Shown in pieces: positions 1 to 64,000 of a stretch of DNA of 64,000 bases. Numbering within the stretch: the stretch's first letter is position 1; every line of letters begins with the position of its first letter. The position numbers and the translations under genes were made by a program. Source of the stretch: Xiphydria camelus (Eukaryota > Arthropoda > Insecta > Hymenoptera > Xiphydriidae); assembly GCA_963678675.1 (NCBI GenBank), contig OY783192.1:3048001-3112000 (forward strand). Direction: 5' to 3'. The notes beneath the pieces are model-generated. The model did no database searches and was not told the origin of the DNA. It saw nothing but the letters and a program-made list of their open reading frames with translations.

Positions 1-1644
1 AACTGTTACAGTTCGCTTGAACGTCATGACGATCATGCAAGCCTATCTGGATTATGACAACGAACCGACAATACCGCTATCCGACTACTTCTGGCGTTAT
101 TTGCATATATATAGACATACGAAACGACTAGCATCACATTCTCGTGTACTCGCGGTCGTCGCGCCGTGCGTTGATCCAAGGTCGTATCGCTGACATTCGA
201 CGTATCGAAACGTCGGATAAATTACGTGTACGCCAAAAATAACGCGGCGATCACGATCCGGTGTACCGAACGGCAATGCCGATAAAAGTTCGCGCGCGTG
301 TAAACCGGCGGGAGACACAGTCGGAACTTTCATTTCTCGCATGTTTCACCCGTGCCGTCTATATCCTCCGATTCGCTCTGGCGCTTTACGACGGTAATAA
401 AGCCAACGTGTGGACCGGGATGACAAATAAAGGAGGACGAAGCGATTGGTGAGTCCGGGGGGGGGGGGGGAGGAGGAGAATCGATGAAATAGATTTTGCC
501 TGAACCAGGTTTACCCGGACGACCGGATCAAGCGTTCGGATGGAAGTCGCTGCAGGGGGTGCGCGTGTATTCTCTTATACCTACATGGGCATTGATATCC
601 GTGTACAGGTGCGACGTTATCTAGCGTATTCTCGCAACTGACGGATCGAACGATAGACCGGAACACCCGCGCCTATCCCGACACGTTCTCGTCTCCTCGA
701 GGGCGTGCCTTCCCTTCCGAAAATATCTCGAGAAATGTCCGTGCGATCCCTCCGAAATATACGTGCTGCGCGGTTCGACCGAGAAAAGCGAGGGGCGCAC
801 GGAAACGTGTCTAATAATTTACGAAAGCGCAACGCACGGGTGCGAGCCACCGGTAAATCGACGTTCCGAGTTATCGCCGCGTGATGCGTCACGCGCGTGT
901 CGTTGGAGAACGTGGTCACAGGTGGGCATTGGACGAGGCTCCCGACGAGAGTCCGCGCTTACTCGCGGCGACCTACTCGCGTTGTCCGGCGAAATCTGAA
1001 GGTCAAATTGCCCGCAGACGTTTCCAGGTTCTTCGGTTCGAAACGACTTCCTCGAGGACCGAGACACTTTTACTCGACGCGACTGAATTTCCTCGTCGCG
1101 CGGATTCCAATGAACTATTTCTCCCCCCGGGTGCAATTACGACGTGGCGCCGATCCGCAGCGAGCTCCGAAATGTGCAAATCGCGAACACCGGCTCCGAT
1201 TATACTCCTAATTCGCCCAGCTCTCGTCGCGCGGTACGCGCTACCGCTGCGAGGATGCTCACTCGCGCGGATCGCGGTTGCAAAAACGATGGTCCAAAGG
1301 ATCAGCGGCGCCCCGGCACACCTATACCGTACACCGCACGGAGAACCAGAAGAGCTTATTACCGCACCGACAGCTGCGCCCGGTAATCCCGAGGGGTCCG
1401 GGGGTATAACGCAAACCGGCGATCCTTAGCTCATGCTTCATAGAAACGGAGAGCCGTTATTGTCTCTAATTTAAACCGACGATTTCCTGTCCCGCAGCGG
1501 TCGGGCCATCCGTTCCGTGCCAGCGCGGAGAGAGTAAACCCTTTCGGTCCGGGGACGACGCCGCGGAAGTGACGAAACTTCTCATTGACGCGGTAACGAA
1601 ATCGACCCTCGAACATGGTAACGACCTGCGGACCTTCGTGTTTA
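1..1644. other. GC-rich stretch, no recognised gene
   Basis: I see no gene or element here that I can name. From about 600 to 1430 the DNA is CpG-rich and open in several frames on both strands at once, which is what GC-rich non-coding DNA does, so the frame of 182 codons at 881-1429 is not treated as a gene. A run of 14 G lies at 457-470, followed by a purine-rich patch. Confidence 0.5.
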
Positions 1645-1647
1645 TTA

Positions 1648-1959
1648 AGGTACTTTTAGACGGTCAGTTCAGTTTTCAGTTCAGTTCAAAAATAACGCTG
1701 TATTTAGACAATCAGTTGAGTTTTCATTATTTTCGCATTCAACTTCACGTATCAACTGAGACATGAACGGACAGGTTTGTCTACACATCATTTTAACTGA
1801 TAACTGATGCAAAACTTTTGGCAAACCTATCGAGCCACAGCTCCGTATCGGTTTCAGTTTTTCCGTCATTTTTGTGTGTGTAGACATAAGATAACTGACA
1901 ACTGAACTGAAACTGAAACCGAACGGAAAACTGAACTGTGTGACCGTCTAAAAGTACCT
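1648..1959. mobile_element. 312-bp MITE with TTA target duplication (PIF/Harbinger-like)
   Basis: The two ends are inverted copies that match over 19 bp beginning AGGTACTTTTAGACGGTCA. They are flanked by the same three bases, TTA, at 1645-1647 and 1960-1962. Inside both ends the motif CAGTTCAGTTTTC and variants are repeated. There is no transposase frame, so this is a non-autonomous element. A 3-bp TWA-type duplication is typical of the PIF/Harbinger superfamily. The superfamily call is an inference from the duplication only; the element boundaries are directly visible. Confidence 0.75.
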
Positions 1960-1962
1960 TTA

Positions 1963-2178
1963 CAGTATGTCCGAGTGCAAAGTATACAAAGGGACCTGCA
2001 GTAGTTCAACGTTGATTGCCATAGTACTTTTTTTTAATTGAAGTTGTGCAGGCGCTATTTTTCGCGCAAATGGCACACGCTGTCGGATGATCCATAGGTA
2101 CATATTGTTTGCACGAAACGTTAGGCATGCACAATTCCAATCTCGAGAAACTACTCTACGGCAATCAACGTAAAACTG
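1963..2178. other. Short unassigned spacer between two MITEs
   Basis: This is AT-rich DNA between two inverted-repeat elements. I see no gene, RNA gene or repeat in it. Confidence 0.4.
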
Positions 2179-2414
2179 CACGGAGAAAATCGAATGGTAA
2201 CGATTACCAGCCAGAATAGTAAATAGGTGAAAGCTTCGACGATATCGTGTTGATTAATCTGCAGAACAGTAATCATCACTATTCACACAGTAATCATTAT
2301 TACTCGAATAGTAATCATTACTGTACTGCAGAACTGTTCGACACGATATCGTCGAAGCTGTCACCTATTTACTATTTTCTGGCTGGTAATCGTTACCATT
2401 CAATTTTCTCCGTG
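2179..2414. mobile_element. 236-bp foldback MITE with long inverted arms
   Basis: The left arm, starting CACGGAGAAAATCGAATGG, and the inverted right arm ending at 2414 match almost perfectly for about 70 bp each (2179-2250 and 2340-2414). The loop holds three repeats of an AGTAATCAT-type motif. The outermost bases resemble the CACNGAGAAAA ends of the TA-flanked MITE family found throughout this window. No coding capacity is present. Confidence 0.75.
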
Positions 2415-3230
2415 TACGAGTCCCTTCGTATACTTTGCTCTCGGACATACTCTATACTTACGTAACGTCGACATACACCGTACCAACGTTCGACACACTT
2501 TTTCGCCAATCAGAGAAAGAGAGAAACGCGAGCCGTAAAACGATCACGGCCCGCCGATCCGCGAAACACAAAGAGCAATCGACGACGAAACGACGAGCCG
2601 CCCGTCCTTCCTTTGCCTCCGAAACCGCAAATCCGAGGGTAGCGACGCGGTTAAAATGGTGGTTCGCACGAACCGCGCCGCGCTCTCTCGCTCCCGAGTG
2701 AAAATGCGAAACGGTTTCTTGCGAACGTTCGCGTACGCAGGTACGAACACAGCGAGACCGAAGAAAATTACGCTCGCCGCGCGGATACAAGTCTCCGGGA
2801 AGAGAAGACGAGAGGAATTATTATTTTTACGATATAATTGCACGGTCCCTTTCTGTCTCGGGGCGATTGGCGCAACCGCGAACACCGCCGCGCCGTTCTT
2901 CCTTCGCTCCCTGGGATCGACGCGTCCTATATCCTCCGCGCCGATTCCCCGACCCCGAAGCGAATTTCAGTTCCACGTAATTTCCAGATTATTAATCCTT
3001 TCGGGAGCGCGGCACGCATTCCTACCCGCGCAAGTTACGCTATTGGGATATGGGATCGCAATAACGAAGAAGCCCTCTCCTTGGTAATCACCGTTATCCC
3101 GGCACACATATGTGTGTGTATATATGTGTATGCGATATCTCGCAGGATTTCGCGCGTGCACGATGACGTTTAAACGCCTTAGTCCTCCTCCGTGCGGAGC
3201 GTCTCTTTCCGCGATTTCCGCCTTACACCG
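2415..3230. other. GC-rich unassigned DNA
   Basis: Frames are open on both strands in this CpG-rich stretch, for example at 2656-3087 plus and 2544-2885 minus. Neither resembles a known protein. No element ends or RNA genes were seen. Confidence 0.45.
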
Positions 3231-3232
3231 TA

Positions 3233-3890
3233 TGCTGAGAAAAATAGATCGTTGTGGATAGTATCATTCTACTGTCTGTAAGGATATTGTAGGGCAACTA
3301 TATATATATTGCGATTGGTATGTGCATTTCAACTGGCAGCATATCCGTTTTCTAATCAAGGTAAGAAGACTTCTGTAAAGTTGGTGCCCCCCATTTTGTA
3401 AAAAATCAAATTTTGTTTAGGATTTGGGTTCTTTTCGAAGAGTTCTAGAGTTCCTGATGAGTGATGAATTCTAGAAAAAGTTCTAACAATTGAAGCGTAG
3501 AAAATACGGTATTTAGAAACGAGGTGCTAACTTCAAACAGCACTCCGTTTGCTAAAAATGTATTCCTTTTTGTCTCAGAGGCTCAGAATTTCTTTTGTAG
3601 AGTTCTAGAGTTCATTAGAATCTTGTATTCTTAAATATTTAGGGATATGAGGTTAAAACGTCATGACAGTCTTGATGCAGCGATTTGTTCTACTGAGATT
3701 AGAAAAATCATGATTGTTGGTAGAAGAATGCATTGTAAGAAACTAAGAGAATACCTAATTGTATCGCTACGTTAAGAAACGAAGATTTCTAGAGAGAATA
3801 AGAATTTATTTTGTAGCAGAAGAAAATACATCTGCTCGTGTTGCCTGATCAATTTAAGTATAATTTTATTAATATCCATTTTTCTCGGTG
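3233..3890. mobile_element. Probable 658-bp element with degenerate TGCTGAGAAAAA ends
   Basis: TA dinucleotides at 3231-3232 and 3891-3892 flank inverted ends that agree at about 13 of 17 positions: TGCTGAGAAAAATAGAT on the left and, inverted, CACCGAGAAAAATGGAT on the right. The interior is AT-rich, unlike the GC-rich flanks. It carries repeated motifs such as GAGTTCTAGAGTTC near 3440 and 3600. It is longer than the other members of the same terminal family and has no open frame of note. The ends are degraded, so the exact limits are less certain. Confidence 0.45.
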
Positions 3891-3892
3891 TA

Positions 3893-5192
3893 TAACTGTA
3901 CTCGCTCGACTGCAAGAATCCTACCCGTAGGGATATACCTATACGCCCACACGGAGAAAAGCGAGAGTATCCGCTCGAATTTCGTTTCCCGGCGAGAAGA
4001 TGTTACAGTGCTCCCCTCTCCACCTCGTTCTCGGCTACGAGTTCGCTCGCCGTATCCGGCTCGAACGATTTTGAGACGACGCGAGCGGAGTTACAACGCG
4101 AAAGAAGACAAGAACAATAAACGCGCCGCGAATATCCGGGAGACAACGCCTTGTTGGGAGAGAGAACGACGATTCTCGCGCCTAAGAAACTTCCATTCGA
4201 GGAAAAATGAAGAACGAGAGATTTCAGGCCATATCTTACGCACGGTGTGTACGGACGCGGCATTGCTGTACTGGGTGTATATCGCGGGACGATCTCCCGC
4301 TCGCTCTACCGTCCGAGTAAAAATAAACACCGCTCCTCCAGCTTCCAAGTCGTCTTCCTTCCTTCCTTTCGGTGCTTGAAACTATCCGAGGCCTTTCGGT
4401 ATTCCTTATAATTTACTTGCTCGTCTATATTTAGAAGCCTTTTTCCTTTCTTTCTCTCTCTCGCCGTCTCTCTCTCTCTCTCTTTCTCTCTCTCCCTCCC
4501 TCCCTCCCCGTTTTACACGCGTTCTGTAGCTGTAAAAAGGTACGAGAGGAAGAGAGAAAGAGAGTCGCGACTAGGATTTCGCCTCTCCCTCTCTTTGAAG
4601 CGATGCACGGAGATTCAGGGAAACAGAAATAAATATTGCTCCCCGCTAGGAATACGTGGAAGATGGATTTGACGGGGAATATTTTCTCTTTGATGTCGCT
4701 CGGGTCGTTTCTCGGGCTCTCGCGTAGCTCTTTCCGGTGCCTACTTTCCATCGAAGACGATGTCTGGTCTGCGGGATAACCGCCTTTCCCCCTCCTCCTC
4801 CCTCTCTTCATACAGGAACGCTGATTTTTCTTCGAAATAAAATTGATTGCGTACTCGGAACGCGATATTCGGGGGGATGGAAACTCGTGCCTTTATCGTT
4901 CGACTGCCACGCGTGACGAACATCGCGAAGAGATTTGCGGAATGCGTGCCGGATAATACCGATGCGTGGGAGGAAATACTTACGGCGCTTGTAAGTAGGT
5001 ATACCGGGGAACCGAGCTTTCGCTTTGGAAGGTTTTAGGTTTCGCGTAGTTTACGATCGAATTATTAATGTTCTTTTTTAATCTAAAGCCGAGCAGAGCG
5101 GGGGGTTAAAACGTTTTCGTTCAAATTTCGCGTGTCTAAATCTGAAAAGAGAATTGAGAATCACTCGTTAATTGAGCTTCGCCCACTTGTTA
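3893..5192. other. Unassigned DNA with a TC-rich microsatellite
   Basis: No gene is recognised. The frame at 3888-4379 is compositionally like the surrounding GC-rich DNA. A TC/CCCT-rich simple repeat lies at about 4441-4509 and accounts for the serine- or arginine/glutamate-rich frames on either strand. Confidence 0.45.
4441..4509. repeat. TC-rich microsatellite
   Basis: The tract consists of TCTC repeats with a few interruptions, ending in CCCT units. It is simple sequence. Confidence 0.9.
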
Positions 5193-5415
5193 TAAACGGA
5201 GGAAAAAAATAGATTTGATTAAATTGGCGATCACGGGCGGAGGAACGATAATTTAGTAACTTGAGTTAAATAATTTGGTTACAATTATAATGATTACAAA
5301 ACGTGGGACGAAAGCAAGCTGTAGCCAATTCTAACAAATTATTAGTTCCAGTAACTAAATCTGCGTTCCCCGCTCCTGACCGCTAAAGTCAAATCTATCA
5401 AATTTGTTCTCAGTG
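5193..5415. mobile_element. MITE of the CACTGAGAAAA family (subfamily with GATTTGACTAAATTGG)
   Basis: About 70 bp at the left end pair imperfectly with the inverted right end. Both carry the string TAGATTTGA followed by TAAAT or TTTA and then GGCGRTCA with a G-rich run. The right terminus reads TTCTCAGTG next to TA, while the left terminus is worn. The same internal signature recurs near 19.5, 29.8 and 41.4 kb, so this is a dispersed family. No protein is encoded. Confidence 0.65.
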
Positions 5416-7826
5416 TAGTAGAAAGTAAAGGATTCTCAAAACCAACCGGATATGTGTATTCGTAATCTTCCTAAGCTGCGGTACTCACACAACTACACGG
5501 ATACACAGGTGCGTACCAACTAGAACCTACACTCGTACGCCCGGTCGTACGCGACACACGAAAAATGAAGACCCGAAACGAGCAAAGCTAACAGTTCGTA
5601 TTTGTACCGACTCCGTTGATCGTTGGTCGCGGCCGGATGCTTCGGGAAGGAGGATGAATGGCGCTTGTAAAACGACGGAGATGAAGAGAAAAAGAAATGG
5701 AGAAAAAAGTCGCGCGGCGATTACACGGGCCAACCTTTTAAAAGTGTTTCGCGAGCGTAGGTGTGCGCGACGCTCTCTCTCTATCTCTCTCCCTCGCGCG
5801 CGCGAGCTCAGAAACGAAGTAGGTACACGCTTCGCGTAGGAAGCACCGATGCACGAGTCGGCTGTCGGGTCGGTTCGCGCGGTGGGTATAGATCTTTCTC
5901 TCTCTCTCTCTCTCTCTCTCTCCCCTTCGTCGCGCCGCAAACGAGGAAGGGCGAGTGGCGCGAGGAGGACGGAAGACTCGTATTCCGCGCGTATACACCG
6001 CGTCGAATCGCCGTCTCGCCGGGGATTTCTCGTTCCCTCGAAACCACGCGGCGCGAAAGGGGGGAGGAAACCGGCGTCGTCATCGCGCGAGCTTCCGAAA
6101 AATGTTCCCCTCCCCTAAGAAATAGGATCCCCCGAACCTTTCTTTCTTTTTTTTCCAGGATCCGGGTGTACAAAAGGCGCTCGAAGGTGAATCGACCGGC
6201 GCGAACGCGTCGCGATGCACCGAATACCTGTCCGAACAGGAACGATCCTCCTCCGTTCGACGAGCGTTCGCCGGGCTTCGATCGTTCGTTCCCTCCCGCG
6301 CGCGTATTGAGAGCAGGTGTTCTCCACGACGGTCACCCGGTAGGTATATCGGTACAGGTATGTACGTCCGCGCTGGTTTATACCTGTTACGGCCTGAGTC
6401 GTGCGGCGAAGGTTGCGCCCACCGCGCTCCGCGTGCGGCTCGCCGGTGTGCCCGGAGCACCTCTATTAAATCTATAGTCCGTTGAGCCGGCTCCCGCATA
6501 CTTCGTCGGAGTCACACATGCAGCGAAACTACACCGTGCCGCGCGCCGGACGAGGGACGTCCAAGCGGCGGCGGCGGCGGCGGAGAGGGCAAGCGCGTCT
6601 GGCGTGGGGCGAGCCGCCCCGCGCGCGCGGAGTATTCGTTGGTCGTTAGGCGAGATTCGTGCGCGCGCGCGTCTCGGCTAGCGATAAATCGGTGGCGGAG
6701 GAGAGCTCGATCTCGGGCGAAGAGCGGCGCGAGTAAGTAGTCGTTGGATATCGCGTCGTGCGTGTCGTGGGTACGAGAGGATAGGTGGGTATATAGGTAG
6801 CCGGATAGCGTATAGGGCACTGTAAACACGTCATTTTTTACCGTCCAAGTCGATCCTTCCCTCCAGTAGAGTTTTACATACCGAAGAGATTTACGAGCGC
6901 ACCGACGCCCGACTACGCGCACTCACGCTCGCGCCCGACACGCGGAGGAAGCCGCCGCCGCGCGGCGCGTCGTCCCAGATACATGCGCAGGGCCTCATTT
7001 TCCAATTCCAGATAGGTATCTCGGAGGGGAGAACTCCGGGGCTTTGACGTAAAGAAAACACACCGCGTCGTAAAGGCTCGCGCGCGATAGAACAATGAGC
7101 CCCGAACGGGCGGTCGCCAGGTAGGTATAAAGATAAGGGATAGCCCGAAAGTTAACGAAGGACGAGCTATATACATATATTTTTGAGAGGATTCCCATCG
7201 GTGCAGGTGTTGCTCGGTCCCTCGAGATGAAAAAAAAGGAAAGATCCGACGATACGAGAGGCCTAACTACGAACGTGTGGGGCGAGCTACGGGTATCTCG
7301 TAGGCGTTGCTCCACCGCGCCTCGATTCGCCGCGAGAAGAAGCGCGAAGCACGAGGAATTCCGAGAGTTCGCGCTATTAAGCGAAAGTAGTTTTCCGGGA
7401 AAAGAATCGTTCGGCGGAGAAACTGCGAATGGAGTGCTACGAGTAATTTGTTTTCAACTCCTCGCGGGGTGTATCACCTTGGCTATTCGCGCGCGCTTAC
7501 ATCTACCGTGTTACGTGCGTGTAGAAAACTACCCAGATAGCACAACGGCAGGTGAATAATTATTCTTCTACGTTCATCCTGCTGGTATGTCGATAGAAAC
7601 CGGCTTAAGAGTACCTCAGAGGTCCCAAATATTACTTAGTATAGGTACAGTAACATGATACTTTGCGTCTACCTGCCTGTGAGGTGAAATTTTTCTCTTC
7701 AGTAATGTCTACAGTAGTGAGAAAGTAGGAAGAAAATAGTAAACAAAGAACGTAATTTAATAAATTCTACTATTTTCCAAAATAGAATGTTTAGAGAGAA
7801 TTCAAAAGTTTAAAAAGAGTTAATAC
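5416..7826. other. CpG-dense block with simple repeats, no recognised gene
   Basis: From about 5750 to 7000 the sequence is strongly GC- and CpG-rich and contains a TC microsatellite (about 5895-5924) and a GCG repeat (6565-6583). Long frames exist on both strands (238 codons plus at 5761-6477; 121 to 139 codons minus), but they are rich in Arg and Ser and look like nothing known. Such a block could be a promoter and untranslated first exon. I cannot support that from sequence alone. Confidence 0.4.
6565..6583. repeat. GCG trinucleotide repeat
   Basis: There are about six tandem GCG units inside the CpG-dense block. Confidence 0.85.
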
Positions 7827-7984
7827 AACGAAAAAAATGTCGACTTTAGAAGACCCTGGCCAATGTTGAGTTTATTGATTACTTTATTTCCGATAGTCGC
7901 TCAGTTCGTAAAAACATCTCTATAGATCAGGTAATCAATAAGTTCGTCAGTGGCCATGGTCTTTTAAAATTGACATTTTTCGTT
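7827..7984. mobile_element. 158-bp foldback MITE
   Basis: The left end (AACGAAAAAAATGTCGAC, then GACCCTGGCCA and TTATTGATTAC) and the inverted right end (AACGAAAAATGTCAATTT, then GACCATGGCCA) match along about 55 bp with some substitutions and a short indel. The arms leave only a short loop, so the transcript would fold into a long hairpin. No target duplication is clear and no frame is present. The superfamily is unknown. Confidence 0.6.
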
Positions 7985-10900
7985 CAAATGAACGACGTTC
8001 GAAGCTTCAGGCACGTAAGAATTTTTCATTTGTGAGTCTTTTCAATAGGTACAACACATCTAGCACGTTTTGCTTCTTATATTTTCATCCAATATATTGC
8101 TTACAAATAATACACCTATTTTCAAAATATCTAATACCAACCATCAATGGACGAGCTGCTTGTGCTACCTGAGCTATGACTCTTCATGCACCCTCTAGAC
8201 TATGCTACTCTAGATACGCCGTGGCGATCTCGACCGAACGAATCACCCACAAAAACGACATAGTTTTTCCCGTTTCCCCAATAGATCTCGCAGCCCGACT
8301 CAACGCTCGAGCGTGCACGTTTCTCCAGTCTTATTGGTCGTTTCCTTTTCGATTCCGGGAACTTTTAGGGGTATACGGATACGACCTCTCGCGTTCGTCT
8401 AGTTTTCCCGAACCACACAGGAAGCTCGCTTCGAATATGAGAGACTCGAAAGTAAGAGAGACGGATGTTGGGCGCCGTTAACCCTTTAAATACGGTATAT
8501 CTCAGTGTGTCGATGTCCCCGCGCCGCCAAACTGACGCGCTGAGTTAAAAGGAGGGGGAAATGATTCAGACTGTTGACTCGTATACCTGCAGGTGATAAA
8601 TGAGTTCTATTATCGCTTCGCTTTGATATCTACGCGCCACTGCCCAAGGTGTATAGGAGACGGTGGTTACCGTGCGACGACGACCGCGCATAATTAGATC
8701 GAAAATCCCGGCGTGATATACGTATCTGGAAATTTCGTGTAAACGCGGACCACAAGTGCAAATTTGCTGGATCGACCGGTTGAATCGGTGAATCGCGTGC
8801 GCGCGTGTGTGGTCGCTACACAGCGGACGTAAAATTATAAATCTCGAAAAAGCCTATCCCCCCCCGAGCTCGCGATCCACGCGCGGAGAGACGTTCTTAT
8901 CTCACATTTTTAGAGGTCTCCCGCACGTGTCAGCCATTCCCCAAAGCTCAACGCCTTCTTTGCGACACGAACGAAGACAAATTTACGCCCGGTTGTCCTT
9001 CGACGAGTGATGTACGCGGGAGAGCGTTCGAACGAGGCATTTCTACCGGTATATAGATATACAGCAGGTATACTTATGTACCCATATTCGTGTTTCTATT
9101 TTATAACTGCTTAATCACATGTCCGCTTCTTGTTTAATGCGCATTTGAGGTATTGGGAAAAAATTTAGCAGCCTTCAAATTCACAGCTGTGAAGAGCTCC
9201 CTCTCGACATCCTTTACGACCGGGGTTTCTATAACGGGTTTGTACCCGTATAATTTCGAGCGTGTAGATATAGCGTTCTCGTCTTTTTCGAGACGTCATC
9301 GCCGCATCTTCTTCTCCTTCCCTTTTTAAACCCGTGTAAGCACCAAGATTTGGCGATCGGGACGCGATAAAAAATTAAATGCCCATCTCGAGACGATCGC
9401 CTCTCGACCGTATATTTCAAAACACGCCACGACGGGACTGTAGTCCTGGCTCGCCGCTGCAGGCGAAGGTGTGTATATTCCGCGCGCACACGGGCGTTCC
9501 GGAACCCCGGGTATCGGGACTCTCGGGGTCCGTAGAGGACGCGCCAGCTGTTTTCAAGCACCACCAGACACGCGGTCCCCTCTCCCGCCTTTATACCCGC
9601 GTCAACCTTTTTGATTCCTACATTTACAGACCCGCTTACATTTACGATCGGCGGCCGTTACAGATACAAAGAGCCCGCGGCTCTACGATCTCCGCGACAC
9701 ACTCTTTTCCCAGGTCTCCCGCGAAATCAAGCGCGTACACCGGAGGGGCGATTCGCTCGGTCGGAATCGTTGCCCGAGTCTCGCGACGTTTCTCGCATTA
9801 GTGCGCGCTCCCCGCAATCCCTGCCATAAGGACCACCCTGCAGCACCAACAGACTGCTCCTGCGCCGGCTCTCGACGCGTCTTACGAAGCGAATGACTGT
9901 TACGCGTTGACCACCTGTCGCTCGCCCGTATAACCTCGTGCAGCGGCGATTGATACATTCCGCGGCGCAAGTCAAGAGGAAGGCGCGTTATAGTTCGTGT
10001 TGACGAAAACTTTTCTCTGGCTAAAGTTCGAAATATTTCTATCCTCCTCGTCGCGTGAGAATTCGATGTTTTTCTCAGGATCTCCAGTTTTCTACTGTAC
10101 AGTGGAACCGGTTTTTCTCTCCCCTTCACCATTTATTCCTCCCCTCGCAATGGCAGCACTGCCCCTTCGCAACGTGCGGCACGTTGTGCTGCTGCTCGTT
10201 CCCCTACAGTTTCGCGTTACTCTGTAGAAAGCTCTCTCAAATCCATCCGAACGGCTCGCGAAACGAGTGGAAAATTGTCCAAATTTCTGAAAATGTAGAG
10301 CGAGCGAGCAATTTGCGGGGTCGAGTTTATCAACCTATAAAGTTTAGTTCAAATTTAATGACTTTTACTTTCAACTTTGATAAACGTATTTATACGGCTT
10401 TGAATTGATGAGGTAGATCATCCACCGCTGTAACATGAAGAACTTCGGCATCATCGTTTCGACAAGAGTTTAAACTTAAATCAAATTAATCTCCCCTTTA
10501 GGCGTCTAGTATAACCGAACTCATAGTAGACGTCATTAAGATTAAACGGAGTTTTAGTCGGTGAAAGTCAGTCGCGGTAGGCCGTGTTCCACAAACGGAG
10601 GGTTAAGAGCTAAATTTGGTTTATCCGCGGAAACTGCCAATAGACTGTCGGGCTTTTGAAGTTTTCGAACAAAGTTCGCCTCCTAAATTGTATTTGTGAA
10701 ACCGAATCGCGCGATATAATCGGAAGATTCTTCTTTACGGTTCCCATAGAGTCGATTTAATTCTTACTCTACATTAAAATATGTAGAAATTTATCCGATT
10801 AAATAACATTTCGGTAAATCTTCTTTAAAGAAAACGAGAAAGGGTAGAGCATTATTCGCGACGTTATAAAATTTAGTTAATAAAATGATAATTAAGGGTC

Positions 10901-11560
10901 AGTTTCTATAAGCGCCGTAATGGCGACGAACAAAATTCGCAACCCGTGGACCTCACGACTGAACGTTAATCTTTTCGGTAAGAAAATACCCAGTACGGCT
11001 TCGCGGCCCCGTCGGATGAATTCTTTGAGATCTTTTTTCGACGAGAAAAAAATGTCAATGATGTCGCGAAGGAACTGGTCCCGTCGTCGAGGAACGCATT
11101 CCGCCACTAAAGGAGCGAGCTGAAAATTTACTACGACGCCCGCGGAGAGTACGGCTCGTCGTTTGACGCGAGACGATTCTGCAGTATCTCGCAGGTATAT
11201 GTGGGGTTAGCACCCCGTATTCGAATTTACACATTCATACGGAATCAACGTCGTATGTGTACATACATATGCCTTTGAAGATATCCTGCCGACACACACC
11301 TACTGCCGCACGATGCGTACCGAGTAGGAGGTACATGTGTGCTTAATAAATCGTGGTCAGTAGCAGTGGTTAATTTTACGCTCGCGTGGTACATCACTTT
11401 AGCGTTGTTACGATTAATGAAACATACTGTCGACCTTGCGGCCCGTCGAACGACTTTTGCGCCACAGAATAAATGGTAAGGAAAGTTAAAGAAATTCAGA
11501 ATAAGTATAATAAACTCCGAAAGTTTAAGAAAAAATGTTCATGAACCATTCCGAGTCCAC
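7985..11560. other. No recognised gene or element
   Basis: This stretch alternates AT-rich and moderately GC-rich sequence. The frames present (for example 9683-10132 minus, 149 codons) are arginine-rich and overlap frames on the other strand. I found no transposon ends, RNA gene or conserved protein motif. Confidence 0.45.
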
Positions 11561-11567
11561 TTTTATA

Positions 11568-11715
11568 TTTCTCAGAATAATCTATGGTCTATTTCTAGTG
11601 TCAAACATATCTGGACGAGAAAAGCTTATTGTCGGAATAATCTATGGTCGATCCGTCGAAATATCTAGTTGCGTAGTTTTATTTCTAATGTCAAACATGA
11701 CTGGACCAGAAAAGC
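11568..11715. repeat. Diverged tandem duplication
   Basis: The segment containing GAATAATCTATGGT, then TTTCTAGTGTCAAACAT and CTGGACGAGAAAAGC is followed by a second, diverged copy containing the same three blocks in the same order. The second copy has extra sequence between the first two blocks. It makes the 79-codon frame at 11535-11774 look internally repeated; I do not regard that frame as a gene. Confidence 0.6.
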
Positions 11716-11719
11716 CTGT

Positions 11720-14700
11720 CGGTATACCGAGAATGCTCATAGTGTTATACGGAGTACCTATGTTACTTTTATAAAAGAAGGTCAAAAGTTAGTCCCGCTT
11801 GAATTAGCTTTAAACTACTTTTACAGAACTAACCCTTCAATAAACCTACTTAACTTCCGTTCAAATGAACGTTCGGGTCTGCAGGTACAGGCACATCGTA
11901 GCATTTTCGAAGGCGGCGTTACGCGTGAAACTACAAAACACGTGGCGAGCGATGAGCAAATGTCAAGTGTCACTTCGATCGAAGATCCACCTCGCACGAA
12001 CGTACCACATTTTCGCGTTCCAACGTGGCGTAAACAACTCCGAGCAGAGAAATATACCATTTCGTCGCATGCCAAGACCTAATTTGTCGCACATTAATTT
12101 ATTATGTCTACGCATCTCCCCCTGCCACTGCTATAGCAGTTATGGGAAGCGTGTGTTACTCCAGGGAGTGTGCGACGCGCGTACGCGGGAAGGCCGACAT
12201 AACAAGCCGACGTGTTTGTTGTCACTATGCGCGGAGACCTCTCTCGTGTGCACTAACCGATGCCTGGCTGAACCAAAACACAGACCTCTCATCCACGGCA
12301 GAGTCACGTTTCTAAACAAACGCCGCGCGAGAAAACGTGCCGACTCAAAAGACACCATGAATTTCGGAGCGAGCGCCCACGATTTGCGTCGGCATATCGC
12401 GCGATGCCCGGTGGAGCGTCGACCTCGTCGGACGATCGCCTCTTGTATGCATTAATCGCCAGCGTTCGAATCGTTCGCTTCCATCGGCTCGACGATGCAG
12501 TCCGTTGTAGAACGAAAAGAGCAAGGATGAGAAAGGAGATCTCGACTCATCTTCGATTCGATTACTCACGCTGTGCCGTAGTAGCAATCCGATAAAATCT
12601 GTATCTCTCTTGCTGTTAGCAATTTCGAAGACTATGTTCCTCTTTCGAACACTATCATAGACACTTGCGAGCAGTTGTCTCGGTAATTTTAAAAATTAAA
12701 AGAAACGCCGGTAGAACGCGTTAAATATCGAAGACGGCCATTTTCTAAAACGCCGGGAAGGTCAGCGGTAGAGAATCGCTTGTCTCTCACCGTGCAACGG
12801 ATCTTCAAAGTCGAGTCTCGTTTAGTTTCGTTTTAATGTTATAATAATGGCGTCCCCTTTCGTCGAAGAAGGAAAAACACGACCCGTTCAAGGGTCAGCC
12901 AAGCCGAGGAACTTTTGTTACCTTATTGGTCGTTCCCCATGCGTTGTGGCGTTCAGGTAATCCAATGGTATAAACACGGGGTCTCGGCAAGTTCTCTCAG
13001 GACCCGCCGAAGTCTCACAACTCATGCGCACTCATATTCGTTTGGTTCACGAAGGGGAGAAACTCACGGGACAGTCGAATTACACTGTCTCTATCGCGTC
13101 ACGAACGGCACGCGAGACACTCGCGGAGCGTTGTTCCCCGAGAAACCGACGCTATACACGAGACCCGTCACCGCGGAACGGCAAACCGAAACTAGCGCGA
13201 CGCTCGGTCGGCGAGAGAGGCGACCCTAGGCCTTCCCCCACCCTTCATTCCGCTCACGAGCCGACCAACCCGGTCCCTTTTCTTTCTCTGTCTCTCGTCG
13301 AAACCCCTTCCGTACCTACTGGCGCACACTCTCCCATCTCCAGCGTGGCGATGCACGGCGCGATGCATTCCGTACACGCAACTTTGTTCGTGCGTCCGTC
13401 ACGGCCGGAGCGCGACATTCGTCGTCGAGGTGCTCGCCGGTACACGAGCGTAGTTCGAGGTCGGAGGAGCGCACATGAACGCGCTTTGGAGCAATATTTT
13501 CGGGAAGAATTCGAGTGGAGGCTGAAAGGGAAACGACGTGCGAGTACGTTGGAAGGAAATATATATTATGTACGAAAGGTGGGTATATATTCGAGACGCG
13601 AGAGGCCGTGATAAATTACGACCGAAATGATATAGGATGGATGACAACGGCGGTCGTAATAGAATAGATGTCTGCGCACTTGAAAAAAACTGTTATATCG
13701 TGCCGCGCATACGCACGGTAGAATGGATGTAAAAAAGAAACAAGGGCGTGAAAAATTGAAAAATCGTCACCTTCCGTCGGGCTACGATTTAAAGGGGCAC
13801 TAACGATCGAATAAATTCGAAACGATCGATTTCGCACAGTCGACGGAGTCAAGGTACTATCACATCGTGGGTACATATAGTTTTTTATTTTCTAGTTCAG
13901 GTATATCCGCTTCAGGCATCTCCTTTCATTCTCACAATTATGACCGTCATCATTGCTACAGTACCACGGTCGCCTCTCACTCTCTTTTCTTCTTCCTTTC
14001 TTCCTCCCCCCTGACCATCTTACCTGTTCCCGGTTCGACGTACCGACATGAGAAAACGATTATCACGAAACACCTACAGTTAGACCTCTGCTCCGAAATT
14101 CAGTCCTTAGAATTAACGACTACAGATTTACCGATCGAATGTTTATAATGATTTTCTACTTAAGTAGAAGTACTAGAAATAGTCCGAAATACGAAACAGT
14201 AGAGAGAGAATCGAAACAATGTATGTACTTCCGACTCATGAATACTAACTCACTGCGCTCGCATCATGAGTTTCTGGAACAGAAGAAGTTCGTTGAAAAC
14301 CAAATAATCGATTTAACGGATACAACTCTTTTTGTTCATCAAGAAGACTTCGATTGAGGATACGCAGTTATCGCAGATTTGCGGCTGTAGTCGGCCAGAG
14401 AGAAATATCTGGCGATTTTTAAAGGCAAAAAATTCATTTGCCGGTTAATAACGTCAACGTAGGGACCAGCCTGAAAAGTTGAAAGGCTTAACGCGATAAA
14501 GCCGAGTGCACTCGTACGAATGCTGTTTTCAAAGCTCGTTTCGTATCTGCCGTTATCACCAGTAAAGCCGCGTTCACGGACCTTCTACCTGACTCTGCAT
14601 CCCGTAGGTCTCGCTGTGACTCGAACAGTCTGAAGTACCTCCGGCGCACTAAAAAAGTCCTATTACCGAGGCGTTACTTCCTAGATGAACAAAGAAATTC

Positions 14701-15693
14701 GTAAAATTGTCGGTCGACCGCCGAGCACAATCCTCACAATTGCATGGCGCGTCAAAACACAATTCGTCCCCACCCACGGCCTTTTTTACCCCGCGCGATA
14801 CCAGATTATCTCTTCCCTCATTCTTTCTCTTTCTTCGACGTCTTCGACGTCCATTCGTAACGCTTCGCTCGCTCGGAAGGCTCCCATGCCTTGCCCCGAC
14901 CTTCGGCGTCGCCGTCGTACCTTCGCCTCTCTTTCTCCAGGACTACTTTTTCTATTCCGAGCGGTGCGTCACCGATATGAGATCACTGCGCTCGACTCGC
15001 TCGTGCGTGCGACGACGCGTCGCGACGCGCGAGCGACCGCCACGCGCGGATTCCGCAGCGCCCTCGCGCACATGCATCATACTTACATTTCTCTGCCGCG
15101 CGCCGGCACTTTCGCGCGCCGCCCATTCATCGACCCACGCTGAATTTGGCGAGACGAGATGCGCGCCGTTTTGGCAATGACTACAGACTTTGACCTTCCG
15201 CAATTCGGAACTGGCCCGCGCTCGCGAGCCAATGCCCCCGCCGAGGTGCTCTCGAGGAGATAACACGACGAGAGGTTTTCGAGCCGGAGCGTGACCACGT
15301 GCGAGTTCGGAAGGAACGCCTACCTCCAATCCGTTGGAAGAGGGGACGCACGAATTCCATTCCGAGTCATTCACGGAGACTTTCTTTTCGTGATCCACTC
15401 GGTGCCAGTCACCTTCGGGTCTCGACAAATTTGGTAAGAGACACCTGCTGGCGACAATGGGACGAGGCGACATCGATCGCGTACCCACGCTATCCCATTT
15501 TGTCTCTGATGAATGAACACCGGTGAACGTCTCTCGGTGAAAGTGTCTACGTTAATAATTAATTACAATACGCATTTCTACGAGAAAGATTGAATGGCGT
15601 TCAAGATCGGTGTTAATAATGATCAATCGGCTAATATTTACGACACGATTCATTAATAAAAACATCCACCCTATCACTTACAACGGCATTTGT
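11720..15693. other. No recognised gene or element
   Basis: Mostly GC-rich DNA with overlapping frames on both strands. The largest are 196 codons plus at 11865-12455, 195 plus at 13024-13611 and 178 minus at 14952-15488. All are rich in Arg, Ser and Thr, have no motif I recognise, and are shadowed by frames on the opposite strand. I see no transposon ends or RNA genes. Confidence 0.45.
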
Positions 15694-15695
15694 TA

Positions 15696-15948
15696 TACAG
15701 AGAAAAAGAATTAGTTGGATCTGCTAATAATAATTAATTGCAGGGTCGCAAATAATTATTTATTTACATCAATTTGACCCTATTCATATTAATTTGATAT
15801 TTCTTCCTTGCAATCACATACTATTCCATATGATTGTAAGGAAGAGATATTTAATTCATGTATTAAAAGATTTCATTGATATAAATAAATAATTAGTTGC
15901 GACCCCGCAAGTAATTTTCAGTAATCCAACTAATTCTTTTTTTCCGTG
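15696..15948. mobile_element. 253-bp MITE, subfamily A copy 1 (GAGAAAAAGAATTAG ends)
   Basis: TA at 15694-15695 and 15949-15950 flanks ends that are inverted copies: TACAGAGAAAAAGAATTAG on the left, and the inverted right end CACGGAAAAAAAGAATTAG. The inverted match continues through a GGGTCGCAA block and the TTGCAATCACATA / TATGATTGTAAGG centre, so the whole element folds into one hairpin. A second copy lies at 24470-24726. No coding capacity is present. Confidence 0.85.
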
Positions 15949-16019
15949 TACTAAAATTATTGTGTCCTTCACTCGAGAAATTTCTTGAGTCATACTTAAG
16001 TATAACCTACACAGAGAGA

Positions 16020-16198
16020 AGAGAGTACCTATATTGATCACTGTTATACTAAATAATAGATTTGACATTTTTGGGAAAGCATTGCATTCATTGCTTTACT
16101 GTATGACAACAGTTGACGTACATCTAGTGAACTTCACAAAACTTATGTCAATTGTTGTCATACGGTTGACGGTTGAATGAGCCAATTTTTTTTCAATG
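16020..16198. mobile_element. 179-bp MITE of the TA-flanked family
   Basis: TA sites at 16018-16019 and 16199-16200 flank weakly matching ends (CACAGAGAGAA on the left; inverted right CATTGAAAAAAAA). Inside, arms of about 33 bp pair well: CATTCATTGCTTTACTGTATGACAACAGTTGAC (in two parts: CATTCATTGCTTTACTG, then TATGACAACAGTTGAC) with its inverted copy near 16149-16184. It lies between two clearer members of the same family. Confidence 0.6.
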
Positions 16199-16213
16199 TA
16201 GTAACTGTGACTA

Positions 16214-16436
16214 CACTGAGACACAAATGTACTTGATCGAAATAAACGTGCCTTTGGATAGTCCCAAGAGCGTATTTATTCGATTTAAATGAATATCGAT
16301 TTGATTCAAATAACATCTAATTAATTCAATAATCGAATATTTGCGTCCAACCAATATTCATTTAAATCGAATAAATATGCTCTTGAGACTATCCAAAGGC
16401 ACGTTTATTTCGATCAAGTAAATTTTTTTCTCAGTG
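16214..16436. mobile_element. 223-bp MITE with near-perfect arms of about 85 bp
   Basis: TA duplications at 16212-16213 and 16437-16438 flank ends beginning CACTGAGA. The arms continue through TACTTGATCGAAATAAACG, TGCCTTTGGATAGTC and TTTATTCGATTTAAATGAAT, with only a handful of differences between left and inverted right copies. The high arm identity points to a younger insertion than its neighbours. It is non-coding. Confidence 0.88.
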
Positions 16437-19400
16437 TATAATTTTTCCTCCATCCAAGTGTATCAGTTCATCCATAACGCAAAATCAGCACTGCGTGTTG
16501 TAATTATTTTCAACCCATTCGAGATAAACTCTGCCAATGAAAAGGGCAGTGTTCATCGATGATATCTGAAATAGGTCTATCGACGCTACCGGCGAGCATT
16601 ATCAGCGGATAAGGATACGCGGTTAAAGACAGGTGCGTTCATTTGGCCTAGGTGCGACACAGGGTATCCCGTTATTTCCAAAACGACGGTTTATCTTAAA
16701 CGCAGATACGTGACCCGAAATATCAGCTATTCGACGGCATCAGATCAGATAGGTGGGCACTGAATGTTCTCGACTAATGGACCGACGTGGCACCGAGATT
16801 GTACAGAAGGGCTGAAACGTATACGCGGACTAGACCCTCTCTTTTCGGACTAAGTTTCAGTAACGGTTGCGGGCTCTGACACCATTATCTTAATTAAGAG
16901 CAATGTTTCTTGATGTTGAGAGCCGCGCGCGAGCAATATCTACGCTGCTCTAGATATATTGTACCATTTTATACCGAACGTATAACAGACAGTACAGAAA
17001 TGTACGTTTCGGGGGGTTCAATTCTTACGCAAGACGCTCGGTCATTCGTGGCTTTGAAATAAAAACGATTAGATAGGATTCCTCCATCGTTGCGAGGTTC
17101 GTCTGAACTTCTGCTTTCCCAAGAACCGAAATGCGAGCGCACAGATGGTAAGCGGAATTCGAGTCGAACCGTCACCGCTCGCTGTGTTAACTCAGATAAG
17201 ATAAGAGGTTTTACCTGTAAATCGATAAGCTGCCCCGACGTACACACAGGTATTTACTTATTCTATCATCGCACGGATAGAGATATTAAAAATAACTGCA
17301 ACATCTCTGGCGCTACATATACGAAACGTCTTCCGGCTAGTTTCCCTGGTAAATAGCTCGTTATAGGAAGACGAGAGAAGAAGATAGCGCGTGAGCCGCA
17401 AATTGGAGCTAGTTCAGTACCAAAGACGACGTATACTGCCCGTCATCATCGTAACTCTCTTCTTTCGGGTCGTTAATATAAAAAAATATCTTGCTCCATC
17501 GTTTACGTTTAACGCTCCATTCCGGTTTACATTTTTACACGGCGTCTAGTTGTCAGCAGAGAGCTCTGGAAAGCTCTGGAGTCGTCACACGGGAAGTTTT
17601 ATCGCATCCCCCTCGCGTGCGTCGTCGCGGAGATTCCGCAACGGCGTTTTCCGCGCGTCAGAAATCCTTGCGCTGTTTTCCTCCACGTTAGGTTACCGGC
17701 ACTCGTCTGCGGTCGAGAGGCGGTAAATAAGAGTGCGAGCGAGAGAACAAACGGGAGAAGAAAAGGCGACGGCGGTGACGGAGTAAGAGGAGGAGATGGA
17801 TCGGTCGTCCGCGCTAGTCCACACTCGGCTCAAGGCTATCAACCTCTAAGCATCCATTAGCTGCCGACTACGGACGTACGTATACATCGCGGCCAGCCCG
17901 TCCGTCGGTGTTTCACCTTTGCTGCCCGCAATTTCGCGGTCCTAAGCGAGCTAACGATCAAGCCGCCGCCGCCGCTGCCGCCACGAGTGCTGCGGCTCTT
18001 TCGGGCGCGACGCAACGCGCGCACGGAAAAAAGTATCTGGCCGTAGAGAAACCAGAATTCCACTTGCTCCGACTAAAGCGGCAGTCAGAAGCGGTCGTGG
18101 AGCGCTCCGTCGTAGAAACGGCGACGGAAACGAATTACAATGTAAGATTGTACCTCCCACAAGCTGCAAACCCATGAGACTTGAAACTTTCTTAAGTAAG
18201 AGAGACTGGCTCCCGCGCGAGTTAGAAACTTCACTATTACTCTTAGCCGAGGTTTCCCTCTAATCGCCTCCGCGCGTATCCACGCAAAACGGTGATATGT
18301 GTGCACGTGCTCGTATATATTTGCATTACAACGCGCAATTAAGGGTAGATCGGGTCGCGTGGTGGGGTTTCTAAATTGTATAGGAAGCACGGCAAGTAAT
18401 AAATAATTTTTCCACTTCCACACGTGTACGCGCTGCGATGTTAACGATAACAAACTGTGCTTTGATCAGGACAGTTTAATTGATTCGTGCAGTCACGTAT
18501 ATATAATCTTGTAACTACAGAAAAAGTTTTCTCATTCGATTCTCGACTCGCCTTTGTATCAATCGAACAATATTTTCCGATGAAGACTTCGGTAGCGTCT
18601 CGTCTTCGCCAAACTCTTCTAGCACAATAAAGCCGCGGAGACTTCCGGTTTCCTCGGCGACCACACCGAGGCCGATTCGCGCGTGGAGTTCTATTTTCGC
18701 CCGAGTACCGTGCGAGATACGACGACGATAACGATTTTTATCGCACCCGATCATTGGCGAACGATACATATACATATCTCTATCGCGTGATATAATCTAA
18801 TCGGTTTGCCTTTCGGGCATTCCAGGTGGTGTAGTACACAAAGAGACTTCGCGTCGGTGTGATAATCTAGTAACTACGACTCGACGACAACAATGCGGTG
18901 TGTGGCGCCAACAGGTTCGCGCTCGGAGTACAATGAATCGCGCTCGACCGGCAAAAACTTGCCAGACGGGAAAAGAGAGGCAAAGTATCGCGGCCATAGC
19001 CGCGGTAGACGCCCTCCTAGACGCCTCCGTGGTCCGATCTCTCGGTCCTCCGCTACCGATCGCGTTCGTCTTGAGAAAATTAGGATTGCCTTGATTTATC
19101 ATCCGTGGAATCTCATCACCGTTTTCTCGACGGGTGAATTCTCGGTGGTACGGATCCTACTCTCTCTCTTCGATTCCCTGCTGCTTCTATTACTGATTTC
19201 TTTGCAAACTCTGTTACTTTCAGATTACGAGTAATTAAGTTGCTTGTGCTACCTTTTGCGCTACTCTCGTTAATTACTTTACTTATATTACTTATGTTAA
19301 TACTTCTGTATTTAGGGGACTTAAAGTTCTCTTATTTACTTTTGTTATTCATATTACTTATCTTGTGCCTATGCTACTCTTGCTGCTCTGCGACCCTGAT

Positions 19401-19453
19401 TCCAGAGACAACAAAATGCTTTGTCTGTCTGTCTCTCGGTCTCTCTGCTTTTA
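16437..19453. other. No recognised gene; CCG-rich patch near 17.96 kb
   Basis: This stretch holds unassigned sequence. Around 17700-18130 it is GC-rich with CCG/GCC repeats, giving an alanine-rich frame (17908-18177) that I treat as simple-sequence artefact. No element ends or RNA genes were recognised. Confidence 0.45.
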
Positions 19454-19455
19454 TA

Positions 19456-19687
19456 CACTGAGAGAAAAATGTAGCAAATTTGACTAAATCGGTGGTTACA
19501 GGTGGCGGAATGCAGATCTATAATAGTTTTTAGGTCTAATCATTGACTCGAATGTATTATGTAGCGCCTGTTCCCTTCAAATAGCCGTTAATCGTTATAA
19601 GCCAATTTACTAATCGCAGCAACTAATTCTGCATTTTCCCACTCGTAAACGCAGGTTTAATTGAATATACGATTTTTCCTCTTAATA
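19456..19687. mobile_element. MITE of the CACTGAGAGAAAA family, uninterrupted relative of the 41.4-kb copy
   Basis: After TA at 19454-19455 the element starts CACTGAGAGAAAAATGTAG, followed by AAATTTGACTAAATCGGTGG. Its interior (GCCGTTAATCGTTATAA, then CAACTAATTC and GCAGGTTTAATTGAATAT) runs collinear with the element at 41370-41801, which carries an extra 205-bp insertion at the point where this copy reads straight through. The right end is degraded to TTTTTCCTCTTAATA. Confidence 0.7.
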
Positions 19688-19689
19688 TA

Positions 19690-22600
19690 CGGAATAATTC
19701 ATAATTGGTTCGTGCCGGTGGCGCGATTCTTCGCACGAAATGAATTTTTGAACGCGCAAGGTTGATTTACTCGGTTTTATATCGCGTGGCTTTGATTTCT
19801 CGGGCAATATATCAATTTTTCCCTCTCCCATTCACATCTGCATCAAACACGCAGTATTCTTCCTGCCCCTTCGCGAAAAAAATTTTCTATCCAACGACAT
19901 TCCGTGGGAAAACTCGGCACCGTCAAGCGCTCCAACGCGTACCTACGGGAGGCCCGGGTGGTATAAGCCGCGGGGGTGGAAGTTGCAGGCTCGACTCGGT
20001 CCTGATCTCCCTAGTTGGGCGGGATTTCTTCCGACAAAGCCAGTGCCAGGGCACTGTTCGGCCCGATATCGTGGGAGAATCTCCGACGGCCTGCCCCTTT
20101 TCGCCCCCGCGTCAGGGCCGTGCTTTGATATATCAAGTTATCGAACCCTCCGCGGGCCTTCATTTATTCGAAGCTCGATTTATTAAATTCGGGAACGCGA
20201 CAAGGCGAGCGAGGACTCGCTTAAATGGCAAGGTTGCCTTTACGGAATTTCGCGATGAAAACATTTTCTGGAACGCGAGACATTTCCGAAGAGGGGAGGA
20301 GAAAGCGAGGGGGTCGCGCCACGGGTACCGGATGATGAATATTATTAAGATTGCTAATCAACGATGTTTCGTCGTCGAGTTCCCTCTTAATGAGAGAGAA
20401 GCGAAGTGAGTTACGGCGACGAATATACTTTTTGGGGTGTCAGCGGATCCACAGCCTCGATTTCTCGGCGATATCATCTCGCAGACATGCGGGGGAGATG
20501 TATACTATATGCGTCTATAAGAAAAGTTAGGCTCGACGATTATGATAGTCGATAAATCTCCGCAATTTCGCAGAAGCGATGACGAGAATTTCTCAACTCT
20601 TCCCGAATAGATAAACGGTGAGATGCTTTAAAGAAGCTCAGATAAGCCGAACGATATAACGATTCTATTGAAGAATGATCAACGAAGGTATGAGAAATTA
20701 CGGAAGTTTGTATAAATGAATTCAAATAAAGGAAAACGAAATCATTTGCAGTGCCGATCGCACAACGCGGTGTCCCTTCGAAATTATTTCATCCAAAAAA
20801 TTCGATCTTCATATCGATAGAGCTTCTTTCCGGCTATTTCATTTTGACTCGTTCATTTTGACGAATCATTACCGCGATCCACTTAATCACCCTGTACTCG
20901 TCGGCAACCAATTTCCAATCCTCGAGTGGAGTAACGTTAAATTCTATTGCTCATTTGTCCATTCGACAATGAATCAAATTTATTATCGCGATGAGTATCG
21001 ACCATATGCTCGTACGTACATCGGATACTCGTGTGATGTGATGATGACAATACGGCAGTCATTGAATACAACGATACAATTATCAACGATCAAGCGCATT
21101 AAAACGTGTCGATGATTGAAACCGTCCGCATTAGGCTGCAACGAAGCCCGATTCACGAGAGAAATACATATAGCGCGAATGTGTGTGATTCTATATGGAA
21201 AAGCGTGCGAACAATGATGTGCACGCTGCGTTCGCGGTAACGCATAGGAGTGCGAATCAACCCCTATTCTCACTTTGACCATGGCACGACTATGGCATAG
21301 CATCGGGAGGTCTGCTTATGAAAATGAAGAAAGAATTTGAAAGAATTGTGAATCTCAGCGGTATGTATGGTGGACGAGGGTACAAACCGTTCGTTCGTAC
21401 GTGCGCACGCACGCTCCCATTTGCTCTTTATGGAAATTCCATCGGAAATTTTTCAATATTGCCCGAGGGTGTCCAGGGACGGCGGATCCTGGACTTTCAT
21501 ATCATTTTTATCACACACCGCGTTTGTTCCACATCGAAATAGCGTCTAAAATCCTCCGCCTCCTTTTCACGCACGTGCGGACGCGCCACGGGAAGAAATC
21601 GTGTAATGCAAATACGCGAACTATATGTAGCTACCTATACTCCCCACCGCGGATCTCTCTTCGCAGAACGCGAGGCGGCGTCGTGGTATGTATTATCCGC
21701 GAGTACAGCTTCGTACCGCACCTACGCCGGCGCACGCCAATGCCAGGCCGCTCTACTGATGAATGTGTGCCGCGGGGAAATACACACATATACTGAATAT
21801 ATAATACATTACATATTCGGTAGCTCACGCGAGAAATTTTCTTTCACATACGCTACCGTGGAGGCAATTACCGTGCGGCCTGATGACAAAGCAGCAGCCG
21901 AGCAAATACGACAGAAAGGGGACGAATGGAATTTTCAAAAATCGTTGCGTGATTCTCGTTCGCGCCGGAGAACTGTTCGGAGCGCTCGTGCAACTGGCCG
22001 TGCAGCGTAGCGCAGGACACGTTGCAGTGTCTCGTGGCAGGCATTGTGGTAGAACGAAGGTGCGTATGAAAGGGGATTTTAAATCCTTCATAGAAGATTT
22101 TTCGAGAGGCGTATAACGCGAGAGGCACGCAATAATGGAGATTGGGTCCTCCAGTCCGTTTACCCACACCACCGAGGAAGTTCTATATAGGAACGTACGG
22201 TCGAGGGTGAGTGGGCTGCTTCGTAAAAATGTATCGGGGTTTACTTTGAAGTATATATTGGATGGAAGAATATTTGTTGTCAGTAAATACATAAACTCTC
22301 ATGGGTATAGTATAATCCGGTATGAAGGAACTTTCCTTGAACCAAATTTATCGGGAAAAGCTTGCAAGTGCATTTTAATAATACCTATACACTCGTCTGT
22401 GAACTTTCCCGATGTGCTTCGATATAAAAAACGAAGGGGTTGCTGTGGATAGCTCGCATGAGGAAGTCGTTTGAATTCGAATGCTATTCGAAGTTTGAGG
22501 GGTTATAGAAAAAGACGTATTATTTCGTCTCGTCAAAAAGTGCGAGAGTTTTATTCTACGCTGCTATTGGGATATTTTTTGAAACGAAGGACTGAGATTT

Positions 22601-23887
22601 GTGATACCTTGACTTTCGATTTGTTTCAGAGTATACATATTTTAGATATTAACGCTCTAGGATTCATGCATTTGATTTTTACGTACAGTGTACAGCAATA
22701 CCAATGAAAATTAATCGCTTTAAATTATCAATAGTCCAATAAAACCTACTCACACATGCATGCAGTCACATAATATCGTAGACATTACGGGTCAAGTAGA
22801 GATGCTCGCCTCGCGACTCTTTAAGAAAATTTTCGCAACGCGATCAACGTCGGGTCGTTGATCCCCCCTCGGGTCGCACGTAAGACTCGAGTAAATTAGG
22901 CCTAACGCCTTAATCGTCGAAGATGCGGCGTACACGACCGGTAATCCTCCTTTCGTCCCGCCTCGCACTCTCTGGAGTTCGGGTTGCATTAATCACGGCG
23001 TTACACTTTCGGTAATCTCCAGACCAAATTTCAAACAAATTATCCCGGGATCTCAGCGGACAATCAACCCGTGGCGTTTTATAAATGGTGCCCGTGGAAT
23101 AAGGAATTACGGACATTAGTAAAGGGTTGTCAACGCGTGCCGCTCTCTCGTTGCAGCGGCAGCTGCCGCTTGCCGGCGGACGCTATCTCGAGTCCCGGGG
23201 AATTAAGCGGTCTTAAACGTCGCCGTCGACGTTTTGAAATATTTTCCCATATAGGATATTGCTCCGCGCCGCGTTAACGGTTTCATTCTTTACGACGATC
23301 CGATCGTAATGAAAACATTCGAAACCACTTTGGCGGTGTGTCGGTAGGATCATCCGTTACGCGGCGCCTTTCGCCGCTCGCGCGCCCGGAAGGATCGAAA
23401 TCGCGGCGGATCGTGACTCTTCGCGCGACGTAACGTATATCGCGCGTATATTCGCGCATCCCGCGCCAGGTGTCGGCCGAATCACTCGTTGCCCGACGCG
23501 TCGAACGCTATAATTTCTGATAATGTCCCAGATGGGACTGGGGGCGATGCGACCGTGCCTATTCGGTGGCCCCATTCAATCGTGATTTGTATACAAACGG
23601 CGGCATTTGCCAAATTACGGTCAGGCGCCGGCGATTAGGCGAGAGCCTCGAATTCGGGCCATAAAACGTGTCTTTGTTAACTCCTCCCCCGCGTGATGAA
23701 TCTCCGGGCGCTCGTATGTTTCCCGCCCTCGCCCCACTGTCGATGCCCTCGTCGAATGGAAGGAAATCGGAGCGAATTCAATAGCGATCCATATCGGATG
23801 ACTCACGCGACGCCCTCGGCTCTTTGCCCTCACGCCGCACAGGGTCGCTTCGCCATTGATCGTATAGCGTTATTTCGATGGAGACTG
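19690..23887. other. No recognised gene or element
   Basis: There are several medium frames, for example 215 codons plus at 19762-20409 and the pair 21825-22292 minus / 21883-22116 plus. None shows a motif I know, and most are paired with frames on the other strand. I see no repeat with clear ends. If a host exon exists in this interval I cannot identify it. Confidence 0.4.
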
Positions 23888-23889
23888 TA

Positions 23890-24167
23890 CACTGAGAGGA
23901 ATAATTGCAAAATCTTCTCTTCATTTAAAAACATGACATAATTAGAGGACCAAGCCATGTTTTCTTCGTGCAAGAAAGTATTTAACAGGCTCGAGTAATT
24001 GTTTTTCAAGCGCAGGAAAAATTTATCGTCCCGACGAAGGTATTGTTGAATCGAGAGAATCTAAATTTTTCAACCAAGAATTCATATTCTCAACAATTTT
24101 AAAGATCATATGTATTCTTGGTTCGAGGAATATTTTTTGTTGACACTAACAATTATTTCTCCCAGAA
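23890..24167. mobile_element. 278-bp MITE of the TA-flanked family
   Basis: TA at 23888-23889 and 24168-24169 flanks inverted ends CACTGAGAGGAATAATTG and TTCTGGGAGAAATAATTG. Internal pairing also joins CAACCAAGAATTCAT with GTATTCTTGGTTCGAG. No frame is present. It is immediately followed by a second, larger foldback element. Confidence 0.65.
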
Positions 24168-24224
24168 TATAATATGTTATAGTATATTTCTCGGCTGTCC
24201 TGCTTCGAAAACCGAGAGTGCATT

Positions 24225-24960
24225 AAAGATCTTATCTTGTCCTGGTAGGATTCACTAGGAAAGCCGCGATGTTTTTTTTCAAGATTTTAAATCCATTCTC
24301 ATTTCCAGATAAAGAATGTTTCGCTGATGAACCATGGTTTTTCCGATAAAGGAGACCTTCAAATTGTTACACGTAGTTTTCGTTTTGTTAACAAATGTTC
24401 CCTTAATAAAAACACAACTTCACGAAAAATCCCTAGCACTTCTCGGAATGAACAAATCATTAATTACCGCACAGAGAAAAAGAATTAGTCGGATCTACTA
24501 AAAATTGCTTGCGGGGTCGCAAGTAATTATTTGTTTAGATTAATTTGATCTCTTCTTCATATTAATTTGATACTTCTTCCTTGCAATCACATAGGTACTA
24601 TTTCACATGATCACAAGGAAGAGATATCTAGTTGATGCATTCAAAAATGTTATTGATAAAAATAAATAATTACCTGCGACCCCGCAAGTAATTTTCAGTA
24701 GATCCAACTGATTCTTTTTCTCCGTGTGCACTGCAATAGTTTACCGTGAAAAACGAAGACTACGTGTAACAATTTGATGGTCTCCTCAATCGGAAACACC
24801 ATAGTTCGTCAATGAAATGATTTTTATTTCGAAACACAAGAAGGTATCTAAATTCTCACTAACACCATTTCATGTTCATTATCCAGATAGACTCTGCATG
24901 AAAAAGTCTACGTAAAACATGGCGGCTTCATCAACCAGGACAAGATCGGGTTCTCACACG
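24225..24960. mobile_element. Foldback element with a second MITE in its centre
   Basis: The left arm (about 24225-24380) and the inverted right arm (about 24755-24955) share TTGTCCTGGT, GCCGCGATGTTTT-type, CCATGGTTTTTCCGAT and GGAGACCTTCAAATTGTTAC blocks followed by ACGTAGTTTTCGTTTT, with moderate divergence. The region between the arms contains a complete MITE at 24470-24726. The exact ends of the outer element are not resolved and no target duplication was found. No coding frame is present. Confidence 0.6.
24470..24726. mobile_element. 257-bp MITE, subfamily A copy 2, nested
   Basis: The ends CACAGAGAAAAAGAATTAG and the inverted right end CACGGAGAAAAAGAATCAG, together with the GGGGTCGCAAGTAATTATT and TTCTTCCTTGCAATCACATA blocks, make this the same element as 15696-15948. 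It sits in the middle of a larger foldback element, so it either inserted there or the two were mobilised together. Confidence 0.85.
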
Positions 24961-26217
24961 TTTATACATATACGAGAAAAACGCACACGCCACGCTACCG
25001 TTGCGAATTGTTAAAATAGCGCCGTCCAATATTTTCGTTCGGGGTGCAGCCGTCGTGCGCACTCGTGTACCGAGTGTGTCGTGCAATCGCGAGTGTCAGC
25101 TCGGGAGCGCGGGGAGGGTTCGCAAATCGCCACGTGACGTTGAAAAGCTCTCATTTCGCCATTCGCAGAGATAGCGCGTGTATTTTCACGCGGCGATCGC
25201 GAACGCGACGCGTATCTAGGCGCGAAAAGCCGAATTTCGAGGAGCGGCTTCGCGGTTCGTCCCGTCTAACGAGTGGTTTGCGTCAAACAACCGGTACGTT
25301 GATGACGCTGCCGTATCGAACGATTTGTGTATCCAACGTCGCGCGTTTGTTCCCCCGAACCGACCGCGTTCTCATTACGTCATCGTGTACGCCGGTCCGT
25401 GTACACGCGCGATACCCTTGCGAGTATCGACGGCGCGTCGGTGGGCACGGGTGGCGCGCGGTGTTTGGGCCGCGCTCCAAGCCGCCACCGGTACCCAATG
25501 CATGATTAGGCGTTGCCGCGCAAAAATAACAGCCGCGTATCAATTCGCGAATCGCGCACGCACCGAGGGCGGCATTACATCCGCCGTTCCATCGAACTGA
25601 TTGAACGTTCGCCAGATGCGTGGCGGTCGTTCGGTCCGCGCGCATAACGGTTATTTGCGAGACGCGGATCGTATCCCGCGGAAACACCGACCCCGCTTAT
25701 CAAGGCAACGAGATGTCCATTTCAAACCGACAATCTCTCTGCTTTGCCCCCCTCCCACGGCAATGCTCTTCGTATCACGCGCTCTCTCGCTTGGTTTCTT
25801 CAGCTCGGCCTCTCCCCCTCTCGCTCACGTCGCCGTGGTATCGGTAATCAACGATTGTAACCGCAAGGCAAATAGTAGTTGTCTCAAGTGGCGCGCTCCA
25901 CAGCCGCGCTGCGTCGAAAGCGGGCAAGCAGAGTCGCGGGGTTTCGACCGCTGTACATACTGGGCGTTGCGAAAAGGATCGCGAGGCAACGCTGCAATCG
26001 GTCTGCCCGTTTCACTTTGCGGGGCGAGGAAAGGAGGAAAGGAGCGGAGCGTGGCGCGGTAGAGCGAGGGAGGAAAAAATTAAAGGAGCATAGACAGTTC
26101 TACGTATCCCGCGGTGGGGTGGAACTCTCATCGGATAAGGGTTAATTGAACGTATCGGTCTGCGTACAATTTCCGTCGAACTTTCAGCGCATCCGTTCAC
26201 GTGCTCCCGAAGTACTC
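24961..26217. other. CpG-rich DNA, no recognised gene
   Basis: GC-rich sequence is open on both strands (153 codons plus at 25044-25505, 134 minus at 25283-25687, 153 plus at 25601-26062). There is no recognisable protein motif and no element ends. Confidence 0.45.
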
Positions 26218-26221
26218 TGTA

Positions 26222-26591
26222 CGAGGGCAGAGTGAAAAGTCCGATACTTTTCTAGTAGATGGTGGTGCGATCGCAAAGATGAGTAATGGGGATTTGGCGA
26301 AAAAAAAATTCTGTTCCACTACGACAATGTATCTGCTCATTCGTCTGCCGTTGCAACAGCGAGTTTGGTCGATTTCAAGTTCGAATTGCTGCCGCATCCA
26401 CCTTATTCACCGGATTTGGCTCCCTGCAATTTCTTTCTCGGTTGGGAAGACCCAGACTTGAAAAAAATGGCTGGCTGAAAAGAAATTCTCATCAAACGAA
26501 GAGGTCATCGCCGCAGCAGGGGGCTACTTTACAGACTTTGGGGCGCACCGTCATCTACTGGAAAAGTATCGGACTTTTCACTCTGCCCTCG
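26222..26591 (+). mobile_element. 370-bp mariner deletion derivative with identical 31-bp ends
   Basis: TA at 26220-26221 and 26592-26593 flanks 31-bp inverted ends, starting CGAGGGCAGAGTGAAAAGTC, that are identical to one another. Between them lies only the C-terminal third of a mariner transposase. It shows the HYDN motif (second catalytic Asp at 26323-26325), then HPPYSPDLAP, and then FSSNEEVIAA in a shifted frame. The third catalytic residue sits 34 residues after the second, as the mariner D34D family requires. Here its codon is AAT (26428-26430), so Asp is replaced by Asn. A frameshift near 26460 separates the two halves. The copy cannot make transposase, but its intact ends could still be recognised by one supplied in trans (inference). 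Confidence 0.93.
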
Positions 26592-26595
26592 TACA

Positions 26596-26951
26596 CGGAC
26601 GTAAAAGTAAACCTTGCGAGCTGCAGAGAGAGAGAGCCGCGAGTTAATTTCCCGTAGAGATAGGTGCGACGTAATCGCTAAGTTCCACATACACAGGTAG
26701 AAGCGGATCGGAAGTGGAGTGGTTTGTGTATTAAGGGCGGGCCGGGGACGAAGGCCACTCCGATGTCACAACCGACGGAACAAACAAGGTGCAGCTGCAC
26801 AACCCTTCTATTCCCTCAAACGACCGTTTACCGAGCGCCGTCGCCAACGCCGGCTCGGCTCGATAACATCGTAACGATCGCGGGTAGAAGCCGCGAACGC
26901 GATGTGCAATAATCGAGAGGCGCCGTTTTAAACCGCACCTTTGTTATGGAT
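26596..26951. other. No recognised gene
   Basis: This is a spacer between the mariner derivative and the piggyBac-type MITE. It contains only short frames of ordinary composition. Confidence 0.4.
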
Positions 26952-26955
26952 TTAA

Positions 26956-27191
26956 CCCGTCAGCACTCGCGCTATGAGCATTTCTCTCGCGCAAATTTTC
27001 ACGGTATAGGAAAAACGTTTTTCTTTCGAATTTGACTGAATGTTTTTGTTTCTAATTTACACTGAAAAAAAAGAGGAATAGTTGTTTAAGGATAAACAAA
27101 ATTCTCGAAACATTTGGATGATTTTTGTAAAAGTTTTCTATACCGTGAAAATTTGCGTGAGAGAAATGCTCATAGCGCGAGTGCTGACGGG
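26956..27191. mobile_element. 236-bp piggyBac-type MITE between TTAA sites
   Basis: TTAA at 26952-26955 and 27192-27195 flanks ends that begin CCCGTCAGCACTCGCGC and end with its inverted copy. The inverted match extends for about 70 bp through CTATGAGCATTTCTC, AAATTTTCACGGTATAG and beyond, with very few differences. TTAA duplication plus CCC...GGG termini are the signature of the piggyBac superfamily. It has no coding capacity. The strong arm identity suggests it is relatively recent. Confidence 0.92.
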
Positions 27192-27195
27192 TTAA

Positions 27196-27865
27196 ACGAA
27201 GTACGTTCCTCTCGACGGTTCGCCGCTCGCGAGCGAAGGAGGTCCTCGAATCGCTCGACGGACGAGCTACCCCGCTGGACCGAAGCGGATGGGACTACGT
27301 GATCCGGGTTTCGATAGTACCGCAGACTTACGAGACGACGCTCGTGCACTCGAGTTTCGCAAGAAGCGCGGCGACGCACCGGGGCAGCCTTCCCGCCGCT
27401 GATGGAGAGCTTCGGTTAATTAACGAACCCGATACGTGTATCGAGTGCGTTCTCGCGGATATGCAAACGGTCGCCGGAGAATAAATACGTCGCGGCAGCT
27501 TCGTACGCTCGAGCACGCCGGGTGGATCGATCGCACGAGTCCGTAACGTCGACGTGCGTGCGCGTATACTTTCGTTCGACGGCGACGTACGCGCTGGTAG
27601 GGTACCACGCGGTATCGGCGCCCGGTAGGCCGTAAAAACCGGTGCGAAACTTATCTCGCGACAGCTGCGAGTTACACGCGAAATGCTTGTGCATTTGGCG
27701 TGTCTACCCGCGGTTGGGAGCTGCAGTGCGCGCGGGATCCCGTGCGTCTCGGGGGAGCAAACGGCTCGTCGATTCGGGAGGATAAAACGCGGGCGAATTA
27801 TTCGTTCGGTCTCCGAGAGGAGCACCCGATATATGGTAGGCGCGGGGTACTGGGATAACGACTGT
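27196..27865. other. GC-rich DNA, no recognised gene
   Basis: Overlapping frames run on both strands here (181 codons minus at 27328-27873 and shorter plus ones). They have no motif I know and are Arg/Ser/Thr-rich as expected of CpG-rich non-coding DNA. Confidence 0.45.
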
Positions 27866-28063
27866 GTTTCCATCGGACACTAAATGCTGTATTTATAAAT
27901 ATCGACATTACTGAATGTACAATACATTGACCTTTCGTAAATGACGTAAATGAAGACATACATGGAGTATTTAGAAAAGTATGTTCCATCGCTGGTATTT
28001 ATGTTGCAAATACCAGCATTTCCAAATACAGTTGAATATAGCATTTAGCTGTCCAATGGAAAC
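27866..28063. mobile_element. 198-bp MITE with GTTTCCATNGGACA ends
   Basis: The left end GTTTCCATCGGACAC followed by TAAATGCTGTATT pairs with the inverted right end GTTTCCATTGGACAG followed by CTAAATGCTATATT. The interior repeats CATTT/AAATACAG-type motifs and is AT-rich between GC-rich flanks. No target duplication is clear, so the superfamily is undetermined. Non-coding. Confidence 0.7.
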
Positions 28064-28662
28064 GTAGTCAATAGAAATCCCTGTATAGATACTATGCGGA
28101 TCGTCGTTATATTTTAGGAACAAAGATTTAGCTTGGTCGCGTGGAGTTGCGATGCATCAATGTCGGTCCCGTTGCGTTATTCTTCGCCAAACGTTGCGTT
28201 TCTTTGAGGTGGTCGTATTTATCTTTCGCGCTCTCGAAAGTCGTAAACATTTTTTCTGATCATTTGTGCGCATTTTTTCTGATCATTTCTCCGATGCACT
28301 TTTCCGCGTTCGATCGTGATCCACAGGTGACCGAAAACTTCGCCGATCGCGTTGCTGCGACGCGTTTTAGCGTACATAGGTTCGGTCGCGTCATCCTTTG
28401 CCGAATGTTTATTCGGTATGGTCGTATTTTAACTGCACATTTTTTTCCTGTTTCCCCGAAACGCTTTTCCGTGTGTACTGGCAACGATGCTCATATAGCC
28501 TTCCGGCGGGCGCGTACACGCCGGCCGGTTTTATGGAGGGAATACTGATAAGAAGTTCTCGAATTGTCCTGGGGCCCACATCTATTCCTCTGGTATACTT
28601 TCGACCTTCGAGACGTGCAATCGTTATTGCGCCTCGGTAAAATATAAGCAGCATAGTACATT
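28064..28662. other. Unassigned DNA with a short tandem duplication
   Basis: The segment CATTTTTTCTGATCATTT occurs twice in tandem at about 28249-28287. A frame of 135 codons plus (28141-28548) spans it but resembles nothing known. Confidence 0.45.
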
Positions 28663-28666
28663 TTAA

Positions 28667-28800
28667 CCCCTTAGCTTACAATGTCGCGTCAGAAACGTGG
28701 TAAGTCGACCATGCCAAACATAAACAAAACGTATCAGAGACGTAGTGGGGTGACGTGAAAAATGTAAATAAAACGTCTCGGAAACGTTGTAGAGCTGATC
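28667..28800 (+). mobile_element. Possible 5' end of a piggyBac-type element
   Basis: TTAA at 28663-28666 is followed by CCCCTTAGCTTACAATG and then by three diverged subterminal repeats of the form GTCAGAAACGTGG, TCAGAGACGTAG and TCGGAAACGTTG. Start with CCC after TTAA and subterminal repeats are usual for piggyBac-type elements. A matching transposase 3' end lies about 400 bp downstream in the same orientation, so this is probably the left end of that relic. No partner right end ending in GGG-TTAA is visible. Confidence 0.5.
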
Positions 28801-29149
28801 GGGTTATACCTACACGTGGCATTTACTCAGTTTTCTTTACCGCATTCGGAACTGCAAAGTTACTTTTTAAGAGGAATTATAAGAGTATCCATCACAATGT
28901 GTTCAAGAAGAAAAATTTATAGCACGCGCTTTTGGAAATTAAATCGTAAGGCAACACAAGCACGACCGCCCGCGTTGCGTTCTAAAAATCAACATAAGTA
29001 GGTATATATTTTCTCTATATAATTGTGTAAATTTTAATTATTAATATTGTGTAAACTATTTAAGCAAAACCTAAAAAAGAATTTTTTTAATTTTATTATC
29101 TCGATTATTCAATATTTAATTATTTTTTATTACCACATTATTCTAGAAT

Positions 29150-29514
29150 ATCATTTAACTCTGGTTTAAAGAAAAGGGTTATTAGATTTCTTCACAAAAT
29201 ATTCTAACCGAGATCAGGATCGACGACGAATTTTTTTGACCAATTTAGCTCTCGCCCTCGTGAAAGAACGACTCATGAAGCGAGCTAAAATTGTTACATA
29301 ACCTGCAAGTGTTCGAACGTTTTTGCAGAAGTCTATTCCTCCTCAAGAGGAAGAAGAATCGTCTCAGACTCGAAAGCGAGACAGATGCAAATTATGCCAA
29401 AACACCGATACAACTGCAAAATGCAGCAAGTGCAAGCAGTTCATTTGTAAAAAACATCCTGTTAGATCTGTAATTTGTGAGCGTTGTAAAGCTGTCGTGT
29501 CTGAGACGGATTAG
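29150..29514 (+). pseudogene. piggyBac-type transposase, C-terminal fragment with cysteine-rich domain
   Basis: From 29170 a single frame reads through a stretch including GLLDFFTKYSN and RRIFLTNLALALVKERLMKR. It then meets one in-frame TAA at about 29302-29304 and continues in the same frame to a Cys-rich tail ending at 29514. The tail shows CKLC, CSKC, CKKH and CERC spaced as in the C-terminal zinc-binding domain of piggyBac transposases, which binds the transposon ends. Upstream of 29170 the sequence NSGLKK can be read in another frame, indicating a frameshift. The N-terminal and catalytic parts are missing, so the copy is dead. AATAAA motifs follow at about 29573 and 29631. The family call is from motif pattern and is quite firm; the deletion history is inferred. 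Confidence 0.85.
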
Positions 29515-29828
29515 CCGTATAATTTCAAATTTTATAACATTATTTTTATATTTTTTTGCACTGGAGTAGAAAATAAATAAACGATATATTTTTATATTGT
29601 ATAATCATTCATTAAATAATGATTATTTGACAATAAAGTCCTTATAACTTTAAATTCTCCACCGTGTCTTTGTATACATACGCGCCAGCTTCCGTTATGG
29701 AAAAATACGCGTCCGCCAGTAGGGGATGGGGATATTTGCGTTTCCTGGCACAAGCGAAGCCGTTTACACGGAGCCCGAGACTACGTCATGACATAGCGTT
29801 TAAATTTCGCGGGAGATATAACGCGCTC
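29515..29828. other. AT-rich 3' flank of the piggyBac relic
   Basis: Contains A/T-rich sequence with two AATAAA motifs that may be the old 3' end of the transposase unit, and then ordinary unassigned DNA. No right-hand piggyBac terminus could be found. Confidence 0.4.
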
Positions 29829-29830
29829 TA

Positions 29831-30055
29831 CACTGAGAAAAAAAATTAGTAGATTTGACTAAATTGGCAGTCGCGGGCGGGGAAGCGTTGATTTTCACTT
29901 GAATTCAATAATTTGGTTATAATGATTGAAAACGGTTTGACGGAAACAAGCGATGGTCAATTCTACCGACTTATTACTTAGAGTAACTAGATCTACGTTC
30001 TTCCACTCGTGACCGCTAATTTCGTTAAATCTCCTACATTCGTTATCTCAGCGCG
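29831..30055. mobile_element. 225-bp MITE of the CACTGAGAAAA family
   Basis: TA at 29829-29830 and 30056-30057 flanks CACTGAGAAAAAAAATTAG on the left and the inverted right end CGCGCTGAGATAACG. The arms share AGATTTGACTAAATTGGC / AGATTTAACGAAATTAGC and CGGTCACGAGTGG-like blocks. It is collinear with the copies at 5193 and 19456. Non-coding. Confidence 0.75.
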
Positions 30056-30057
30056 TA

Positions 30058-32479
30058 GGTACGCTGTCGCGCGATCGTTATTCATTTACAATCTCCGCGT
30101 GTATACGCCACGCGTCGACGTCCTCTCGTCACCAGGGTTAATCAATGTCGCCGGCAAATTGCACGCGAGCTGCGGCCCGTCGGGGAAATATAAAGAAAAA
30201 ATATATCTCCGCAATCTCATATCGCGGTGAAGTGATGTCGGTCTTGACACGGGTAAGAATCTGTAGGCATATAAAGGGGACAAGCTCGCGCGGAACGCGA
30301 ATTTCCGAGGATTCCAAGACATTCCAGATTTTCCACGCCAGCGCGGCCAAACGGGCATCGCCTCGAAAAAAGTGGAAAGGAGTTTCATTACTCGTTTACG
30401 CTTACAGCTGGTCGATTTTCCATTGTACTGAAACCATACGTTGAGCCTAAAATGGTCCGTTAGTGAACACTTCGCCAACTTTAGGTTCAAAATAGGAGCT
30501 TAATACGTTGAGTGGGCCAATAGTAGGCCGAATAAAGCATTAAAAGCATCAAAGCAGAGCTAGAATTTCGACTCGGGCCGCGCGAGCGAAATGTAAACGA
30601 CATCGGTGGTATCGCGATCCGTAATCCCGAATTTGCGACGTCGTGGGAGCGCGAACCGTACGGCGAACACATACGTGGACACCCGGTGCGTGTTCATCGC
30701 GCGTAAGCTCGCGTTGCGCGATAAATATGCCAGGCGCCGCAGTAAACGGCCCCCCGCCTCATCCACCTAGAGTGTGCGTGCCTGCACCGAGGACGAGCGA
30801 TGCGTGCGATGCCACGTTGCAGAGAGAGGGTGCGCGTTTTATTTTTCCCTTCCGCTCGCGTCGTCTCTCTCGCGTGCCCTGGTCACGCAGGCACGCTGCA
30901 CCGGCCAGATGTCACCACGGGGCGACCTGTTTCCCTATACACGGTATAGCATCCCTTTAATCAGTATAATGCTCCAATGACGTTAAGGGCGAAGAAAGGG
31001 GTGACGCAAAGTCGATCGATATAACGGAAAAGTCGGTTATTTACATCTCATCCGAACACATTTATACCTTATCGCACGCGTCGTTCCGCCAACGGGAGCT
31101 CTTACGGCACGATGCGTGATAAGTGGACAGACAGAGAGCGATTGCGTAAGGAAAGTCCATCCACGCGACACTCGATCCCTGACATCCACCCGTCCCCGCG
31201 ATCGGGGAGTCGATCGTTTGATCGCGTGGCTGTTTGAGCGGCGTTCGGGGACAAATTTGCTTCATTTGCCTTCGCGCACCGCGAAGGAGATTGATTTAGT
31301 TTCGCCCTCCGAATTCTCTTTGGTCGGGGAGGGGTCCGCGGCAAAACCAAATAGAAAGGTCGGTCGCGCGAGAGGAACTCCTCACCGCGGTGTGTTCGCG
31401 GACAAATTTGAAAAGTTTAACGGCACTGATTAAAGCTACCCCGCTCCAACGATGTCCGCTATTTGTATAGGGAACACCGGGGAGCCGAGCTTTCACTCCT
31501 CCGCGAATTGCAGTGGCGCCGCGCTCGTGTCAATGCGTGATTAGCGTCGAACGGGAAATGACTTTTGCTTCGAGAACAATGAACATATTTGGAGCTTCCA
31601 CTCCGCGAACTTCATTAACGCCCTTGCTGGCGTCAGCCCGCGATTCACACCGATAATTCTGGAATTTCATTCGTGCGCTTCGTATATACGAGCGACACTC
31701 GATTCCGCGCGTAGTTTGCGCGCATTGTATCGCAGTTGCGCGTGCAGTCGAGAGTGCTCGATTTAAATGTTTCGTCGAACGCGCGATTCGCGCGAACAGA
31801 TCGCCGACTACGAACACTACACTGTTGCTGTACAGGCAGTCGATCGTCTCTACACTTATGTACGTATACGATTAACCCGAATTTGTCGTTAGAGTGGCCC
31901 TCGAAAATGAGGTTTACAGCGGTGGGGTAGCAGCAGTGGCGACAGCGGCCCGGCGCGGTGTACCGAAGTAATTTACATTTTTAAGCTAAACGCGCGAACA
32001 CCTATTCAAGGCAGCTGGCGCTGCTAGACACGCGCTAGACATAGGTGGATACATAGTTGCACCTATACTCCAGCGTATAACTGCGCTCTTAGCCAACCGT
32101 ACACCTGTTACCAGGCGGCGTCTCAAAAATCGCGGAAGAGAAATACCATCGCCCCGGCGTTACATTATTTTGAGTGTTCTTTTTCCACTGTACAATTTAC
32201 AGCTCGGTGGAACAATCGTCGGCGTTAGAATCGGACGTTCGCTTCGATTACATCTCGTTATATGTGGACTTTTAGATCGATATCGTTCCCAAACACGGAT
32301 ACGGCTGTAAAAATGTTACATCCCACGTTTACAACCTCTTGTAAAACGGATCATGTGTAATTCTGTGCCGGTACATCGGCATTTAAAATTCGAGTAGGAA
32401 TTAGTATCGCTCGTTTCTATCGCTCTTTCGTCGCTCTTTCGTCGCTCCATCGACTTTAGAAAAAAAGAATGTTGCATCG
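30058..32479. other. No recognised gene or element
   Basis: Mixed-composition DNA with short frames on both strands; none has a motif I recognise. No clear inverted-repeat element or RNA gene was found. Confidence 0.45.
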
Positions 32480-32539
32480 CACGCGTAATACGATATTTGA
32501 CTTAAAAAAATGGTCATGTTTTTTAATTCAATCTGTAAC

Positions 32540-33105
32540 CGGGGTGTACATATTCAATGTCACGCGAAAAAGAAATGTGCGGAAAAAAATTATTATTCGC
32601 GAAGTTACAAGTGCTTTTCTTTCTACTGAATTATGACGTCATCGAAGAGCCACGAGAGACGCACTTATGCCAAATAACGAGTGCGAGAGAGATAGACTTA
32701 TTGAGCAATAACGTCACGGAGAAAGAGGATCAATAATGTTTGCAGTGAATCCCAGTAACTGGGCTCTTCGAGGTGAAACATTGAATTTTTCAATAGATAC
32801 AGCGTACTTTTTCGAGTTCGTAGCAGTATAAACCTATAAGCCCCCGACACATATTAACGGAAGATTAATAAATTTGACCGTAGAAACTGATGTTTATACT
32901 ATTACGAAATGTAAAAAATACACTGTGGTCTGTTAAAAACTTCAATGTTTTATTTCGAGAAACCCTGCTTTTGGGATAACAGTAAAAATTCATGAATTTT
33001 CCCATGATTTCCTACTAATCCTTTTTCCCCATGTATGCTGCATTTTTAAATATCATTTTACGGCTTAAATGAGGGCGAAAATGAAAAATGAAAAATGAAA
33101 AATAC
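32540..33105. repeat. Dispersed repeat copy 1, interrupted by a MITE
   Basis: This stretch shares ATTNTGACGTCATCGAA, GAGACGC, CTTAT and AACGAGTGCGAGAGAGA blocks, in order, with 48775-49000. The match resumes after an insertion at 32715-33033 with AAATATCATTTTACGGC, corresponding to AAACATCGTTTTCCAGC in the other copy, and a following GCGAAAAT/A-rich tail. The repeat's family is unknown and it has no frame. Confidence 0.7.
32715..33033. mobile_element. 319-bp MITE inserted in a dispersed repeat
   Basis: The ends CACGGAGAAAGAGGATCAA and the inverted right end CATGGGGAAAAAGGATTAG are terminal-family members. TA follows the right end at 33034-33035. In the uninterrupted repeat copy at 48.9 kb the corresponding position reads GACGTAGC, so the element entered at a TA, and the left TA has since been damaged. 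Non-coding. Confidence 0.75.
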
Positions 33106-34636
33106 GGGGCAAATAATATTGTGAACATTTTTCGTGTCGTCGATAACAAAAAATCAGTCAACTACGCTATTCGCGCGGTACGGCGCAGCTCCCGACCGGC
33201 ACGATTGCACGTCCGCTTTTATCGAATATTATTTTACGATCCATGAAACGGGATTTACCGAACTCCGCGTAACACGCGGCGGGGTCGCATTAACGGACGG
33301 TTAATTCGGGGAACAGGTGGCGAGTACGTTAGACAGCGTTCGCTCCGGAGCAGCGAAGATTGGTTTCACGTGCGCCACTCTCTGTTGCGGTCGGCGAAAC
33401 TGCCTCTCCCGAACGCGTCGAACACGCTGCAATCTTTCGCGCGTTTTCGCGACCCCGTTTCGAAAGTCGATCGTCGGGCGAGGATGTTATGTACGCGTGG
33501 CGGCTACCGCCGGCCACATCGCGGAGAGGCGTCGATGAAACGCACGCATATAGCGCGTGTCGCAATCCCCGCCGATAATTTCTGCACCGCGACGACGACG
33601 ACGATTCCACGGGCGTGGCATTTCTGCGCGAAATTCCTTGTCGAAGATTCATTTCGAAATACAGACACGCGCGATTACACGCGTGACCGACCGAAAAAAA
33701 TTGCTCGTTGTTCCGAGAAGCAACGCCGTGTTAATTAACAAATAACCGCAGTCGCTTCCCTTAATCCTTTCCCACCGTTTCACATCGCGCGCGTTTTCGA
33801 TCGGGCACCGAGGAAACCCCAGATAACCCGATTGCATCGTTATCGCGCCGCGTACGACACGAACGGATCGATCCGCACCTCGATAAGGTCGCTTTAATTG
33901 CCAGCTTATTCAACCGTCGGCTCCCGCCGCTATCTCTCGAGGTGTCGTCGTTAAAAAGACGTTCCGATTTTCAACGAGAGATAAGGCTCGGCTCGCGCGC
34001 GAGCCTCGCGTCTCGGGCCGCGCGTCCTCTTTATTTCTGTATTCGAGTCGAAACCTTCCGATCGGTCGGATGCCAGAGGCGAGGACACTTCGGATTCGAA
34101 GAAATTAATATCGAGGCTGCGGACCCGTGAGTGGAATTACAATACGACGCGGCGGAGGAGATTACCGCGGGAGAATGCGATGAACGAGAGAACGAGGGAG
34201 GTGAATGCGAGCTAGAGAGAGAGAGAGAGAGGGTGGGAGGGGCGGGGGGAGGGAGAGGGCGAAGGAGGCCACAAAGAGAGAACGCTATGCCTCGGCCGGG
34301 TGACCACGTGGCGCGTTGCCAGCCGCATACATCATACCGTGACATAATCATCCTACATTCGCACGCCGCCCATTCGACTTCTCACCCTCCCACCGTCTCG
34401 CGACCTCGCATTACTGCATACGCTTCGCGGATAGCCCCGTCCATAATGCCGCACGCTGTACTTTCCTCGTAATGCGTTCGAGCTATAAACGACGCGCTTC
34501 CGCGCTTCCCTCCTCCAAACGCTCGCAAAGTTTGCGAGCCACCTCCGCAGCAGCTCGTGACCTTGCATACCGGCTGCACGCGCGGGAAGCAAATTCCTTT
34601 ATTGAACGTCGAACCTACTTACGCTCGAATTCGTAC
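33106..34636. other. GC-rich DNA with a GA-rich patch, no recognised gene
   Basis: Frames of 106 to 122 codons overlap on both strands around 33329-33738. A GA-rich simple repeat lies near 34213-34260. Nothing resembles a known protein. Confidence 0.45.
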
Positions 34637-35577
34637 GGACCCAGTTTTCGAGCGCTTTTCTATTTGAACCTTTATACTAAATTTATAATGAAAATATTTC
34701 ATACAAAGAAGAAAAATTAAATTGAACGACTATTCTGAAATCTGTTGTCCGTATTCAGAAAGTTTTGGAAATACTTATTTCAATACAAATAAATGCTGCA
34801 GTAGTAACGTGTTCGGCTTGACGGCACGTTTGCTATAGTCTAACTGCAATCTGTTAAGGAGTGATGCTACTAAAAGCAGCTCCGTCTCCGTAACTACAAA
34901 TATTTCAGGTTAAAAATACTTTCTGATATTTTGAGAGTAGTGAAATTATTTCAGTGGAGAGCGTATCAGCGACAAGTTCTCGAAAAGAAACGGAAAGCAG
35001 AAGAAGAAAAGCAGCTCAGGAAGAATGCTAGGTTAGAAAAAAGAAGAATTAAAAAGAGAAAGCCGAGAAGAAAAAGAAGAAAAAATTAACAGGAAAATTA
35101 ACAGGAAAGGTACTCAGAGCTTCAGAAGTTTAAAAAAAAGCCAACCGTTACGTATTAATGTTTCCAATTTTCTACATAACTATTGTTCGTTACTTGCATA
35201 GATTTTATAATACATTATTATTCGAACATTAATATCAATAGATAACTTTAATAAATAAGTTACAAAATATCTATTTCAATAATTCTGTTTCATTTTGTAC
35301 GTATAGAATCCATGATCGAAAACTGGGTTCACGCATGATCGAAAACTACTCCCACGCGTGATCGGGTGATCGAAAACTGCTCCGTCCCCTATATTTTCAT
35401 AAACACGTAATCAGTTATTTAATTGACGAGACTTTTGTATATTTATTTGTGCCAAAATCAACTCTGATAATCAATTTATCAATTACAAAGCAACAATTTT
35501 TTGATTTATCAATCTATTATACTTATATAGTAAAAAGAATGCCGCGAAAACCTCAGCTGATCGAAAACTGGGTCCGT
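34637..35577 (+). mobile_element. Unclassified 0.94-kb DNA transposon relic with GGACCCAGTTTTCGATC ends
   Basis: The left end ACGGACCCAGTTTTCGAGC pairs with the right end at 35559-35577, whose inverted form is ACGGACCCAGTTTTCGATC. The motif GATCGAAAACTG recurs three more times near the right end (about 35317-35380), forming subterminal repeats. Inside, after a possible splice acceptor, a frame at about 34961-35089 gives WRAYQRQVLEKKRKAEEEK and then a strongly basic K/R-rich tail ending in TAA. Such Lys/Glu-rich tails are common at the C-terminus of some insect transposases, but I cannot name the family. No target duplication was identified. Confidence 0.55.
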
Positions 35578-36579
35578 GACGGTACGCGCTCGCTTCGTTT
35601 CTCCTCATTCTCGCCCGCTTCCTTCTGCCCGTCGTTCGGATCACGAGTCCCGATAAAGCCACTATAGGTACATCGTCCGCGTCCGGAGCGATCTATCCGG
35701 AACGTCATTTTTATACCCGACCGTTCGACACGCGAGACCGCTCTCGCTCGGCAGAGTCGAAAAGGGAAAGGCATTCGCCGGGTGGTGCAGCGCATCTCGA
35801 AGTTACGAAGGCGAGGTACCGAGGGGAAAGAAGAAGGAGACTCCGAAGCGATTCGACACGGTACGGGCCCATGGAATCCTCGTAGAAGTCGAAGATGCAC
35901 GCACGCCATCGCCTCGCTGTGAAATTGCAAGACGGGTAATGGTGGTTTATGCTCGCACAGCCAGCCACTCCATTAACTTCGTTTTATTCCGTTCCTCTCG
36001 GTCGGCGTGTGTAAGGACTACGATGTCGCCGCGGCGAGTACTGCGACTCGCGAGAGACGCGTGCACCGCGCTCCGCTATGCGAAGTCGACCGCGGTTCGG
36101 GGGGTTCGGCGAGTAATTCCGCTAAACGGCGGAGCATTTTTGAAGCGTGGAAATTGGTTCGCGTCGGGCAAACTGGTACCAACGAACGGACGGTCGTGCG
36201 GCCGCGCGACGCGAGCAATTCCGCGGCCACAATAAGGAAGAAACGAACCGTACGCACAGCGTAGTATAGCCGCGTATGCGCGGGGCAGAGATTTGAAGCG
36301 TTGAAAAAAGTGTCTTACCGACGGTACGTATAGCAATACCCGTTGCTTATCCAATCCAAGCGTTCGGCCAGTCGAACGTAAACCTTAATGACCCTCCGAA
36401 TACCTGTAGCGATAAATTCGAACGATCGTAAGACCTTTACATTCAATGTGTCCGATGCGATAAGTAGGCGTTTCGATAAAAATGTGGTTTACGAGGGTGA
36501 AATACTGCTTCGCGCGCGCGCGCGTTGGAAGCCGTCGGTAAAGTGCTACCGTTGAGCCTACGTGCGCGTTGGCGCGACA

Positions 36580-36623
<44 letters not shown>

Positions 36624-38187
36624 CGCCAGTCGACACTTTCGCGACGGGTAACGCGAATTTATTAGTCGATACAGCTTCCGCGCAATTTTATCAGATTGCC
36701 CTTTTATGAATGCGGAGGCGACGGGGAATCGTCTCCCGCTGTCTCCCCTATCTTCCACATACCAGAGTCGTATATATACCCGCGCGATGCGGCATCACTA
36801 CCCTTTGCTTCTCCATCCCGTCGCAAAGACATCGATTATTGCCGCCCTTTGTCGAAACGTCGCGCGCGCTTCTGCCGTTGATGGCACTTGACGGTTTACC
36901 TTACGACGGCGAGGCACACGCGTGACTCGTGCTTTTTATTCATTGACAACGGCGGGGGCGAAGGAGAGCTGGAAGGGAGGGAAACCGGGGAGCCGGGAGT
37001 GGAGATAGCGCGAGAAGCAGAAAGGGTCGAGGAATGTTCCTCGTCCTCCGGTATCGTTGCCGGAAGAATGTCTTTTCATTGACGATCGGACTATAAAGAA
37101 CCGCGATCAAATGGAAAGCACATTGGTACCGCAATTCATCACGTTCACTGCCGAACGATTCGCGATACCTATATAAAAACAAAACGGCCCTCCATTGCCG
37201 TCCCGCGAATTCCACCGAAATTCGTATTTCCTGCCTTTGGCGAGATGGAAACATTTACTATCCATACGCGCTCTTTTATGAGCAAATTCAATCGGTTTTA
37301 TTGCAAATACAGTTGCCGATTTTCGGGACTCGATGGCACCCGGGAGTGAATATTTCTGGAACGGGCCTGGTACATTTCCAATTGATTCTCGAATGAGCGA
37401 AATATAAATGCATCGATAGCACGTTGCACGGCGTGTCAATTGAGGCTTTACCGAATGTACGAACAATTTTCACAGAGGAGACGAGAGAGGCCGCGTACAT
37501 AAAATTTCGAGGGGGAAGTAGCCTTCTGTAAGTAGGGCATTGATTTAATGCGGATATCTTTGCAACGACACGCGCGGCCTAAAACTTTTTTATTGACGCC
37601 GAGAGATACGGTTATATCCTATCAATCGTTATTCCAGGGGTAGGTACCTATTTCGAGAAAAAAGTAGATTGTTGAAAGCTCCTTTTGTCTTTTTTTTGTC
37701 GCTCTGATTTGATAAAAACTCGTCGATACTAAAACTTTATAACATACGTAAAAGCATATATACGTCTTGTTTTTTTTTTATACTCGTAGCGTCACGACGA
37801 CTTGTCACCTTTTTTACATCGCTGAACAGCCCTCGATGAAGTTCCCTCCTTCTCGAGAGTTTTGCCTCGGAGCACTTCTGCGCTTTGTGGTATTTCCAGT
37901 TGTTTGTGGAGATGATAGATTTTCCACGATTAAAAAGTTCAAATAGGTAAATATGTTTGAAATCGTATTTGTGTTCTTAAAATATCGTTGTATTTATTTC
38001 AGGCGTATTACTCGAATTGATCAAATACTCAGGATGATCTAGAACTACTTTAACTGTCACAAAATGGGTACCTATATATTCTCTATAAGAAATGAAATAT
38101 GATATGTTCCCCATAAGGCAAAGGATCTAAAATAAGGGATTAAGGAAAAGAAGAAGAATTATGGAAAATTGTATGCACCCATATATG
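35578..38187. other. Unassigned DNA with a long GA repeat
   Basis: No gene is recognised. The frames at 35553-36354 occur on both strands in CpG-rich DNA. A pure GA tract lies at 36583-36621. From 37500 the sequence becomes AT-rich and has no frames of note. Confidence 0.45.
36583..36621. repeat. GA dinucleotide microsatellite
   Basis: A nearly perfect run of about 19 GA units. Long pure tracts of this type are mutable and often polymorphic. Confidence 0.95.
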
Positions 38188-38417
38188 TATACGGGGTCTT
38201 TGCGTCTGATATTAACATACGAATTGTGCGAGTGCGAGTGAGAACATCGATTAATCCTGGTGGCCTCTTTGTCGCACATTCTCCGTCCTTCTCGAACTTG
38301 TCCAGTTTGAGTAAGAGCGTGTTCAGAGAAATTCTTATGGGTTCACCAGGGTTAAAACGCGTTCTTACTTGCACTCATACGATTCCTATGTCAATATCAG
38401 ACGCAAAGACGCGTATA
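38188..38417. mobile_element. MITE with GTCTTTGCGTCTGATATT ends
   Basis: Arms of about 55 bp pair: GTCTTTGCGTCTGATATT, then AACATACGAATTGT and GCGAGTGAGAAC on the left, against the inverted right copy ending at about 38417. The pairing extends outward into TATACG on both sides, so the exact ends are uncertain. Non-coding. The internal string GAGTGCGAGTGAGAACA recurs at about 38898. Confidence 0.7.
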
Positions 38418-41369
38418 GCGACATGAATCCCAGGATCCACGGTTATAGGTTACGGCTCTGAAACCACGTGATCCTGTTGTGACGGAGAGTGAAGGAAACA
38501 CTCGTCGCAGTCTCTCCGCGACACCGGCGGTAACGTTTCCTGTCGATCAGTCATTATTCGTATTTTTGTACGAATTATCACATGCGTCTCTCAGTGCGAT
38601 AGATTCATTCTTTCTCTTAGCAGCGATTCTCTTCGCTTGCTACAATATTACCTACTTTTATTCTATTAGATCCATTCAATCGGCATAAGTAATATTGACG
38701 AGAATTACACGAATCCGTTGGTATCGACCACGCGCTAAATACAATTTGTTCGTCGCGTACGCTCGTGAATGTTGGAAACGTTGAATTTGGTTACACGGTA
38801 ATCGCGTTCGATTTGATTTTATACCTCGGTGATACGTACCTACGGTGAATTCGAAAGAATTATTCTAATTCTCTTTCAGCGTAACGGGAACCGTGTGAGT
38901 GCGAGTGAGAACACCACTTTAAACGAATAAGAGCTTCTCTGTGGCGCGCTCTACTGGACAAGCCCTGAAAGACAGAGAAACTTTAAAAACATGGCAGTTA
39001 CGCGACTCATTGTGCATGCTCCCATAAGAAAGTACAACTTTGTTTTCGCCGCTTTACTCTCTGCTTCAGTATGTTCTAAAGTTTATGCGTTTTTGCCGCG
39101 GTGTTCTCGCTCGTATTCACGCGTTTCCTACATTCAACGACATCGAATCCACTTTGTACGTACATATTACGGTGTCTAAAAGGGGAATAATGTAATTTAA
39201 CTTCCTATACAATATTGCCATCAATGTAATAACGAAGTGTGTATGCACGCCAAAGTGTGCGAAGCGAGTCGACAGTGTTCGCGAACGGTTGTGATTTTAT
39301 TCGACTATTTGGGAACCTATCGATTCCCGCAGCGACGGAGAACAGCTGACGTCGGAGGCGTATATATCTGGGTACGTACTTCCAGGTTTACGGCAAACAT
39401 AAAGGTACGTCTACGTAAAATGTAAATTGTAATGCATTTTTACGGTACACCTTGTATGCGAACGAGGATACACATACCTGCCTACCTCGTATATAAAGAA
39501 TCGCGGAGGTGTGTCGACCACGTCCTAGCTTGACTGCTTATCCGCTCTTCGTGACCGGTCCTACCCCCGTAATATCCCGATATCACGTGAAATAACTATA
39601 CGGCTCATGCTATGTGCTTTTTTATGGTTATGTAGATGTCGAATTTTTTCGTACCTACGTTATTTTATTCATTTTAATTTCGTCAGAGGGATGAGTGCTT
39701 TATGCAAGATAAAAGACTGGCATGGCGTGATAGAACGCACCTACCATTTAGACGGTACGTGGAGGGTAGAAGGGCGTTACTTTCGAAAGTAAATAATTTT
39801 TTTAATTACATAGCAATGGACGCAATTAGTCAAATTAAAAGCAGCGTTTCTCTGAAAATTACTAAGCAAATTATAGCTCAAAGCCATTGTAGGATGGTTA
39901 GACCATATACGCGTGCGATATATGCGTTGATTAAATTATAACGCAACAAAAATAAAGTAACGAACGTTCATTGATCGCATAGGCCACCAAGGCAATATCG
40001 AACCTCGTTATAGCGGGACTTTGTACGAGCGAAGATATAAAAATCTCGTAATTGCTCTATAATACTCTGAAAATGGAGCTATAACCGTGGATCATAATAC
40101 AAAGTTTACCGGGGCAGGCAGTAGGTATCCGAGTAACGCGGAAGTCCACCTCCAACGGCTAATGCGCCAAGTTTTAATTATTATAGGTCGGCGTCCTCGG
40201 CATTGTTTCATTTGTTGACCATTAAATCTGATCGGCGTTACACTTCGAGTCAGACTTTCGTCGCGCGAAGATTTTGCCGACGGACTCTCGGAATCTTCTC
40301 ACGACGTGCGGTACTTCCTGTAAAAGAGATTACCTGTAATCTATTTCCACTCTCGTGCCTCCAAACATTAAAAAAATCGCAACCTTTTCCAACGCATTTT
40401 GTCGAGGTAATTTAAGAAACGTTCCCTCGCGCGCGCGCGCGTGCAAGAATTTTTTAAACTTCTTACGCGAGAAATCTTAAATAAATCTCACGAGCATCCT
40501 ATGTGTTTCAACCTTAACAAAGTAGGTATAATTTCTTTAAAATGGGGAAGCTAGCTAGCTTGTATTCGTGTTTTCTAGAAAACACGATATATAAAAAATT
40601 CAAACGGTATAATATTCGGTACAAAGAGTATAATATCGTACACGTTGAAAATTTTTTTGATTTTCGAAAAAGGGAGGACTAGTGTTGAAAACTGATTTTC
40701 AAATTTTTTCGTTAAGTTCGTACTATATTGAAATGTTTCTGCAGTACAATGTACTACAAATTGAGTATAATATGGTATAAATTTTCAATTTTCGATTTTC
40801 AAAAAAGCAGGGTGGCTAACTTCACACAAATGAGCATCCCCAACTTTACAGAATCGTCTCAAACGTATGAAAACGAGGAGATTGTCATACTTCGTTACTG
40901 TGCTTAGATGCCACTCAAAACACCGTGGCTAATAACACGAAGATTTCGAAGGTAACTTCAAAGGAAAGATCAAAACAGAACAAGTGAAGTAGGAAGAGAA
41001 GAGGGAGAGTGAGAGGGAATGTATACGAATTGTTCCGAATTATCCCTCGTGCTGCCGACCGGCCGATTATGTAACAGACCTCTTATCTCGAGGCGTTTTC
41101 ATCCGACCGTCGCTTCCACGTAGCAATCTCTCTCATCACCCGAATTCTTTTTTGTGAGACCGACAGTCGGCCAGCTGCGCCCCGGGAATGCCGTTCCGTC
41201 GACACCGAGCGGAGCGCCGCGATTCGAGCACTAAAAGCCGTGAAGAACGCGCGTAGAGTCGAAGAATCTCGACGAATCGGTATCGTCCTCGCGGCTGCGG
41301 GTCCCACGGCTCGTTGTTTGTCGTTCGATTCTGCTCGTAACAACAGCTGACACAACATGCCCATAAGTG
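38418..41369. other. No recognised gene; one perfect palindrome
   Basis: AT-rich to mixed sequence with only short frames. It includes a 22-bp perfect palindrome at 40566-40587 and a CG dinucleotide run at about 40426-40441. No transposon ends were recognised apart from weak similarity of AACTTTACAGAA at about 40850 to the inverted string near 3372. Confidence 0.4.
40566..40587. other. 22-bp perfect palindrome containing TTCTAGAA
   Basis: The sequence TCGTGTTTTCT and its exact inverted copy meet at the centre. TTC-NN-GAA is the core spacing of a heat-shock element, but a single such unit in isolation is weak evidence for regulation. Confidence 0.5.
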
Positions 41370-41801
41370 CACTGAGAGAAAAATGTTGTAAATTTGGCTA
41401 AATCGGTGGTTACGGGTGGGGGAATGCAGATCAAGTTGTGTTCGGACTAATAATTGATTCGAATGGACTACAGCCTGTTTCCCTCGAATAGCCGTTAATC
41501 GTTATAACCAAATTTACTAGTCAGAGCAACTAATTCAGCATTCTTCCAGCCATAAACGTATACTGAGAAAACAAATCGTCAACAAAATAATTTTGTTGTC
41601 AATTTGATAACCTAAAAAAATATTTGTTGGATTATCCAAATGCTTAGATCTGCTATCAAAGTTTTTGTGAAATCAACCAAAGGATTTTGCGATTCCAAAA
41701 AAACGTTTTGTCGGCTCGTATTCATTTTAAATATTTTGTTAGCCCAACCAAGAGTTCTTTCAGTGTAGATTTAATTAAATATGCTATTTTTTCTCTCAGT
41801 G
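41370..41801. mobile_element. MITE of the CACTGAGAGAAAA family carrying a nested insertion
   Basis: The ends CACTGAGAGAAAAATG and the inverted right end CACTGAGAGAAAAAATAG enclose a sequence collinear with 19456-19687. That sequence includes CTAAATCGGTGGTTAC and GCCGTTAATCGTTATAA. A second element occupies 41561-41765. The flanking dinucleotide is TG on both sides rather than the usual TA. Confidence 0.8.
41561..41765. mobile_element. 205-bp MITE nested in another MITE
   Basis: TA at 41559-41560 and 41766-41767 flanks TACTGAGAAAAC on the left and the inverted right end CACTGAAAGAAC. The uninterrupted copy at 19.5 kb runs from AAACG to GGTTTAATT at the same place, which proves that this block is an insertion. 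The nested and host elements share terminal bases but not interiors, so they are different members moved by a related transposase (inference). Confidence 0.85.
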
Positions 41802-41838
41802 TGCATGCATTGAGACAGTGTCTATCCCTTGTCTACAA

Positions 41839-42266
41839 GGGGCCATCCATAAACCACGTGACTGAAATAATATGCATTAATTAAACATACATTTATTTGG
41901 GGTATTGCGGTCTGTGACAAACTTTAAAAAATATAAAATGAAATGGAAATTCTCTTGAGTCAATTTCTCTATTATTAATTAAATCACAGTTAAACTAAAT
42001 CTGGCATTTAAATACAAAGCGAAAGCTGATAAATTTCAGTTTTACAACTCTTTAGTATTATGATTGACTTAAAATCTTAAGTCAAAAGTACTTTGGTATC
42101 ATGTGAAAAGAGGAGAAAGAGGGGGGCAGTGTACTGAATTCGTCTTCGAAAAATTACCTAATAAAAACACGTGACGCAGTCGCTGACCCTCTCCCTCCCT
42201 CATGTAACAATCAGTGACGCTTGAATCCCCCCTTAAAGTGTGTCACGTGATTTATGGATGGTCCCC
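41839..42266. mobile_element. 428-bp element with GGGGCCATCCATAAA ends
   Basis: The left end GGGGCCATCCATAAACCACG pairs with the inverted right end GGGGACCATCCATAAATCAC followed by GTGACA. The flanking bases are AA on each side. The interior is AT-rich and non-coding, with a GA-rich patch near 42110. Ends of this type occur in many invertebrate genomes, but I do not assign a superfamily. Confidence 0.7.
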
Positions 42267-42882
42267 AATCGGATAGTGGTTCCGTAAACGTATCCACCCC
42301 GTACGACTGTACTTACCGGTTACAAGCCCCGTGCAAGAATAGCAGCAACGCCATATCTCTACGAGCGATTTCCGCGCGGCAATCGAGACTGTATTCCGGT
42401 AGCAATTATAAACAGATTAGACCCCACGGTTGCCTCGCTAATGTCGCCGCACACTGCACCTACCGACTGCGCTGAATCGATGAAGTTTAGCTTATACTTA
42501 TGCACTCGATTACACGTGACAATCTGCGAATTTACTCGACCCGAAATCAGGGGAACGGGAAAACGCGCAGACGGTGTTTTCGAGCGTAGTTGTACGCGCG
42601 CGACGCGATCCGGAGAAGACATCGTCGTGTCGAGAGATTCGACGGGTCCGTTTATACATCGAGCATTTAGAACTCAAACACGAGTTCCTCGCCGGCATGC
42701 AAGACTCAATTGGACTCGAAACCGAGAGTTTCACGATTAACTATTGGATCTACGTAATTATACGTATAGATACGTTTCGAGTACTCGAATGGTTTAATTG
42801 TCCGACCGACTTGCGGGTGCGATAACAAGACCTCGTCCTTGTTCTCGCAATTACTGTTAGTTATATACCTATCCGCGCGCGT
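42267..42882. other. No recognised gene
   Basis: Spacer of mixed composition before the large foldback. Frames of about 70 to 100 codons occur on both strands with no motif. Confidence 0.4.
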
Positions 42883-42959
42883 GTAAAGGTGCCGGTAAAC
42901 ACGCGGGGTTCGGCGAGTCCCGAGCAATGCTCGCCGATGTCAACGAGGCTTTAAGCGAA

Positions 42960-43150
42960 AGCTCGGCGAATGCCGCGTGTGTACACGGGTTGCTCGCTGT
43001 TTGCCGATGGCCAAATGTATTGTTCGCTTGGTTCCCGTTATCAAACAGGGTGGGTAGACACTCGGTACTCGGCGAACACCGAGCGACTGCTCGGCGAATC
43101 CCGAGTGTGTACACGGGTTGCTCGCTACTCGCCGATGGCCGAATGTCGTG
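42960..43150. repeat. Internal direct repeats rich in CTCGGCGAA
   Basis: The block CTCGGCGAAT, GTGTGTACACGGGTTGCTCG and GCCGATGGCC occurs twice (about 42962-43016 and 43090-43143). A related CGGTACTCGGCGAACACCGAG lies between. Each unit is itself partly palindromic. The array is part of the foldback arm. Confidence 0.75.
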
Positions 43151-43745
43151 CTCGTCCAAGTATTCGCCGTTCCCGTAGTTTGTCGGTCTTTCGTGGCACA
43201 TCAAAGGAGACGAGCAGTCGTAAACACACCCCACTTCATTATAATCGCCAATTTAGAGTTAATCCCACCGTCGGTCACAATAACAAGGCAGGCGGTCTGT
43301 ATCCGCGAATCTAGACTACTAATGAGTTCGCAGTCCCCCACCTTTCCCGAGTCGGACGAATGGTAATGAACCGTTTCTCGCAATACCCATTCAAATAGAT
43401 ACTGCTATTGATGATACAGCATTGATTTTTTAAAAAGTTGGAGCATACGTGCAGAGAAATTGAACAGGTTGCAGTTTGTTTTGAGAAGAAAAAAAATCTT
43501 TGCAGTCGGCCGGGATTTTGGTTGAAGGACTTGATATAACAATTTTCTTCAGTTTCGTTCCTTTCGATCATATGCAGTGCGGGTCATTCCATACCAAATC
43601 GGACACTTTTTGGAGTAACATTTCGGATTTTGCTCAAATTTGGATATATTGTAGTCTTTGTCGATGTTTAACCGTATCTCGAAGAATTTTTCAAAATTTT
43701 GAAAATTGTTGGTTTTACAGCCACTTGAAAAATAACGCTGCTTTT

Positions 43746-44425
43746 TTTTCATTAAATTATAATTATCAAACCGGTTGTCGGCTGAGAATAATCTTTTGGA
43801 TACTAAAAGTGAAAGAGTTGAAAAACCAGAGAAAAATTGCATCGACCAAAAGAAAAATTTTTTAATAATTTTATTTGCACTTGATTTAAACAAATGACGT
43901 ATTTTCATAGCTGGCCACTTTTTAAAAATCTGAAAAAAAGCAAGCATATACTTTGATATCCTCTCCTTAACGACAAATAAACAAAAATAACGACACTTTA
44001 AAATTGACGACACAAAAATTAATTGAAGTTGACGCCGCGTCGGAATTGGCACGTCGGCCCCGCCACCAGCCAACGGTCGGTGGGTTCGACTGGCTTGGCG
44101 ACACGCTAGCGGTGGGGCCGACGCGGCGAGGCCGACGCGGCGTCAACTTCAATTAATTTTTGTGTCGTCAATTTTAAAGTGTCGTTATTTTTGTTTATTT
44201 GTCGTTAAAGAGAGGATATCAAAGTATATGCTTGCTTTTTTTCAGATTTTTAAAAAGTGGCCAGCTATGAAAATACGTCATTTGTTTAAATCAATTGCAA
44301 ATAAAATTATTTAAAAAAGTTTTTTTTTGATCGATGCAATTTTTCTCTGATTTTTCAACTCTTTCACTTTTAGTACCCAGAAGATTATTCTCAGCCGACA
44401 ACCGGTTTGATAATTATAATCCTCT
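43746..44425. repeat. Inner 300-bp inverted repeat of the foldback
   Basis: Two arms of about 296 bp (43746-44041 and 44129-44425) are near-identical inverted copies separated by 87 bp. The spacer has its own tandem GGCCGACGCGGCG units at about 44118-44147. A transcript across this block would form a very long, almost perfect hairpin and could be a source of double-stranded RNA (inference). Confidence 0.9.
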
Positions 44426-44989
44426 TCAAGGAAAGATTGACGGGGCTGCAAGCTCAATAACAGCCTAGATTCATCGAAACATACCACTCGTCTCGCCATT
44501 GCGACGGATGGCGGGATTAACTCTAAATTTAATTATCGCGATAATAATGAACGGTAAGAACCGATATAGACGTCCGCTTAAGGTGCGATGGAACACTGCT
44601 ATTATAAAAGTTGAAAAAATGTACTTGTAATATTACATCGATGCGTATGGGAATAACGTTCAGTTATAACTAAAGAAGCACTGTGTAAACGCTGCATCCG
44701 AAGTATTCGTTCAGGATGCTCTCTCGACTTTTGCAAATAACTCCCAAACTCACATGCATTTTAAGAACATTGAAGAAGTTTGCATTTATTTATAAGCCTC
44801 AGGTAAGAACCGACCTTCCGAGTTCAGACTACTCGGTCTTCGCCGGGTAGAGCTGTCCCTCGGTGGTCACTGAGCGGTCGCTCGGTATTCGCCAAAATCC
44901 GAATGTTCGGGCTCGACCTTAAAGCCTCGTTGACATCGGCGAGCATTGCTCGGGACTCGCCGAACCCCGCGTGTTTACCGGCACCTTCA

Positions 44990-45516
44990 CATGGCAGGCG
45001 AGCACTTTCTCCCTTCCTCCTCTCTCTCTCTCTCCCCCTATCTCTCTCGTTTTCTCTCTCACAAAGCTCCTTAACTTCTCGGGTCTCGTTCAAACGGTTC
45101 GTGTTCGAGCCGCGTAGCCCGCGGAAGGAGGCGCGGAGACTGGAAAAGGTGAGAGACGGGGGAGGAGCCGCGGCGAGTGGGGCAGCGCAGTGTGGTTATA
45201 CTTCCAGAGGACTATTTACCGCGGCGTACAAAACACGGAATAATGCCGGCCATTACCCAGAAAGCAATGACTCGGTAAAAAAGCTAAATACGTAGGTACC
45301 CCGCGCGTACGCCTCCCGCCAAGCCGGGTAATTGTGCGTTTTTATCCCGGCGGAGCTTCACAAATCTGTCGAGCTGTTAAAGTAAGTGCTCGACGGTTGC
45401 ATCGCGCCGGTCGGGCTTACACTCCTCTTCGTTTCAAAAGCCGATCCGAACCTGAATGCTCTTCCTGCTTCGCCCGGACGAACGAGAGAGAGTCACGCGT
45501 TTAATCGCGTATAATA
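44990..45516. other. Unassigned DNA with a TC microsatellite
   Basis: A TC repeat lies at about 45018-45060. The frame of 130 codons plus at 44903-45295 covers the foldback end and the microsatellite and is not a gene. Confidence 0.45.
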
Positions 45517-45518
45517 TA

Positions 45519-46038
45519 CGTGGGGTGTTTGACAAGTCAGTGACTGATGACGTTCCAATCGCAGATGTATTTCTATATTGAAGATTCGCCATCTTTTTTA
45601 GGTATACCATATGAGGCTAAACTTACTCGCCAGGAAAAACAGCTTCAATCATTATTATCTCATTATTTAGGAACTGTTGACCTAGGTACATTGATGTAGG
45701 ACTTTGTTGTACATAAAAATATAATCTTCAAAAAAGTATTATACGAGTATAAGACAAAAGTTCATAAATAATGGGATAATAACGATTGAAGTTTCTTTCT
45801 TGGCGAGTCAGTTTAGCCTCATACGGGACAAAATTCGCATCGAACGATGGGGTAATCGATGTCAGAAACGCTTCTTTTGCCGAGTTCGAGAAATCTTATT
45901 TTTTGAAAGGCTTAAAAGAGTTGGAATATCGTTGGGCAAGGTGTATTCAGCTAAATGGAGACTGTTGAGAAATGAATTAAATTTTGGTTAAAACAAATTC
46001 TTTCATTTCAAAGTTACTGACTTATCAAACACCCCATG
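45519..46038 (+). mobile_element. Mariner relic with transposase C-terminus, split by a MITE
   Basis: TA at 45517-45518 and 46039-46040 flanks inverted ends CGTGGGGTGTTTGACAAGTC and CATGGGGTGTTTGATAAGTC. On the right the frame at 45825-45968 encodes the C-terminal tail of a mariner transposase, with SFAEFEKSYFLKGLKELEYR and RCIQLNGD. The usual ending after GD is broken by a 2-base loss, after which VEK-stop reads in another frame. The left part keeps only about 90 bp next to the end, so the N-terminal and catalytic parts are gone. A 210-bp element at 45612-45821 interrupts it. Confidence 0.9.
45612..45821. mobile_element. 210-bp MITE nested in the mariner relic
   Basis: TA at 45610-45611 and 45822-45823 flanks ends beginning TGAGGCTAAACT. 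The arms pair for about 65 bp (ACTCGCCA, CTTCAATC, TTATTATC and CATTATTTA blocks) with few differences. Its ends differ from both the mariner host and the CACTGAG family, so it represents another TA-target element type. Confidence 0.88.
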
Positions 46039-46040
46039 TA

Positions 46041-48100
46041 TATCCGTCCTTCCTCCGCCTGCCAACTGTCCAGGCGCATACGCCCGATAAGATAAAAGCT
46101 AAATAGCCCTCTAATTGTCGCCTTTTACCCTTTTCCAACGCAACCCCGTACAGCGCCTCACCCGCCCGAGCTCCAGACTCGTAAACCATGGTAAACGAGC
46201 CGGCCGCCGCTTTTCAGCCGAGAAACACGATCCGCATTAGAATTCGCGAATTGCTCGAAAACTTTCCCTCTCCGCGGAGAGAAGGATCGGGCGAGAGATC
46301 TCTCTCCCCGCAGTCCCCGTCGCTAATAAAATTTCGAAGTCACGGGGTCGCGCGGGTCGCGTTTGTAATGCGTCACCGTCGTCGGCGAGGTCGTTGTCTT
46401 TCTTATCGCGAGGTACCTAACGTCCGGAAGCCATTCGGCCGAAAGCGGGAATAGAGCTTATGGGGGATGAAGGTGGAGGCCGGGGCCTATCGCGGGGGGC
46501 AGCATTAATGCAGTTCCCGAACCCGGCGCGCGTAAACCCGCGATACTCGGCCAAACTGTAGGTGATAGTTTATCTGGCGGTGCTTATATATTATACAGGA
46601 TGGTTCACAATCAAGCCGTTCTTGGAGAAAGATGCAGAATTTAACTCCACTTTGTCTGGTCGTAATAGAGAGTTTATTCTGCGAGTGAATTTGCTCGGTA
46701 AGTGAAGTACAAAGTGATCAATGAGTAGCAGGCTCGTGTATTGATTGAGTAATCTCATCGATTATTTTGTAACTTATTGGTAAAGTCAATTTACTCGCAG
46801 ATGAAAAAGAGAGAGGAAGAGAGAGAGGGAGGGGGAGGGAGGGAGAGTTTACTTTCTCATAAAATCAAGTGTTAATAAATCAACTGTACTCAGGAATTAC
46901 TCGTTCATTATTACTCGTGGGAAGACGATAACGAGAAATAAATATATGGGATATGTGTGTGTCGCTGCGTAGAGAAATTCATTGATTATGAATCACTCTG
47001 TACAGCTATTCGCGCCTGATACTCAAATTCTCCCTACACCGCTTGGTTCACCGAATATAAGGGCAGTATAACAAGATTGACTGTACGCAGGAGCGACTAT
47101 GGAGTTAATGGTTAACGAGAAATTTTTATCGTTTTATGACGCCAGATGTGGCCAGTCTTCGAGGAATCGATTTAAGCAGTGGAAATGCGTCAAATATATT
47201 AATTAGAACTAAACCGTCATCGATAACTATACAAACCCCAGCTGTCCCTATGAGCGAGCAATTCTATTGTCATATAATCATTGCTGGAGTAGACGATACA
47301 CAACTATATACCATCGACTTTTTGCTCGCCGTCGATCGAGACTCGATTACCCGCATACCCCAACTTCTATCCTGCACCAGATATAGCACTGTGGGAATCA
47401 TCTAAAAAATAAATGAAGAACCCAGATCTTTATGACTGACTTAGGATGGAACATATGGCGTACAGGAATCTCGACTCTCGGGGGCGAATTATGTTCCCCC
47501 GAAGAATTCGGTCGAAGGTAGCGCGCCCCTACCCGCTTAAACAGGTGTTCAAACTTCAACGCGCGTCACGATGCATTGATTGACTGCACGTGACGCACCC
47601 GCGGTTTTCCTCGCAGCCACACGCGCTTGCAATTTTCGAACGAGCCCGTGTAATCACGAGCAAGGCTGTAAATCAATCGATTCCCCTCGGTCTAACGAGA
47701 GAAAACGTGTTCCGGGATGGGAACACGTTCCTTTGCAGTATTTCCGGAAGGTCGCACTCGGACGTTACGGAAGAATTCGGCCAAGAGGGTGGGGAAGACG
47801 AACGACCGTCTCTTAATTCTTTTGGTCGCAGACTTTTGGAGCTCATTAAGAGCTATTGCGGTGTCGAAATCCAATCTCTGGAACGAAACTGGTCGGTCCT
47901 CGTTTTGGACCGGCAAACGAGGGCCGATATATCGTCCTTCCTGGCGTTTAACGATTCGAAAACAACGAGCTTGTCGCTTTTTTCAGTTCCAGTACCAAAG
48001 TCGCATCTCGTAAAACTTAATTTACGCGGCTTTCGGTCGGAGGCGGGTTTTCGCCGTCACGTCGGGTAAAAAATGAAACTTTCAACGCGTTGCCACTTTT
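46041..48100. other. No recognised gene; two frames noted
   Basis: Frames at 46188-46454 (88 codons) and 47590-48069 (159 codons, plus) are the more protein-like ones in this stretch. The latter includes FGRRLLELIKSYCGVEIQSL. I recognise no family for either, and 47590-48069 is overlapped by a minus frame at 47692-47916. A GGGA-rich patch lies near 46820-46850. Confidence 0.35.
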
Positions 48101-48120
48101 ATACTCTCTCAATCTAAATC

Positions 48121-48216
48121 AGTGAAAATCACTGAAAATTAATGAAAAGTCACTGAAATCCAGTGAATAGAAGGTTACTGAAATTGCAGTTATCTTATAT
48201 TCACTGGATTTCGGTG
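48121..48216. repeat. Repeated CACTGAAAAT motif with a 19-bp inverted pair
   Basis: Short units such as AGTGAAAATCACTGAAA are repeated, and CACTGAAATCCAGTGAATA (48151-48169) pairs with 48198-48216 with one mismatch. It may be a worn element; no ends were identified. Confidence 0.5.
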
Positions 48217-48774
48217 CCTATAAATTGATTCTCAGTTATTTTTACCAATTCAGTTTAAGGAAGTAGACTCGAAATGAGAAAATCAATAGCAAAGCTGAAT
48301 AAAGCGAATGGCAGCTGCTGCAATAAGTTTTCCTTCTCGAAATCGCCGTCCCATCCCTTTTTCACGGGACCGTCGCTACATTCAATATGCACTTTACTAG
48401 GCAAATAAACCGCTGTCTCGTCGCGCTACGGACGAGGGGCAGGTGTAAATGCAAAAGGATGGCTATAAGGCTTTAACATTACCGTCCCGTGCGCGCTTCA
48501 CGCTGTGCTTATCCAACTCGGGCCAAGACAGTTACGATTCGAATTCCCGTTAGATTGATCGATGAAATCCACCATGGAAGAAGGGAACCGGGGTCGTGCA
48601 ATTCTTATTCGACAACGGAAAACAAATCTTCGGATAGGTTTTGTCATCTTGCCAGAAATCTCTGGACCTCTTTAAGCGAGTCTTCCCCCTCGTAAAATAG
48701 GGCACGCCTATCGTAGATTTAATTCGGTATGTGCATAAGAAAATGTTTGTATTTTCAAATTCAATTTTTAATCT

Positions 48775-49000
48775 ATGCACTTGTTCGATATCACGTGAAA
48801 AGGAAAATGTTTGAAAAAATAAGTGCGTTTCTTTTTACAAGATTGTGACGTCATCGAAACACCAAAGAGACGCGCTTATTTCAAGGAACGAGTGCGAGAG
48901 AGACAGTCTTACACACGATGACGTAGCTCTATTTCTAAACATCGTTTTCCAGCTCAAATAAGGCCGAAAATAAAAAATGAAGAATTACAGGGTAAATGAT
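48775..49000. repeat. Dispersed repeat copy 2, uninterrupted
   Basis: This stretch matches 32540-33105 in ordered blocks (TGACGTCATCGAA, GAGACGCGCTTAT, AACGAGTGCGAGAGAGA, then GGCCGAAAATAAAAAATGA). It lacks the 319-bp MITE found in the other copy and so serves as the empty site. The repeat family is unknown. Confidence 0.7.
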
Positions 49001-49010
49001 TTTTCCAAAT

Positions 49011-52000
49011 TTTCTGTATCTGCTATCAGGAAAATTAGTTAGGAGATTTAATTGTTGTCAGGGGTTGAGGTAGGTCGCGTGGAAGCGAACTCACGGTATC
49101 GAGCGATCCATGAACGATAATTTCAATTCAGGTTTCATCTCGGTCGGTCGAGTGATAAGAAAGCCAGATTCGAGATAGGAACCGTCAGGCTAGCTTTATC
49201 TCTTATTTGTGACCTCGTAGATTTCTGAAGCCGCCACCCGCTCCGTGCCGTAGATATAGTGCGGTACTGTAGGACCGGAAGTACGTGTAGGAACAGGTTA
49301 TACCGGGGCACACTCGACTGCGGCGTTTCTCGAGCTCATAATTGCAAAGGCGTTCGAGTTTTTCTTTTTTCAAAGAATACTTGTTGTTGTAAACTTGTTA
49401 AATTGGAAAAAGGGAGAGAGATTATAACGCTTGAAGTTCTGTGTAATCAGTATATCCAGTTAAAAGTTCCTACCATGAAGAAAAACATGAATCATGGCGC
49501 AATATCACGCGTCAGTGGAATTGTATTACGTACCTACAATTTACATATACGGTTATTGCAAGCTACTGTATCCATATTTTTGATCCAATCACACGACGGG
49601 GTTGCGCCATGCTATGGTGACAATCGAGTCCGTTAATCGAATCGTGGTGTCGATCAATTAGGGAATTTTGGAAAATCTGGAATCGGCAAGAATTTGTCTG
49701 AATTATGGAACAGTTATAGAAAAAATCACATTTATAGGGGAGTTTTCTCGAATTATTTTATTATTTCATTTATTCATTTTATTTCAATCTACATATCTCT
49801 AAGCGACGAGAAAAATGACCTATTTGATATCGAATTCAAAATTCGTTAATCGCTCGTATGACACGAATCATGCATATATTATGATCTAGACTCGTACGAA
49901 TCGAACAAAATTCCATCCGACAACGTTTGAAGCTATATCGTTGCAAAAATTCGATAACCTTTTCATTGCGAATAGAGTTTCGTTAATCAAATACTATGAA
50001 TATATGCCAGTTTAGGCATCGTATGGTGTGTCAAGTCGAATAGGTTTATCGGTAGAAATTGAAAATCTCGTGACGGCCGGCGCTCGAGGTTCAACACGCA
50101 GGACGTCCTAAACATTGCAATAGTCGAAGTGGTGTATTTGGTTTGCTTCGTGTTATGTTTCGTGTCGGTTGAATATGTGGGATGAGGAAATGGGAATATG
50201 TATACCCAAGCCGTCGCGGCAAGGAATATTAACTCGGTGTAAAGCAACCTGCAGATTATACGTATCTATACATACGTCGTACTCTTTTGTATGTACATCA
50301 CATACATCTATATTACACGAAAATCCGTAATGATTTCATGCGTACGAGATTAATTTTCGTTTCTAACGTACGTACCTCATATCTCTTAATTTTCCTTTAC
50401 AATGAATTCCCACGAAATGTTCTATTTCACGTTAACACAGTATAACGTCGAGAGATCGCGAAGTGAAACACTTTATCAGTCCCACTAACGCGCGGGATTA
50501 ACATAGTTCTTACTTCAACCTTTTTTGTTCAATAAGAACAGAAGAAAGTTTCAAAGTCTTATTCAGTCCTATTGCAATTAACTGTCTCCGTCGTATAATC
50601 CGCGCGGTTTCTACGATATCGCCAAGGAACGTCGTCAATTCCCCGGACTTCGTTAAACTCTATTTATCAAGATTACTGACTAAACGGATTGAAAAATATA
50701 TCATATTTCCTCGAGATCGCAGAGAAATATCTCAGCCAACGGTGAAAAAAGAAAAGGAAGAGCCTCGCTAAGTTCAACGGGATTTCGCGGGAAGTTGAAA
50801 TTCGTCGGACGGAATTAAAAAAATCCCATTGCGCGAGTGCGCTAGCGGGGAGAAGAGGCGAGGCAATTAATTCCGGCCATAATCTTCTAAATTGCGATAA
50901 AATTAAAGCTGGATCTTAATGAAGGTGGCTGCAAAGAGACGGTACTCTTTTATGGGAAACGTATTTCATCGTCAATTGCACGCGGGATCTCGAGTGCGTA
51001 ACGAAGACTGCTCCTTCGGTCCAGGCGGTCGAGAACACCGATCCGACGGATTAAAATATCGTAAAAAATTTTACGCGCCAGTTAAATCGCTACTGGGTGG
51101 TACGATTTAGTATAGCCTACTCACATGGTGTCTTCCGCGATATTTATACGCGTGTGAAAGTCGCGCGCTGCACTGGCTTCGATCGGAATTTTCATCGCGT
51201 TAATTTACGGTCTTGCGAATGGCACGTGAAGGGAGAAATTCGTTAATTTGCCGAACGACTTTGGCCACCCGTTCGTGCGGCTTTTAAATATTTAAACGCC
51301 ATGGGGATGCTACGATACGCACGCGTACGCCAACACGCACGCACGCACGCACACATAGATAAGCATGCGTTAAGTATGCAGGAGAGTGTTACATCTCTCA
51401 CACCGAAGGTTGGACAGATTCCGGATGAGTGCCCAATTGAAAATGAAGCAATCTCGTCGGAGCTTCGTAAGGCCCGTAACTAGATTTCTACATATATACG
51501 CGTTACGCCAGTGCATTTATCAATGTCCGTGCGCGAACACGACACTTCTCTAATTCATTTTCACGATACACTGTTCCTCGACATTTTGATTGGCGTTAGA
51601 TAAGTGTCTTTTCAACTCATTTCCGAGCATCGTTAAAACACTGACACAGTAGTTAAATCGAACAAATTTTCCGTTCTCGTTCGAATTTTTGTAGATTTAG
51701 TTTCTTCCTCTTCCATCTCACGAGGAAATCCTTCGAGATATTAATCTTCAATCTCTTGATAACATTTAGCAGAATTAAAGATTTTCTGAAAACAGGAGTC
51801 GTATTTTTTATAGCAACATTTTGATTTAAAAAGGTTGCCTTCGCAAAATGTGGGGTCCTAAAAGATTGTCTTTCAAACTATGCGAAATAGCACAAAAGTT
51901 TATACAAAAAGTTATTCGGATTTCGAAAATCTGATACTTTTGTATTTAAGTGTTTGCTGTATCTCACTTAATTTCCGAGACCTACATTCTGGAGAAAGAG

Positions 52001-53710
52001 GGTTCGAATCTTAAAACCGAAATAAGTCTGCAGTGAAATACGAGTTCCTCATTTACCGATAAACTTTAATTTCTCCAAATTTCATCAAGATCAGAGGCAA
52101 ACACCTCGGACGATTTTCTTGTCGAGGAAGAAGACAGCCAGGAGAGTTTCCACGATAATGAGATCCGTACGTCTACCCGATAACGGTCCCCTCGTAATGT
52201 CTCATGGTTTTTTCAGTAGGCGCAATAAATGGAGAGTAATACGCGAGGAGTGAAAAGGCCCATTTGTAACAAGTTTTTAAAGCGCATTTTACTCGCTCTA
52301 ATATCTTTCCCTAATTTATTTACCCCGTCCGAGAAACACAATCTCCAACGCGAGAGCTCGCTCGCTTTTAACGATTAGGATAGAGAACGGTAGATATTTC
52401 AGTCCCGGTAATTTATCGCCCAATACGAAGTCTAATTTTTCTTTCCGTTTCCTGTAATTTTCTATCGCACCGTATTCCTCGACTTGTTCTCGTATCGAAC
52501 TCCGCGTGTCTCTCCTTCACGTCAAACGAGCGCGATATCAGTCGCCCCGTCGTTCGATTTATCAGTCTCACCCTCGCTGACGCGCCTCTCCCTGCCTCTT
52601 CCTGGTTAAAATAGTCCCTTTTTCGAGAATGTTTGCATCGCCGCTAACGACTCCCTCGATACGCACGATACGCGGAACGACGAGTCGAAAGATTCGGCAC
52701 TTCCGGAAGGGGGCGTACGCGTAGACACCTATACGAGAGAATCCGAGTGAAATCACTTTCTACGAGTCCTGCCAATGAAGATAATCGGGATTAGGTCGGG
52801 CCGGGGGGATACGAAGTGCTTTTAATTATCGAATTAATATTCGTTGAGCGCGCGATTACGCAACACTTCGTCCCCCTTCGGCTGTCTTTATTTTAGTCCG
52901 CGCCTCTCAGACAGACCTGTAATTTGGCGTCATTTAATATAATTAGTTTTTTGTTCCCCCGGTCCTCTTACATTTTTCTTGTTTTTATTGCCTACCGGCT
53001 CGTTTTACAGCCGCCTCCTCCCCCTTTCTCTTTCTCTCTCCCTATCATCCCGCCTCTCTCCTCATTTACTCGCTTACTCTCGCGCTCTCTATCTCCCTAC
53101 AACGCACTTCGTGCCGTCTTCTCCCTCTCCCCCCTTCACGTTCTCCTCTTTCCTCCGCCACTTAGTTCCCCCACCGGGGTATCCTCTCTCGGCTCTTCCA
53201 TCTTACTCTCCTCGCCTCCTTGAAAAGCGCTGGATGTCTATGCCGCGAGCCGAGCCGAGCTCCGACGCTGAAATTATGATCATTCCCGTGATTACCGGGC
53301 GCTTTCCTCAGCGAAACTTCCACCTCACTTTCAGGGCTCGCGCTTAAGAGCGTCAGAACGAATACCTACGCGTCCACACAAATGAGCATTTTTGTATCCT
53401 ATGACTTAACGCGGGGCGAGCGCGAGGGCGAGGCACGCGTCAGAAGTTACCGCGAGTAACTGTAGCGACCCGAGGAGAGACTGATAAACGTACCTGGATA
53501 ACGACTCGCGCTAGATTCGCACCCTTCCTTTCCTCTCGGCTGTTTTTGCGAAAATGAATTTTCTGGATCGCGCGGGAGGTAGCCCCCTGGGTACGCCAGT
53601 TTTTCACAGACCTTCCACTCCGGTTGAAATTTAGGGGGAACAACATTTTTAGCCGGACGGCAATGTTCGTTTAGCGAGCAAAGCAGGACCTGGGGGACAC
53701 TGCGGCGACC
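49011..53710. other. Long stretch with no recognised gene or element
   Basis: AT-rich to mixed DNA in which the frames are short (mostly under 100 codons). A CGCA repeat lies at about 51330-51350. A strongly pyrimidine-rich tract lies at about 53010-53220. No transposon ends, RNA genes or protein motifs were found. Confidence 0.45.
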
Positions 53711-53814
53711 CGTCACGCTGTGGCGGCCTGACGCCAGATGGCGCCGACTCTCTCGGCCCTCGGCTTGCGGCTACTGGCTCTCGGCTCTCGGTTGTCCAAC
53801 GACGGTGCAGTTAC

Positions 53815-53822
53815 TATATAAG
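53815..53822 (+). promoter_or_regulatory. TATA-box-like TATATAAG
   Basis: This is a good match to a metazoan TATA box. A start site about 31 bp downstream would fall near 53846, inside the first hairpin of the ribozyme candidate. Transcription from here would therefore miss the 5' strand of its closing helix, and read-through from upstream would be required for cleavage. Confidence 0.45.
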
Positions 53823-53832
53823 AGGACCACAG

Positions 53833-53900
53833 AGCGTCTAAGGCAGGAGTCGGCCTAGCCTCACTGACGAGTCCACAGGCCGACTCCGGGACGAAACGCT
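53833..53900 (+). ncRNA. Candidate type III hammerhead self-cleaving ribozyme
   Basis: All core elements of a hammerhead are present in the right order. Helix III pairs 53833-53837 (AGCGU) with 53896-53900 (ACGCU), five pairs. The cleavage triplet GUC ends at 53838. Helix I pairs 53839-53844 with 53858-53863, with one A-C mismatch. The conserved CUGACGA is at 53864-53870. Helix II pairs 53871-53874 (GUCC) with 53889-53892 (GGAC). The conserved GAA is at 53893-53895. Loop I (53845-53857) and loop II (53875-53888) contain 11-nt segments, 53846-53856 and 53877-53887, that are exact complements. This suggests a kissing interaction or, alternatively, a competing hairpin. Hammerheads cut their own RNA at the H17 position and in animals usually travel with retroelements or satellites. 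Activity is not shown by sequence alone. Confidence 0.75.
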
Positions 53901-53936
53901 GCTGCTGCAGCGGCTGTTCTCGCAAAAGCGGCTGCT

Positions 53937-53992
53937 CCGCTCGTATATATGACAGCTGCAACCGCTCGTATATATGACAGCTGCAACCGCTC
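53937..53992. repeat. 25-bp tandem repeat, just over two copies
   Basis: The unit CCGCTCGTATATATGACAGC plus TGCAA occurs at 53937-53961 and 53962-53986 without differences, followed by the first bases of a third unit. It lies 37 bp after the ribozyme candidate. Confidence 0.9.
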
Positions 53993-54135
53993 TTTTTGCC
54001 TCTATTGTTGCTTCGGTTGGTTCTACAGCGCCGGTGACTGATTTTGTTGTACTGTAGCTCGGCTAAGTTAGCCTAAAAACCTCTTCTTTCTATATTTGGC
54101 CATGGTAATTAAATATTATATTTCCCGCTAAATAC

Positions 54136-54338
54136 ATGGACGGATACCGGAGCACTCACATTATACTCTACCACTTCGAGAAAGAATGGAAGGCGGCACA
54201 GTCATTTCGCGATCTCAACGAACTTTTCGGCGAGGGAACACAATCAGCAAAAGCCGAATTAAAAGATAGTTCAAAAAGTTCAAATCGGGCGATACAAACC
54301 TTATAGATGACGAAGGAAGAGGTCAACCATCTGTTTTA
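54136..54338 (+). pseudogene. Mariner transposase N-terminal fragment, frameshifted
   Basis: From ATG at 54136 the frame reads MDGYRSTHIILYHFEKEWKA and continues with AQSFRDLNELFGEGT, the first DNA-binding helix-turn-helix region of mariner transposases. Near 54255 the frame shifts. In the new frame a TAG stands where a Trp is expected, followed by FKKFKSGDTNLIDDEGRGQP, the linker to the second helix-turn-helix. The similarity stops at about 54338, and no catalytic domain or clear terminal repeat was found. Its start is only about 75 bp beyond the ribozyme-bearing segment. Confidence 0.88.
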
Positions 54339-57300
54339 ATGTATTTTTATTTAAGCTGAAAATTCTATATAAAAATTTTTAAAATCATAGATGCGATCAT
54401 GGAAAAATACAGAAATCTCGCCTGGAGATTATGGAAATATCATGGAAATTTATTATCCTTAATCGCGCGAGACACCCTGGTATGGACGTATTACGATAAT
54501 GAAGTTCTGATATTTGGTTCTGAGCATTTCAATGTTTTTAGGCGTCTTTTGAAAGAATGCGGTGCATATTGCATTCGCAAAATTAATAAAAACGCGGGCT
54601 TTTTGAAACGCAAAGAATAATCCGAATTCCCTGTTTTCACACCGTCACTCGGATGAAATTCTTTTAATCTCCATCGCGTTTTCCCGGAATTATTCGCGTT
54701 CAAAAGCAGAGCGAGTTATTTCATAAAAGTCCCGTATATGCGCGCGCGCAGGTATTTTCCCGTTGTCAGTAGGTGGTGTTGCGGTGTATACGATTAGGCA
54801 AGCTTCGTCGCGCTTTCTCGGAGCGTGCAGCCGCGACGCTGTAACGCGGGCAACGGGCGCTCCTGTAGCTAAGCAGGTACCCTGCATATTTTTCCGCGGC
54901 ACGAGCTGGCGCCTCGCCAGAAAAGAGTCCTCGCGTTGATAATGCATATTACCGAGCGTTACGCTGGCCGTTACCGTAGCGATAAAACTAAATCCCAGTC
55001 TCGTCCTCCTCGCGCGTCCCAACCCTTCGCGCCGCGCGTTGGTTTCTTCGTTCCAGTCCTACTTTCCCCCCGCAGCGATTCCCAGCTGTTAACCCCGCGT
55101 TACCGGCGGCACGAGCCGTGCTTTACCCGACGACCGCGCGCACGCGGGCATTCGTAAAAGTTACCGTAGATCGTGATCCGCCTGCACACGGCCCGCATTA
55201 TTACTTATCTTCTGCAACCCGACGGAGATCACCCGCGGATTGCAATCTGAGATTATCGCGCCGACCAATCCTGGCTTTACGGGTTGCGGGGCTCTCTTCC
55301 TCTCTATATCGATGTACCTCCGCCTCCTTTTTCATATCCTCCTTCCTCCTTCGCTCCCGACTCCCGCTCTCGGTCTCGAAGCTTTTTACACGATCGCGAA
55401 CGCAAGGAGATTAATAGTTTCCTGGGGCGTATTAATACCTAGACCGCGCGAGCGATCGAGGGGATGCTCTATACGGAGAAATTGGACTTTTCAGAAATCG
55501 TATTTCAACTCTAGCGTACCTATATAGAGGAGGCGCCGCGATGGGATGGCCATAGTTTGAGCACGTATTGTCGAACAAAGTTGAAGAAAGTTCTGATAAG
55601 CATTTGTCACGCGGCATGACCGTCGTGATTATTGTCGTCGATGCGCTAAATAGGATACTACTGCATGTGTGTATAATTCAAGTTGTTGTTTTCGCGTTAA
55701 AACAGTTAATGGATTTTTTAAACCTAACTTCATTAGAGTGGCCTTTTCTTATTTCGCCTTTTGAATAAGAAATTGGCACTTGAAATGGCGCTATATATAT
55801 TATGAACATTACATTGTGAGGAGCCCTGTACGCGCGTTCTTAACTGTATTTCGGGCCACTTTACCATCCCGTCGATCTAATCGGTCCTAAGTAAGATTTC
55901 TTGTAACGAACGAATTAGCCAGACACGGCTCGTTAATTGGTCCACAATTGAAAACCGGTTCTACTAAAAAAGGAACATCTACTCATACATCTACGAAACT
56001 TCGTTCATCTATTGTCGTATCCTCGGTGACAGTTTCTATAGAGTGAGGAAATCCGCGTCGATGAAAGATAATTGGCCCGTGCACCGTCGTTGGACTTAAT
56101 TTCCACTTAATTTTAGACCTTCGCGCTATTTCCGTTCAACCTCGCCTGTGCTCGACGCGTTCTTGAATGGAGCATTTTTTACTCAACGACGGGTTTCCGT
56201 ATTTGTTCACGCATCGTCTGGCGGCGTCTCGTGCGCCGCAGTCTACTCTTTTTTTTTTTAACGCACTCTCGTACGCGCGCGTTGTACCACCGCGTCGCAT
56301 TCTTAGAGCTGTCAGGTCTGTCGTCACGGGACGGGTGCGACGGATACGCGCGTGGCGATCTTCCAAAGCGACGACGACGAGAGTCGTGATGAGCGGGCGT
56401 TATCGTTACGAAAAGTTAGTCCGGTGTGACGGCAGGCTAATGTTCTTCGGGTCGTATCAGTCTGTGACGTTGGGAATGTTACTTTCGAATGAATTTCCTC
56501 TTTGTGAATACGCGCGGACGGATGTATAGGTATTTAGGTACGAGACGAATGACCTTTCGCTCCGCGTGTCCGAATTCTAATGTCGCATCACGTTATTTTT
56601 TTTACTAAAAAATAAAGTAGGTTGCGTTTCATAATTTATTACTAATTGAACTATTGCACAATGAAATTACGTAATAATTAGTTCGTAAGCTCCGATTCAT
56701 CCTGTGACCCGATTCGTCTCGGTTTAGGCTGTGCAAAATTATCTAAAACATTCAAACAACGAGAAAGCTCAATTGGTTATCATTGGCGGAGCCTATGATA
56801 AAAACGTTAAATAAATGCAGGGGCAATTTACGAGACTTAGATGTTTCCTATGTCGGATAGCCGCCCAGCGAGCAGCCTCGCTGACTAGCGGATTATTCAA
56901 CGATGATCTATTCGTGAACTCGATCGACTCGCGATGTTTTTCCGACCCATTTTTCTCGCGAACGTGCGAAGGAACGAGCGCGGAAAAGCTACGGCACGTA
57001 ATAGAGATAACCCAACCTCTCCAGTATATATTGTAGAATCGTGTAGGGAGAGTGTCGAGCGGATGTAGAACGAGGCGTATGATTATATTCTAGTTAGTTC
57101 GCTCGCTGCGGTAGTACGCTGAACATCGAGCCCGTTTCGAAGCGTAATTAATCTTCTTCACGAATAAAAACAAAATAGAATAGCCACCATTGTTATTAAA
57201 CCGCCGCGAGCTGCTGCTCGTTGAAGTGTTTTAAGGTGGAGCGTATCTTCCGGGAGCAGAGAGAGAGAGAGTAGCGATATAGACTCGCGTGCCGGGCGGG

Positions 57301-58546
57301 AAGAAGGATGTATAGGGAAAATGGAAAAGATATTAAGTTGTTATACGTATCGGGGAAGAGGGAGCTACAGGTTTAAGAAACTCGTCGCCGTGAACGAAAT
57401 TATAATGCTCCCCCCTTTCCTCGCAGCTTCGCCCGTGGTTCCAAGTTAAATTTGCATCAATCCGATAGTCTCCCCGTCGGCTCCTGGTTTAGTAGGTCCA
57501 TAGGCACTGATAGACTTTTCAAATTCCACCTCGACATGCGAGAGGGTAACTAAGTAACAACGCGCGAAGGCTAAAGAAATTCATGGACAAATTTCCTCCG
57601 ATATTTTAAATGAAATATCGCGAAGCTATCGAAGTTGCGCAAAGAGCTAAGAAAAAGTGTTTACATAGTTTCACGCGGTAACTTTAATAAAAAGTTACAC
57701 GGAAAGTTGCGCAAGCGTGGATCTACCGTCGCCTCTTCAACGACAGTCGGACTAGCGCGGCAAACTACATGGCTTTTCCGCGGTCGGCTGTATCCTAGCA
57801 CCTCGCTTAGCGTCGGTCAAATTGAAATTGAACGAGAGAAATTACACGGCTAATGCAATCGCCACGGTTATTCCAATTTTCAGTTCTTAACTGGTTCGCG
57901 CGGCACGCTGGCAAATTGGCTCGTAATGGGCTTTTAACAGCGCGGCGACGAATAAACGGTCCCTCGCAATTTTAGGGCGCGTCCTACTGTCAGGTGACGA
58001 CGAAGGCAGGGGACGGCGGCGCCGAGATGCTAGTATTCGTAAGCCGTAAAACGAGTCTCGTATTGCGGCGTACGTATATCTTACGTATATCGTATATACG
58101 TACATGCCGGGGATCGCTTTCGAACGCCGAGGCACGCGTTCAGCCTGAAAGGTCACGTGCGCGCCCGGACGTTAAAGTTCATTTTGGACGCGTATCATCG
58201 CGCATATACGTTTCACGCTTTCGTGCATTTAGAGAGACACGTATCGTGAATTACGCTGCGCTTCCCTGCACCGTCATGACGAGCGTCTCGCATCCAGTAT
58301 TTACGGCTATTGTCTTCGTTCTCCGCTCGAGGCTAAACGGGCCGCTACGTCGTGATCTCCATTGAAGCGTGTAGGCTGTGGACGGGAACGAACGCGTACC
58401 CATATTTTTCTGGTAGATGTTTCCATGGTATTTCCTGTCCGGCGCGCGTACAAGTGGAACATTGCAAGGATCCTCTTATATTTGACATTTTTCCTTCGAA
58501 AGTTTTTCTTTTATCCGACTGTCGTTATCGCTGACGAGTACACTTG
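54339..58546. other. No recognised gene; small frames only
   Basis: The first 280 bp are AT-rich and include a frame of 73 codons (54399-54620) of unknown nature. Beyond it the sequence is mixed, with frames up to 123 codons (57994-58365) on both strands. No RNA gene, element end or protein family is recognised. A run of T lies at 56250-56259. Confidence 0.4.
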
Positions 58547-59098
58547 CACTGAGAAAAATAACTTTATTAAAATGACAAAACGTATCTGGTTAAATGAATT
58601 TAGTTAATCCAACCAAAATACTATACTAAAAGATAGGTCCGATAATAGTAAAAATATTTGCTGGGATAGCACATATTTTTACCGAATCAAATTTCACCAT
58701 TATTGCATTTTATTATTGAACATATATTTTGCTGTTACAGGTAATATTTCCGTCATGATAGCAAAAAGTTCATAGCAAAACCTAGTTCTGTTGAGACTGC
58801 AAAATCATTACCTTTTCTGTGTACTAACCCAGGCGGAAAGGTCCTATGTGGTTTGTACGAGTATATAATCCATATAGGACCAAATTCATATATGGACTAT
58901 ATATTATAATCCATATAGAATTTGTCCACCTGGGAAGTTGAACCAAATATTTAGTTATTCCAACTACTTGTCTAGTTATTCTAATCAGAAAATGGTCCGT
59001 TTAAGCAAACGGATGATGTGGATCCATATTTAACCAAACGGTTTGGTCATGGTCTCCAAGATTTTGGTTAAATTGACCAGATCATTTTTTTCATTGTG
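58547..59098. mobile_element. MITE cluster, CACTGAGAAAA-type outer ends
   Basis: The left end CACTGAGAAAAATAACTT and the inverted right end CACAATGAAAAAAATGATC mark an outer element of about 550 bp, with GGTTAAAT/TTTGGTTAAATT repeats inside. A probable second element runs from about 58626 to 58822 (TACTAAAAGATAGG against inverted CACAGAAAAGGTAATG, TA on both sides). A third follows at 58828-58934. The nesting order is likely but not proven because no empty-site copy is in the window. Confidence 0.55.
58828..58934. mobile_element. 107-bp palindromic MITE with CCCAGG ends
   Basis: CCCAGGCGGA at the left pairs with the inverted right end CCCAGGTGGA. The inside is made of ATAATCCATATAG-type repeats that pair with one another. 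It is very short and has no target duplication I can confirm. Confidence 0.65.
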
Positions 59099-59898
59099 CA
59101 TACAAATTGAACTAACGCATAAAATCACGGTCACCTTGTCAGCGGCGGTCGATCAATGGTGAGAGTTTTGGAGTGATAGGCAACTTCATGCAAGCGGTGC
59201 ACTTCCAGTCTTGTGAATGCACCGCCAGCTCGACTCGACGATTCGCTCGCTTTCCATGAGACTTCCGCGCTCGAGTGTCGCACGTAGGTAATACGGATAC
59301 GCGCGCGCGCGCGTACTGCGCGTAGACTCGAGCATCCCTGATGCATATACAGTTATAATTGCAGCGATTCCCGAGTTGTAGCAGCGATTGCGTCTACCCA
59401 TTACCCATTACCCGTTGAATATCTCGGATTGCGCGTCGGCTAAATAAATCATTACATCTCTCTCTCTCGCGTTTCGCCTACCTGAAAATCTCTCCAGCGC
59501 CGCGGATGCTGCCTTGAATATTAAGAACCCGGTAATACATGATGTACGGCTGCATCGTTCGTCTTCGGTGTGGTTAGGCTTTCACTGTTGCTCGTCGAAC
59601 GCTGTACTTACTCAAATTATTCGGTTGATTCAATGTGCCCGCTTTCGTGCGGCACGCCCAATAAATAAAAACGTCATTCGAGTTAGTATTGGTTTGATAT
59701 AAATAAATAAAGATCGATACTGTGTACATTTTTACTACTATTCGGTTGGAATGAAATATGAGTGATGATTTCATTGAGTATTAGTTAAATCGAGTCGGTT
59801 TCCGTTTGGATTTGCTGACATTTAATCGAGCCTGTTAAAAACAAGCTTGTTCGAATCATTCATATCTTTTTTTCCGGTACGATCTTCTAACAGAGAGA
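59099..59898. other. No recognised gene
   Basis: Mixed DNA with a CG run near 59300 and short frames only. Confidence 0.4.
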
Positions 59899-60418
59899 GA
59901 GAGAAGAAGAAGAAGCATGTATTAAGCTCTAGGGCAAGCCCTCTGTGAGCTAATGAGAAGAGATACAATAGTAATATAAAGATAACAATAATAATAAAGT
60001 AGCGAGAACAATAATAATAATAATAATAATAAAGATGATAAAGGAAATGATAAAGGAATGAAGGAAGGAGAGAGAGAGGGAGAGTGGGAGGGAGAGGCTG
60101 ATACAGAGGAGAAAGAAGAAGAAGAAGAGAAGAAGCTTTATTATGGCACTAGGGCGGGTCCTCTAAGCGCCTGTACAGAAAGATACAGTAGAAAAGATAC
60201 AGCAGTAAGATTAACAAAAACAATTGAAATAATGCAATAACAAAAACAAACAGAAAGAGAGAGAGAGAGAGAGAGGGAAAGAGAGAGAAGAAGAAGAAGA
60301 AGAAGAAGGAGAAGAAGCTTTATTTCGGCACTAGGGCGGGCCCTCTCAGTGCCTGTACAGAAAGAAACAGCAGAATAGATACAGCAATAAAATTAAAATA
60401 AACAAATAAAATACCGCA

Positions 60419-60420
<2 letters not shown>
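59899..60420 (-). mobile_element. Three stacked non-LTR-type 3' tails
   Basis: On the minus strand the same end recurs three times: TGTACAGGC, a CTCT/GAGAGGGCCCGCC block, CTAGTGCCGAAATAAAGC and then a CTT repeat tail. The best copies are at 60286-60418 and 60103-60240; a worn one is at 59899-59985. A polyadenylation-like AATAAA close to a simple-repeat tail is usual for the 3' ends of non-LTR retrotransposons or their SINE partners. No reverse-transcriptase frame remains, so all three are heavily 5'-truncated. Assignment to a clade is not possible from these ends. Confidence 0.6.
59999..60032. repeat. AAT trinucleotide-rich microsatellite
   Basis: ATAATAATAATAATAAT units lie between two of the retroelement tails, possibly the remains of an older tail. 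Confidence 0.8.

Positions 60421-60445
<25 letters not shown>
60418..60445. repeat. GA dinucleotide microsatellite
   Basis: About 13 GA units directly follow the last retroelement tail copy; a second, shorter GA run is at about 60257-60276. Confidence 0.9.
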
Positions 60446-60449
<4 letters not shown>

Positions 60450-63400
60450 GCCGGAAAATCCGACCGATTCAAATGTCGCGTGTCTGAGATTTTGATAGGT
60501 GCAGCACACCTCGCGTCGTGCCCTCGTGCACATCGTAAACGCACGATGGCCACGCCGACGACCGTTAAATTGCTTGTCGCGCTAGTATACACATTATTAC
60601 CTACTCTCTTGATTGATTCCGGCGCGCTTTACGATCCCTGCTAACTGCTCGTCCGAAAACGCGTAAGCTGCAGTGATGGGACCATAATTTTCGAGCACCA
60701 CCCGCCGTCCTAATCTGAAGAAGACCCGCGCGAATTTAACGGGACGATGCATAAGAATCGTCTCCCGTGTGTCGCTTTGCTGCACGCTCGCAAGCGTCGC
60801 TCGAGATGGCGCGTTTCTCATCCGCGGAATAACAACGTCCGCGGCTGTCGGCGTAAATCCGAATTGTTTTTCGACTTCCCGCGTCGATAGGCTGTATGCA
60901 GATAACGGGTATCCGAGGGAGGTCTGTAATTTGCAGGCCGCCGGAACGAGCGGGAACGCGGGGCGCATTGCCAGGAGTGCGATGGATCACGATTTAAACC
61001 GATTGCCGATCGATCTGAAAGAAAGAAATTGCGCGCCTTTGCACGGCGCGCGAGTATATCGATTAAGTATCGGCCGTGGTACCCACACGGCTTCGGTTTG
61101 AAAATTGCGAAATTCTCCCCGCCGCACCCACACTGCTTCTCCGTAGCGAGCATTTTCTCTTTTCGATCTTTTCCCCGGTATCGTTACCGGTTATAAATAC
61201 GTATACTCTCTCTCTTACACTTCCTCTATCTCCTTCATCCTCTTTCTCCTTCCTTTTCTCCCGGAAGTTCTAACGACAATCCGATATATTCGTTAGGTGG
61301 CGCGCGCGTCTGAACTTTGCGGAACTCCTTCTTCTCCCTTCCGTGATCCGATTCCCTCTCTCGCCCCTATCTCCCGCCGTCGAGTTCGTCGTCCGCGCGC
61401 GAGTCGCGAATTGGGTTGGGTCGCGATGGAGCAATCGGGATTAGCGGCGAATCGATCGGTACACTACCCGCGTTAGATGGCTAATCTTTACGACGGTGTC
61501 GCGGAATTGCCGCGGGCAACCGTCCTGGAAAATAAGAGCTACACCGGTTTCCCTTCGAAGTCCGGACGGTGCCGATTGTGTATCCCTTCGATACAGCGTT
61601 CTCTATACATATAGCGTTCGTTATCGCTCGGTTGCGACTGCGTGACGGTTTACGCGGGGAGGCCACGTATACGGACGTTTCAATGGCACTTTACTTTATA
61701 CATTTGTTAATCGTTTCTGCGTTACCCCGCTGCCGGCGAATGGCTGCGAAGTAATAGCACACGCCGAGGATCTTTACGATTCGAGGCGCGATGACGCGCG
61801 TGCACTTTTAAACCGGGAAACGCCGATCGCCGCGCATTTGCGCTTGGTTCAATCGCGGGATGCATCGAGGATGCTTCCCGCGTAACTGTGCCTATGCATA
61901 CCGATGAAAAGTTGAACGCCGCTTTCTTTCCGAGGGAGCGGAGATACGATTCACGCCGCGCCGACCATCCGCGCGACGCTTTTTAAAGCATCGTATAATA
62001 TTGGCCGTGACTGCGGGACACGTCCAGTGATACAACATCCGTCCCCGTATATCGGCTACCTATTCTCCGCGCGCGTGAAATATATAATATCTGCGGCGTG
62101 TTGGCGCGGAGTGCGGCGGGGGCGTTGAAATATCTACGTATACGTCTTCCTTCCTCTCAACGCACGGTGAAACGCCACACGGCGAACGCCATTGTGAAGT
62201 CTCGCGGGGTCTGATCGGTGCCGCGTATCTATAAGGATCGGATCGGTCGCTCGCGGCTGATATTGCCGATCGAGGAGCGAAGCTTTTGTAACGGTGGAAA
62301 CTGTATATCGTTGGCAGTACCGCATATAGCGGGGCAATATCTGTTTGCAAGAAAGGCGAAGCGAGTTTCGCGATATGTACTTACTTCAGCGAGATGACAT
62401 TTTATATGTAACTAGAGCAATATTGTACTCGCTCGCGTATCGCTTTGAATCGATGCTTGCGACTTTTGAGCGAAATTATGGATTCTAGTTCGATTTTGGT
62501 ATATGATTCGCGTTTATTTTTTGGATTAATTTATCGAAGACGATCAGCTCCACTGGTAGGTACCTTGATTTGTATTTAACCCTCCGTTGTCACCAAGGGT
62601 CTGTTTGACTTAGACTTCAATTTTGGAGCTGACTGTACTTCTTTTTTTTTCAATCATAACTAGACCGTCGTCAGATCTCGGAATGAATAGCTTCTTCTTA
62701 AAATATTATGAGAATCCTTTATAAATATTATGAAGAAAACTCTAAAAATAAAGAAGTTATGACGCTTTTAGTGAAACAGCTCATTTTTCACATATATCTA
62801 CATATTCAAAGTCGTTTTTAAATGTCATCATTTCATTTCTTATGTTGACACGGTGATCAGATATTTCTACAATGTTCGAGGAACGTTCCATCTTTACTAT
62901 ATCACTCGAGGAAGAGATTGTATGTACTCGTAATACTGTTTATCGATAATAAAATAATCGTCGTATTGACCCGGAACGAGCTATACCACGTTTATGTTAA
63001 ATATCGAACTGTATACAGATACACAGGCGAGGTAGATAACTTCTTCGTATCGTATCCTTATTTCCAAGTTCAGTTATATACACTCGCAGCATCCGCTTCG
63101 CAGCGCGGACGCATTCTGGTAAAATTACGTCCGTAACGCCTCGTTGCCTCGCGGGAACTCTCGCAATCTCGGCTCTCCGGGACGAGCGCGCGATTGCCGG
63201 GTAAAGTCGCCGAACGACGATTAAGTCGATGTCTCCGTTAACCAGTCGAGTTCGTCGATCACGGATTCCGCTTCCTCCTCGCGCGCGGTGACGGTGTTCA
63301 ATCTCAATCCGGCAAGCGCGGGAGTCGCCGGCAGTTATAACTCTGCCGCGGGACGAGGCCTCGTTAAGTACAAGTAGCGACGGTTGACAGCACGTCGGCT

Positions 63401-63710
63401 TTATCGGATGATGCCGTGAAAAATAAAGCGATTATTAGTTGTGCAAGCCGCTTAAAGACACACCTATAGGTGGTCTTTCTCGGCTCTCGTTCGTCATATC
63501 CTCGAGTACCGGTCCGAGCGTGGGCCGGTACTGTATGCAAGCGCGGGTTACACCTATCTACAAGTTTTCCAGTCAATTATCAGATCGCCACGCGTTAACA
63601 CTTGCAAAAGATTTCCGCGATGGAAACTTCTCTCTCACCCGCGCATATATTCCTGCGTCGATATTTAGCGGTACTAGGTAAGGTCTGGGAAAATAGTATA
63701 GGCAAATAAA
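60446..63710. other. No recognised gene; one frame noted
   Basis: A minus frame of 123 codons (60597-60968) is the least repetitive of the window. It reads, for example, HRPVKFARVFFRLGRR and then LENYGPITAAYAFSDEQL, but I recognise no family and a plus frame overlaps it. TTAACCCTCCG at 62577 resembles one piggyBac-type end, but no partner end was found. The rest is unassigned. Confidence 0.35.
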
Positions 63711-63712
63711 TA

Positions 63713-63869
63713 CACTGTAAAAGAAATTTGTGTGTTTTAATATACTCTTATATAAAGCTTCTTTCCAATATATGCGATTATGAAAAATAATATATTCCGT
63801 AATAATCACATATTGGGTAAAAGCTTTATATAGAATTATGTTCAATTTACTACAAATTTTTTTTCAGCA
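63713..63869. mobile_element. 157-bp MITE of the TA-flanked family
   Basis: TA at 63711-63712 and 63870-63871 flanks CACTGTAAAAGAAATTTGTG and the inverted right end TGCTGAAAAAAAATTTGTAG. The arms also share TATATAAAGCTT. It is non-coding; the frame on the minus strand across it is an artefact. Confidence 0.75.
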
Positions 63870-64000
63870 TAAGGAACGAATTTCGCGCAGTCTGATCAGT
63901 ATTTTTTTTAATCGACGTTTGAACAATTCGGTTTTCTCGCTAATTTTTTTGATCATGGATCTGAAAAATTTGGACAAAATTACTTACCCCGTATTTCTCA
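63870..64000. other. Window end, AT-rich, nothing recognised
   Basis: The last 130 bp are AT-rich with no features that I can support. Confidence 0.4.

Follow-up and report, generated by a model that had tools for sequence, protein, structure and literature searches.

The 64,000-nucleotide stretch of DNA that we analysed (the window) probably carries a decayed, truncated solo long terminal repeat (LTR) of a family whose LTRs bear a type III hammerhead motif downstream of a promoter, and whose youngest members, of about 1.07 kb, would be LTR retrozymes in an insect. As read from the nucleotide sequence, this family displays LTR pairs, a primer-binding site (PBS), a polypurine tract, 4-bp target-site duplications (TSDs), near-identical copies, a fully paired motif in its young members, and an LTR of this kind with the same PBS ahead of a Gypsy-like gag; the parts for a retrozyme cycle of the plant type appear to be present in the insect element. 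The preliminary description had proposed an unusual type III form in an insect element, and this holds in that the motif is of type III, lies within a mobile element and stands in what is probably an insect genome. The taxonomic evidence is one reading frame next to a copy (L035); across 29% of its length it shares 76% identity with its single match, a Mischocyttarus mexicanus (paper wasp) protein.

Young elements and a Gypsy-like partner

The genome searched comprises 357 Mb in 38 contigs, and each search scored at most the best 40 candidates, of 1,428 to 1,639 in four of the searches, which makes the copy numbers lower bounds and biases the samples towards the query. The motif and LTR of the window had at least 43 matches in the same genome (best 40 of 1,428 candidates scored). 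With the LTR of locus L139 as the query, at least 40 places were recovered, of which 15 matched exactly and the other 25 differed at about one position in 245 nt; among these 40 listed places there are 13 same-strand pairs, in which the ribozyme motifs lie 811–822 bp apart.

One complete element (L140) measures 1,067 bp, has LTRs of 250 nt, and is arranged in the order LTR, one base, PBS (TGGTGACCCCGACGTGA), internal region, polypurine tract (AGGGGGGGAGTAC), LTR, and the same PBS and polypurine tract were found at the LTR borders in the paired loci. We presume this PBS to match tRNA-Trp. Direct LTR pairs with a type III hammerhead in each LTR were seen in L140/L141, L142 and L145, their LTRs being 99.6–100% identical to the query. 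The young LTR has a fully paired hammerhead with an intact core, predicted to cut after LTR nucleotide 151. The internal regions of L139, L140, L142, L145 and L146 are 561–572 nt long, with a GC content of 0.59–0.60 and mutual identities of 90.5–99.5%, and their longest stop-to-stop frame is 120–158 amino acids (five LTR bases subtracted). When loci were inspected by eye, 4-bp TSDs were present in all seven young loci in which they could be tested, a count that leaves out L139 (tandem), L146 (truncated) and L148 (rearranged). For complete elements these are GTAC (L140, the same as L141), ATTC (L142) and CTTT (L145), and for solo LTRs AAAG (L143), ATTA (L144), TAGG (L147) and GTAC (L149). The predicted unit of 817 nt folds more stably than each of 20 shuffled sequences (z = -2.85).

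A possible source of enzymes was found in L130, an LTR of the ribozyme family that is followed, one base later, by the same PBS and then by a broken gag-pol (L131). In L131 the Pfam domain DUF7041 scored above its cut-off (E = 2e-24), while aspartyl protease, RVT_1 and integrase (rve) matches all fell below their own cut-offs; we read the order of the domains as that of Gypsy rather than of another LTR group. The 3' LTR of this partner was not found within 6.96 kb. A search with the gag start, in which 26 candidates were scored and eight loci compared (L132–L139), placed the ribozyme LTR directly before the PBS and gag in L132 (the L130 copy), L138 and L139, whereas in L133–L137 the same PBS and gag start follow sequence unrelated to it. 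That two unrelated LTR types precede the same PBS and gag may reflect an exchange of LTRs. The ribozymes of these Gypsy-like copies range from a TTGACGA core (L132) through a helix II mismatch (L138) to a fully paired form (L139).

The hammerhead motif and a predicted competing hairpin

In the window, all core invariants, the three helices and the type III arrangement that had been claimed for this motif are present, and the positions of its parts are collected in Table 1. The helices III, I and II have 5, 6 and 4 pairs, the structure is open at helix III, and the A15.1-U16.1 pair is formed by 53896 and 53837. Helix I contains one mismatch, A53840 opposite C53862, at a position where most other copies have a T partner (pair 10-32 is A-U in 35 of 40 distinct rows). 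The claim of exact loop complementarity over 11 nt was likewise borne out, as GGAGTCGGCCT (53846–53856) is the exact complement of AGGCCGACTCC (53877–53887).

Table 1. Coordinates in the window of the candidate ribozyme, its parts and the LTR fragment around it
Feature	Position	Strand	Basis or remark
Stretch common to the window and locus L002	53199-53967	+	95% identity; contains the LTR fragment
Probable truncated solo LTR	53701-53900	+	LTR positions 1 to 213 of 250; last part of LTR absent
TATA-like box TATATAAG	53815-53822	+	24 nt before nucleotide following cut; putative promoter role
Type III hammerhead ribozyme candidate	53833-53900	+	all core bases, read from sequence
Helix III, 5' strand AGCGT	53833-53837	+	sequence
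Cleavage triplet GTC	53836-53838	+	sequence
Predicted cut	53838/53839	+	predicted from sequence
Helix I, 5' strand	53839-53844	+	pairs with 53858-53863; sequence and other copies
Loop I	53845-53857	+	53846-53856 complementary to loop II
Helix I, 3' strand	53858-53863	+	sequence
Core CTGACGA	53864-53870	+	sequence
Helix II, GTCC / GGAC	53871-53874 / 53889-53892	+	sequence
Loop II	53875-53888	+	53877-53887 complementary to loop I
GAA	53893-53895	+	sequence
Helix III, 3' strand ACGCT	53896-53900	+	sequence

The LTR fragment is 73% identical to the LTR of L140 and 74% to that of L080, and the sequence beyond it is common only to L002 among the loci compared. In the young LTR the TATA-like TATATAAG begins at nucleotide 104, 48 nt before the nucleotide following the cut. 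Because the box lies so near the cut in the window's type of LTR, a start about 30 nt downstream of it would fall past the cut.

Other copies of the motif, which the preliminary description had asked for together with compensatory changes in their helices, do exist in this genome, but the helices showed no covariation beyond shuffled controls, either in 28 near-identical rows (from the 31 of 45 places that passed a near-intact filter, which favoured core columns) or in 43 near-identical rows (of 55 complete). The loop-loop complementarity likewise showed no compensatory change beyond shuffles. Across a first sample of 56 places the core was intact in 34, with all helix pairs in nine and at most one mismatch in 18, and the loops paired at 11 of 11 positions in 42 and at 10 or more in 54; a core base was broken or missing in the other 22, which counts against the ribozyme. 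A second sample of 26, in which L077 and L078 are one interrupted copy on two contigs, had 21 intact and five broken cores, all pairs in 11 and fully complementary loops in 18. In a third, of 20, the corresponding numbers were 12 and eight, four, and 14.

Nested folding, by a program that cannot score a loop-loop pseudoknot, gave the window a loop-loop hairpin fold of -30.9 kcal/mol against -12.5 for the hammerhead fold, and an intact copy -31.8 against -15.8. In folded prefixes a helix I-like stem comes first, and the hairpin prevails once loop II is present. It is conceivable, if unlikely, that the LTR element is real and its working RNA structure is this 11-bp hairpin, in the transcribed part of the LTR, serving strand transfer, packaging or dimerisation, the hammerhead being a relic or held inactive. 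The hairpin is the predicted minimum-energy fold and is retained where cores are dead, and few columns of the first alignment vary less than those of its arms (2.0% for the loop arms against 5.2% for helices I–III, a difference that is not significant when single changes only are counted, p = 0.32). However, the energies come from a program beyond whose scoring the pseudoknot lies, and the recently multiplied young LTR has a fully paired hammerhead with an intact core, neither of which a relic need keep. On these models the 11-nt complementarity could be a clamp, a switch or an interference.

A loose descriptor with the minimum helices seen here found one site on both strands of the window, as against one site per 634 Mb (one strand) of dinucleotide-Markov random sequence; some 2e-4 sites would be expected by chance in the window, where the motif is thus far more than chance, and about one in a genome of 357 Mb. 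Chance resemblance to a hammerhead is accordingly very improbable, even though the thresholds of the descriptor were chosen after the motif had been seen, about one site per genome is expected and the helices do not covary. The helices of the intact form exceed what the descriptor required, and the motif is placed in an LTR, as in plant retrozymes. The Rfam scores also lean towards chance: the window copy reached 21.3 bits with Hammerhead_3, in another register and against a gathering score of 48.5, and a covariance score under threshold had been set beforehand as counting against a ribozyme. No family reached its own gathering score anywhere in the window, and the best hammerhead match of the young LTR copies was 21.9 bits against 34 (Hammerhead_1). 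The family RF00008 gave no match in this genome but none in the controls either, which leaves that negative without weight. The long loops may be the cause of these low scores, which suggest that similar ribozymes elsewhere may go undetected.

A possible cycle and its relation to known elements

In the plant model, transcription from the LTR promoter begins upstream of the ribozyme, followed by cleavage at both ribozymes, circularisation of the unit and its copying by Gypsy machinery (PMC4918200, PMC11722881, PMC12029980); in N. benthamiana the 5' end of the transcript was masked by ribozyme cutting until the ribozyme was inactivated (PMC12029980). By analogy, transcription of the insect LTR would start slightly upstream of the ribozyme, the two ribozymes would trim the transcript to about 815 nt, leaving 5'-OH and cyclic-phosphate ends for a host ligase to join into a circle, and the related autonomous element would supply the enzymes for its copying and insertion. 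The 11-nt loop complementarity might form a loop-loop pseudoknot or, after the cut, a stable hairpin that disfavours religation. A more speculative extension, which we put forward tentatively and consider somewhat doubtful, is that a recently active animal LTR retrozyme would persist as an RNA circle of some 815 nt and that its hammerhead would work only cotranscriptionally: helix I and the core would form first, cutting would follow, and the 11-bp loop-loop helix would then clamp the ribozyme or make an inert hairpin, favouring stable circles.

The plant LTR retrozymes, as described in these sources, share with the insect element a type III hammerhead in both LTRs, a similar LTR size, a length of about 1–1.5 kb, a PBS and polypurine tract, 4-bp TSDs, a GC content above 55%, many solo LTRs and a likely Ty3/Gypsy helper (PMC4918200, PMC11722881, PMC12029980). 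They differ in their dicot rather than insect host, in a PBS for tRNA-Met rather than the one seen here, and in ribozymes about 600–800 nt rather than 811–822 apart; the insect element is unlike them in its long loops with 11-nt complementarity and in that related LTRs are also found on a Gypsy-like element. A 2024 review reports complete LTR retrozymes from dicots only and characterises those of metazoans as non-LTR elements carrying type I hammerheads (PMC11722881). The latter are, like the present family, hammerhead-bearing non-autonomous retroelements in animals, but they are described as type I, as tandem repeats of 170–400 nt and as having no LTR, PBS or polypurine tract (PMC7229834).

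Type III hammerheads of HDV-like RNAs, termites and flies agree with our candidate in type, in occurrence in insects and in loop pseudoknots, which are predicted for about 40% of the hammerheads of one study (PMC3088659), but those described in the accessible text are isolated genomic motifs or HDV-like circles with shorter loop pairing (PMC7936874, PMC3088659), and a structure-based search for their architecture reported none in hymenopterans (PMC7936874). Penelope-like elements also carry a hammerhead in the terminal repeat of a retroelement (PMC11167929), though of type I (PMC7229834) and with another reverse transcriptase, and their ribozyme mutants still inserted in vitro (PMC11167929). 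PbTRIM of the ant Pogonomyrmex barbatus is a short hymenopteran LTR element with 4-bp TSDs and solo LTRs; it differs in its ATAT-rich targets and a PBS for tRNA-Leu, and the word ribozyme is absent from its accessible text (PMC3532108).

The literature searched, whose coverage mostly excludes subscription journals and preprints, yielded no description of an animal LTR retrozyme. One paper points to insect type III elements as a potential source, with reference to a previous publication and to work in preparation (PMC7761336), and part of this finding may therefore already be known. If true, an animal LTR retrozyme living as a circle of some 815 nt would connect the retrozymes of plants to elements in animals, with implications for how retrozymes and viroid-like RNAs arose. 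A young insect LTR retrozyme together with a Gypsy-like relative whose PBS is the same and whose LTR is of the same kind would allow tests, in an animal, of how ribozyme-bearing circular RNAs originated and spread, and the 11-nt loop complementarity offers a new test case for hammerhead folding.

Older copies and nested insertions

Among older stand-alone LTRs, a first set of 35 places included 20 with both ends, eight of which had exact 4-bp TSDs, as did 10 of a second set of 20 further copies taken from the 40 matches listed; pooled, this amounts to 18 of 40 complete older copies (P ~5e-33 at a chance rate of 1 in 256). No empty insertion site was seen among the loci compared. Many predicted ribozymes of this older layer are dead (CTGTCGA core, altered helix II, loss of a helix III strand). 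Most older copies sampled are single units, and some older LTRs are carried by a DNA element whose inverted ends are of the CCCGGGTCGA type, the LTR there being flanked by GACA twice; another old insertion (L030, L032) has GGGC on both sides. Although these single units, and the copies inside an element with inverted ends of its own, are what one would expect if the repeat were itself a DNA element, with 4-bp duplications and the short inverted ends TGTGGCGA..TCGCCACA, that reading has next to no probability given pairs 811–822 bp apart, a PBS and polypurine tract at the correct borders, a single TSD enclosing the entire element and an LTR of this kind preceding gag.

The CCCGGGTCGA-ended element was rejected as the true host of the ribozyme, being one carrier; some degenerate ribozyme lineages were amplified as its cargo. 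It is non-coding, with CCCGGGTCGA-/CCCGGGTCGARTWTTTTG-type inverted ends, occurs in at least 40 places (L010, L034+L062, L036, L012+L043 and others) and, by eye, has arbitrary 2-bp repeats at both ends in four of the seven copies with both ends. The LTR evidence counts against a Penelope-like or satellite origin.

Partial copies that start at the cut site (L067, L068, L013, L012, L023, L050+L061, L077, L079, L083, L095–L097) were considered as insertions of self-cleaved RNA, an explanation we rejected, as ordinary nested insertions are simpler. Against it stand L077, L096 and L097, in which palindromic DNA elements are repeatedly inserted at the TAA (of TCTAAGG) adjoining the ribozyme cut site, with TAA on both sides, and L050+L061, a composite copy containing, at the cut-site position, a fragment of a LINE, some 1.13 kb long, with an A-tail and words resembling reverse transcriptase.

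In three loci (L111, L113, L112) an LTR is followed by unique sequence, about 100 to 300 bp or more in length, and then by a 5'-truncated LTR; by eye, a single 4-bp repeat encloses the unit in L111 and L113, not in L112, and the unique sequence was possibly captured via template switching. In the window itself, 56080–56095 repeats 16 nt of the LTR (53794–53809) exactly and in inverted orientation (E = 0.02), perhaps by chance, and 43848–44070 and 44105–44327 form an inverted repeat with 223-nt arms, 94% complementary and separated by 34 nt.
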